Part shown: one piece after another, positions 1-38,647 of the stretch
How positions within the stretch are numbered: the first letter of the stretch is position 1
Layout of the letters: each line of letters begins with the position of its first letter
IMG/VR virus record: IMGVR_UViG_3300047333_000045
Location: 1 to 38,647 of that record
Length of the DNA: 38,647 nt
Origin: a virus
Strand: one strand, 5' to 3'
Notes under the pieces: generated by a model
Seen by the model: the letters and a program-made list of their open reading frames with translations, nothing else
Told to the model about the DNA's origin: nothing
Database searches by the model: none
Translations under genes and position numbers: made by a program

Positions 1-265
1 TATAAATATTGCCTTTGACCACTTCAGCATTAATATCAAGCCTAACTGCTTTATTACCACATGCGATATCAAAGCCCACACCATTAACGTTGATAGCTCG
101 TTCATATGCCACCACACCGCCAACAGGAACGCTAAATCCAATATGGTGATCAGCCATAAGAGCAACGTATTCTGGTTTTTTCTCATGCTCCATTACCGCC
201 TTCATTTGGTCTACAGCTTCTTGGAGAGGATCTCCCCAGACTGGAATACCATCAATTAATTGCAT
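1..265 (-). CDS. rtcB: RtcB RNA ligase, N-terminal part (runs off window start)
   Basis: This is the first 88 codons of RtcB, the Mn/GTP-dependent ligase that joins 2',3'-cyclic-phosphate and 5'-OH RNA ends. The diagnostic segment reads MADHHIGFSVPVGG, followed by GVGFDIACGNKAVRLD. It contains the Asp and Cys of the D-x-x-C metal site. Start ATG at 265 is preceded by a purine-rich GAGAAAAAAG and overlaps the stop of the upstream membrane-protein gene by 14 nt, so the two are probably co-translated. The frame is still open at position 1. The C-terminal part of the same family lies on the same strand at the other end of the window (38264-38647). The remaining metal histidines fall in the missing middle. 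Identification is secure; intactness of the gene cannot be judged here. Confidence 0.93.
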   Translation of the reverse strand, partial: MQLIDGIPVWGDPLQEAVDQMKAVMEHEKKPEYVALMADHHIGFSVPVGGVVAYERAINVNGVGFDIACGNKAVRLDINAEVVKGNIY

Positions 266-509
266 CTTTTTTCTCGATTTCTTGGTTATTTAAGTGTTTA
301 AGTTTTATATCAAAAGCTATAGCTACAATTTTTGTAATATCATTAAAAATCCTATCTATCATTAGTTTACATTCTAAATAGTCTTTATATATTACTAATA
401 AATTAGCTATAAGTATAAAAACCAAAGCTAATAAACCTAAATAGTAAGAAGCTAAAAAAAGATTACAAAATTCACAAATTACAAAAAGTACTTTAGTTGT
501 TTTCGACAT
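252..509 (-). CDS. small two-helix membrane protein upstream of rtcB
   Basis: An 85-residue protein of unknown family. Residues about 8-42 form one long or two short hydrophobic segments (LFVICEFCNLFLASYYLGLL, then ALVFILIANLLVIY). A charged, Lys-rich cytoplasmic-type tail follows. It starts inside a TAATG overlap with the HTH gene and runs 14 nt into rtcB, so the three form one tight operon. The arrangement suggests a membrane partner of the RtcB cassette (a sensor, anchor or toxin-like effector), but nothing in the sequence proves this. A holin-like role is a weaker alternative. Confidence 0.7.
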   Translation of the reverse strand: MSKTTKVLFVICEFCNLFLASYYLGLLALVFILIANLLVIYKDYLECKLMIDRIFNDITKIVAIAFDIKLKHLNNQEIEKKDAIN

Positions 510-703
510 TAATTATTACCTTTGTTTTCGCACATGCTTTGAATATGCAATCTTTCAAGCTCTGATTCAGCAATTCTATATCCAGACTTTAAACCAGAAC
601 TCGACCTAAATGCATATATCTTACCTTTCTTGATATCTCTTCTTACTGTTGATGGATGAACTTTTAATTTTTTAGCAAACTCTTGTACTGTAAAATAATC
701 CAT
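509..703 (-). CDS. excisionase/MerR-like helix-turn-helix protein
   Basis: A 64-residue protein that opens with MDYFTVQEFAKKLKVHPSTV and RRDIKKGKIYAFR. This is the winged helix-turn-helix pattern of the HTH_17/excisionase group, with a basic wing (SSGLKSGYRIAESELERL). It is the first gene of the rtcB operon, has a good AAAGGTG ribosome site, and lies behind a sigma70-like promoter. It probably binds DNA as the operon's regulator. An excisionase role is less likely, because no integrase is visible anywhere in the window. Confidence 0.75.
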   Translation of the reverse strand: MDYFTVQEFAKKLKVHPSTVRRDIKKGKIYAFRSSSGLKSGYRIAESELERLHIQSMCENKGNN

Positions 704-733
704 ACTCTTACACCTTTTTTCATAATATATCTT

Positions 734-762
734 ATTGTTACATATTGCTTAATAAACGTCAA
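734..762 (-). promoter_or_regulatory. sigma70-like promoter for the HTH-membrane-rtcB operon
   Basis: On the minus strand, TTGACG (757-762) is followed after 17 nt by AACAAT (734-739), with a TG just upstream of the -10. It sits about 30 nt before the start of the HTH gene at 703. The intergenic space 704-852 separates divergent genes. It also holds the ATAGACTTATA element at 789-799 on the plus strand. Confidence 0.5.
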
Positions 763-852
763 CACTTCATTTAATTCTAAATATTTCTATAGACTTATAT
801 AAAATTTATACGGCAGTTTTGGGCTTAACAACCAAATATGGAGTTTAAGTTT

Positions 853-1482
853 ATGTCTAAGATGTTTCAAGTCTATGGAATCGGTCAAGGGCTTATTCCT
901 GTTCTTCCACCCCCTTTAGCTTTCGAAAATACACCTACAGTAAATCAAACCAACTATGAAATAGGTCAAGTTGTTTACACACCTCCAAAAGCCCCTACAG
1001 CTTTTTATATCTATGGAGGATCCGGAAGTTGGATTCAATTAGTGAGTAACTCTGGAGCTATAGTAGCTATAGCAGGCACAGCAGGTGAGATCACAGCCTC
1101 AACAACAGCAGGCACAACTACACTTTCTTTACCTTCAGCTCTAACAGCACCTGGTTCTGTGACAGCTACGACAACATTAACTGCAAGCTCGGGGGCAATC
1201 ACAGCAACTAATGGTAACTTAGTCTTAGGTACAGCAGGCAATAAACTTTCTATCGCTACAGGCGCCAATGCCTCTGTTGGCACTACAGCAGCTATGTCAG
1301 CAGGTGCTGTAACGACGGCTAATACCTCCGTAACTACTTCAAGTATTATCCTCTACGCTAGAGCTACAGGTGGTGGAACACAAGGTAACGTGGAAATATC
1401 TGCCCAAACTACAGGTTCTTTCACACTTACTTCAACCTCTGGTTCTGAAACAAGTACATTCAATTATCTAATTATAAACTAA
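853..1482 (+). CDS. Thr/Ala/Ser-rich virion appendage protein
   Basis: A 209-residue protein. The first 70 residues look folded (MSKMFQVYGIGQGLIPVLPP, then a segment with GSGSWIQL). The rest is a low-complexity Thr/Ala/Ser/Gly beta-repeat typical of phage fibre or decoration proteins, ending FNYLIIN. I place the start at 853, because the in-frame ATG at 838 has no ribosome site whereas GGAG at 840-843 is well spaced for 853. It is the first gene of the plus-strand appendage operon that continues to 7372. No specific family is recognised. Confidence 0.75.
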   Translation: MSKMFQVYGIGQGLIPVLPPPLAFENTPTVNQTNYEIGQVVYTPPKAPTAFYIYGGSGSWIQLVSNSGAIVAIAGTAGEITASTTAGTTTLSLPSALTAPGSVTATTTLTASSGAITATNGNLVLGTAGNKLSIATGANASVGTTAAMSAGAVTTANTSVTTSSIILYARATGGGTQGNVEISAQTTGSFTLTSTSGSETSTFNYLIIN

Positions 1483-1493
1483 GAGGTAAAACT

Positions 1494-1838
1494 ATGTTCA
1501 GCAGCCAAGCTAGCATTGATGCTATAAGATCTCTCGGCTTTGCAAGTATAGGAGCTACCTATACGGCTATAGGCGCTCCTACAGAGTATCAGACACGCAT
1601 TATATGTTTTACCAATACTACAGATGCTGACGTGCTCTTCAGCGTCAATGGTCTCATAGATCAATTAATTGCCCCGGCAGGCTTTTTCAAACTCTTTGAT
1701 GTCACAACGAATCATAGACCTGTGAACATGGATGATTTTGTTATCAAAGCTAATACCCAGTGGTTCGTTAAATATGCTTCCGCAGCACCCACGTCAGGAG
1801 CGGTATACATTGAAATTATCTATGCTCAACCAACATAG
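1494..1838 (+). CDS. small virion-type protein, unknown
   Basis: A 114-residue protein preceded by AGAGG. It is beta-rich and mostly non-polar (segments RIICFTNTTDADVLFSVNG and AGFFKLFDVTTNH), ending in the pattern SGAVYIEIIYAQPT. This resembles small head or fibre accessory proteins. It lies between the Thr-rich appendage gene and the coiled-coil gene, and the next gene starts inside its last codons. Function unknown. Confidence 0.7.
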   Translation: MFSSQASIDAIRSLGFASIGATYTAIGAPTEYQTRIICFTNTTDADVLFSVNGLIDQLIAPAGFFKLFDVTTNHRPVNMDDFVIKANTQWFVKYASAAPTSGAVYIEIIYAQPT

Positions 1839-2505
1839 TCTTTCTCCTCAAGTAGTAAATGATAAGAGAGTAGACGTTCTTTTAAAGCAGCAGATATTCG
1901 AACATAAAGCAGTCATCGCTGCTCATCATAAAGAGATGCAATCTTTAAGAGATTCTCTTGAGCTAGCTATGCAGAAATTTGATTCTGCTTTTAGCCATGC
2001 TCAAGAGCAGAATAAAAAAGATATTGAAACGCTCAACCAATCGATATTTCATCTTACCAACAAGACGAAAGCTCAAGATGTCATAATCGATAATCAGAAT
2101 AAAACCATATCTGACCTCAATCAATACATACACAACTTTTATGCTACTTATGCGGACAAAGAAGAACTAGCGAAGAATAAAAAAGATATTCATGCCATTT
2201 TAGATGCTTCTAACAAAAATCATCTTTCTTCCTTTCAAGACCTGCAAAAGGTACTAAAAGACTTTTGTAAAGTTTTGCATGAAGAATTTACAGAGTTCAA
2301 GTCCGATGTCGATCAAGAAATTCTTTCTATCAGCGATAGAGTAGAATCTAAAGTTTCCCAATCTAAGATAGATTGTGAAGCCATATTAAAGCAGATACGC
2401 GTCTACGAAAAGTCTATGTTTATCATAGAGAAAAAGATAGAGCATATCTATATCCAAATAAAAAGAATAAATGAAAGGGGTGCAGTATGTCACAAGCCGG
2501 CTTAG
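1822..2505 (+). CDS. coiled-coil protein, possible fibre connector or chaperone
   Basis: A 227-residue protein that is nearly all alpha-helical with heptad-like spacing (HKEMQSLRDSLELAMQKFD, KAQDVIIDNQNKTISDLNQ, VYEKSMFIIEKKIEHIYIQI). The open frame extends back to 1732, but that part lies inside the previous gene. I chose ATG 1822, which overlaps the previous stop by 17 nt. It ends 19 nt inside the next, fibre, gene. The position between structural genes and the trimeric-coiled-coil look suggest a fibre shaft, linker or assembly chaperone. No family is recognised. Confidence 0.72.
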   Translation: MLNQHSLSPQVVNDKRVDVLLKQQIFEHKAVIAAHHKEMQSLRDSLELAMQKFDSAFSHAQEQNKKDIETLNQSIFHLTNKTKAQDVIIDNQNKTISDLNQYIHNFYATYADKEELAKNKKDIHAILDASNKNHLSSFQDLQKVLKDFCKVLHEEFTEFKSDVDQEILSISDRVESKVSQSKIDCEAILKQIRVYEKSMFIIEKKIEHIYIQIKRINERGAVCHKPA

Positions 2506-4772
2506 TAGATTTTGAAGGCTCACACCCTCAAGTGCCGACATCATTTGTTACAAATACGGGCACTGCTGTACCCATAGGCAATACCCTAGAACTATTGGCG
2601 ACAACTGTAGCGGCTCATGGCGTTCCTATAGAAACTACAGGCGCGGGAAACGTCGTAACTATCGAGCAACAATATGCTTCTTCTTCGGCAACTTCAATAG
2701 CTGCTAATGCAGGTGTTGCTTCTTTTAACTCAGGTGAGTTCACTGTAGATGCCAACGGCTTCGTTTCTCTTCTTACGACTAGCTCAGAATCTGTTATGGT
2801 TGATGCATTTACTTCTCCTGGAACAAATCCTGTTACTCCGAATGGTTCTGGTATTATCACTGTCACAGGTGGTCAGGTGGCTGCCGGTACCACAACAAAT
2901 GTTATACGAACAGATTCCCTTGCAGCTAATACATATACAATCCAAGTTCAACGTAGCCAAGCTGTAGCTACTTCAACCATTGGTGATAATGGAGTATCTC
3001 ATTTCAACTCAGCTCAATTTACAGTAGATGCCAATGGTTTCGTTTCTCTAATTGCTCCTCCTACTTCTACTTCATTCATCGTGGACGCAAATACATCGCC
3101 AGGAACAAATCCCGTTGTACCAAATGGATCAGGCGAAGTTACTGTGACAGGGGGTCAAGTAGCTGCAGGAACAACGGCTAATGTCATAAGAACAGACTCT
3201 CTAGCAGCCAATACATATACCATACAGATACAACGTAGCCAAGCCGTGGCTTCTTCTACCATAGGAGACAATGGTGTTTCTCATTTCAACTCTGCTTACT
3301 TCACGGTCGATGGAAACGGTTTTGTGTCCTTAAACACAGCTGCTATTACTTTAACTCTTACAGGTAATACCGGAGGTGCTTTATCACCAACGGCAGGTAA
3401 TTTTAATATCTTAGGTATTTCAACTGCAGCCGGTACAACCCCTGTAACAACTGCAGGTAGTGGAAGCACTATAACGATCGAAGTTCAGAAATCACAAGCT
3501 ATAGCGTCAACGAATGCAACTAATGTAGGTTTAGCAGCCTTTAACTCAACATACTTTACCGTAGATGCTAATGGTTTTGTATCCATCAATGGAGCAGCTA
3601 TTGGTGAAACAATTACCGGCAATACTGGAGGAGCTCTAGCGCCTACAGCCGGTAACTGGAATATTGTAGGTAGTTTTGTTGCGGCTGGTACAACACCAGT
3701 ATCAACAGCAGGAACAGGAAGTACTTTAACAGTCAATGTACAAAAATCTCAGGCTATAGCTTCTTCTAATGCTACTGAAATAGGTCTTGCAGCCTTTAAT
3801 TCTACTTACTTTACGGTAGATGGTAATGGTTTTGTTTCTCTTAACGGTTCAAATGTTGGTGAAACTCTTACAGGTAATTCTGGAGGAGCTCTTTCTCCTA
3901 CAGCAGGTAACTGGAATATTCTTGGAGCATCTACTGCCGCTGGAACAACACCTGTGACTACAGTTGGTTCAGGTAGTACCTTAACAATGAATGTTCAGAA
4001 AGCTCAGGCTATTGCATCAACGAACTCAACTAATGTAGGCCTTGCAGCTTTCAATAGTGCTGATTTCACCGTAGATGCTAATGGCTTTGTATCGTCAATA
4101 GCCAGTTCCTCTGGTTTTTCTTCTATTAATGTTCAAACTTTTGCTACAAATAATGTTTACATTCCAACGGCATCTATGGCCTTTTGTGTCATTGAATGTA
4201 CAGGTGGCGGAGGTGGAGGTGGTGGGTCTACAACTCCTTTATCAGGACAAATATCTTGTTGTGGTGGTGGCGGAAGTGGAGGATATTCAAAAGTAGTTGC
4301 TTCAGCAGCTATGATCGGAGCGAGTCAAGTGGTAACTATAGGTGCTGGAGGTACTGCTGGAGCAGCAGGTGGCGGAAGTGGCGGAAATGGAGGAACAACC
4401 TCAGTAGGTTCGATTTGCGTAAGTACAGGAGGACAAGGTGCTTCTGGATCTGCATCTTTAGGAGCTGTTGCGTGGACCTATTCAAATGGAGGTAATGCAG
4501 GAAGCGGAACATCTACAACTAGTGGTGCGATAAATGTATTTGGTCAAGCGGGTCTTCCTGGTTTTGGATCAGGAACAGCAGGAATTGCGATTGGAGGAGC
4601 AGGTGGTAATGCATTTTATTATGGTGGTCCTCCATATACAGCGAATAGTACCGGACTTAATGGAACAAGGGGAGCCGGTGGTGGTGGTGGGTCATCGAAT
4701 ACAGGAACAGCAGGTCAAGCCGGAGGACCAGGTGGTTCAGGCATAATTTACATCACCGAATATATTAGTTAA
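2487..4772 (+). CDS. tail fibre/adhesin with six internal repeats and glycine-rich tip
   Basis: A 761-residue fibre. The N-terminal 70 residues may be the attachment part. Residues about 80-535 are six modules, each carrying FNS-x2-FTVD-x-NGFVS at residues 80, 173, 267, 352, 437 and 522. The spacing is 93-94 for the first two and 85 for the last three. The C-terminal 190 residues are a glycine-rich domain that ends GGPGGSGIIYITEYIS. This matches the glycine-rich C-terminal domain found on many phage tail fibres, where it forms the receptor-binding tip. The next gene carries a second such domain. The role is host recognition at the cell surface. Confidence 0.87.
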   Translation: MSQAGLVDFEGSHPQVPTSFVTNTGTAVPIGNTLELLATTVAAHGVPIETTGAGNVVTIEQQYASSSATSIAANAGVASFNSGEFTVDANGFVSLLTTSSESVMVDAFTSPGTNPVTPNGSGIITVTGGQVAAGTTTNVIRTDSLAANTYTIQVQRSQAVATSTIGDNGVSHFNSAQFTVDANGFVSLIAPPTSTSFIVDANTSPGTNPVVPNGSGEVTVTGGQVAAGTTANVIRTDSLAANTYTIQIQRSQAVASSTIGDNGVSHFNSAYFTVDGNGFVSLNTAAITLTLTGNTGGALSPTAGNFNILGISTAAGTTPVTTAGSGSTITIEVQKSQAIASTNATNVGLAAFNSTYFTVDANGFVSINGAAIGETITGNTGGALAPTAGNWNIVGSFVAAGTTPVSTAGTGSTLTVNVQKSQAIASSNATEIGLAAFNSTYFTVDGNGFVSLNGSNVGETLTGNSGGALSPTAGNWNILGASTAAGTTPVTTVGSGSTLTMNVQKAQAIASTNSTNVGLAAFNSADFTVDANGFVSSIASSSGFSSINVQTFATNNVYIPTASMAFCVIECTGGGGGGGGSTTPLSGQISCCGGGGSGGYSKVVASAAMIGASQVVTIGAGGTAGAAGGGSGGNGGTTSVGSICVSTGGQGASGSASLGAVAWTYSNGGNAGSGTSTTSGAINVFGQAGLPGFGSGTAGIAIGGAGGNAFYYGGPPYTANSTGLNGTRGAGGGGGSSNTGTAGQAGGPGGSGIIYITEYIS
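2724..4094 (+). repeat. six in-frame fibre modules (93-94 then 85 codons)
   Basis: Coding repeats inside the fibre gene. The conserved codons for FNS...FTVD.NGFVS begin at 2724, 3003, 3285, 3540, 3795 and 4050. The last three modules also share the linkers TGNTGGAL-x-PTAGN, AAGTTPV and VQKSQAIAS. Protein-level conservation exceeds DNA identity, which points to old duplication rather than recent slippage. Confidence 0.85.
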
Positions 4773-4800
4773 CTAAAAAGATTTCAATGGAGAGTTCATT

Positions 4801-6465
4801 ATGAGTCAGTCAGGAAGTATAGTCCCATCAGGTGGTGGAGGCGGATCGGTAGATTCTGTCTCAGGGGGAACAGGAATCAATGTTACAGGAACAACATCTA
4901 ATCCTATTGTAAATCTAGATATTCCGGTATCTCCAGGTTTGGGAGGAACAGGAACGGCAACTCCTACAGCCAATGGTATAGCTATTGGCGAAGGCGCTTC
5001 TACTCCTTATAATTACCTTGTATTAACAAACGGTCAGATACCTATCGGTTCCACTGGGAATGATCCTGTCGGTGCTACTTTGACTGCCGGAAGCGGTGTC
5101 ACAATAACACCTGCTGCTGGCTCTATTACAATATCGGCAACAGGCTCCGGTGGAACGGTAACAAGCGTTAGCGGTGGAACAGGAATCAATATATCGGGTA
5201 CATCAGCCGCGCCTATTGTTAATCTTACAACCCCCGTTACATTAGCGGATGGTGGTACAAATGCATCATTAACGGCAAGTGCGGGAGGTATTTTTTATTC
5301 TACAGCATCAGCCGCAGCTTTATTAGCAGGTACGGCAACATCCGGTCTCTTGTTAATATCCGGTGCATCTACAACGCCTTCTTGGTTAGCAACAGTAGAT
5401 AACGGCGTTTTGATAACATCCAATACCGGAGTTCCCTTATGGTTGGCTAATAGTGGCACAGCAGGATATGTGTTTACGGCAAATTCTGGTGCACCTCCAT
5501 CTTGGCAAGCGGCAGCTAGCGGCATATCAGGTACTACGACAGCACATGCTGTCATTGTTGGCAATGGTACTAACTCTGTTGTCTCGGTAGGTCCAAGTAC
5601 TACTAGTGGCCAGGTGCTTCAATCGCAAGGCTCTTCTACTAATCCCGCTTTTAGTACCGCTACCTATCCTACAACTGCTACATCCGGTGAGCTAATGATA
5701 GCCACGGGTACTAATGCGTTTGGTCAGCTCACATTAGGTACGGCCAATCAATTGATAGGTGTAAATACTGCCGGTACTGCGGTTACAAACATCACTCCTT
5801 CTATAAATATTCAAACATTCACATCAGCGGGGACAACGACATATACGCCCAGCTCAGGGCTCGTCTATGCTGTTTTAGAAATCGTAGGGGGCGGAGGGGG
5901 GGGCGGCTCAACGTCTACCTGTAGTTCTACAACATCAAGTTGCGGTTCTGGAGGCGGTGGCGGAACATATGCACGTGCTGTCGCAACAGCTGCTCAATTA
6001 GGATCTTCTCAGACTATTACAATACCTTCCGCTGCAAGTGGTGGCGCTGCGGGTAATAATCCAGGCAACGCAGGTGGCACTGTATCGATAGGTACATTAT
6101 TAACAGCATCAGGCGGATCCGGCGGTAATGGTCAAGGTGCGAATGCTACTCTAAGTATTACAACAGGTGGCAATGGAGGTTCTACAGTAGGTGGTTCTCT
6201 TACTTCCATAAAGATTGCGGGTAGCTCAGGTGGTGTAGCTTTATCTAGTGGCGTTGTAAATGCATTAGCAGGCTATGGAGGAGCATCATTTCTTGGAGGT
6301 AGCGCAACACCTGCCAACGATAGTGGCGGCTCAAACCCTGGCAATGCTGGCGCTAATTATGGTGGCGGTGGTTCCGGTGCATGTAGCTCGGGGTCTAGTG
6401 GTACGCAGCAGGCCGGGGGGGCAGGTAGTATCGGGGCGGTATTTATTACTGAATATATCTTCTAA
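4801..6465 (+). CDS. second tail fibre/adhesin with glycine-rich tip
   Basis: A 554-residue protein starting MSQSGSIVPSGGGGG behind GGAGAG. Residues 15-330 are Gly/Thr/Ser-rich beta-repeat. SVSGGTGIN occurs twice, and motifs such as GGTGTATPTANG and GTANQLIGVN are common in phage fibre shafts. Residues about 335-554 are the glycine-rich tip, introduced by NIQTFTSAGTTTYTPSSG and ending GAVFITEYIF. It therefore shares its end structure with the preceding 761-residue fibre but little of the shaft. Likely a second receptor-binding protein or an alternative tip on the same appendage. Confidence 0.86.
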   Translation: MSQSGSIVPSGGGGGSVDSVSGGTGINVTGTTSNPIVNLDIPVSPGLGGTGTATPTANGIAIGEGASTPYNYLVLTNGQIPIGSTGNDPVGATLTAGSGVTITPAAGSITISATGSGGTVTSVSGGTGINISGTSAAPIVNLTTPVTLADGGTNASLTASAGGIFYSTASAAALLAGTATSGLLLISGASTTPSWLATVDNGVLITSNTGVPLWLANSGTAGYVFTANSGAPPSWQAAASGISGTTTAHAVIVGNGTNSVVSVGPSTTSGQVLQSQGSSTNPAFSTATYPTTATSGELMIATGTNAFGQLTLGTANQLIGVNTAGTAVTNITPSINIQTFTSAGTTTYTPSSGLVYAVLEIVGGGGGGGSTSTCSSTTSSCGSGGGGGTYARAVATAAQLGSSQTITIPSAASGGAAGNNPGNAGGTVSIGTLLTASGGSGGNGQGANATLSITTGGNGGSTVGGSLTSIKIAGSSGGVALSSGVVNALAGYGGASFLGGSATPANDSGGSNPGNAGANYGGGGSGACSSGSSGTQQAGGAGSIGAVFITEYIF

Positions 6466-6496
6466 ATAACTTGAAAAAATAAAACATAGGTAGTAA

Positions 6497-6685
6497 ATGT
6501 TATTTATATTATTTTTAATGCCTTTTGTAGCTGCCTGTCAATATATTCCAGCAATAGCTAATGATGTTGAAAGCATAGCAACAGATACGGCAATTAAAGT
6601 AGAAGTATCAAGAGAGACAATCCAAAAGGATACTGATCTTACGATAAACATTAACGTTCAAAATAAAGATGAAAAGGGAAAATAG
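6497..6685 (+). CDS. small predicted lipoprotein (possible outer spanin)
   Basis: A 62-residue protein with a short hydrophobic leader, MLFILFLMPFVAACQYIP. The lipobox-like VAAC gives cleavage before Cys14. The mature part is small and polar (EVSRETIQKDTDLTINI). It follows the fibre genes and precedes several tiny genes, a place where lysis genes often sit. A single lipobox micro-protein there could be an o-spanin, but no i-spanin, holin or endolysin is recognisable beside it. The lipoprotein call is fairly firm; the spanin role is only inference. Confidence 0.68.
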   Translation: MLFILFLMPFVAACQYIPAIANDVESIATDTAIKVEVSRETIQKDTDLTININVQNKDEKGK

Positions 6686-6687
6686 TC

Positions 6688-6918
6688 ATGCTAGATGAAA
6701 TTAAAAGCCTGTTCAAAGAAGGCTTAGAATATACTCACACAGCGGGTTTGTTACAGCAAATTGCTAACATGCTCAATATTGTAAATGCTCAATATCTCAA
6801 AGATGGCAATGCAAGAAATGCCGCTCTCGATCTTCTTTGTAAAATATTACAAAGTCATAAAGATACGGTAGCAGCATCGCCAGTAAATCCACCTGCTGCA
6901 ACAACACCTGGAGCTTAG
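6688..6918 (+). CDS. small helical protein, unknown
   Basis: A 76-residue protein (MLDEIKSLFKEGLEYTHTAG). It is predicted mostly helical, with a Pro/Ala-rich C-terminal tail (SPVNPPAATTPGA). It starts two bases after the lipoprotein stop and is followed one base later by a 50-residue basic gene. There are no catalytic or transmembrane features. Its role is unknown; the operon position suggests a virion or lysis accessory. Confidence 0.68.
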   Translation: MLDEIKSLFKEGLEYTHTAGLLQQIANMLNIVNAQYLKDGNARNAALDLLCKILQSHKDTVAASPVNPPAATTPGA

Positions 6919-6919
6919 T

Positions 6920-7072
6920 ATGCCCTTAGATAAAAGCGGATCTAAGAAATCCATAGGAAGAAATATAAAGACAGAAGAAAAAGCTGGTAAAAAACCTTCT
7001 CAGGCTATTGCCATAGCGCTAAATGTAGCTAGAAAGTCAGGCGCTAAAATTCCTCGTAAAGGTAAAAAATGA
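6920..7072 (+). CDS. 50-residue basic protein with PSQAIAIALNVARK motif
   Basis: Starts at ATG 6920, one base after the previous stop (TAGTATG), and ends in an ATGA overlap with the next gene. The sequence MPLDKSGSKKSIGRNIKTE, followed by KPSQAIAIALNVARKSGAK, is a pattern I recognise from short conserved phage proteins of the DUF6496 kind. It is Lys/Arg-rich and probably binds nucleic acid or the virion interior. The function is not established. Confidence 0.72.
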   Translation: MPLDKSGSKKSIGRNIKTEEKAGKKPSQAIAIALNVARKSGAKIPRKGKK

Positions 7073-7263
7073 TTCAGCTTAACCCACCCATACCTTTAGA
7101 AACACCTAAAGGAAAAGGATATGCTCATTTTATCCTCGACTATGGAATCGAGTATAATCTCATGTGGGTATGCTTTTTAGATGATACAGGAGAATGTTGG
7201 ACATTCGAAAATCCTGAGATAAAAATTCAAAAAAATATAACTATAGGAAGACGTTATGAGTAA
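7069..7263 (+). CDS. conserved 64-residue phage protein, unknown
   Basis: Begins MIQLNPPIPLETPKGKGYAH and contains WVCFLDDTGECWTFENPEI. This type occurs as a small conserved hypothetical in several phages. It is compact and beta-rich, without membrane segments or a metal site. It overlaps both neighbours (ATGA with the upstream gene, 8 nt with the downstream gene), so translation is coupled. Function unknown. Confidence 0.72.
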   Translation: MIQLNPPIPLETPKGKGYAHFILDYGIEYNLMWVCFLDDTGECWTFENPEIKIQKNITIGRRYE

Positions 7264-7372
7264 AGGTTGCGGAGCTATGAAAAAAGAGCTTAAGTCTCAT
7301 GAGAAAAAAGATGAGAAAAGAGCTAAGAAAATGGAAAAAGAAATTAAGAGTAAAAAGAAAAAGATGAAATAA
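7256..7372 (+). CDS. 38-residue lysine-rich micro-protein
   Basis: ATG 7256 starts MSKGCGAMKKELKSHEKKDE and the rest is an almost continuous Lys/Glu/Arg helix ending KKKKMK. It overlaps the previous gene by 8 nt and is the last gene of the plus-strand appendage operon, 53 nt before its terminator. The high charge suggests nucleic-acid binding. Low complexity makes the call less certain than its neighbours. Confidence 0.55.
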   Translation: MSKGCGAMKKELKSHEKKDEKRAKKMEKEIKSKKKKMK

Positions 7373-7398
7373 ATCTCGCTATGATATATAACGAGATT
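7372..7398 (+). repeat. inverted repeat AATCTCG-N13-CGAGATT
   Basis: Perfect 7-bp arms (7372-7378 and 7392-7398) directly after the stop of the lysine-rich gene and 28 nt before the terminator hairpin. There is no U-tract, so it is not itself a terminator. It could stabilise the 3' end of the mRNA. Confidence 0.4.
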
Positions 7399-7425
7399 GC
7401 GATATCCCAGCGCTTTTTTCATTGA

Positions 7426-7450
7426 GGGCCTATGGTTAGGCCCTTTTTTT
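7426..7450 (+). terminator. rho-independent terminator of the appendage operon
   Basis: Perfect 7-bp stem GGGCCTA/TAGGCCC with loop TGGT, followed by seven T. It reads in the plus direction and ends just where the convergent YqaJ gene ends (7449). Confidence 0.9.
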
Positions 7451-8309
7451 ATGATACTAGTATTTTCCATGCCGTCGTGGATTCCTTGCGATATTTATCT
7501 AAATTGATATCCTTGAGTTCGGGAATATCATCATAAGCCACACGGCCTCGTATAACAGTCTTCATGACCTTAAGGCCATTGCCTATACAGTTTTGATCGC
7601 CACAAAGACTTAAGAGCTCTTTACGATAGTCTTCTTTTGCCACTTCCAAACTCTTAATCTGTTCACATACTTCGCGATATTTAATAGCACATTCTTTCCA
7701 GTGGGATTGATTAGTCATGTCTTTATAATCTGAATCTTGTAATGCAGGAGGCTCAGCAAAAGCAACACATTTCCAAAATGCACGCGCTTTTGGCATGACT
7801 GTTTCTTTAAACTCAGGGTCAGGAAGAACCTCTATACAAATACCTTCTTTACCATTGTAGCTATAATAAAAAGCTCTTTCAGCTCCTGTAACCAAAAGCT
7901 GATGTTGTATTTGATCTAAATAGTAAGGAGGAATTTCGCCATGGCTAGCTTGCTCATGCAATTTTGACCCTCCGCATTTGATTTCTAATACATATTTACC
8001 ACAGTCCGATAAACCATCCAAGGAAGCTCCTAAGAAATCAAACTCGGTGCTTTCTACAACGCAAGGCGTCATAGGTATATTATAGCGTTCAACAAACTGT
8101 GCTCTAGCTTCCGGCTCAAGTCTCTTACCCCTTTCCATAGCTTCATTAGAGGCTTGTTCTTCAAGAAGCCCTAGTTTCCTTTGCCAGCATTTATATGCTG
8201 TAGTCCAGGGAGACGAGCCTAGGATAGCCGGGCAGTCTGTAGCCGTTATGACTGTCTTCCTCCAAGACAGCCACTCCAGTGAACCTTGTTCAACATTAAT
8301 TATCTTCAT
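7449..8309 (-). CDS. YqaJ-family (lambda-exonuclease-like) recombination nuclease
   Basis: A 286-residue protein with the YqaJ/PD-(D/E)XK pattern. The N-terminus has QGSLEWLSWRKTVITATD and AILGSSPWTTAYKCWQRKLG. A helix with AMERGKRLEPEAR follows. The core has FLGASLDGL (catalytic Asp), then YVLEIKCGG (E-x-K) and DQIQHQL. It degrades dsDNA ends to expose single strands for the ERF annealing protein encoded three genes upstream. It is the last gene of the minus-strand early operon. Its start overlaps the preceding small gene by 14 nt. Confidence 0.9.
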   Translation of the reverse strand: MKIINVEQGSLEWLSWRKTVITATDCPAILGSSPWTTAYKCWQRKLGLLEEQASNEAMERGKRLEPEARAQFVERYNIPMTPCVVESTEFDFLGASLDGLSDCGKYVLEIKCGGSKLHEQASHGEIPPYYLDQIQHQLLVTGAERAFYYSYNGKEGICIEVLPDPEFKETVMPKARAFWKCVAFAEPPALQDSDYKDMTNQSHWKECAIKYREVCEQIKSLEVAKEDYRKELLSLCGDQNCIGNGLKVMKTVIRGRVAYDDIPELKDINLDKYRKESTTAWKILVS

Positions 8310-8457
8310 CTTTTTCCTCGATGAATTCGCATTCCATTAAATATATAAAATCTTCAATAACGACTTCTTTATTAATTTTACACTCAGTCATTATATGCTT
8401 AATCTCTCGGCAAAGATTATCGATTCTGGTGCAAGCATCCATTTTTATTATCTTCAT
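8296..8457 (-). CDS. 53-residue small protein, unknown
   Basis: ATG 8457 overlaps the stop of the upstream gene (AATGA) and the frame ends 14 nt inside the YqaJ gene. The sequence starts MKIIKMDACTRIDNLC and ends FIEEKDEDN. It is helical, with an acidic tail, and has no known motif. The tight overlaps on both sides support translation between the recombination genes. Confidence 0.6.
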   Translation of the reverse strand: MKIIKMDACTRIDNLCREIKHIMTECKINKEVVIEDFIYLMECEFIEEKDEDN

Positions 8458-8777
8458 TTACATTCTCCTTGATGAAATCTTGCAATTGAATCTAAAAAAT
8501 CCGGTAAGTGTGGATACGCACCTAAACGAATTTTTATAGGGCATTCTATGAGAGGCCGATGTAGGCAATTTAATCGTTTGTTATCCCAATATAATACAAA
8601 CTTTTGTCCTTCATAAAACTCATAGTGCTTTTCATATTCTCCAAAACCAGAATTTTGAAGAAACGATTCTATCATTTTAATATCTGAACTCACCTCGTCT
8701 AACTTATTCAAGTGATTTTCGGATATTTTATTAGCTGCGATATATGATTTTTGCAATTCATCGTTGTAAAATTCCAT
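8454..8777 (-). CDS. hypothetical protein of the recombination operon
   Basis: A 107-residue protein (MEFYNDELQKSYIAANKISE). It contains FVLYWDNKRLNCLHRPLIEC and ends PDFLDSIARFHQGECK. It sits between ERF and YqaJ with a TAATG junction upstream and an ATGA junction downstream, so it is in the same mRNA. No family recognised. The context suggests a modest accessory role in replication or recombination. Confidence 0.72.
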   Translation of the reverse strand: MEFYNDELQKSYIAANKISENHLNKLDEVSSDIKMIESFLQNSGFGEYEKHYEFYEGQKFVLYWDNKRLNCLHRPLIECPIKIRLGAYPHLPDFLDSIARFHQGECK

Positions 8778-9451
8778 TATGCTACCGCCTTTTGTTGATC
8801 TCTTACATATTTAATTTTAGCATTGAGAGAGCCCATGCACTGCTCGAAGCAAGCTTTAGGAATATCCTGTATCGCTTCGACGTTGAATGTTTTCTTAATC
8901 CATCCGCGAAAGGATTTTTTACTTTCTTCATCTAAAGACTCAATCAATGTTGTTAACGCTATAATTTCCGTCTTACCTACACGCTCAGGTGTAGATTGTT
9001 TTTCTTGCTCCTGAGGAACTTGTGGTTTGTTATTTTGTTGCGTTGCCTTTCCCCGACCTACTGCCGTTTCTCCATCGTCATCGTCATCACAGACAACACC
9101 TACTATTGCAGACAGTGAATATCTCCTTAAATATGTGATGGCAGCTCCTATGCCCTGAGAATCATTCTTAGAAGGATTCAAAGGCAAATAAGATTTAATC
9201 CATTGCCCCGATGTATGAGCTAATGTGGTCACCATGATGATTTTGCTACCGTCAGGCAACATTTCAGTTGTCTGAAGCACGCAAAGTCCATATTTACTAA
9301 GCACAGGACGGGCAGCATCCCAGACACTCCCTAAGTCAGCATAAGCGCTCTTGTAAAACGGATTTACTTTATCTTTAATAGCTGCTTGCATCTCACCTTG
9401 AGCCTTAGACAAAGCGGCTGCAAGCTCGTTGATAACTTCTGATTGTGACAT
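8777..9451 (-). CDS. erf: ERF-family single-strand annealing protein
   Basis: A 224-residue protein. The first 125 residues carry the ERF signature: NPFYKSAYADLGSVWDAARP, then VLSKYGLCVLQ, SGQWIKSYLPL, and QGIGAAITYLRRYSLSAIVG followed by DDDDDG. A Gln/Pro-rich linker (residues 135-160) leads to a small C-terminal domain. ERF proteins anneal complementary single strands during recombination and circularisation. It pairs functionally with the YqaJ nuclease downstream. Ribosome site AAGGAAG. Confidence 0.93.
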   Translation of the reverse strand: MSQSEVINELAAALSKAQGEMQAAIKDKVNPFYKSAYADLGSVWDAARPVLSKYGLCVLQTTEMLPDGSKIIMVTTLAHTSGQWIKSYLPLNPSKNDSQGIGAAITYLRRYSLSAIVGVVCDDDDDGETAVGRGKATQQNNKPQVPQEQEKQSTPERVGKTEIIALTTLIESLDEESKKSFRGWIKKTFNVEAIQDIPKACFEQCMGSLNAKIKYVRDQQKAVA

Positions 9452-9519
9452 AAATTTACTTCCTTGGTTATTTTCGTTTTTGATAATATTGGCGTTGTTG
9501 AATAACTTTTATTATTGTG

Positions 9520-9546
9520 GGGAGGAATGGTTCCTCCCTCTTTTTT
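9520..9546 (+). terminator. terminator-like hairpin in plus orientation inside a minus operon
   Basis: Stem GGGAGGAA/TTCCTCCC (9520-9527 and 9531-9538) with loop TGG, then TC and six T. The U-tract works only for plus-strand transcription, yet all genes around it are on the minus strand. For the minus mRNA it is simply a strong hairpin right after the stop of the Cys-rich gene. Confidence 0.65.
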
Positions 9547-9721
9547 AAGCAAAATCTCTCCAAGACATACCTAAGCAGTCCATGCAATTAGCACAACAAC
9601 AGTCTTCTTCCGGTTCCAACTCTTCTTCTTCAAAATCTTCATCGTGAAAGTCTGTTAACTCAACACCATGCATGCTCATGATCTCTCTATGACTAAATTG
9701 ATTCCAATAGGCGTTACTCAT
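9545..9721 (-). CDS. 58-residue acidic Cys-rich protein
   Basis: MSNAYWNQFSHREIMSMHG is followed by a very acidic stretch and then CCCANCMDCLGMSWRDFA. The Cys cluster (CCC-x2-C-x2-C) could bind one metal ion. I chose ATG 9721 rather than 9739, because GGGG lies six bases before it and the upstream gene stops at 9723. It lies in the minus-strand early operon. Function unknown. Confidence 0.66.
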   Translation of the reverse strand: MSNAYWNQFSHREIMSMHGVELTDFHDEDFEEEELEPEEDCCCANCMDCLGMSWRDFA

Positions 9722-9722
9722 A

Positions 9723-9911
9723 CTATACCCCATATACATCGATAACGTTTTTTAATTCGCTTGCCTGTCTATGAAGCTGTATGTTTATTAGCTCAAGTAA
9801 ATATGAACTATATAAATTATGGTTCTCTGGCTTGTTGCAATGTTTCTCTATTGCTTTTGAAGTAGAGGCGATATTGGCGATCGCCTCTTTTATCTCTTGG
9901 TTACTTGACAT
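9723..9911 (-). CDS. 62-residue hypothetical early protein
   Basis: MSSNQEIKEAIANIASTSKA, ending LKNVIDVYGV. It is all-helical, with no Cys or membrane segment. Ribosome site AAAGGAGA lies upstream in the 18-nt gap to the previous gene. It belongs to the minus early operon that starts at 10148. Function unknown. Confidence 0.7.
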   Translation of the reverse strand: MSSNQEIKEAIANIASTSKAIEKHCNKPENHNLYSSYLLELINIQLHRQASELKNVIDVYGV

Positions 9912-9929
9912 ATTCTATTCTCCTTTTAA

Positions 9930-10148
9930 TTAACTATGCGTTTCTTGATACGAAGATATAGCTGTCTCCATACAAGTTAATACTGTTTTTATTCCTACTA
10001 ACACATTGGGTGCACAATTAAGAGCTATACTGGTTCCTAAAGTTATCATCTCAAAAACGACTTCATAAGATGGCAAATCACCTTTATAAGATTCCATTAG
10101 ATCTAATAACTTGTTACGTAACTCTTCTTGCTTTTCCGAATATTCCAT
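9930..10148 (-). CDS. 72-residue hypothetical, first gene of the early left operon
   Basis: MEYSEKQEELRNKLLDLMES, with FEMITLGTSIALNCAP and VLVGIKTVLTCMETAI. It is helical, with no known domain. It has a strong AGGAGA ribosome site and lies directly behind a promoter facing away from the Cro-like gene. In layout it resembles the first small gene of other phage early operons, and vaguely the orphan minus gene at 19820-20065. The resemblance is too weak to call homology. Confidence 0.7.
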   Translation of the reverse strand: MEYSEKQEELRNKLLDLMESYKGDLPSYEVVFEMITLGTSIALNCAPNVLVGIKTVLTCMETAISSYQETHS

Positions 10149-10161
10149 GTCTTATCTCCTG

Positions 10162-10191
10162 TTGATTTTATACCCGTTTACTTGCTATACT
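10162..10191 (+). promoter_or_regulatory. rightward early promoter
   Basis: TTGATT (10162-10167), an 18-nt spacer and TATACT (10186-10191), 52 nt before the Cro-like start. It overlaps the leader of the divergent leftward operon. Two similar half sites, TATACCC and TATACTCCC, lie 17 nt apart and could be operator repeats. Confidence 0.55.
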
Positions 10192-10195
10192 CCCT

Positions 10196-10224
10196 AATGT
10201 ATCGGATTTCCTGAATTCTTTCAA
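10196..10224 (-). promoter_or_regulatory. leftward early promoter
   Basis: On the minus strand TTGAAA (10219-10224), a 17-nt spacer and TACATT (10196-10201), 48 nt before the start at 10148. With the rightward promoter it forms a lambda-like divergent control region of under 100 bp. Confidence 0.5.
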
Positions 10225-10242
10225 CAAAATAAAGGCAATTAA

Positions 10243-10500
10243 ATGAATAAGTTCTCTTTGTGGATAAAGAATAATGATAAAAAACATCGCAGCGTAGCTG
10301 AAAAGCTTGGTATTAGCACATCTACCCTTCATGACATATTGAGAAAGGGTCAAATACCAAATATCAAAATAGCCTATAAGATCGAAAAATATACTTGCGG
10401 TGCAATAACACTTTACGATTGGGTCGATGAAAGGGAAGAAAAAAACAAGATACTCACTAATGTTAATATTGAGAAAAAAGAAAAGAAAATCAATGCATAG
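10243..10500 (+). CDS. Cro-like helix-turn-helix regulator
   Basis: An 85-residue protein. Residues about 14-40, with SVAEKLGISTSTLHDILRKG, are a clear HTH with the recognition helix ISTSTLHDILR. PNIKIAYKIEKYTCGAITL and YDWV follow, the usual end of a Cro/CI-type or XRE domain. The last 25 residues are Lys/Glu-rich. It is the first gene to the right of the divergent early promoters, the place of Cro in lambdoid phages. No CI-like repressor with a protease domain is visible. Ribosome site AAAGG. Confidence 0.82.
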   Translation: MNKFSLWIKNNDKKHRSVAEKLGISTSTLHDILRKGQIPNIKIAYKIEKYTCGAITLYDWVDEREEKNKILTNVNIEKKEKKINA

Positions 10501-10556
10501 AGCAATCCAGGATTGGTCTTGATTCCTGACCAAATCTCCTGCCAAACGTCTTTCAT
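10413..10556 (-). CDS. candidate 47-residue membrane protein antisense to the Cro-like gene
   Basis: ATG 10556 gives MKDVWQEIWSGIKTNPG, then a hydrophobic helix (LLYALIFFSFFSILTLVSIL) and FFSSLSSTQS. It has a perfect GAGGAGG ribosome site nine bases upstream (10566-10572). The site can be masked by CCTCCTC in the same transcript. The 3' half is antisense to the Lys-rich end of the HTH gene, and that composition alone would create hydrophobic codons on the other strand. The N-terminal half lies outside any gene and still looks coding. Possible holin or toxin-like peptide; uncertain. Confidence 0.45.
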   Translation of the reverse strand: MKDVWQEIWSGIKTNPGLLYALIFFSFFSILTLVSILFFSSLSSTQS

Positions 10557-10565
10557 ATGTCATAG

Positions 10566-10596
10566 CCTCCTCAAACTTTTTTAGTCCTAGAGGAGG
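10566..10596 (-). promoter_or_regulatory. hairpin that can mask the ribosome site of the 47-residue gene
   Basis: CCTCCTC (10566-10572) and GAGGAGG (10590-10596) are perfect 7-bp arms 17 nt apart. In minus-strand RNA the downstream arm is the ribosome-binding site for ATG 10556, so folding would block translation. Confidence 0.45.
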
Positions 10597-10653
10597 AAAC
10601 TACAACATAACAAATCCACTTGCAATTTATTTTTTAAAAATATAATTAGAATG

Positions 10654-10679
10654 ACGCACCTAACGCCAATCAGGTGCGT
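10654..10679. repeat. 8-bp inverted repeat ACGCACCT-N10-AGGTGCGT
   Basis: Perfect GC-rich arms in an otherwise very AT-rich gap. There is no immediate U-tract on either strand. On the minus strand a T-rich stretch follows 16 nt later. It may be a poor terminator for the minus frame at 10693-10791 or a protein-binding site. Confidence 0.45.
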
Positions 10680-10692
10680 TGGAGAATAGAAT

Positions 10693-10791
10693 TTATTTAT
10701 TATCAAAAACGCCAACCCTTACAGGAGGTTTGTACTTAGTATTGCTGTAAACACAAAACTTCTGGGAAAGCGGACATTTGTGCGAATTATC
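10693..10791 (-). pseudogene. coding-like minus frame without a start codon
   Basis: The minus frame reads DNSHKCPLSQKFCVYSNTK, then YKPPVRVGVFDNK and stop. A TAG precedes it and no ATG, GTG or TTG lies in frame. The composition (C-x6-C, proline pair, balanced residues) looks like the end of a real small protein. It may be a decayed gene or use a rare start. The rest of the gap 10501-10834 holds only the hairpins noted separately. Confidence 0.3.
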
Positions 10792-10834
10792 CTATGTTTT
10801 CCTAGTAAAAAAAACAACATTTTTTATTGAGACT

Positions 10835-11110
10835 ATGAAAGACTATAGTGAATTTCCTCCCATAAAATACTTCTTGAGAGTATTAAAAAACTGTCCAAAA
10901 TCAGCTTTGCTTTATCTACAAATGTGGATAAATAAAGATAAGTATATGAATCTTGTGACAAAAAAAAGATATATCCGTAAGGAATATCTTATCAGTCCTA
11001 CGATGTTTAGGAATCTTCTTGCCCCTTTGATGTTTTTAAATCTCATTACTTTTGTTGAAAACGATGAGATATTCCAAATTAACATCCTAGGGCAACCACA
11101 AAATGATTAA
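10835..11110 (+). CDS. hypothetical replication-region protein
   Basis: A 91-residue protein from ATG 10835 (MKDYSEFPPIKYFLRVLKNC). A TTG start at 10778 would add 19 residues. The segment KRYIRKEYLISPTMFRNLLA and PLMFLNLITFVE looks like a small winged-helix fold, similar in style to the N-terminus of the initiator that follows. It overlaps the next plus frame at its stop. A DNA-binding role in replication control is plausible but not shown. The ribosome site is weak. Confidence 0.65.
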   Translation: MKDYSEFPPIKYFLRVLKNCPKSALLYLQMWINKDKYMNLVTKKRYIRKEYLISPTMFRNLLAPLMFLNLITFVENDEIFQINILGQPQND

Positions 11111-11154
11111 AGAAGTTTATTGTTTCTCAAAGAACTTTTGTGCTAGCTTATTAA

Positions 11155-11268
11155 ATGAAAATGCCTCGATTGGTCGTCGAGGCATTATTGGCGCTTGGGA
11201 TCGCCGTGGTGATATTAGTTATATGCTTATCATCATACCATTCCATGCAAAAACTTGCAACGTCTTAA
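11155..11268 (+). CDS. candidate 37-residue single-pass membrane peptide
   Basis: ATG 11155 gives MKMPR, then one hydrophobic helix (LVVEALLALGIAVVILVICL), then SSYHSMQKLATS. It fills the gap between two replication-region genes. The competing frame 11103-11285 has no membrane pattern and less natural composition. The first codons lie inside a perfect 10-bp hairpin (11160-11186), so translation may be controlled by folding. There is no good ribosome site. Confidence 0.42.
   Translation: MKMPRLVVEALLALGIAVVILVICLSSYHSMQKLATS
11160..11186. repeat. perfect 10-bp hairpin AATGCCTCGA-N7-TCGAGGCATT
   Basis: Arms 11160-11169 and 11177-11186 with loop TTGGTCG. On the minus strand TTTTC follows, giving a weak terminator shape. 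On the plus strand no T-run follows. It overlaps the second to eleventh codons of the 37-residue frame. Confidence 0.6.
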
Positions 11269-11277
11269 TGGGGTGTT

Positions 11278-12192
11278 ATGTCTGATCGTTTTATCAAGTT
11301 TATTCCTTCTGAAGAAGCTATGTTCCTTTTAAAAAATAAAGGACATGCCTTCCGCCTCCTTACAATTATAGCTGAATCAGTTCGCCGATATGATGGAGGA
11401 CCGGATGGTTTACATATTGGAGAAGCCTTTATTGGTGGACACAAAAAATATGATATGACTGAAAGAAATTATCGTACTGCTAAAGAAATTTTAATCATCA
11501 GGCGACATATCAAAATAGTCGAAACGTCACGCACACGCAAAAAATCGACGAATGGAACGACGACCGAAGGTACTAAAGTAATGCTCTTATCCTCAAACGT
11601 TTGGGATGTAAATATTGAAGATGGTAACGAACGAGGCGACGAATGCCCGACGAATGACCGACGAATGACCGACGATAAACTAAGAAGTATTAAGAAAGAG
11701 AAGAAAGAAAAGAAAGAAAATACCCCTTCCCCTTTTTCTTCTGAAAAAATTAGCTTTCGAGAAAATGTCAAACTGACCCAAAAAGAATTCGATTCACTTT
11801 TGGCAAAGCATGGCAAAGAATTTCTGGATCGAATGCTCGACGCACTTGATGCCTACAAAGGCAGCTCAGGCAAAGAATACAAATCCGATTTTCACACCAT
11901 GAAAGAGGGAGGTTGGATGTTGAATAAGATTAAGGATGAATTACTTAAGTCAAATAAATCCTTAACAACCGATACACAAGTCAATGAGGTTTTTGCTCAA
12001 AAATTAGAGCAAAAATACTCTAGTTATAAAAATAGTTGGCGTTGTAGAATATATAACGACAGTAAAAAGGATCAAAAAGGGCTCCTCTTTGAATGTGAAA
12101 GCCCTTATGTACCTACAAATTTTGTAGCTTTTTCAAATGCAAGATTTAAAGATGAAATATATAAATTATTGAAAATGAATAACATGGAGTAA
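11278..12192 (+). CDS. phage replication initiator (O-like), contains iterons
   Basis: A 304-residue protein. Residues 1-115 form a winged-helix DNA-binding region (MTERNYRTAKEILIIRRHIK). Residues 115-150 are a charged linker. Residues about 158-215 carry the motif ENVKLTQKEFDSLLAKHG...YKGSSGKEYKSDFHTM found in many phage replication proteins. The C-terminal 90 residues are a distinct basic domain. The linker DNA holds 11-bp direct repeats followed by a purine-rich AT stretch, as in lambda gene O. It should bind this origin and load the host replication helicase, since no helicase or polymerase gene is seen. Ribosome site GGGGTG. Confidence 0.82.
   Translation: MSDRFIKFIPSEEAMFLLKNKGHAFRLLTIIAESVRRYDGGPDGLHIGEAFIGGHKKYDMTERNYRTAKEILIIRRHIKIVETSRTRKKSTNGTTTEGTKVMLLSSNVWDVNIEDGNERGDECPTNDRRMTDDKLRSIKKEKKEKKENTPSPFSSEKISFRENVKLTQKEFDSLLAKHGKEFLDRMLDALDAYKGSSGKEYKSDFHTMKEGGWMLNKIKDELLKSNKSLTTDTQVNEVFAQKLEQKYSSYKNSWRCRIYNDSKKDQKGLLFECESPYVPTNFVAFSNARFKDEIYKLLKMNNME
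11546..11730 (+). repeat. putative replication origin: 11-bp iterons inside the initiator gene
   Basis: CGACGAATGCC (11637), CGACGAATGAC (11648), CGACGAATGAC (11659) and CGACGATAAAC (11670) are head-to-tail with an 11-bp period. Another CGACGAATGG lies at 11546 and CGACGACC at 11558. The period is not a multiple of three, so the encoded protein is not repetitive and selection must be on the DNA. A purine-rich A+T stretch follows at 11681-11730. The lay-out copies the lambda origin. Confidence 0.7.
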
Positions 12193-12194
12193 AA

Positions 12195-12359
12195 ATGAAA
12201 TTTTTTGAAGTTCAAACATCGGTACAAAAATATGTTATTATTTGTGATGAACTTAAATATACGCCGGAACCTCTTAGCCCTTTAATTCTTCTTTTAGATA
12301 ATGAAATTGTAGCTATGTTTAAAGAATGGATTTCAATTGTAGAATTTACGCATAAATAA
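12195..12359 (+). CDS. 54-residue hypothetical protein
   Basis: ATG 12195 is preceded by GGAG six bases upstream, overlapping the initiator's last codons. The sequence is MKFFEVQTSVQKYVIICDEL, a proline-rich turn, then ILLLDNEIVAMFKEW and a short tail. Mixed alpha/beta, no motif. It lies between the initiator and the SSB-tail protein in the same operon. Function unknown. Confidence 0.68.
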   Translation: MKFFEVQTSVQKYVIICDELKYTPEPLSPLILLLDNEIVAMFKEWISIVEFTHK

Positions 12360-12379
12360 AAAAATTAGGAGAAATTTAT

Positions 12380-12676
12380 ATGTTTGATTTTATAAGCCAC
12401 GAGAGCTTTCCAGAAGACGAATACGTCTCAGAAGCCGTTGTCCTATGCTTTGAGAAGAAATACCGAGTGACTTACCTACGTAAAAAATCTAAAAATGGTG
12501 GACTATTTTGGGATGTCATCTCCGCAGGCGTCAAGCAGCACGGAAAAAGCAAGTTTTTGAAAAGCTTTTCGCAAGATTCTAATTTTCTCAATGACGATAT
12601 CAAATATTTTCTTGAAAATAGATCCTGGCAAAAAGGGGGTCAAATTGCGCAAAAAAGCGACGAACTGCCATTTTGA
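12380..12676 (+). CDS. replication-region protein with SSB-like C-terminal tip
   Basis: A 98-residue protein. The body has EAVVLCFEKKYRVTYLRKKS and NGGLFWDVISAGV, then SQDSNFLNDDIKYFLENRSW, a pattern known in phage hypotheticals. The last residues are KSDELPF. The acidic-hydrophobic Asp-Glu-Leu-Pro-Phe end closely resembles the Asp-Asp-Ile-Pro-Phe tip by which bacterial SSB binds its partners. Together with its place between initiator and resolvase this suggests a single-strand-DNA-binding or replisome-recruiting role. The body is not an obvious OB fold from sequence alone. Confidence 0.72.
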   Translation: MFDFISHESFPEDEYVSEAVVLCFEKKYRVTYLRKKSKNGGLFWDVISAGVKQHGKSKFLKSFSQDSNFLNDDIKYFLENRSWQKGGQIAQKSDELPF

Positions 12677-13178
12677 TGATGCATCAAATATCGACAATGG
12701 CCTAATTTCGCACAGAAAGGTACCTAGAAGCGCGCAACGCAACCCTACATGTGGCCGAAGTCATTTTAAGAAAAATAAACGCTCTACGCCCAAAATAAAC
12801 ATGTCTTCAAATTTTAGCGATGGGAAGGTCAATTTAGACCTTCCTTTGCAAACTGTCAGCGAAGCCAACTGTTTTGAACACTGGACAAAAAAACATGCAC
12901 GACACAAAAATCAACAAAAAATCGTAGCTCTAGCATTAAAACCACTACGAGATAAAATCAAACTGCCCTGCAAAATACTTCTTATTCGCCTAGCACCAGG
13001 TAAACTAGACAAATTTGAAAACCTTCCAATGTCTTTTAAATATATCGTAGACGCTATTTGTGCTATTATAACCGGAAATTATGTTGCGGGAAGAGCTGAT
13101 AGTGATGAAAGAATATCTATAGCTTGCGATCAGATCGAAAGCAAGCTATATGGAGTACGAATTGAAATTACTTTTTAG
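12645..13178 (+). CDS. RusA-like Holliday junction resolvase
   Basis: A 177-residue protein. The C-terminal half fits RusA: LLIRLAPGKLDKFENLPMSF, KYIVDAICAII, then the acidic AGRADSDERISIACDQIE. These match the conserved LD-x-x-N, K-x-x-D and D-x-D positions, with Asp-Asp-Asn partly changed to Lys-Phe-Glu-Asn. RusA dimers cut four-way junctions in replicating phage DNA. I favour TTG 12645 (GGGGG five bases upstream), which overlaps the previous gene by 32 nt. ATG 12801 is an alternative that would drop a basic 52-residue region with two Cys. It converges with the next minus gene, with ends overlapping by 11 nt. Confidence 0.7.
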   Translation: MRKKATNCHFDDASNIDNGLISHRKVPRSAQRNPTCGRSHFKKNKRSTPKINMSSNFSDGKVNLDLPLQTVSEANCFEHWTKKHARHKNQQKIVALALKPLRDKIKLPCKILLIRLAPGKLDKFENLPMSFKYIVDAICAIITGNYVAGRADSDERISIACDQIESKLYGVRIEITF

Positions 13179-13530
13179 ATTCCTTTTCTTTCAAAAATAA
13201 AGGATACGCATCTAAAACAAGAAGTAATTGCATATCAGAGTGCTCTAATTTAAAATTTGTTTGAAAAATTCTAGGAATTTCTAAGGATGGATGTAATCTT
13301 TTCCACCTTAATTTCGCATTTTTTATTGACTCTTTATATAACCCTTTATCTTCACTGCCAAAACACCATGCTGCAAAGTCGGTATAATCTTCCTTTAAAG
13401 ATTTTAAATAAGGACAAAGGCTTTCCTCTTCTTCGCCTTCCTCATCTTCTTCGTCCTCATTTTTATTATCCCTAAGATTTTTTATATCTTGAAGAATTTT
13501 TAAAAGTTGATCTAATTTATTTTCACTCAT
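13168..13530 (-). CDS. acidic hypothetical protein
   Basis: A 120-residue protein: a helix (SENKLDQLLKILQDIKNLRD), a run of Glu/Asp at residues 24-36, then a folded part with SLCPYLKSLKEDYTDFAAWC and RWKRLHPSLEIPRIF. The ribosome site AAAGGAGA sits in the end of the upstream gene, so the two are coupled. Function unknown. Confidence 0.68.
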   Translation of the reverse strand: MSENKLDQLLKILQDIKNLRDNKNEDEEDEEGEEEESLCPYLKSLKEDYTDFAAWCFGSEDKGLYKESIKNAKLRWKRLHPSLEIPRIFQTNFKLEHSDMQLLLVLDAYPLFLKEKESKK

Positions 13531-13533
13531 AAT

Positions 13534-13728
13534 CTATTCTCCTTTACATATGTTTTTTTCAATAATTTGTAATCTCTCGTGTAACTCTAAATAACTTTTA
13601 GCTAACTCACCATGACGCGCAAACAAACTTTTCCTAACTCTATCACTACTACTTCGCACTTGCTCTAACTCCTCTCTCAAATAATCCATGTCCGTCTTAC
13701 CCTCTGCAAAAAAATCTAACTGTATCAT
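13534..13728 (-). CDS. 64-residue conserved phage coiled-coil protein
   Basis: MIQLDFFAEGKTDMDYLREE is followed by VRSSSDRVRKSLFARHGELA and KSYLELHERLQIIEKNICKG. The RKSLFARHGEL pattern recurs in small phage hypotheticals that I recognise only loosely. It is helical, with GGAGG as ribosome site. It is the first gene of a two-gene minus unit diverging from the GroES-like gene. Function unknown. Confidence 0.7.
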   Translation of the reverse strand: MIQLDFFAEGKTDMDYLREELEQVRSSSDRVRKSLFARHGELAKSYLELHERLQIIEKNICKGE

Positions 13729-13800
13729 GTTAAACCTCCAACTTTTACGTTGTATTATATTCCTCGTGTACTATATTTACAGTAAAAAAAGGAATTAATT
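13729..13800. promoter_or_regulatory. divergent promoter region (tentative)
   Basis: This 72-bp gap lies between divergent genes. It contains TATAAT on the minus strand (within 13753-13761) and TATATT on the plus strand (about 13772-13777). The -35 boxes are poor on both strands, so only the presence of divergent promoters is suggested. Confidence 0.3.
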
Positions 13801-14040
13801 ATGCTAACACCTATAGGCAAACGTATCCTCATAAAACCCATAGAAAATAAAGCCGGCTCTCTACTCATTACAAACGCTAAACCTACTCAGTTTATCGTCA
13901 TCGCAATCGGCGATGATATCACTAAAGTCGCCCCCGGCAATATCATCTACCTAGAAAAACACTACGGCATCGAAATAGAACATGAGAAAGAAAAGTTCCT
14001 CGTCATCGATGAAAACTCTATTTTGGCAAAGCTTGTATGA
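13801..14040 (+). CDS. short GroES-like co-chaperonin
   Basis: A 79-residue protein. MLTPIGKRILIKPIE matches the first strands of Cpn10. GSLLITN occupies the mobile-loop region that contacts GroEL. VIAIGDDITKVAPGNIIYL, then KHYGIEIEHEKEKFLVID and ENSILAKLV, match the rest of the fold up to the final DIlA-type strand. Cellular GroES has about 97 residues; here the mobile loop and roof hairpin are shortened. Phage versions such as T4 gp31 replace GroES to fold the capsid protein. It is a stand-alone gene with AAGGAA as ribosome site. Its 3' end overlaps a minus gene by 23 nt. Confidence 0.8.
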   Translation: MLTPIGKRILIKPIENKAGSLLITNAKPTQFIVIAIGDDITKVAPGNIIYLEKHYGIEIEHEKEKFLVIDENSILAKLV

Positions 14041-14173
14041 AATTCTTTACGAACTCTTCCAAAACCTCTCTCATACTCTTACCACTCAGAAAGCACTTCC
14101 GGTGAAATGCCTTCCAGTCTTCAGGACGTACCCAAATCTTTGCAGATTTATAACCTTCCATGACTTTTTTCAT
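14018..14173 (-). CDS. 51-residue ribbon-helix-helix-like protein
   Basis: ATG 14173 with GGAGTG upstream. MKKVMEGYKSAKIWVRPEDW, then KAFHRKCFLSGKSMREVLEE and FVKNFIQALPK. A short basic strand followed by two helices is the Arc/CopG shape. It is coupled to the DUF2958 gene by ATGA and runs 23 nt antisense into the GroES-like gene. It could regulate its own unit. RHH assignment is by pattern only. Confidence 0.65.
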   Translation of the reverse strand: MKKVMEGYKSAKIWVRPEDWKAFHRKCFLSGKSMREVLEEFVKNFIQALPK

Positions 14174-14460
14174 TTAATTTCACTCCTTAAACAAGGCTCA
14201 AAAAATTTGTCTCTTTCTACTCGTAAACCAAACGGACCTTTTATATCTGCTAATTCATCTAAACTAAAATATCCTAACTCCTTTTCAAATCCTCCCAATA
14301 AACCAAAACATTCCTGAGTATCTTCATCATATTCCATGATATACCATGTCCAGTGACTCCAAGGAGTAAATAATTTTACAAATACCTTTTGATCCTCTAA
14401 ATTTTGCTGTTCATATATCTTAGGCAATTTTTTAATTAAATCTTTTGTTAATAATTTCAT
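14170..14460 (-). CDS. DUF2958 protein
   Basis: A 96-residue protein with the DUF2958 pattern from end to end: MKLLTKDLIKKLPKIYEQ, VFVKLFTPWSHWTWYIMEYD, CFGLLGGFEKELGYFSLDEL and IKGPFGLRVERD. Full family length. DUF2958 genes are usual on plasmids and mobile elements beside anti-restriction genes; the function is not established. Here it lies between a DUF7249-like gene and an RHH-like gene, with short gaps. Confidence 0.88.
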   Translation of the reverse strand: MKLLTKDLIKKLPKIYEQQNLEDQKVFVKLFTPWSHWTWYIMEYDEDTQECFGLLGGFEKELGYFSLDELADIKGPFGLRVERDKFFEPCLRSEIK

Positions 14461-14463
14461 ATT

Positions 14464-14682
14464 CTACTCCTCATCTTTTATCGATTCATAAACTTCTTGA
14501 AAATTAACCGCTTCAGTATCAATGTCGTCTGTTCCTTCAAAAAATTCAATCCAAAATCTTTTTACTTGCTCAGAATTGAAACACCTACGCAATACTCTAT
14601 ATGCCCACTCGGTATTATTTAACCAAAGTGCGCAATTCCATGTATCCCAATTTGTATAACCACAATATAAATCTTTTTTCAT
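14464..14682 (-). CDS. DUF7249-like protein (TNWDTWN motif)
   Basis: A 72-residue protein: CGYTNWDTWNCALWLNNTEW is the hallmark of a small family found on plasmids and phages near anti-restriction and DUF2958 genes. The remainder is acidic and helical (VKRFWIEFFEGTDDIDTEA). First gene of the three-gene minus unit, with AGAGG as ribosome site. Function unknown; a host-takeover role is suggested only by context. The following gap (14683-14857) shows no further gene I trust. Confidence 0.75.
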   Translation of the reverse strand: MKKDLYCGYTNWDTWNCALWLNNTEWAYRVLRRCFNSEQVKRFWIEFFEGTDDIDTEAVNFQEVYESIKDEE

Positions 14683-14857
14683 AATTAAACCTCTTTGTTG
14701 TTTTGTTAATCTCTAAGACGCTACAACCTATCGGACTTATTCGAGCTAGGGAGACTTTCTCTTTGATACTATGAATATACACCATGCACACCATTTAACA
14801 CAAGCTCTTTTATCTTTTATCTTGATTAAATTATTTCCTATATATCATGGTCAGGTT

Positions 14858-15043
14858 ATGAATGAATTAACTGTTATACTCAAAGACGACTCACGCACCT
14901 ACAAACAAAAATTTGTTATCTATGAGGACTATAATGTTACTCAAGATGACCCCCTCATACAACAATGCATTACTGATGCTAAAAAGAACTTTGACGGCGA
15001 ACCAGAAAATATCCAAATCAAAATACACCTAGAGATACAATGA
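14858..15043 (+). CDS. conserved 61-residue phage protein preceding terminase
   Basis: MNELTVILKDDSRTYKQKFV, then IYEDYNVTQDDPLIQQCITD and FDGEPENIQIKIHLEIQ. Beta-alpha-beta look, no catalytic motif. The frame stays open to an ATG at 14771, but that extension has no ribosome site and its composition is AT-drift, so I use 14858. It is coupled to the terminase small subunit by an ATGA overlap. Such a small gene before terS is common in phages; function unknown. Confidence 0.65.
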   Translation: MNELTVILKDDSRTYKQKFVIYEDYNVTQDDPLIQQCITDAKKNFDGEPENIQIKIHLEIQ

Positions 15044-15510
15044 ACCTACCTAAAGAATGCATGCAAAAAGGTCATCCAGATTACGGCGGAGGGAGACCAC
15101 GCACCGTCTCTCTATCTAAAGACGAAATGATCGCTCTAGGCGAGGAAATGGTTAAATGGGTCGCCGAAAATAAACCTATCCATCTCTCAGTATGGTATAC
15201 TCAGGTTAAAGATTTCACCGACCAACAATGGGATACCTTTCGGAAAAACCCCGATTTTTTCCACTATTACTCGAAAGCGCTTAAATTAGTCGGTTACTCC
15301 TATCTCGATAAAGATAGCTCAGTTGACGTACGACTAAAAGATCGTTGGCAAAGAGTATATTTCAAGGATTTAAGAGAACAAGAAGATCTTGACGCTGACG
15401 CAGAAGCTGCAAGAAAAGCCTCAGCACTTAAAGGAGAGGCTAGAGCAATCGAAGAAGAAAAACTCAAAGTCCTCGATGAAGTCAGTCGCAATAAGAAAAC
15501 ACTCCAGTAA
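15040..15510 (+). CDS. terS: terminase small subunit
   Basis: A 156-residue protein. GRPRTVSLSKDEMIALGEEM opens an HTH-like region, followed by LSVWYTQVKDFTDQQWDTFR and HYYSKALKLVGYSYLDKDSS, then an Arg-rich WQRVYFKDL and a long Ala/Glu helix. This matches terminase small-subunit-like proteins that recognise the packaging site and form a ring. The large subunit follows after two small genes, at 16053. Ends three nt before the first copy of the late hairpin element. Confidence 0.78.
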   Translation: MNLPKECMQKGHPDYGGGRPRTVSLSKDEMIALGEEMVKWVAENKPIHLSVWYTQVKDFTDQQWDTFRKNPDFFHYYSKALKLVGYSYLDKDSSVDVRLKDRWQRVYFKDLREQEDLDADAEAARKASALKGEARAIEEEKLKVLDEVSRNKKTLQ

Positions 15511-15528
15511 TGTAAAGCGGATTTAAGT
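15510..15528 (+). promoter_or_regulatory. late hairpin element, copy 1 (imperfect)
   Basis: ATGTAAA-GCGGA-TTTAAGT, with five of seven arm pairs. It starts at the last base of the terS stop, ends on the GTG start of the next gene, and stands where a ribosome site would be expected. Confidence 0.45.
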
Positions 15529-15856
15529 GCCCCGCAAAACATATAGTCATCACTGTAGGCGCTGCTATAGCTCATACTATAGCTACGAGTCAGATAAGTA
15601 TTATTGCTCCTCAGCCTGCGAGGGTAGAGACAACTACGATAATAGATATCCTAACCAGCAAGACTGTAAAAAACGTTATCTATTTAAAGAACCGAAAGTA
15701 GAAAAAGAACCGATCAATCAAATAGCTGAAGATAATAAAAAGTGGCTCAGTAGAAAACCTCTTGTAAGCAAACGTAGGCAAGATCTCAAAGAGATTATGT
15801 ATGCTGATACTTTTCCTAAATACATTCCAAAAAGATTGAAGGTAATGAGAGGATGA
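15527..15856 (+). CDS. zinc-finger-like protein with GTG start
   Basis: A 109-residue protein. The N-terminal 40 residues are Cys/His/Tyr-rich: HHCRRCYSSYYSYESDKYYC, then SSAC, fitting one C-x2-C...C-x3-C metal site. The rest is basic (FKEPKVEKEPINQIAEDNKK) and ends IPKRLKVMRG. The GTG start has no Shine-Dalgarno site; the late hairpin element stands in its place. ATGA overlap with the next gene. Probably DNA-binding; precise role unknown. Confidence 0.72.
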   Translation: MPRKTYSHHCRRCYSSYYSYESDKYYCSSACEGRDNYDNRYPNQQDCKKRYLFKEPKVEKEPINQIAEDNKKWLSRKPLVSKRRQDLKEIMYADTFPKYIPKRLKVMRG

Positions 15857-16041
15857 ACAAAAAAGAAGTATCGTTAGAATTTTTAGATATTAAAAATAAG
15901 CTGGAAAATATAGCGCGTTTAATGTTTGATCAAGATAAAAATAATCAAGCCGAGATAGGTTATTTGATTGGTAAACTCCATTGTAATTGCCACTATCTAT
16001 CATTGATATATGACGATAGAGATAGAGAAAGTGAACTGTAA
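15853..16041 (+). CDS. 62-residue hypothetical between terminase genes
   Basis: MNKKEVSLEFLDIKNKLENI, then LIGKLHCNCHYLSLIYDDRD. It is helical, with a C-x-C-H that might bind metal but is too short to claim. It is coupled by ATGA to the zinc-finger gene and ends inside the left arm of the second late hairpin. Ribosome site GAGG. Function unknown. Confidence 0.65.
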   Translation: MNKKEVSLEFLDIKNKLENIARLMFDQDKNNQAEIGYLIGKLHCNCHYLSLIYDDRDRESEL

Positions 16042-16055
16042 AGCCGGTTTACATG
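16037..16055 (+). promoter_or_regulatory. late hairpin element, copy 2 (perfect)
   Basis: TGTAAA-GCCGG-TTTACA with six perfect pairs. The stop codon of the upstream gene lies in the left arm and the ATG of the large terminase begins on the last base of the right arm. No conventional Shine-Dalgarno site is present. Confidence 0.5.
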
Positions 16056-17561
16056 CCTGAATATATTCCGACGCAAGACGAGCTAAACTCCAAGCTATGG
16101 CGTCTCACTCATCTCTATTATATCACGGACAAGTCAGGCAACGAGATACTTTTTAATCTCAATTGGGCTCAGCAAGAGCTTTATCATAGAGAGTGGCACC
16201 AAATGCTAGTATTAAAAGCTAGACAACTTGGTGTAACTACTTACTTTTCTATTAATTATTTAGACGATTGTTTTTGGTATGCAAATATAAGTGCGGGTAT
16301 TATAGCACATAGAAAGGAAGACGCAGAAGATATATTTAAAAAAAAGGTAAAATATGCTTATGACAGAATGCCAGGATGGACCAGAACATTTAACTCGGCA
16401 ACAAACGATCGAAGTGGAGAGCTATCTTTTAAAAATGGAAGCTCTTACAGAGTGTCTACAGGCTTTCGCTCGGGAACATATCAACGGTTACTGGTATCGG
16501 AATTTGGAAAAATCTGTTCAAAATCTCCCGACATTGCAAAGGAGATCGTCACGGGATCTCTTAACACTGTCTCAACAGATCAAATCGTTGCTATCGAATC
16601 TACCGCCGAAGGTCGCGAAGGATACTTCTACGAGTTTTCCAAACGAGCAGAGTCCTTATCCATACAAGGACACACGTTATCGCCTATGCAACAACGATTC
16701 TTCTTCTTTCCCTGGTTTGACGAACCAGGGTATAAAGAATCCTCCGAGTCCATTGTTGTGAGTAAAGAAACCAACGAGTATTTAGACAAGATAGAGTTAG
16801 AGCGTCAACGAAAAATAGACGAAGAGCAGAGACGCTGGTATGAAATGAAACTAAAAATACTAGGCGATGCAATGAAACAAGAATATCCTAGTACGCCTAA
16901 GGAGGCATTTGAGTCAGCGAATGAAGGTTTATATTATGGTACTCAGCTTGCTAAAATACGTGCTACTGGTGGTCTTTGCCGGGTGCCTTATGACGATAGC
17001 AGCGTTGTGCACACTGCTTGGGATATCGGCCTGGATGATTTTACGGCTATATGGTGTTTTCAACTCACTCGTGGCGGACAAGTTAATATAATAAACTATT
17101 ACGAAAATTGGGATGAGGGAGCAGCGCACTATTGTGACTGGCTTAACAGACAAAAATATCGTTTTGGGCGTCATATATTACCTCATGATGCGCGAAAGAG
17201 AGACATTGGTGCTAAGACACAATATATTGACTACCTTACGCCATTGCTCGACGGCAAGTTTGTCGTATTGGACATCAAGGAGTGTGATAAGCTTGAGGGT
17301 ATTCAAACCGTCCGGTCTTTGCTTGCGCGTTGCGTCTTCGACGAGGAAAAAACGGAAAAAGGTTTCATGCACCTGGAAGCCTATAAAAAGTTATGGGATG
17401 ATAGGTTGGGATGCTATAAAAACACACCATTGCATGATGAGCACTCACATGCTGCGGATGCCTTTCGTTACCTAGCAGTAGGCTTAAAAGGATTAGAAAG
17501 GAAAGACGGTAAAGGTCCTGAGGATGATATCAAAGCAGTAAACAGGTATTATGGATTATGA
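16053..17561 (+). CDS. terL: terminase large subunit
   Basis: A 502-residue packaging motor. Residues about 30-65, with NWAQQELYHREWHQML and VLKARQLGVTTYF, hold the adenine motif and Walker A. LLVSEFGK is Walker B, and AIESTAEGREGYFYEF the coupling motif. The nuclease half shows Asp at VHTAWDIGLDDFTAIW, at LPHDARKRDIGAKTQ, and at the end in DEHSHAADAFRYL. These are the three acidic residues of the RNase H-like cutter. It is full length and intact. It moves DNA into the prohead through the portal at 20134. The start has no Shine-Dalgarno site but abuts the late hairpin element. ATGA overlap at the end. Confidence 0.93.
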   Translation: MPEYIPTQDELNSKLWRLTHLYYITDKSGNEILFNLNWAQQELYHREWHQMLVLKARQLGVTTYFSINYLDDCFWYANISAGIIAHRKEDAEDIFKKKVKYAYDRMPGWTRTFNSATNDRSGELSFKNGSSYRVSTGFRSGTYQRLLVSEFGKICSKSPDIAKEIVTGSLNTVSTDQIVAIESTAEGREGYFYEFSKRAESLSIQGHTLSPMQQRFFFFPWFDEPGYKESSESIVVSKETNEYLDKIELERQRKIDEEQRRWYEMKLKILGDAMKQEYPSTPKEAFESANEGLYYGTQLAKIRATGGLCRVPYDDSSVVHTAWDIGLDDFTAIWCFQLTRGGQVNIINYYENWDEGAAHYCDWLNRQKYRFGRHILPHDARKRDIGAKTQYIDYLTPLLDGKFVVLDIKECDKLEGIQTVRSLLARCVFDEEKTEKGFMHLEAYKKLWDDRLGCYKNTPLHDEHSHAADAFRYLAVGLKGLERKDGKGPEDDIKAVNRYYGL

Positions 17562-17980
17562 AAATGTATATGAATGAAAAAGAATTGATAGATGGTTTGA
17601 TAAAAGTACTTACTCGTGTAAAAAATTGCAAGCAGGCGTTAGATAATCTAGAACATGCAAGAATGAATCTATTTTTTAGTAAACCTCAAAGTTATGATGA
17701 AAAACATAGATTACATATTAAGTCTCTCATCGAAGAATCTATACAATTAATTATGGATGATAAAAATCAAAAGGAAGAAGAAGCTAAAAATCATGCTAAC
17801 AATCTCTCAAAAGCGGAGGTAGCTATAAAGAAACTTCAGAGTCTTTTATATTTAGCCATCAAATTTTACAAAGAAAATAAGGATGACGAAGACTTAGTTT
17901 GTGATAAATCTATCGAGCAATTTCACTGTTTATCTCGTGGCGATTGTGTACAAATACTAAAAATACTAAGTGAGGATTGA
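17558..17980 (+). CDS. helical hypothetical protein after terL
   Basis: A 140-residue protein starting in an ATGA overlap with terL. It is a long helical protein (NEKELIDGLIKVLTRVKNCK, LEHARMNLFF, KEEEAKNHANNLSKAEVAIK) with coiled-coil character and no known motif. First of seven co-directional small genes up to 19819 that have no recognised roles. Confidence 0.68.
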   Translation: MKMYMNEKELIDGLIKVLTRVKNCKQALDNLEHARMNLFFSKPQSYDEKHRLHIKSLIEESIQLIMDDKNQKEEEAKNHANNLSKAEVAIKKLQSLLYLAIKFYKENKDDEDLVCDKSIEQFHCLSRGDCVQILKILSED

Positions 17981-17982
17981 TT

Positions 17983-18444
17983 ATGATTAATAGCGAAAGG
18001 CTTGAGCGTTTTAAGGAAAGGAAATATTATGAAAATGGTGAAGCAGAAAGTTTTGACGATATAACAGCAGATCGAATAAGAAAACTCTTGAATCATGTAG
18101 GTATAGATCAATATTGCTTAGTAGATGCTTTTTATTATGATTTCTCAGCTATACCTCATGCGATACAAGAAAAACTAAATTTATGTCGAGATGCATATTT
18201 ACTCTATGGTATAACGACTAATGGAGAAATAGTCTCTGTATGGGTGGATCGATGGGATTTAGATTCAGACGATGAAATAGTAGATGGAAAAGTAATTCAT
18301 AAGGAAAGCGAACAGGATAATAATACTACGAGCAATATACCGATAATAATCCATCAAAGTTTTAATGCCAAATTGCTTTCTTGTCCATGCCCTGCAAGTA
18401 TATTTAAACTTTTTGGGGATTCAAAGAGGATTGATTATGAGTGA
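17983..18444 (+). CDS. hypothetical protein
   Basis: A 153-residue protein from ATG 17983, with GAGG seven bases upstream; the in-frame TTG at 17977 is less likely. MINSERLERFKERKYYENGE, then ITADRIRKLLNHVGIDQYCL and YGITTNGEIVSVWVDRWDLD. Looks alpha/beta and soluble, acidic in the middle. No family recognised. The next micro-gene starts 8 nt before its stop. Confidence 0.68.
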   Translation: MINSERLERFKERKYYENGEAESFDDITADRIRKLLNHVGIDQYCLVDAFYYDFSAIPHAIQEKLNLCRDAYLLYGITTNGEIVSVWVDRWDLDSDDEIVDGKVIHKESEQDNNTTSNIPIIIHQSFNAKLLSCPCPASIFKLFGDSKRIDYE

Positions 18445-18529
18445 TCAAAATATAGAATACCTAATCACTGCGATATCTTTGACGTTATGTTTTCTAGGAT
18501 TTGTCTACGTGGCAGTAGGTACACTATGA
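18437..18529 (+). CDS. 30-residue membrane micro-protein
   Basis: ATG 18437 behind AGAGGATTGATT, almost the same leader as the gene before. MSDQNIEYLITAISLTLCFL, then GFVYVAVGTL: a short polar start and one membrane helix to the end. It overlaps the upstream stop by 8 nt and the downstream start by ATGA, so it bridges the two genes in translation. Small size, but the ribosome site and overlaps make it credible. Confidence 0.6.
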   Translation: MSDQNIEYLITAISLTLCFLGFVYVAVGTL

Positions 18530-18996
18530 AAGAAAAACAATTAAGCTATAGCTTAGAAATATACCATGATCAAGCTATTATAACTGGCTGGATTCCCTGC
18601 AATATTTTAAAACAATTAATCAAAATATGTGAGTTTGAGGGATACACACATATAGCAGCTCGTGAAGATGGTATAAAAGGATTTATATTAACCAAGAAAA
18701 GTGCCGACTATGAAGATGATAAAAAAATAAGATTTTTGTTGGATACAGCAGAAGCAAAAAACTTCATATATAAGCCTTCAAATTATTCTAAAGATTCTCT
18801 TCGTGAATGTTCAATGGGTGTTAAATTTTCTCAAGGGAGAATAATCTTAGACGACTGGTGGCTTATTGGTGGCACTAGATGGAGTAGAACCCTATTTAGG
18901 CTTAAACACCCCATCATCTATTCTAAACGAGGTTTTAAGAATATATATAGAAAGATTCGAAGTTTATTTATCAAAGACAAAATGAGACCTTTATGA
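18526..18996 (+). CDS. hypothetical protein with basic C-terminus
   Basis: A 156-residue protein from ATG 18526 (AGGT five bases upstream). SYSLEIYHDQAIITGWIPCN, then KICEFEGYTHIAAREDGIKG form an alpha/beta N-terminal half. A Trp-rich strand (DDWWLIGGTRW) and a strongly basic tail (SKRGFKNIYRKIRSLFIKDK) follow. Possibly nucleic-acid or membrane associated. No family recognised. Confidence 0.66.
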   Translation: MKEKQLSYSLEIYHDQAIITGWIPCNILKQLIKICEFEGYTHIAAREDGIKGFILTKKSADYEDDKKIRFLLDTAEAKNFIYKPSNYSKDSLRECSMGVKFSQGRIILDDWWLIGGTRWSRTLFRLKHPIIYSKRGFKNIYRKIRSLFIKDKMRPL

Positions 18997-19220
18997 TAGA
19001 TATAAACAATATGAAAACTTGGTGTAACTATTGTGATCCAAAATACAATATTATTTATGGTTTCTGTTCTAATTGTAAACGTAGATGTTATCCTCCCATT
19101 TTTAATAAAGACATAGAAAATATTGATGATTATTATATTAAAATTGAAAAATGGAATAGACTTCGAAGCGATTTAGTAATTGATGAAATGAGAAGAAGAG
19201 AAAATGATATCATGGAATGA
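18993..19220 (+). CDS. zinc-ribbon-like small protein
   Basis: A 75-residue protein with CNYCDPKYNIIYGFCSNC at residues 11-28: two C-x2-C knuckles, the usual single-zinc ribbon. The rest is a charged helix (YYIKIEKWNRLRSDLVIDEM). ATGA overlap upstream, 17-nt overlap with the next gene. Likely binds nucleic acid or protein. Confidence 0.68.
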   Translation: MIDINNMKTWCNYCDPKYNIIYGFCSNCKRRCYPPIFNKDIENIDDYYIKIEKWNRLRSDLVIDEMRRRENDIME

Positions 19221-19533
19221 GATAAGTGAGAAATGCCCTAAGCTCTATAAAAACAAAATACCTTTTGAATGTGGTAAAGGCTGGGCAGATATTATTTTAG
19301 AACTCTCTGAGTCTATAGAAGCTATTCTGGATAGAAATCCTGATTTACAAGAAATTTACGCTGTACAAGTAAAAGAAAAATATGGCACATTGCATTTCTA
19401 TTTATCGACTTATACAGAAGAAATAGATGATCTTATACAAACTGCCGAGGCCCTAAGCTCTATAACATGTGAGTGTTGTGGCAAGATGAAAGATAAGCGA
19501 TGGCTAGAAGTAAGATGTGGTAAATGTAATTAG
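19204..19533 (+). CDS. conserved zinc-containing hypothetical
   Basis: A 109-residue protein. The N-terminus SWNEISEKCPKLYKNKIPFE with CGKGWADIILELSESIEAI, the middle VQVKEKYGTLHFYL, and the C-terminal CECCGKMKDKRWLEVRCGKC together form a pattern I have seen in phage and bacterial hypotheticals: a Cys-Gly-x-Gly-Trp motif, then a (F/Y)G-x-L-x-F-Y strand, then a zinc ribbon. The substrate is unknown. It ends ten bases before the next start. Confidence 0.7.
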   Translation: MISWNEISEKCPKLYKNKIPFECGKGWADIILELSESIEAILDRNPDLQEIYAVQVKEKYGTLHFYLSTYTEEIDDLIQTAEALSSITCECCGKMKDKRWLEVRCGKCN

Positions 19534-19543
19534 GAGACAAATT

Positions 19544-19819
19544 ATGACAGAAGAGAACTTAGAGAAAAACAACGTCCAAACGATACTCAACAAGCTAGTG
19601 GAAAACACTAAAAGAGATATTTTCCGTATCAATGGTGATAGAACAACTGCTATCAATCTAGAACATGTTGTATCTATGTCGGTTGAAGGGAAGCAAGTTA
19701 ATTTCAGTTTTTACACAAACCAGATTAATATAGAAATGGTCGATGAAGATGCAGCAAAGAGATGTTTTGAAGAGTTATTGAATATCTGGTCGGCTAACAA
19801 AGAAGATAAAAAAATATAA
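19544..19819 (+). CDS. hypothetical protein ending the terminase unit
   Basis: A 91-residue protein from ATG 19544 with AGGAGA upstream; the longer frame from 19517 lacks a ribosome site. MTEENLEKNNVQTILNKLVE, then DIFRINGDRTTAINLEHVVS and FSFYTNQINIEMVDEDAAKR. The beta-rich middle resembles small PH-like or YcxB-like proteins that sense a bound ligand, without a reliable match. Last gene of the plus unit, tail to tail with a minus gene. Confidence 0.68.
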   Translation: MTEENLEKNNVQTILNKLVENTKRDIFRINGDRTTAINLEHVVSMSVEGKQVNFSFYTNQINIEMVDEDAAKRCFEELLNIWSANKEDKKI

Positions 19820-20065
19820 TTACTCTTTAACTTTGATATTTTTAATTGTAGAATCAAATATAATTATAAAATTATTTCTAAGTTTAATTACTTGCTCGAT
19901 AGTTTCACATTGAGCAAGTATACAATTTATTGTTGCGCTTATTAAAGCTGACATAGCTAATTGTGTATTAGTATCTTTTAATATGTCAAAGATAGAATTT
20001 TTTAATTTCTCAGTCATTTCTATCACATCTTGTACATCATCTTGAGGAATATCTTGAAATCTCAT
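19820..20065 (-). CDS. orphan minus-strand helical protein
   Basis: An 81-residue protein from ATG 20065 (AGGGTG upstream; a GTG at 20074 is the alternative). MRFQDIPQDDVQDVIEMTEK, then AMSALISATINCILAQCETI and FIIIFDSTIKNIKVKE. Helical, with two Cys. It stands alone on the minus strand between two plus-strand late units. Layout and size recall the gene at 9930-10148, so the two may be distant paralogues; the sequence match is too poor to claim it. Confidence 0.65.
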   Translation of the reverse strand: MRFQDIPQDDVQDVIEMTEKLKNSIFDILKDTNTQLAMSALISATINCILAQCETIEQVIKLRNNFIIIFDSTIKNIKVKE

Positions 20066-20133
20066 AATTAACACCCTTGCGAATAATATATTTTATACTA
20101 CAGGATTAGGTTAATAAATATCTATGGAGATTC

Positions 20134-22149
20134 ATGCGCAACAATTCGCCGATTTTTTGGCCCGAAGAAAGCCTAAATATCTCATTGCGTCAGAGTATGG
20201 AAAAAAACTATTCTGACAGTATCAATATATTGCAGACTCAATGGTATCAAGCCGACCTCAATCAAAGATTCACAATAAACGACCAGGAAGTATGGGGGCT
20301 CATTTTCCCCGGCGTTGCGACATATAGACGCAAGATATGGAACTTCAACATAATGAATCCTATATCCGAAGCTATAAGTGGTCAGCAAAGGCAGACGCGT
20401 AAAAGCTCGGCAGTAATACCGATTCGCAATGGGATGCAAAAGACAGCCGATCAGCTAACCAAATGTCTTTATCATAATCATAAAGAAGGTTTCCACCAGA
20501 CGTTTAGCGATGCATTTCAGTTGGGAGCTATTATTCAGGGTTTGGGCTTCATGTATATGTATGGAGACTCCACGAGAGATCCGGTGAGCCCAGATCCCCG
20601 CTGGCGATATATTGATATGAAATCGTGTCTCTTTGATCCCTACTTCCGTAAGCATGACATGTCCGATGCTAGATTTTGGTGGGTGAGAACGTTCTTTGAT
20701 GCGCAAGAGGCAGCTCTTATGTATCCGCAATTCGGTGATGAGATACTTTCTTTGCCTAAAGGCACCTATCGTGATGACAAGTTCTATTATATGCCTGAAG
20801 TATATCAAATCCAATTTCCCAACCTGATAGCTTTTGACGAATATTGGTATGCTACCAGCCGTGAAGCTACTTTCTTAGTAGATAGAAAGACGGAAGAATG
20901 TCAAGAATTTCAAGGCACTAAAGAGCAGTTAAAAGAAGTCATGATGGCTTTCAAGGATAAGCTAAAAACTTTAAAGAGACAAGTTCCTACGGTACGAAGA
21001 AGTATTATCCTCAATGATAGAGTAATAGTTGATGAGCCTAACCCCTATGGCATGGATAGATATCCTGTCGTGCCTATGCTGTCTTTCTTCACCGCAGACA
21101 CCCCGTATTATGCCTACAAGTTCAACTCTCCGATGACTATGCTTCGTGATTGTCAGTATCTTCTGAATAGGTTGAAGGTATCCAATTTAGAAATACTCGA
21201 TGCTCAGCAGCAGGGGTTGAAGGTTAAAAAAGGCGCTCTCGTTACCCCTGAAGATGCATTAAATTCAGGCCATGGCCGTGTGTTATGTATAGATCCAGAT
21301 TTTCAAATGGATGATGTCCAGGCTATGCCTATAGTGCCTCCTTCCCCTGTGATGTTACAGATGGAAGAGATGCTAAAAGGTATATTCTTCAACATAGCTG
21401 GCATAGATCCAAGTGCCATGGGCATGGATATCGACGATAAAGCGGGTATTATATCTATGATGCGTCAAGCTGCTACAGCAAGAAATCTACAGAGATTATT
21501 CGATCAAGCTGATGAATCGCAGAGGCTATGTGGCGACATAGAGTGTGAATACATCCAGAAGAATTGGACCTATGGCAAGGTGCGTCAAGTGATAGGTGAA
21601 GAGCCAACGGCTGAGTTCGATAGTAAAATCTTTTTTAAATATGGCTGTAAAGTGGTTCAGGCAGCGCTAACAGAAACACAGCAACAGTTAGAACTAGCTC
21701 AGATATTACATGCACAGCAGCTTTATCCTGACCTTGTGCCGCCTGATGAGGTATTCGAATGTATGACACTACAAAACAAAGACAGAATTATAGAGAAAGT
21801 CATGGCTAAGCAAAAAGCTATGCAAGAGCAGCAACAGAAAATGGAGCAATTACAGATGCAGCAGATGCAAATCGATAACATGACAAAAGTTGCATATGCT
21901 CATAGTCAAGAAGGTCTAGCTCAGGAAAGAGTGGCTAAGATACAGACGGATGCAGCGGTAGCACAAGATAAGTTGCGTCGTGCCCATCAGGAAGATACGG
22001 CAAGCCTACTCAATGTGGTTAAAGCTCTCAAAGAGTTGAAAGGCATGGACCTTGATCATCTTATGACGCAAGTGCAGATACTAAATGAATTAAGTCCTGC
22101 TGCTAATCCTGAAAAAGATATAGTTGCAAATAATCAAAATGTTGCTTAA
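20134..22149 (+). CDS. portal protein (P22-like)
   Basis: A 671-residue portal, the ring at the packaging vertex. N-terminal third: FTINDQEVWGLIFPGVATYR, NIMNPISEAISGQQRQTRKS, then MYMYGDSTRDPVSPDPRWRY and DMKSCLFDPYFRKHDMSDAR. The last two are typical of P22-type podovirus portals. The middle has YGMDRYPVVPMLSFF and SPMTMLRDCQYLLNRLKVSN. The C-terminal 130 residues are a Gln-rich helix (QKAMQEQQQKMEQLQMQQMQ) corresponding to the long portal barrel. GGAG ribosome site. It receives DNA from TerL and later contacts the head-tail adaptor. Confidence 0.92.
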   Translation: MRNNSPIFWPEESLNISLRQSMEKNYSDSINILQTQWYQADLNQRFTINDQEVWGLIFPGVATYRRKIWNFNIMNPISEAISGQQRQTRKSSAVIPIRNGMQKTADQLTKCLYHNHKEGFHQTFSDAFQLGAIIQGLGFMYMYGDSTRDPVSPDPRWRYIDMKSCLFDPYFRKHDMSDARFWWVRTFFDAQEAALMYPQFGDEILSLPKGTYRDDKFYYMPEVYQIQFPNLIAFDEYWYATSREATFLVDRKTEECQEFQGTKEQLKEVMMAFKDKLKTLKRQVPTVRRSIILNDRVIVDEPNPYGMDRYPVVPMLSFFTADTPYYAYKFNSPMTMLRDCQYLLNRLKVSNLEILDAQQQGLKVKKGALVTPEDALNSGHGRVLCIDPDFQMDDVQAMPIVPPSPVMLQMEEMLKGIFFNIAGIDPSAMGMDIDDKAGIISMMRQAATARNLQRLFDQADESQRLCGDIECEYIQKNWTYGKVRQVIGEEPTAEFDSKIFFKYGCKVVQAALTETQQQLELAQILHAQQLYPDLVPPDEVFECMTLQNKDRIIEKVMAKQKAMQEQQQKMEQLQMQQMQIDNMTKVAYAHSQEGLAQERVAKIQTDAAVAQDKLRRAHQEDTASLLNVVKALKELKGMDLDHLMTQVQILNELSPAANPEKDIVANNQNVA

Positions 22150-22185
22150 CAGTTAAATTAAATATGCTTACAAGGAGCAAAGTTT

Positions 22186-22479
22186 ATGGCTAAGAATTAC
22201 GGTGGCCGCTCTGAAAAGGGTCAGAGTGGATACAAGAATCCAGGTGAAAAAGGTAGCATGGGTTCAAAAAACGGTGGCATGCCTAATGGCGATATGGCTA
22301 TGGCAGGTTTAAACCAGGGTGATATGTCACCACGATTAAAAGATTATCAGAGACCAGATAAAGACTTTTCTCAAGAGGGATTTAGTAAGACACTTGACTA
22401 CATCGAGCGTCAAAACAAATTCCAGGGTACTGAGGCTAGTACCATTGAAAAACAGGCTTATAAAGGGAGATATTCCTAG
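22186..22479 (+). CDS. Gly/Met/Asn-rich small protein after portal
   Basis: A 97-residue protein, MAKNYGGRSEKGQSGYKNPG, low-complexity Gly/Lys/Met up to residue 50, then a short helix (SQEGFSKTLDYIERQNKF). Strong AAGGAG ribosome site. The composition suggests a disordered capsid-associated or scaffold-associated protein. No family recognised. Confidence 0.68.
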   Translation: MAKNYGGRSEKGQSGYKNPGEKGSMGSKNGGMPNGDMAMAGLNQGDMSPRLKDYQRPDKDFSQEGFSKTLDYIERQNKFQGTEASTIEKQAYKGRYS

Positions 22480-22480
22480 T

Positions 22481-22660
22481 ATGGCTAAGTCATCAAAAGA
22501 TAGACCAGGTCGTATTGAAGTCCAAAAAGGCCCTATTAGTATGGATGAGCAATATACCATGGCGTTTCCTAGAGAACCCGAGAGAACGCGTGAGGATATG
22601 CAAAATCTAGAGATGAGACGATCTGGCATGACGCTCACTAAACATGAGCCTAAGCGTTAG
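22481..22660 (+). CDS. 59-residue basic protein after portal
   Basis: From ATG 22481, directly after the previous stop: MAKSSKDRPGRIEVQKGPIS, then MDEQYTMAFPREPERTREDM and QNLEMRRSGMTLTKHEPKR. The frame stays open to 22394 but only inside the previous gene. Charged, no fold signature. Ends eight bases before the terminator hairpin, so it closes the portal unit. Confidence 0.68.
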   Translation: MAKSSKDRPGRIEVQKGPISMDEQYTMAFPREPERTREDMQNLEMRRSGMTLTKHEPKR

Positions 22661-22667
22661 TTTCCTC

Positions 22668-22706
22668 GCTACTGAGTTTGCTGCCTAGCTAATCAGTAGC
22701 TTTTTT
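22668..22706 (+). terminator. rho-independent terminator after the portal unit
   Basis: GCTACTGA (22668-22675) pairs with TCAGTAGC (22693-22700) across a 17-nt loop, followed by six T. Plus direction. Confidence 0.8.
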
Positions 22707-22755
22707 ATTATAAATTTGTTAAATTAAATTTACATAAGATTAAACCTCATTATGT

Positions 22756-22796
22756 ATGGCGCTTATCTTGCCTCCAAGTGGGTTGGCGCCATTTTT
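22756..22796 (+). terminator. second terminator-like hairpin
   Basis: ATGGCGC (22756-22762) pairs with GCGCCAT (22786-22792), followed by TTTT (22793-22796) and then ATT. The 23-nt loop contains a possible inner GCC/GGC stem. It lies 50 bp after the first terminator and before the gene at 22836, so a backup terminator or an attenuator is possible. Confidence 0.5.
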
Positions 22797-22835
22797 ATTC
22801 CACGCCATGCAATTAATTACACATTCGGTAATAAA

Positions 22836-23039
22836 ATGAATGATGGTATAGATCCTCCCGCTAAGGTTCCCCCTATAAAATATATAAATGTAAAAGGAAG
22901 AGAAGAACACGAAGCGATTTTAAGAGATACACATAAAATGCATTCATTAGGTCTAGATCCTTTTTATGAAAAAGTGGTTTACGTACAAAGATGGGGTAGT
23001 TGGTTAGATGGGTGTGTAGATTATAGTGGTGAAATTTAA
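22836..23039 (+). CDS. 67-residue hypothetical protein
   Basis: MNDGIDPPAKVPPIKYINVK, then GREEHEAILRDTHKMHSLGL and DPFYEKVVYVQRWGSWLDGC. I use ATG 22836, because the upstream ATG at 22752 would put a terminator-like hairpin inside the gene. The ribosome site is weak. It ends tail to tail with a minus gene (4-nt overlap). It may be expressed only by read-through or from its own unseen promoter. Confidence 0.55.
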   Translation: MNDGIDPPAKVPPIKYINVKGREEHEAILRDTHKMHSLGLDPFYEKVVYVQRWGSWLDGCVDYSGEI

Positions 23040-23590
23040 CCTATCACAATCTTAGTCTGTTTCTGTCCATCAGAACTTCCCATCAAAGTATCGCCTCGAT
23101 ACATCTTATTCTCTATCCAAAAACCTTCTTCGTCCTTAGTAAAACCAAAATATTCCAATTGAATATTCTCCCATTTCTTAATCAAATCAACCTGTTTTTT
23201 ATCAAATAAATCGGGATTCATTAAAATATTCATCATTTGTGATCTATGGGGAAGCTCCCAGCAAAAATAGACCTCATCATTCGGGAACACATGGAACACC
23301 ATAGTATCTTGCTCAGGATAGGGACGATACTTGGTGATTTTAGGTATTCTTACCAATCCTTTTTTAAGCATAAGATCATATTTCTCATAAAAAGCAAGGT
23401 AGAATGGTTTATCTTTAAAGTCAGGATGTTCTCTGCCTTTCTTGATATTTTCATTAATGTCTTTCACAAGATCTTTTTGTATTTCGTGATTGACATCTCC
23501 TATAACAACTCCCCTCTCTCCATTTATTTGTGCATCTCGATAAATAGAGCCCACGGTATTTCGTGAGGGGTCAAAATGTGATTTATTCAT
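23036..23590 (-). CDS. hypothetical protein of the reverse island
   Basis: A 184-residue protein: MNKSHFDPSRNTVGSIYRDA, then RIPKITKYRPYPEQDTMVFH, VYFCWELPHRSQMMNILMNP and NIQLEYFGFTKDEEGFWIEN. The middle has the look of a folded alpha/beta domain seen in phage hypotheticals that handle cargo or structure; I cannot name it. Second gene of a two-gene minus unit placed between portal and scaffold genes. GAGG lies ten bases before the start. Confidence 0.7.
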   Translation of the reverse strand: MNKSHFDPSRNTVGSIYRDAQINGERGVVIGDVNHEIQKDLVKDINENIKKGREHPDFKDKPFYLAFYEKYDLMLKKGLVRIPKITKYRPYPEQDTMVFHVFPNDEVYFCWELPHRSQMMNILMNPDLFDKKQVDLIKKWENIQLEYFGFTKDEEGFWIENKMYRGDTLMGSSDGQKQTKIVIG

Positions 23591-23602
23591 TACTTTTAAT
23601 CC

Positions 23603-23896
23603 TCAATTTATTGGAATTGTCATATAGCCACAAACTTTATGACACCAATAATCATTCATTTTTTTTCTATGTCCTTTTTCTGCGCAATCATATGAGCAGT
23701 AAACAGTTCTTTTATTTTTTTTTAAGTTTTCTATGTGGATGATTTCCTTGCCACATATTCGACAAAATATTTTTTTAGGCGTTCGCTTTTTCGATTGTTT
23801 TTCTATTTTTTTCTGATACACGCACTTATAGCAAATACTGTCATTATTTATAAAATCTCTAACTAACCTATCTATTTGGCAAATAACGCAAATCAT
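23603..23896 (-). CDS. zinc-finger protein with three Cys pairs
   Basis: A 97-residue protein. ICVICQID and SICYKCVYQKK form the first zinc site. FCRICGKEIIHIE and VYCSYDCAEKGHRKK form a second, treble-clef or HNH-like arrangement. WCHKVCGYMT is left at the end. The HNH His-Asn-His triad is not evident, so a nuclease call is not supported. First gene behind the strong minus promoter at 23916-23944. Likely DNA-binding. Confidence 0.72.
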   Translation of the reverse strand: MICVICQIDRLVRDFINNDSICYKCVYQKKIEKQSKKRTPKKIFCRICGKEIIHIENLKKNKRTVYCSYDCAEKGHRKKMNDYWCHKVCGYMTIPIN

Positions 23897-23915
23897 AATA
23901 CTCGTTTTTTATAGA

Positions 23916-23944
23916 CTTATAATAATTTTATTATACAAAGTCAA
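23916..23944 (-). promoter_or_regulatory. strong sigma70-like promoter for the reverse island
   Basis: On the minus strand TTGACT (23939-23944), a 17-nt spacer and TATAAG (23916-23921), 20 nt before the zinc-finger start. The -10 lies inside ATAGACTTATA (plus strand 23911-23921), an 11-mer also found at 789-799. Confidence 0.65.
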
Positions 23945-24038
23945 GAAGGGCGAACAAAAGGCGAAACTAGCCCGTCGCCGTGGCGTTATCCGTGGGCCTA
24001 GCCAACCACCAAACAAAGAGGAAAATATTCATGACTGA
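23940..24038 (+). pseudogene. coding-like remnant before the scaffold gene
   Basis: The plus frame reads VKKGEQKAKLARRRGVIRGP, then SQPPNKEENIHD and stop, overlapping the scaffold start. It is more GC-rich than its surroundings and has protein-like codon use, but no start codon lies in frame. It may be the surviving 3' end of a gene cut off when the reverse island 23036-23896 arrived. The same DNA (23960-24003) can also fold into alternative hairpins, so a structured leader is the other reading. Confidence 0.35.
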
Positions 24039-24798
24039 GATTCAAAACCAAAACAGCGAAGCACAAGAGGTAGCACCTCAGGTTGAAGCACAAGTCCATG
24101 AAGTGAAAGAGACGCAACAGATTCAAGAGCCGGTGAATAACCAGCATTTGAAAGCTATGCGACTCAAGAATGCCGAGCTCGAAAGAGAACTGAAACAATT
24201 GCGAGAAGCACAGATGCAAATTATGCAGGCACAGCTTGGTAATATGGCAACTGCTAAAGCTCAAGAAGTTGATGAGTTTGATAAAATCGGTGATGAAGAG
24301 TTCATTCCTTTAGGTAAGGTGAAAAAGCTAGCTGATAAGAATAATCAGAAAGTGCTCAAAAACACCGAAGAACTTGTTCGTCAAGAGGTGAATAAAGCCC
24401 TAAAGCAGCAAGCCGATGCACAATTCATGGACCGCTTGAATCGCCAATATTCAGATTTCTCCGAGATCGTCAATCCAGAAACTTTATCAATTTTGGAAGA
24501 AAAAGAACCGGAATTGGCGGCGACGATAGCGGATCTAAAAGACCCGTATAAAATCGGAGTCCAAAGCTACAAGTACATCAAAGCGATGGGGCTTTCCCAG
24601 AATGCAAAAGAAGTGCGTAGAGAGAAGGAAATAGATAAAGCTATAGCTAAGCAAGAGAAGGCGGTAACGTCTCCCATGGCTTACGACAAGCGTCCTATTG
24701 CCCAGGCTTTCAAGCTTACTGATGCTATGAAGAAAGACCTATATCGTGAAATGAATGGCTATGCAGCCCTTGCCAGCTCGGTTCCCGAAATGACCTAG
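24031..24798 (+). CDS. scaffolding-like protein
   Basis: A 255-residue protein from ATG 24031 (AGAGG nine bases upstream). Gln/Glu-rich N-terminus (EAQEVAPQVEAQVHEVKETQ), a coiled coil at residues about 37-65 (HLKAMRLKNAELERELKQLR), then FMDRLNRQYSDFSEIVNPET and IADLKDPYKIGVQSYKYIKA. A charged helical protein directly before the capsid gene and after the portal unit is where podovirus scaffolds sit. It would guide prohead assembly and then leave. The role rests on position and composition. Confidence 0.75.
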   Translation: MTEIQNQNSEAQEVAPQVEAQVHEVKETQQIQEPVNNQHLKAMRLKNAELERELKQLREAQMQIMQAQLGNMATAKAQEVDEFDKIGDEEFIPLGKVKKLADKNNQKVLKNTEELVRQEVNKALKQQADAQFMDRLNRQYSDFSEIVNPETLSILEEKEPELAATIADLKDPYKIGVQSYKYIKAMGLSQNAKEVRREKEIDKAIAKQEKAVTSPMAYDKRPIAQAFKLTDAMKKDLYREMNGYAALASSVPEMT

Positions 24799-24817
24799 TA
24801 GGTCAAAGGGAAACAAC

Positions 24818-25180
24818 ATGTCAGTAAACATTGCTTCGCTGCCTCCACAAATTCAGCAGCGCTATAATGCTAAGTTACTGTCAACTCCAGAGCACAATTT
24901 GATTCACAATTTGTTTGCCTCACCTGTCGAGTTGCCAGATAATCAAGGTTTTATCGATCGTCAATCGCGCTACGATAGACTAGATCTATTTGAAGTGCCT
25001 CTAGACGATGGTCAAAACAACCCACCACCACAACAGCTTAACCGCGTTGATGTGGATTGCCGTGTAAGAGTATATGCAACCTATATTGTATTAACTCGTC
25101 AGGTAACAATTACTAATGAAGACCCTAAAATGTATGGGGTCTATAAACCAGCGATAATGGACTTGGAACTCCTCGCCGCT
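24818..25180 (+). CDS. major capsid protein, exon 1 (N4-gp56-like)
   Basis: Codons 1-121 of the capsid gene: MSVNIASLPPQIQQRYNAKL, then FASPVELPDNQGFIDRQSRY, LDLFEVPLDDGQNNPPPQQL and NRVDVDCRVRVYATYIVLTR. It ends ...KPAIMDLELLAA exactly at the group I intron, whose first bases supply an in-frame TAG. After splicing to 25859 the frame continues VLNSAAARLGQSLRETQ, for a 333-residue protein. Pattern and length fit the N4-gp56 group of HK97-fold capsid proteins. The order scaffold, capsid, connector supports it. Ribosome site AAAGGG. Confidence 0.82.
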
Positions 25181-25677
25181 TAGACGGACGGACAACAAGG
25201 CGCAAGTGAATATAAGGATTTAACGGGATGATTGCGAAATCGGGAATTAATAGATCGAAGTTCAAGGTAGCACTGATAGCGAATATCATGTATTTCTTGA
25301 GAGATTTCTTTCTTTTGAAGCCTACGATGCGGAATGAAGGTACTTCTCATTCTCATCATAATTTCACATTGTCTCTTTTTAACAATGAGGTAAGGATAAA
25401 TTTTTGGAAGAAGTTCGTCGAGTTTTTTACCAGTAAATTGGCAGTTATGGATAGTTCGTTCCTTTTTGGATACGCGGGTTTTCCTCTCTTGCTGATTGTT
25501 TGTAGAACCAAATTTATCACGAATCCAATCCATCAGATCTTTATCCGTGTTAGAAATCTTGATATAGGTATGGTAGTTGAGAAGATTATGTGTAGCTTCG
25601 GTTTGAAAAAGACCGATAAAGAAGCATCCTTCTCCATCTATGATTCCAGCAAGATAAGCAATTTCTGTTTCAATCAT
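25180..25677 (-). CDS. LAGLIDADG homing endonuclease, antisense inside the intron
   Basis: A 165-residue protein. It begins MIETEIAYLAGIIDGEGCFF, where LAGIIDGEG is the catalytic LAGLIDADG helix. YHTYIKISNTDKDLMDWIRD with KFG and the long basic C-terminus (LIVKKRQCEIMMRMR) fit the single-motif class, which works as a homodimer of about 160 residues. Its stop codon falls on the exon-intron border, so its last 20 or so codons are antisense to the ribozyme core (P1-P5). Good AAAGGTG ribosome site at its own 5' end; it needs a minus-strand transcript. It should cut intron-less capsid alleles. Confidence 0.93.
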   Translation of the reverse strand: MIETEIAYLAGIIDGEGCFFIGLFQTEATHNLLNYHTYIKISNTDKDLMDWIRDKFGSTNNQQERKTRVSKKERTIHNCQFTGKKLDELLPKIYPYLIVKKRQCEIMMRMRSTFIPHRRLQKKEISQEIHDIRYQCYLELRSINSRFRNHPVKSLYSLAPCCPSV

Positions 25678-25858
25678 AAAACACCTTTGTTAATGATTAA
25701 ACAGTATGCAATAAAACCGAATATTTGTACAGCGTGAACGACTAAATTCACTGGCCCCAAAAAGGGGATGCGATAGTCTGAACTCTATGGAGACATAGAG
25801 AGGGAGATCCGAAGAGGTTTCCCCGCCTGAGAAATCAGGTCACAAAAGTAACAGAAAG
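25181..25858 (+). mobile_element. group I intron in the major capsid gene
   Basis: 678 nt, a multiple of three. P1: exon CGCU (ending at U25180) pairs with AGCG-type guide sequence 25199-25202, with the required U.G at the splice site. P3: AGUGAA (25205-25210) with UUCACU (25747-25752). P5: GAUUU with AAAUC (25217-25241). P7: GACUA (25740-25744) with UAGUC (25774-25778). P8: CCCC/GGGG. P9: CUCUAUG-GAGA-CAUAGAG (25783-25800), a GNRA loop. A further hairpin CCTGA-GAAA-TCAGG (25826-25839). The intron ends on G25858. Removal joins two capsid frames without a gap. The endonuclease gene inside is on the opposite strand. Confidence 0.87.
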
Positions 25859-26497
25859 GTACTCAATAGTGCAGCAGCTCGTTTAGGACAAAGTTTAAGA
25901 GAAACTCAGGATGCCCTCCAGAGAGATAATCTTGAATCCAGCGCGAGTATTATAAATTGTGTAAACGGTACCAATGGAGATATTCCAACGGAAATGAATA
26001 TCGCTGATGTTGACGACGTCTTCACAGTGCTCCAGAACAACTCTGGAGAGTACATCACAAACATCGTAGAAGCTGATTTAAAATTTGGTACATCACCCAT
26101 TGGTGATGCATATGGTTGCATGCTTACAACACGTATGATACCTGTTTTATATAATATGTCAGGTTTCGTTAAGAAATTCCAATATCCAAATATCTCACAG
26201 ACATTGTCTGTAGAGATAGGTGGAGCTAACAACGTACGTTTCTTTGTATCTGAGCAAGGTTCAGTCTCTCCTAATGCTTCATTGCTAGGCAATGACGTTG
26301 CTAACTGCTTTGTATCAGCGAAAGAGGCTTACAAGGTTGTGTGGCAATCAGGTGGTAAAGCACGCTTTATCTATCTACCTCCAGGATATAACAACGACCC
26401 ATGTATGCTTCGTCATACAGCAGGTTGCTCGTTCTATCAAGGACAGTGCATTACAAATGACCTTTGGATTCAAAACCTACGCTCAACAGGTATTTAA
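25859..26497 (+). CDS. major capsid protein, exon 2
   Basis: Codons 122-333 of the capsid protein: VLNSAAARLGQSLRETQDAL, NIADVDDVFTVLQNNSGEYI, then FGTSPIGDAYGCMLTTRMIP, NVRFFVSEQGSVSPNASLLG and FIYLPPGYNNDPCMLRHTAG. There is no ribosome site or start codon at its beginning, as expected for a 3' exon. The first ATG in frame (25994) lies deep inside the fold. The stop at 26497 is followed by AAGGAGG for the next virion gene. Confidence 0.85.
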   Translation, partial: VLNSAAARLGQSLRETQDALQRDNLESSASIINCVNGTNGDIPTEMNIADVDDVFTVLQNNSGEYITNIVEADLKFGTSPIGDAYGCMLTTRMIPVLYNMSGFVKKFQYPNISQTLSVEIGGANNVRFFVSEQGSVSPNASLLGNDVANCFVSAKEAYKVVWQSGGKARFIYLPPGYNNDPCMLRHTAGCSFYQGQCITNDLWIQNLRSTGI

Positions 26498-26510
26498 GGA
26501 GGTCATCATT

Positions 26511-27602
26511 ATGGCATTACCATATTCATTTATTGGGTCATGGACATATACCAACCCAGCAACACCGATAGCTCAGAATATCCCTATGACAGATAAGCCA
26601 GATTGGATTTTTGTTAAGGATACTACGAACTGGGGTGCACAAAGCACGGCTGCTAATCCTATCTACTCAGAATGGTTTAGCAACATGGCTCAAGGCTCGT
26701 ACTTAGCCCTTGGTCAGCCAAGTGGTACAGGTACAGCAGTTACAACCTATGCGTCGCAAGGTACCTCTGGTGGTTTTACTTTCATCAACCAAGCTAATCC
26801 TCCAACTTTCACAAAAGTTGCGGTTACTGCGGTTAATGGAACAACTTTTGTTGTTTCTACAGGATCAACTACAGGTATTAATGTTGGCGATCTAGTACGT
26901 TTGATCAACATTACAGGTGCACAGGAAATCAGTGGTCCAAACCTTTATCAGGTTACTGCTGTTTCTGCTGGCGTAAGTGTTACACTTGGCTATGCAGCTT
27001 CTGCTGTCACTGCTGGTTTAGTAATTGCAAATGGAACTACAGGATACTACCAAAAAGTATATCCTAATCAGTTCTTACCTAACACGCTGCCGGTAGCTTA
27101 TATTACACAAGCTACACAAGCTGTCGTGTATTTCTTCAGGCAGAATCCATACATTCCTGGGCAACTTGTAGATTTCCAAATCCCGACTCCTTACGGAATG
27201 ACTCAGTTAAGCAATTTAACTGGGAATGCGGGCAGTGGACCATTTACAACTAACCCATCAGGAGCAGCTCGTATATTGAGCGTGACAAATTCAACTACTG
27301 TCTCATCGATTACTATCGATGTAGACACAACTGGGTTTACAGCGTTCCAATATCCTACATCAGCAGCTTTTGCGGGTGGCGCTTCTCCTGCTGTCTGTAT
27401 GCCAGCGGGTTCGGGCGTTGTACCTCTTTCAGGTAGTGCGACAATTCCAGCTTCTCCTCCAGGAACAAGCCTTGCAGATGCATTCGATAATAAATCGCAA
27501 TACGTCATGAACATAGGTTTGTCTGCTGTAGGCGTTGCCGGCGCAGTCATGGAAGTATTCGCATTCAAGTCAGATTTCAACAATGCAATCACTAATGCGT
27601 AA
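26511..27602 (+). CDS. head decoration or minor capsid protein
   Basis: A 363-residue protein from ATG 26511 with an ideal AAGGAGG site. MALPYSFIGSWTYTNPATPI, then beta-rich Gly/Thr/Val domains: FTKVAVTAVNGTTFVVSTGS (FCCH-like) and AVVYFFRQNPYIPGQLVDFQ. It ends SLADAFDNKSQYVMNIGLSA. The last 170 residues are related to the 126-residue protein at 28013-28393 (shared IP-x-P-x-GM-x-QL, AGSG, LADAFDN patterns). High-expression signals and a place right after the capsid gene suggest an abundant head protein. Confidence 0.75.
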   Translation: MALPYSFIGSWTYTNPATPIAQNIPMTDKPDWIFVKDTTNWGAQSTAANPIYSEWFSNMAQGSYLALGQPSGTGTAVTTYASQGTSGGFTFINQANPPTFTKVAVTAVNGTTFVVSTGSTTGINVGDLVRLINITGAQEISGPNLYQVTAVSAGVSVTLGYAASAVTAGLVIANGTTGYYQKVYPNQFLPNTLPVAYITQATQAVVYFFRQNPYIPGQLVDFQIPTPYGMTQLSNLTGNAGSGPFTTNPSGAARILSVTNSTTVSSITIDVDTTGFTAFQYPTSAAFAGGASPAVCMPAGSGVVPLSGSATIPASPPGTSLADAFDNKSQYVMNIGLSAVGVAGAVMEVFAFKSDFNNAITNA

Positions 27603-27653
27603 ACATACAAGGAGGGGAACATTACGTTCCCTTCCTCAAACAAAGGATTATTC

Positions 27654-28016
27654 ATGGAAGTCAGAGAACTAAATAAGAAACAAAAAAACACAATGCCTCT
27701 TGCCGAAAGAGAAGAACTTGTTAAGAAGATGCGCAAGGAAGATGAACGAATGGTTTCCGGCATGTTCGAATTCCTCGATGCTCAAGGAGGTTGGTTAGAG
27801 TTTGCCTATCGCAAATATCCTGGTGAGCCTATACAAATGATCAAGATGATTCATGGCGAGATCTGCGACCTACCCATGGGTATTGTAAGACATCTTAACA
27901 ATACCAAGAAAAAGGTACGGCGCTACAATCTAGAATTGAAGGCTGAAGGTAAAAAAGTTCCACGAAGTTATGAAACTGTATCAAGAGTAAGATTTACTCC
28001 TATGGATGTTTTGTGA
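27654..28016 (+). CDS. conserved basic phage protein
   Basis: A 120-residue protein: EVRELNKKQKNTMPLAEREE, then SGMFEFLDAQGGWLEFAYRK and YPGEPIQMIKMIHGEICDLP. It ends with RHLNNTKKKVRRYNLELKAE. The Gly-Gly-Trp...Tyr-Pro-Gly-Glu-Pro block with a basic end is known from podovirus structural clusters. Role unknown, possibly a virion-internal or assembly protein. AAGGA ribosome site; GTGA overlap with the next gene. Confidence 0.72.
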   Translation: MEVRELNKKQKNTMPLAEREELVKKMRKEDERMVSGMFEFLDAQGGWLEFAYRKYPGEPIQMIKMIHGEICDLPMGIVRHLNNTKKKVRRYNLELKAEGKKVPRSYETVSRVRFTPMDVL

Positions 28017-28393
28017 TTACAGATAATTCAAATTATGGTCCACCTTTTGGTGCTGATTTTATTCCTAATCTGCAATACATTACTAACATTACCAATTCTG
28101 CTTCTGCTATTGTTACTTTCGCAAATGATCATAATTTCTTTGAAGGAGAATGGATTAGTTTTAGGATTCCTCCTCCTAATGGCATGATCCAACTTAATAA
28201 TCAAAAAGCTTTAATAATCGCTCTTACTCCTACGACAGTAACAATAGCAGTTGACAGTTTGCAATTTTATCCTTTTATATATGTACAAGACCCTCAGATT
28301 CCTTGTGTAGCGGTGCCAGCAGGCTCAGGCATACCACCGGGAACAGCGATGGTAACATTAGAAGATGCATTTGATAACAGACCGGTAGTATGA
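28013..28393 (+). CDS. small structural protein related to the preceding head protein
   Basis: A 126-residue protein with GTG start overlapping the previous stop. ITNSASAIVTFANDHNFFEG, then EWISFRIPPPNGMIQLNNQK, CVAVPAGSGIPPGTAMVTLE and DAFDNRPVV. These line up with the C-terminal half of the 363-residue protein at 26511-27602, so it is a single-domain paralogue of the FCCH-like beta domain. Probably a head or connector surface protein. Confidence 0.72.
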   Translation: MITDNSNYGPPFGADFIPNLQYITNITNSASAIVTFANDHNFFEGEWISFRIPPPNGMIQLNNQKALIIALTPTTVTIAVDSLQFYPFIYVQDPQIPCVAVPAGSGIPPGTAMVTLEDAFDNRPVV

Positions 28394-29526
28394 ATACATT
28401 TGTACCCACTTTTCCTCTATATCCTACATTAGCTAATGCTGTCACTAAGACACGCAAGCTAACGGGTTCTAGCAACTCATTTCAGGTCACAGATACTTAT
28501 ATTGTCCAGCAGATGCATAGCTTCTATTCTTACGATCTGCCTGCCAAGTTTAGATCGCTCAAGTTAAAAGATATCTACACTTTTACAACCAATGTCGGCC
28601 AAGATGTCTATCCCTTCAATAGCGAGCTTTATATCACAGTCAATAATCCTTGCTATTGTGCGAAAAGAGAAATCAAGCTTTTTCACAATCCCTGGAGTTT
28701 CTACGCTGTCAATTACAACTGGCAATATTGTAACAACTTTGCCTATGGCAATGGTACCGTAGGGCCTTATAGCGGCTACACTACCGCCTCTCCCCTCATA
28801 GCCAGTGTAAATAATGATCCTGGTCCCGAAATTAGTCCTAGTCTATATTTCCCACAAAGCAGAGTTCAAAACATTCTTATTACCGCCAATGTTATAGGCA
28901 CTAATGGCGTAGGTTCCACGCAGAACGTCACAGATGATGGCCTAGGAAACTTAATTCAAATATTTCAGACTTCCAATAGCACTAACCAAGAATATGGTTG
29001 GACTTACTATCGTCAATATGCTTCTTCTACGCCTACAACGCCAGGCAATGCAACGATAAACTATCAAACGGGGGAAATTACAGATGTTATCTTTGATGAA
29101 CCTATTGCAGAAGGGTTACCTATCCAAATTCAATATAATCCTAAAAAGTTTTCTATTCCTTTAGCTATTATGTTCTATCAAAACCAATTCACTCTTGCCC
29201 CTGTGCCAGATAAGGGTTACACGATAGAGCTCACATGCTATCGTCAACCTATACAAGCCCTTATTGCTGCTGACATGACAGGGAATCCAGAATTATCTGA
29301 ATGGTGGGAAATACTGGCTGTAGGGGCTTCTAAGAAAATATTCGAAGATAGATTCGATGCTGATGGAGTTATATTTATCGATAAAATGTTGAAAGAACGC
29401 TACGACATCATTGAAAGTAGAACCTATGCACAGATAGGTCAAGAAAGGATTAGCACACTGTATACCGATCAGCTCACCTATAATTATGGCATGGGTGGAA
29501 ACACAACAAGTTTTGGTTCAATATGA
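28390..29526 (+). CDS. putative head-tail adaptor
   Basis: A 378-residue protein. The N-terminal ANAVTKTRKLTGSSNSFQVT and YIVQQMHSFYSYDLPAKFRS form a helical part. A beta-rich central domain follows (residues 90-260). The C-terminal TLAPVPDKGYTIELTCYRQP, NPELSEWWEILAVGASKKIF and ERYDIIESRTYAQIGQERIS are again helical. Helical ends and a position between head and tail genes resemble P22 gp4-type adaptors that sit under the portal, though this protein is longer. ATGA overlaps at both ends. Confidence 0.68.
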   Translation: MNTFVPTFPLYPTLANAVTKTRKLTGSSNSFQVTDTYIVQQMHSFYSYDLPAKFRSLKLKDIYTFTTNVGQDVYPFNSELYITVNNPCYCAKREIKLFHNPWSFYAVNYNWQYCNNFAYGNGTVGPYSGYTTASPLIASVNNDPGPEISPSLYFPQSRVQNILITANVIGTNGVGSTQNVTDDGLGNLIQIFQTSNSTNQEYGWTYYRQYASSTPTTPGNATINYQTGEITDVIFDEPIAEGLPIQIQYNPKKFSIPLAIMFYQNQFTLAPVPDKGYTIELTCYRQPIQALIAADMTGNPELSEWWEILAVGASKKIFEDRFDADGVIFIDKMLKERYDIIESRTYAQIGQERISTLYTDQLTYNYGMGGNTTSFGSI

Positions 29527-29663
29527 AGAAAAGTAAAGATAAAAAAGTTTGGAATCCAACAGCTAAAAATTGGATGACTCCAAAGAAAAAACTTAAATCT
29601 TTGCCGAATAAACCCATACCACTAGGCGGTGGTCCATTTGTCGGCAGACATATAACAGGATAA
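29523..29663 (+). CDS. 46-residue basic micro-protein
   Basis: ATG 29523 overlaps the previous stop (ATGA). MKKSKDKKVWNPTAKNWMTP, then KKKLKSLPNKPIPLGGGPFV and GRHITG. Lys/Pro-rich with a Gly-Gly-Gly turn. Similar in style to the basic micro-proteins at 6920-7372. Probably bound to DNA or the virion interior. Confidence 0.6.
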   Translation: MKKSKDKKVWNPTAKNWMTPKKKLKSLPNKPIPLGGGPFVGRHITG

Positions 29664-29671
29664 TTTCTATT

Positions 29672-29806
29672 ATGGCAGTTATTAAAAACAAAGAAAAAGT
29701 TTTGAAAAAGCCTTTATCCATTGCAAAGGCTAAGTTAAGCAAGGAATCAAAACGTAAGTTAAAAAGACCGCAAGATTGTCAGCCTATACCAACTGTAGCT
29801 GTTTAA
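29672..29806 (+). CDS. 44-residue lysine-rich micro-protein
   Basis: ATG 29672 behind AGGAT. MAVIKNKEKVLKKPLSIAKA, then KLSKESKRKLKRPQDCQPIP and TVAV. A basic helix with a short apolar end. It fills the space between the 46-residue gene and the fibre gene at 29820. Function unknown. Confidence 0.58.
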   Translation: MAVIKNKEKVLKKPLSIAKAKLSKESKRKLKRPQDCQPIPTVAV

Positions 29807-29819
29807 GGGAGAATTAATC

Positions 29820-30440
29820 ATGGGAATACCGACTTTTACACAAGGATATCCACCGGACGGCTCATCACTAGGTCAGACTAAGGCAGTAATACGAGCGAAT
29901 CTTGATGGTACATACTTAACTTTAGGTGTAGATCATATTAACAATAATGGCCTCCCTGGCGCAAAACCTGCTGGATATCATACCTTAATACATCAGGTTA
30001 CTCAAACGGCTGTAACAACGTTAGCGAACTACAATCAATTTTTCTCAGGCGTTCCAGGAACATTAACAATAGATGCCGTTACAACTCCTGCTATTCCACC
30101 TGGTGGGGACACTCAATTATATGCGCTTACTGGCATGGGAGATTACTATCAATTAACAGGCATGTTAAGCGACTCGCCAGGATACGCCTGGGCAGGTGGT
30201 ATTCTTTTTCAATGGGGTTATGTGAATACTACTACGTCCGCTACTGTTCCTGTAACCTTTCCAGTTGCTTATCCTTTCAATATTTTCAACATACAAGTTA
30301 CCCCTGTTCGAGCCCCTGCGACTAATTTTACTACAAATGTTACAGTTTCAACAAATGCAACCAAAGCAGGCTTTACAATTGTTAATGCTAATAGTAGCGC
30401 TACAGGATTAGCTTATTATTGGATGGCTATAGGAAATTAA
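29820..30440 (+). CDS. fibre protein with gp53-like C-terminal domain
   Basis: A 206-residue protein behind AAGGGAGA. MGIPTFTQGYPPDGSSLGQT, KAVIRANLDGTYLTLGVDHI, then a C-terminal domain with FQWGYVNTTTSATVPVTFPV and TKAGFTIVNANSS...YYWMAIGN. The W-G...v-FP...GF...YW-x-AIG frame is the gp53-like tail-fibre tip domain. It sits in the tail module, separate from the big adhesins at 2487-6465, so it is likely a third surface protein. Confidence 0.78.
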   Translation: MGIPTFTQGYPPDGSSLGQTKAVIRANLDGTYLTLGVDHINNNGLPGAKPAGYHTLIHQVTQTAVTTLANYNQFFSGVPGTLTIDAVTTPAIPPGGDTQLYALTGMGDYYQLTGMLSDSPGYAWAGGILFQWGYVNTTTSATVPVTFPVAYPFNIFNIQVTPVRAPATNFTTNVTVSTNATKAGFTIVNANSSATGLAYYWMAIGN

Positions 30441-30442
30441 TA

Positions 30443-33232
30443 ATGAATAATGGTTTTCATCAGGTATCCATAGGAGCTTTTTCTACCGGAGGTCTTACTC
30501 AGGATAGAAAACCTGCTTTGTTACCCAATGAAGCTTTTTCAAATTTACAAGATGCCTACGTGTTTCGTGACAGGACTAAGAAACGCGATGGCGAAGTACC
30601 CATGGGCCGTCTTAGCCGTTTGTTTTCAGCGCAATCTTTAGGAACAAGTGGGGCGTCTCCTTGGACATTTAATATCTACGCACTTCTAGGCATTACCCCT
30701 GAAACAAATGCTGAAATAAGCCCTGGCACCGTTATCATATCCATTGGCACTACAATATTAACCGATCAAGGTAATGGTAAATTATCGCAGACTGGAGTTA
30801 TCTCAGGCGCTACAAATGCAAATCCAGGTGTGATAACATCTATAGCTCATGGTTTAACTACCGGAGATCAAATTACCATATCTAATGTAGTCGGCATGAC
30901 TCAACTGAATGGCAACACTTATACTGTCACGGTTTTATCCGCAAATACTTTTAGCATTGGTGTTAATACTACAGCCTACGGTGTTTATATTTCAGGCGGT
31001 ACATGGATAAGTTTAAGTACTTACGGTGTCATAAATTATCTTACAGGTGCCGTGACCATAACATATACCAGATCTGCGACAGCCGCTACTATTACTTTTA
31101 GATATTTTCCTGCTCTTCCTGTCATGGGTATCTTAAAAAGAGATGTGCCTACACTAGGTATAGATTCTACTGTATTTTTTGATACTAAATATGCTTATCA
31201 ATACATGGATGGCTTTCAAGAACTGGTACCAGGCGCAACATGGACAGGTTCCAACACCCAATTCTTTTGGGGTGCCAACTTTCAAGGCGCAACAAATGAT
31301 TTAAGATTGTTTTTTGTAACCAATAATAATATCACCTTAGGGGCTTTAACTCCCTATGATCCCATGCGGTATTATAATCCAGGTCCTTCAACTTGGACGA
31401 ACTTACAACCTCTCGTTACAGCTACAGTTACTCTTTGGCAAGCTCTAATGCTTATTCCCTACTATGGACGTCTACTAGCCCTAAACACATGGGAAGGCCC
31501 TACATCTAGTACCGTGTCAGGAGCAACTAATTTCTTTTCTAGATGCACCTTTAGTCAAATTGGTAATCCTGTAGATCAGACAAATGGCTGGCGAAGAGAT
31601 ATCTTCGGTCGAGGTGGATTCATAGACGCCCCTACAAATGAAGCTATCGTAGGAGCTGCCTATTACAGAAATACCTTGATAGTATTCTTTGAATATTCCA
31701 CGTGGGAACTAAGATATATCGGTGAATATGGAATTCCTTTTATCTTCGAAAGAATTTCATCGGATTTCGGCTCAGTAAGCACTTACAGCTCTATCGTATT
31801 CGATCAGGGAGTGATGACGGTAAGCGATAGAGGCATTATACAAGCCGGAGCCAATGGATTAGTAAGATTAGATCAACAAATACCTGAACAAATATTTAGT
31901 TTTGAAATACAAAATATGGCTCCTAACTTTGTCCATGGTATCAGAGATTTTGAAAAAGAACTTGTTTACTGGAACTATTTAGATGTTACCACTGCTGAAA
32001 TGTTTCAAAACTTTCCAAACACAGTGCTCGTTTATAACTATAGAAACCAAACCTGGGCTAAATTCAGAGACTCTATCACATGTTTTGGTCCTGCTCAATA
32101 TACTTTTGGCATAACCTGGGATAGCCTAACGACTTTCTGGGAAAGTAATATTTCCTGGGATAATGTCGACGATCAGCAATATGTCGATTATGTCACCTAT
32201 GGCAATCAAAATGGCTTCATCAATATTTACAACAATCCTGATGCAACAACGCCAGTTGCTGTAACGACATTGTATGCTCAGTCATTAGCTATAACAGCAA
32301 TAAACTTCCTATCAGGAGATGCACCCGCGCAATTGACTATACCCAATCACAATCTGGCTGCTGGCGAGATCATTTACATACAAGGCATGATTTGGAGTGG
32401 AACGGATCCAGGTTTGAACAATTTAATCTACAATGTCACAATTATAGATGAAAATACCGTCACGTTAGGTGTCTGGGATTTTCCTCTTCAAAACTATTTT
32501 AGTGTTATCGATACTTCGAGCGCAACATATCTAGGTGGTGGTGTCGTTACACTTTTTCCTAAAATGAATATTGTAGGCAAAGATTTTAATCCCTTCCAAC
32601 AAGAAGGAAATCAATTTAAACTATCCTATATCGATTTCCAAATGGATTCCAATATACTTTTTCCTGCCGTGACAGCTACTACAATACAATTGTTTGTAAA
32701 TTCTTTTTTAGGCGAACAAGCTAATTTAATAGCAGGCAACAACCCTCTTGTTAATACAGCTTTAAACAATTCTTCGCAAAAATCAGGTTTCATTACTTTT
32801 GTTTATACAGGAGCGACTACACCTGCTAACCCTTCCAATCCTTGTCAGATCAAAAGTCCGAATCATAACTTGATCACGGGTACGCAGATTTACATAGCTG
32901 ATGTTCAAGGAACGATTCAATTGAATGCTGTCATGTATTATATAACCGTCGTAGATGCAAATAATTTTACGCTGAACAATACAGACGCCTCTGGGTTCAG
33001 CGCGTATATTAATGGAGGCATATGGAATACTTCACCCGTAGATGGTCAGACATATATACCTGGCTCAGAATACGCCTGGTATCGCTTCTACAGCACTCAA
33101 TTCGGACAATATCTACGCATTGCTATGACTTATGATGATAATCTTATGAATCAATTGGCTACACATCAAACCCCCATGGAATTGAATGCTATGAATATCT
33201 GGTTCCGCAAAGGTGGAAGAATAATTAACTAA
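30443..33232 (+). CDS. large tail protein (P22 gp10-like hub) with FCCH-like inserts
   Basis: A 929-residue protein from ATG 30443. The central part (residues about 230-640) has the beta-propeller-like run seen in gp10-type DNA-stabilisation/tail-hub proteins: DTKYAYQYMDGFQELVPGAT, LIPYYGRLLALNTWEG, EYSTWELRYIGEYGIPFIFE and FDQGVMTVSDRGIIQAGANG. At least three FCCH-like units, near residues 120-190, 640-700 and 820-890, carry I-x-HGL-x-x-G-D-x-I and similar motifs (NPGVITSIAHGLTTGDQITI; PNHNLAAGEIIYIQGM; PNHNLITGTQIYIADV). A structural tail hub that closes the head is the best reading. Confidence 0.78.
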   Translation: MNNGFHQVSIGAFSTGGLTQDRKPALLPNEAFSNLQDAYVFRDRTKKRDGEVPMGRLSRLFSAQSLGTSGASPWTFNIYALLGITPETNAEISPGTVIISIGTTILTDQGNGKLSQTGVISGATNANPGVITSIAHGLTTGDQITISNVVGMTQLNGNTYTVTVLSANTFSIGVNTTAYGVYISGGTWISLSTYGVINYLTGAVTITYTRSATAATITFRYFPALPVMGILKRDVPTLGIDSTVFFDTKYAYQYMDGFQELVPGATWTGSNTQFFWGANFQGATNDLRLFFVTNNNITLGALTPYDPMRYYNPGPSTWTNLQPLVTATVTLWQALMLIPYYGRLLALNTWEGPTSSTVSGATNFFSRCTFSQIGNPVDQTNGWRRDIFGRGGFIDAPTNEAIVGAAYYRNTLIVFFEYSTWELRYIGEYGIPFIFERISSDFGSVSTYSSIVFDQGVMTVSDRGIIQAGANGLVRLDQQIPEQIFSFEIQNMAPNFVHGIRDFEKELVYWNYLDVTTAEMFQNFPNTVLVYNYRNQTWAKFRDSITCFGPAQYTFGITWDSLTTFWESNISWDNVDDQQYVDYVTYGNQNGFINIYNNPDATTPVAVTTLYAQSLAITAINFLSGDAPAQLTIPNHNLAAGEIIYIQGMIWSGTDPGLNNLIYNVTIIDENTVTLGVWDFPLQNYFSVIDTSSATYLGGGVVTLFPKMNIVGKDFNPFQQEGNQFKLSYIDFQMDSNILFPAVTATTIQLFVNSFLGEQANLIAGNNPLVNTALNNSSQKSGFITFVYTGATTPANPSNPCQIKSPNHNLITGTQIYIADVQGTIQLNAVMYYITVVDANNFTLNNTDASGFSAYINGGIWNTSPVDGQTYIPGSEYAWYRFYSTQFGQYLRIAMTYDDNLMNQLATHQTPMELNAMNIWFRKGGRIIN

Positions 33233-33234
33233 TC

Positions 33235-33253
33235 ATGTAAAGCGGTTTTACAT
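33235..33253 (+). promoter_or_regulatory. late hairpin element, copy 3 (perfect)
   Basis: ATGTAAA-GCGGT-TTTACAT with seven perfect pairs, between the stop of the tail hub gene (33232) and ATG 33255. No Shine-Dalgarno site is visible in front of that ATG. Confidence 0.5.
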
Positions 33254-33254
33254 T

Positions 33255-33791
33255 ATGACATTCTCTAGTGATCCAGCTCTTAACACCAATCAGCTACCTA
33301 TTTCATTAAATGTAAATCCTGGTGAAAAGAATTTCGATTCTATTTTAGCTCTTTATCTTCGTCGAGTTGCTAATGCAGTGAATACCAAGGCCAATGGGCT
33401 TTTTCTTCTTCAGGAGACAGCTAACTTTTATCAATGGTATCAAGTAGGCAATCCTCAACAGAATCGCAATGGCTATAGATTGACTATTGATTTAATTTTT
33501 TTAAATAATCAAATTAATGGAACTACAACAATTCCTACAGGTACTACTTCATTAGTTTTGAATTCTAACCCTGCTACTCCTCCCGTTACTCAACCACTTC
33601 CTATAATTGGTTATATGTTTCCCATTGAAGGTTTTGGAGGGGCTATAGATACTGCCGGGATATCCTATTTCTTAAACGATCCTGATATCTACGTACGCTA
33701 TAATAACTCGACAAATACAATCATTATACAAAACAATTCAGGTAATGCTTTGACCTGGTGTACATGGGTCATGAACTACTTAAAAAACTAG
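33255..33791 (+). CDS. tail protein, unknown
   Basis: A 178-residue protein: ALNTNQLPISLNVNPGEKNF, DSILALYLRRVANAVNTKAN, then LQETANFYQWYQVGNPQQNR and NGYRLTIDLIFLNN. The beta-rich end finishes ALTWCTWVMNYLKN. The N-terminal NPGEKNFDSILALYLRRVAN pattern suits virion proteins that attach to the tail. Late hairpin element copy 3 stands in front of the start. Exact role unknown. Confidence 0.72.
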   Translation: MTFSSDPALNTNQLPISLNVNPGEKNFDSILALYLRRVANAVNTKANGLFLLQETANFYQWYQVGNPQQNRNGYRLTIDLIFLNNQINGTTTIPTGTTSLVLNSNPATPPVTQPLPIIGYMFPIEGFGGAIDTAGISYFLNDPDIYVRYNNSTNTIIIQNNSGNALTWCTWVMNYLKN

Positions 33792-33798
33792 GTGAGAT

Positions 33799-34362
33799 AT
33801 GGTTAAACTTAAAGACTGGTTCTTTGGCAGTGATGATAGTTACGAACAGCTACCAAATGGAACACCTCAACAACAACAACTACATGGGAATGTTATTGAC
33901 CAAGCTAATCAACTTGGTCAAAATGGTTATCAAGCAGCTCAGAATTATCAAACTAATCTTTTAAATCCTGGCAATGAATCTTATCAAAACTTTGCTGCTC
34001 CTTATCTGCAACAATTTGAAGAAGAGATTCTGCCTATGATAGCTGAACGCTATGCTGGTATGGGTGCCTTATCCTCCAGTGGCTTTGGTCAATCTGTTGG
34101 AGGAGCTGCTAAAGGTCTACAGACAGGCTTGGCTAAGCTCTTCGAAGACCTACGCATGCAAGCTGCTGGTAATCTCACCAATCAATATAATCAATTAACT
34201 CAGACGGGTCTTAACTATCAGCCTTTCAACTATGTCAAAAAACAAGGGTCAGCAGGCATGATAAATCCATTCCTAACAGGAGTAGCCACGGCTGCTGGAG
34301 GTCCTCTTGGGGGCGCTTTCGGCAATGCTGCTGCTAGTGGTTTAAGCAATATATTTAAATAG
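33799..34362 (+). CDS. small ejection-type internal virion protein
   Basis: A 187-residue protein. The Gln/Asn-rich N-terminus (HGNVIDQANQLGQNGYQAAQ) leads into LQQFEEEILPMIAERYAGMG, then SSSGFGQSVGGAAKGLQTGL and a hydrophobic Gly/Ala C-terminus (FLTGVATAAGGPLGGAFGNA). An Ala/Gly-rich amphipathic protein just before two larger ones is the usual arrangement of podovirus ejection proteins that enter the cell envelope with the DNA. AGGTGAGA ribosome site. Confidence 0.75.
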   Translation: MVKLKDWFFGSDDSYEQLPNGTPQQQQLHGNVIDQANQLGQNGYQAAQNYQTNLLNPGNESYQNFAAPYLQQFEEEILPMIAERYAGMGALSSSGFGQSVGGAAKGLQTGLAKLFEDLRMQAAGNLTNQYNQLTQTGLNYQPFNYVKKQGSAGMINPFLTGVATAAGGPLGGAFGNAAASGLSNIFK

Positions 34363-34370
34363 GATCAAAC

Positions 34371-35621
34371 ATGGCTAGCGTAATAGGCACAAAAGAAAAT
34401 TATCAGGGAAGACTTGCCGAACAAATGGGATTAAGCTTAGGCCAAGGTATCGGCAATGGCTTGAATACCTTTTTTGCTAACAGAAGTTTAGACAGTGTTT
34501 TACAAGATAAAGCTTTAGAAAATGCTCCTCGCTCTAAAAAGCTAGAAGCTATGAGAAGTGCTTTAAGTCCTTATGGTGAGAAAGGTCAAGAGATCCTCCA
34601 ACAACGTATGCAGATCGAACAATTGGAAATGCAAGAAGCTGAAACCAAAAAGCAAGAAGCTATCCAAAAGAAAAAAGGAAAAGCATTAGGAAAGTATTTG
34701 AATGGTGGAGATCTAACACCAGATGAACAAGAGCTATTTACGCCGAAAGAATTTGTAGATATGCATAAGGCTAGAAATCCTAAACCTACTGGTGGAACGA
34801 CTTCTCAGCCTATTCCAAAAGATATCAATCAAAAAATGTCATACATTATAAGTCAGTCACAGGATCTATCTTCTGATGAACTTAAAAATGCTTTTGATAC
34901 TGCCGGAATACCTCCTATTTATAGTAATCCTTACATTGAGAATAGACGTAGGCAGCAAGAAACAGCTTCTGAGCATGATATCAAATTTCATCAAGAATCA
35001 GCTGATTTTGAAAAGTCCGTTAACACTCATGCTAATACTGCTAAAAGACAACTTCCTCTTATTGAAAATGGCATTAAATCAGTTACTGAAGGAAAAATCA
35101 ATCCTGGAAGTTTAGCTAATGTTTTTAACTATTTTGGAGAGGCAGGAAAGAAAATTGGGAATGCTTTGCTTTCCAAGGATGAGGCAGCGCTTTTAGCTTC
35201 AGTTCCAGAGTTTTTAGAAGGAAGAAAAGAACTCTTTGGTGTTAGATTATCTGATGCTGATTTAGAAATTTTACAAGATAAATTACCAGATATAGGAAAA
35301 AGCAAAGAAGCTAATTTGGCCATCCTAGATTTAATGAAGAGAGCCGCTGAAAGAGCTATAAGACTGCAAAAAGTGTCTGAAGATGTTTTAGAAAAGAAAG
35401 GACGGTCTTATAGAGGCGGTAAACTTCGTCCTCTCGGCTATGAAAGAGAGGTTATAAAAGCTTTTGATGAGCAAGATGAACAATCTTACGTAGCGCAAAC
35501 AAAAGGAAAAACTTTTCAAGCTCTTCCTTCTGCCTCTGATCATAAAGGTAAAGTCGCAACAGATAAGAGTAATGGAAAAAGATATAAATCTGATGGAACT
35601 AAATGGGTTGAGATAAAATAA
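34371..35621 (+). CDS. middle ejection-type protein
   Basis: A 416-residue protein. MASVIGTKENYQGRLAEQMG, then LSLGQGIGNGLNTFF resembles the start of tail/ejection proteins. It has a coiled coil (LQQRMQIEQLEMQEAETKKQ) and helices to residue 355 (LLSKDEAALLASVPEFLEGR; RAAERAIRLQKVSEDVLEKK), and ends with KSNGKRYKSDGTKWVEIK, a short beta-hairpin tag common on internal virion proteins. TAATG junction with the next gene. The role is assigned from position and shape. Confidence 0.72.
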   Translation: MASVIGTKENYQGRLAEQMGLSLGQGIGNGLNTFFANRSLDSVLQDKALENAPRSKKLEAMRSALSPYGEKGQEILQQRMQIEQLEMQEAETKKQEAIQKKKGKALGKYLNGGDLTPDEQELFTPKEFVDMHKARNPKPTGGTTSQPIPKDINQKMSYIISQSQDLSSDELKNAFDTAGIPPIYSNPYIENRRRQQETASEHDIKFHQESADFEKSVNTHANTAKRQLPLIENGIKSVTEGKINPGSLANVFNYFGEAGKKIGNALLSKDEAALLASVPEFLEGRKELFGVRLSDADLEILQDKLPDIGKSKEANLAILDLMKRAAERAIRLQKVSEDVLEKKGRSYRGGKLRPLGYEREVIKAFDEQDEQSYVAQTKGKTFQALPSASDHKGKVATDKSNGKRYKSDGTKWVEIK

Positions 35622-38170
35622 TGGTATTTGAAATCGAAGAAGAACCTATAGAAGAAACTCAAAGTCCTCAAGAAGGTAATTTCGTTATCGAAGATGAAAA
35701 ACCTGTTAGTGAGCCTTCTTTTCTTGAAAATTACTTTAATACCAAACAATCAATTAGAGAATCCGAATATCAAGCACAAAAGACTTTTGGTAAAGGTTTA
35801 GTACGTGGTGCTACTTTGGGATATGTCAATAGATATAAACCTTATCAAGCTGAAGAGGGCGAAGAAGCTGCCTTATGGCCTGGTGAGATAGCTGGTGAAG
35901 GTCTACCTGCTTTACCTATCTTTGCAGCAAGTAGTTATCTGCTTCCTGCTGTATATGGTTTATCTACTCTAGGTACGATTGCAACAGGTGCAACAGCTGG
36001 AGCTATTACAGGTGGTGCGTTAGAGGCTGGAAAAGAATACATACAAAAAGGTGAATTAAAACCTGGTGAAATTGCTAAACATGCTGCTATTGGTGCTGCA
36101 ACAGATTTAGGTTTTCAAGCACTCATTTATGGTGTTCGATCTCTTGCAAGATGGCTTAAAAGTCTCACACCCTCACAGCAAAAGCAGTTTGTAATAAATA
36201 AAACAATACCGCCTGGCATGGACCCAATCGAGTATTCCTATTGGGAAAATGAAGTTACTCCTAAGATGCAAGAATTCGCTAAGCAAAAATACGAACAAGC
36301 TTATCAAACTTCAAAAGCTGAAGCAGAAAGAATATATCAAAATAAGTTAGCTAATGTGAAAGCGGAACATGAAAACGATTTGTTAGCTATCCAGGAACGT
36401 AATAGTAGACAACCTGAAGTAGATTCAGAAAGAGCTTATCAACAAAAATTAGAAAATGTCAAAGCTCAACATGAAAATGAACAATTAGCAAATAATGAAT
36501 ATAATAGAAAACTTGAACAAATCGAAGCAGAGCATAAAGATTTAATTCAGCAAATAGAACAAGAAAATACTAAAGCGCAAAAAACGTTTCAAGAAGCTGA
36601 AGAGAATTTTAAAAAGCAAAAAACACGTAACGATCTCGTTCAAAATGCTATTACACCGGAAGAAACTACAGCCGAATCTTTGACAGGAAGAGTATCAAAT
36701 AATATCGTAGATAGAAACATTCGTCCACAAGCCCCATTTCAAACTCCCACTCCTTTACAATCTTCAGTAGGCGAGATCTTCCATACTCACGCCTATACTG
36801 ATCCTATCATGGCCGGAAGAATTAATGTTAAGGCCATACGAGCTAATGACTCTTATGATTACGGAGAAGTTCAAAAAGCCTACCGCGAAAGTGATAGATT
36901 AAATTCTAATGTTATTACTGAACATCCATCATTAGGCCAAGAACTTGTTAAAACACGCGATGATTTGATGAAAATACCTCACCGTTCCCCACCACAAGAA
37001 ACAGAATTGACAGTAATTAATAAACTTTTAAAAGCAATGGCAGAATTAGATGAATCCGGAAATGTTTTATTTTACAAACCTATAGAAAGCAAAGTACTTT
37101 CAGAACAAGCTAAAGTATTAAGATATTATCAAGATTTTGATTTTGCTCATGGGAATCCAAAAGGTCTTTATAGCAGAACAACTAATCAAATAGAAAATGC
37201 TGTGGAAAATGCTTCGATATCTTTTGACAATGGTACAGGAGTAGCAGCTTCACGTAAAGCCAGACAATTGCGAAGAATATGGGAAAATGAATATCAAAAT
37301 GATGTTGTTCGTCCTTTTCGTAATACTTCAAATGAAGCTTATGAAAGTCTCTTCAATAAAACTCTCAGCCCTGAGGATTATTTAGTTGTAGATAGAGTTT
37401 TATCCAAATCCAATGCTGGACAATTGGTTTCTAATGCTAATAAGAGAGCCTTAGTAGAAAATAAACTTTCTAAATATTTCAAAGAACCTAGTAGATATAA
37501 ACTTCCAGAGTTCAAAAATGATCTAGATAAACTTTCTTCTGTCATTAACAACGAAGAAAGGCAACAGATAGAACAGGCGTTTATTGAATATAATAAAACT
37601 TCTCATATTCCTGCAAAGAAAGTCTCCCCTCTGGAACAACCTAAGCAACCAAAGTTAAAAGAAGTTCCTAAATTGGAACCTAAACCCCGAAGAGAAATAA
37701 ATGAAGTTAAACTTCCTGCTAAAGAGAAACCTGCGCCTTCATCAAAAGAAATAACTCAAGTTAAATTACCTACTAAGGAAGAGCCTAAAATAACTCCTGA
37801 AATGAGAATTGCATCTAAAATGATGGGTATCACACCTGAGCAAGCTATGGCTAAAATGAACACTATTACAGGTGTTAGAGAAATTAAAAAAATACTTCCT
37901 AAAGGTAACTTTGAAACAGCTTCTCATTATAAAATGAAAAACATTCTTTCAAATGGTAAAGCTCATATCGAAGGAACAGGCTACGAGTTGGGAGATAGAG
38001 TAAATGCCAACTATGATCTGGTAGCAGAATTGATAGGAAAAGAAGAAACTGAGACTCTTCTCAAAGACTTAAATAAAATAGGAAAGAGTGAGGCAAGATT
38101 AAAAAAAACCGGAGATCTTATATTCAAATCTTCCGTTCTCAAATTCCTCTTATCTCATGGTCTATTCTAA
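35621..38170 (+). CDS. large ejection/internal virion protein
   Basis: An 849-residue protein. The acidic N-terminus is followed by a hydrophobic region at about residues 95-150 (ALPIFAASSYLLPAVYGLST; GTIATGATAGAITGGALEAG) able to span a membrane. Then come a long coiled coil (residues 210-340), a helical middle, a Pro/Lys-rich linker at 665-715 (KEVPKLEPKPRREINEVKLP), and a helical end (MRIASKMMGITPEQAMAKM). This fits the largest of three ejection proteins that form a DNA channel across the envelope. No lysozyme-like Glu-Asp domain could be identified. Last plus gene; it converges with the rtcB cassette with no visible terminator. Confidence 0.75.
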   Translation: MVFEIEEEPIEETQSPQEGNFVIEDEKPVSEPSFLENYFNTKQSIRESEYQAQKTFGKGLVRGATLGYVNRYKPYQAEEGEEAALWPGEIAGEGLPALPIFAASSYLLPAVYGLSTLGTIATGATAGAITGGALEAGKEYIQKGELKPGEIAKHAAIGAATDLGFQALIYGVRSLARWLKSLTPSQQKQFVINKTIPPGMDPIEYSYWENEVTPKMQEFAKQKYEQAYQTSKAEAERIYQNKLANVKAEHENDLLAIQERNSRQPEVDSERAYQQKLENVKAQHENEQLANNEYNRKLEQIEAEHKDLIQQIEQENTKAQKTFQEAEENFKKQKTRNDLVQNAITPEETTAESLTGRVSNNIVDRNIRPQAPFQTPTPLQSSVGEIFHTHAYTDPIMAGRINVKAIRANDSYDYGEVQKAYRESDRLNSNVITEHPSLGQELVKTRDDLMKIPHRSPPQETELTVINKLLKAMAELDESGNVLFYKPIESKVLSEQAKVLRYYQDFDFAHGNPKGLYSRTTNQIENAVENASISFDNGTGVAASRKARQLRRIWENEYQNDVVRPFRNTSNEAYESLFNKTLSPEDYLVVDRVLSKSNAGQLVSNANKRALVENKLSKYFKEPSRYKLPEFKNDLDKLSSVINNEERQQIEQAFIEYNKTSHIPAKKVSPLEQPKQPKLKEVPKLEPKPRREINEVKLPAKEKPAPSSKEITQVKLPTKEEPKITPEMRIASKMMGITPEQAMAKMNTITGVREIKKILPKGNFETASHYKMKNILSNGKAHIEGTGYELGDRVNANYDLVAELIGKEETETLLKDLNKIGKSEARLKKTGDLIFKSSVLKFLLSHGLF

Positions 38171-38262
38171 AGTATAGTCTTATCAGTTGTATCCAATCCA
38201 AATAGCCAAGTTATAAAATATAACACTGCAGCCATGCCTAATATATCTAAAATAAAAATCAT
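38167..38262 (-). CDS. 31-residue membrane micro-protein downstream of rtcB
   Basis: ATG 38262 lies one base after the rtcB stop (TAGTATG), with AAGGAT just upstream. MIFILDILGMAAVLYFITWL, then FGLDTTDKTIL: a membrane helix and a short polar tail. It overlaps the end of the plus-strand ejection gene by 4 nt. Direct coupling to rtcB makes it part of the same cassette; role unknown. Confidence 0.6.
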   Translation of the reverse strand: MIFILDILGMAAVLYFITWLFGLDTTDKTIL

Positions 38263-38263
38263 A

Positions 38264-38647
38264 CTAATCCTTATATGGGTCAATTATATCATCAGCCATA
38301 CAGACACCTATTGGCTTTAACGTATGGATTATTTTTATCGTTTCTTGGTGAGCTTGCAAAACTTCTTCGATCCTTTTGTAGGCAAACGGAGACTCGTCAA
38401 GATCGCCTCCGCGGACCTCGACGCCAGCTCTTTGCATATACGCTTCATGTTCCTCTCTTCTGACAAGTCCTTCTGTAAGTTGCTTGCCTGTCTTTCTACA
38501 TCTTTTCCCCCTGGCTTGAGTTCTTCCAAGGAGACGGCCTGCTCCATGAATAGTGGAGTACAAGGAGGTTCTGGATTCAGTGGATTCAACCCCTTCCAGG
38601 ATAACTGATATATCCCCCATAGACCCCCCAACAAACCCCTTTTGACC
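38264..38647 (-). CDS. rtcB: RtcB RNA ligase, C-terminal part (runs off window end)
   Basis: The last 127 residues of RtcB. The open frame at the window edge reads GQKGFVGGSMGDISVILEGV, the usual G-x-x-GSMG block. STIHGAGRLLGRTQARGK follows, where the His of HGAGR is the GMP-accepting residue and RTQA is conserved. The end is ESPFAYKRIEEVLQAHQETI with IKIIHTLKPIGVCMADD, matching the AYK-x-I...H-T-L-x-x-x-G-V tail. Same strand and family as the fragment at 1-265. The two parts do not overlap and together lack about 190-260 central residues. Whole-gene continuity would need a missing length of 3n+2 bases. Confidence 0.93.
   Translation of the reverse strand, partial: GQKGFVGGSMGDISVILEGVESTESRTSLYSTIHGAGRLLGRTQARGKRCRKTGKQLTEGLVRREEHEAYMQRAGVEVRGGDLDESPFAYKRIEEVLQAHQETIKIIHTLKPIGVCMADDIIDPYKD

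Follow-up and report, generated by a model that had tools for sequence, protein, structure and literature searches.

A spliced intron that carries a LAGLIDADG gene (gp14) on its bottom strand has been described in the capsid gene of mycobacteriophage LittleE, with support from RT-PCR and protein sequencing (PMC3706429). The Didymium rDNA introns Dir.S956-2 and Dsq.L2066 also contain antisense homing endonuclease genes (HEGs), for which an internal promoter has been proposed and antisense interference discussed (PMC9548176, PMC3679873); the antisense arrangement is thus not unprecedented. Intron-encoded endonucleases are also found in phage group I introns such as those of T4 td and nrdB and the I-PfoP3I type, and in td an HEG-specific promoter lies inside the intron (PMC2988022, PMC3428280).

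We analyzed a 38,647-nt stretch of viral DNA (the whole of IMG/VR record IMGVR_UViG_3300047333_000045, hereafter the window), in which, judged by sequence comparison, a mobile group I intron in the capsid gene very probably carries an antisense cassette with an I-MsoI/I-CreI-type HEG in its P6a loop. The LittleE intron (JF937101) resembles it in being of group I type, in interrupting the major capsid gene, in its U at the exon end and G at the intron end, and in its bottom-strand LAGLIDADG gene. However, a covariance model of the 3′ domain built from relatives with the window excluded (model R1) gave no match to the LittleE intron (L211) at E ≤ 0.001, so a homologous ribozyme was not detected there by this measure, and the LittleE HEG, by inspection, lies downstream of the P7/P9 region rather than in P6; LittleE therefore looks like an independent instance. 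The two HEGs are only 35% identical over 60 aa. The Didymium introns share an HEG antisense to a group I ribozyme, but they reside in nuclear rDNA and encode His-Cys endonucleases whose genes contain spliceosomal introns, with the Dsq.L2066 HEG at P9.2. The T4 and I-PfoP3I-type introns differ in having GIY-YIG or HNH HEGs that are expressed within the transcription units of the host gene. I-MsoI and I-CreI, which come from algal chloroplast introns, have the single-motif LAGLIDADG fold and intron location of the window HEG at about 14-23% identity. The same ribozyme core is found in compact HEG-less introns at other insertion sites, two of them in the same capsid gene (L048, L071) and one between fragments annotated as coat protein (MW202674). 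We found no description of antisense P6a HEGs as a class in the open-access literature. Antisense HEGs and capsid introns are themselves already known from Didymium and LittleE, and the novelty lies in a lineage-wide design: what was formerly a footnote (LittleE) can be a stable arrangement throughout a lineage, in a highly expressed capsid gene.

Insertion site and splice junctions

The interrupted gene and its parts are as follows.

24818..25126, plus strand: major capsid protein exon 1, 103 codons, ending ...TNEDP; intron-less homologues (L001-L047 and others) go straight to VLNS
25127..25858, plus strand: group I intron, 732 nt, supported by the pair of U25126 with G25136 of the internal guide sequence (IGS), by omega-G25858, by homologue alignment and by covariation
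25859..26497, plus strand: exon 2 of the major capsid protein, 212 codons and the stop codon; matches phrog_1357 (major head protein) at 2.3e-12

A previous examination of the letters alone (the sequence-only reading) had proposed a group I intron in the major capsid gene, and the exon 2 match, the covariance model and covariation agree that such an intron interrupts this gene. That reading had joined the exons at LLAA/VLNS. The resulting protein matches PHROG major head protein 1357 at 5.5e-15, and when viral contigs were searched with it, dozens of uninterrupted capsid homologues of 945 nt (315 aa) were recovered, the closest up to 91% identical (e.g. L001). Translations of the intron-less homologues read ...TITNEDPVLNSAAARLGQSL..., continuous across TNEDP/VLNSAAARLG; exon 1 therefore ends at U25126 and the intron spans 25127-25858. 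Both intron ends are set by these homologues, with U at the end of exon 1 and G at the 3′ end of the intron, and the spliced window protein (103 + 212 = 315 aa) has exactly their length.

The homologues place the 3′ splice site after G25858, where it had been proposed, but the 5′ site at 25180/25181 was 54 nt too late, giving an intron of 678 rather than 732 nt. In the alignment the VLNS side of the earlier junction fits, whereas the LLAA side brings in 18 extra residues (KMYGVYKPAIMDLELLAA), for a protein of 333 aa, and the true neighbor of VLNS is TNEDP. These residues, between TNEDP and the stop at 25181, are missing from the intron-less homologues and are therefore intron sequence; the 18 codons correspond to P1/IGS, P3, P4 and P5 of the ribozyme. 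The earlier placement at 25181-25858, in which the HEG stop coincides with the 5′ splice site and the overlap is under joint selection for protein and RNA, would account for the frame that stays open to the TAG at 25181-25183 and for the HEG stop (25182-25180) that touches this TAG. We nevertheless regard it as extremely unlikely: besides the absence of the 18 residues from homologues, the same stretch forms the conserved P3-P4-P5 region in introns at other sites, no good P1 is visible by inspection at 25180, and the HEG tail is conserved in neither length nor frame.

With the intron placed at 25127-25858, its presence is optional at a fixed site, as most close capsid homologues lack it. The HEG-bearing intron of L086 occupies the window's site, while in L081-L085 it lies 3 nt upstream (GAGGAU/CCAGU) with a different guide, an apparent shift of insertion site by the same HEG intron. 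L098 and L093, whose capsid genes are 41-51% identical, also have introns at the site used in the window, in which the LAGLIDADG insert is small or absent, and the guide sequence of L098 is the same as that of the window. More broadly, capsid genes in this phage group are a hotspot for introns, with related ones at many sites from about codon 64 to 286 in window-protein numbering and at least three in the L081 gene. A second site near codon 279 (L077, L079, L110, L129, L082) holds introns with sense-strand HNH-like ORFs in the P6 loop.

Ribozyme fold and its detection

The core was assigned to the following plus-strand elements.

25121..25141: P1, GACCCU (25121-25126) with IGS GGGGUC (25136-25141), read from the sequence; splice-site U opposite G25136
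25132-25135 (GUAU) with 25859-25862 (exon 2 GUAC): P10 candidate
25148..25154: P3 5′ strand, partner 25748-25754; covariation over 53 introns
25162-25165/25196-25199: P4
25170-25172/25190-25192 and 25176-25178/25185-25187: P5 and hairpin; TCC/GGA vs GCC/GGC in relatives
25200-25203: P6 5′ strand, partner 25732-25735; C-G/G-C swaps
25206-25207: start of P6a, partner 25729-25730
25730..25845: ribozyme 3′ domain (P6 3′, P7, P3 3′, P8, P9, P9.1, P9.2); model R1 and covariation
25740-25744/25774-25778: P7
25748-25754: P3 3′ strand
25755-25758/25764-25767: P8
25783-25789/25794-25800: P9
25802-25809/25816-25823: P9.1

Covariation was assessed in an alignment of 53 introns of the family from which the P6a loop had been removed, with slid helices as the control. 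P3 is 93% canonical, against 35-61% when slid, and all seven of its pairs (7/7) are changed on both sides in some sequences. P6 is 99% canonical (8-42% when slid) and P7, which has one compensated pair, is 100% canonical; covariation is also seen in P5, P8, P9 and P9.1, and P4 is invariant and thus uninformative. Covariation and the match to R1 together show a P3-P9 core with the P3/P7 pseudoknot of group I introns. R1 matches the 3′ domain once in the 38.6 kb of the window (E 5.8e-32), and it also detects both introns annotated as Intron_gpI in Staphylococcus phage 110. The P7, P8 and P9 pairings of the sequence-only reading were right; its P1 was wrong and is replaced by the GACCCU/GGGGUC helix, a scheme that is repeated with a different IGS in L048, L071 and L082. 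P1 with its U.G pair, together with omega-G, recurs at different insertion sites in L048, L071 and L081-L086. L048 (after LGQSL) and L071 (after NNDPC) have other guides and the same core. A scan with the core pattern (GACTTGGAA...GACAACAAGG) found it in at least 119 contigs.

The Rfam model Intron_gpI (RF00028), a search suggested by the sequence-only reading, gave no match to the window with a cut-off as loose as E ≤ 10; the 0.5-kb insert in P6 is the probable cause. The compact sibling L048 reaches 26 bits when 261 bases are searched (E 6e-5), short of the 50-bit gathering score. Environmental viromes may contain capsid genes that are wrongly annotated as split ORFs, because introns of this lineage escape Intron_gpI. 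A U4atac match in the Rfam scan of the window (E 1.1) was dismissed as chance.

The missing Rfam match, together with a C.A mismatch in the window's P3 (25152/25750), could also be taken to mean that the ribozyme has decayed, that splicing does not occur and that this contig has a disrupted capsid gene. We judge this highly unlikely, since all core helices and splice signals are intact and covary, both exons are open and conserved, and relatives with the same arrangement retain coding exons. An active ribozyme, as we propose, would be formed by 25127-25207 and 25729-25858 folding as one on the plus strand, and would remove the 732 nt in the usual two-step reaction started by guanosine, joining codon 103 (P) to V.

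The endonuclease gene and its tail

25677-25180, minus strand: LAGLIDADG homing endonuclease gene, 165 aa, in the P6a loop; PF00961 2.7e-6, I-MsoI/I-CreI by profile and fold, dN/dS

A single-motif LAGLIDADG gene on the opposite strand had also been proposed, and protein comparison bears this out. The motif is LAGIIDGEG with catalytic Asp14; PF00961 is matched above its cut-off (and in 22/23 HEG members), and phrog_5046 at 1.5e-23 over residues 3-146. The profile search matches I-MsoI and I-CreI, and an AlphaFold model (mean pLDDT 80.5) finds I-MsoI in Foldseek at E 6e-8. In six close relatives (L081-L086, 79-82% identical) this capsid gene also contains the ribozyme with the HEG on the opposite strand. 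For pairs in which dS could be estimated, dN/dS over codons 1-148 is 0.06-0.19, and differences fall at the three codon positions as 505/291/1231 (pairwise counts, which are not independent). By these sequence measures the minus strand encodes a genuine I-MsoI/I-CreI-type endonuclease under purifying selection.

The plus strand is open over 169 codons at 25228-25737, and a long open plus frame is present in several relatives. We give next to no credence to a reading in which this ORF, and not a minus-strand shadow of it, is the true gene of the intron: the plus-strand ORF has no family match, the LAGLIDADG fold belongs to the minus frame, and the third positions at which the minus frame changes most (505/291/1231) are first positions of the plus frame. 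We therefore rejected the sense ORF as the shadow of the minus-strand HEG.

The last codons of the HEG are antisense to the ribozyme core, as had been noted: codons 157-165 (about nine) are complementary to the P6 5′, P4 3′ and P5 3′ strands (25180-25207). The stop (minus-strand TAA, 25182-25180) falls within the hairpin loop of P5, 54 nt into the intron, and with the splice site moved to U25126 its supposed coincidence with the splice site vanishes. Selection on the same bases for RNA fold and protein, which had been suggested for this overlap, is not supported: the stop occupies three positions among seven close relatives, a 1-nt indel in the P5 3′ strand puts the tail of relatives out of frame, and pLDDT is below 50 in residues 147-165; about nine codons are too short for dN/dS. 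Among 69 antisense HEGs, 19 stop inside the core, 32 at 0-8 nt outside the P6 strand and 18 further out, although the far-out values may reflect mis-paired domains. This pattern fits an HEG whose stop is usually at the edge of the core, with occasional read-through, and the overlap appears to be a read-through tail, possibly a dispensable one.

Antisense orientation and candidate expression signals

In 25 introns found by the ribozyme pattern, all 26 LAGLIDADG ORFs in the P6 loop (26/26) are antisense. When the best 80 viral loci by HEG similarity were examined, both ribozyme domains lay antisense in 64, one domain in 15 and neither in one, with none in sense orientation; 79/80 of these loci are inside capsid-gene homologues, mostly near codons 85-110 in window-protein numbering, and the antisense count (79/80) therefore comes from one inherited lineage and not from many independent events. 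Antisense placement is, on this sequence evidence, a trait of a lineage that favors capsid genes of uncultured phages. Related introns contain HNH-type ORFs, typed by motif only, that appear to be on the sense strand. The HEG relatives in the cultured phages CcrRogue (Caulobacter), Samisti12 (Streptomyces) and StenR_269 (Stenotrophomonas) are annotated in the orientation of their neighbors and were therefore set aside as a different architecture. Of 50 relatives in bacterial or archaeal genome contigs (L215 and L216 are among such genome loci), three likewise have the ribozyme antisense, possibly as phage sequence.

The upstream region of the HEG contains two candidate signals.

25703..25731, minus strand: putative sigma-70-like HEG promoter; -35 TGTACA (25731-25726, in the P6a/P6 3′ strand), 17 nt, -10 CATACT (25708-25703)
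25688-25682, minus strand: Shine-Dalgarno-like AAAGGTG

The window's putative promoter agrees with the consensus at 8/12 positions and was not listed by a generic promoter scan of the window; its register is conserved in relatives. The best promoter scores of 43 distinct HEG upstream regions have a mean of 8.98 of 12, against 7.85 in shuffles, 41/43 exceed their own shuffles, and 36/43 have a Shine-Dalgarno sequence of at least 4 nt. At the fixed register a score of at least 8/12 is reached in 26/32 HEG-bearing introns, 15/41 long-loop introns without a LAGLIDADG match and 0/64 compact introns, a comparison in which 137 domain hits were left unclassified and whose sequences are related, so that p-values overstate the case.

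We propose that the P6a loop contains a cassette of about 0.5 kb in which a minus-strand endonuclease gene is served by a ribosome-binding site, and probably also a sigma-70-like promoter, of its own. The endonuclease, probably a homodimer, would cut intron-less capsid genes near NED/P/VLN, whereupon the intron would be copied in. Antisense placement may serve to spare the abundant capsid pre-mRNA from endonuclease translation. The separation of endonuclease expression from splicing in a mobile intron thereby becomes testable.

No terminator-like site was found in the window between the HEG stop and exon 1, and an antisense transcript could therefore reach the capsid start region. It is possible that such an RNA interferes with splicing of the capsid pre-mRNA. 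Compatible with the proposed cassette, though in our view rather unlikely, is a regulatory role in which pairing of the HEG transcript with the capsid pre-mRNA puts off splicing or translation until infection is late; the conserved promoter-like sites and the absence of a terminator-like site would suit it, whereas antisense transcription may be a tolerated side effect, and L098 and L093, which lack a full HEG, occupy the same site without such a transcript. Equally tentative is the broader idea of a distinct capsid-intron lineage in which the HEG is fixed antisense, its -35 box is drawn from the P6/P6a strand, and antisense RNA would delay capsid splicing until the HEG promoter is off.

Short sense ORFs of about 60-120 aa, some with C..C pairs, are present in the P6 loops of L111, L152, L156, L093, L206, L143, L113, L160, L204, L142, L200 and L170. 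They start 2-6 nt past the P6 5′ strand and end in the P7/P8 region, and from this start position the core strand ACAAGGGGCAAG could act as their ribosome-binding site.
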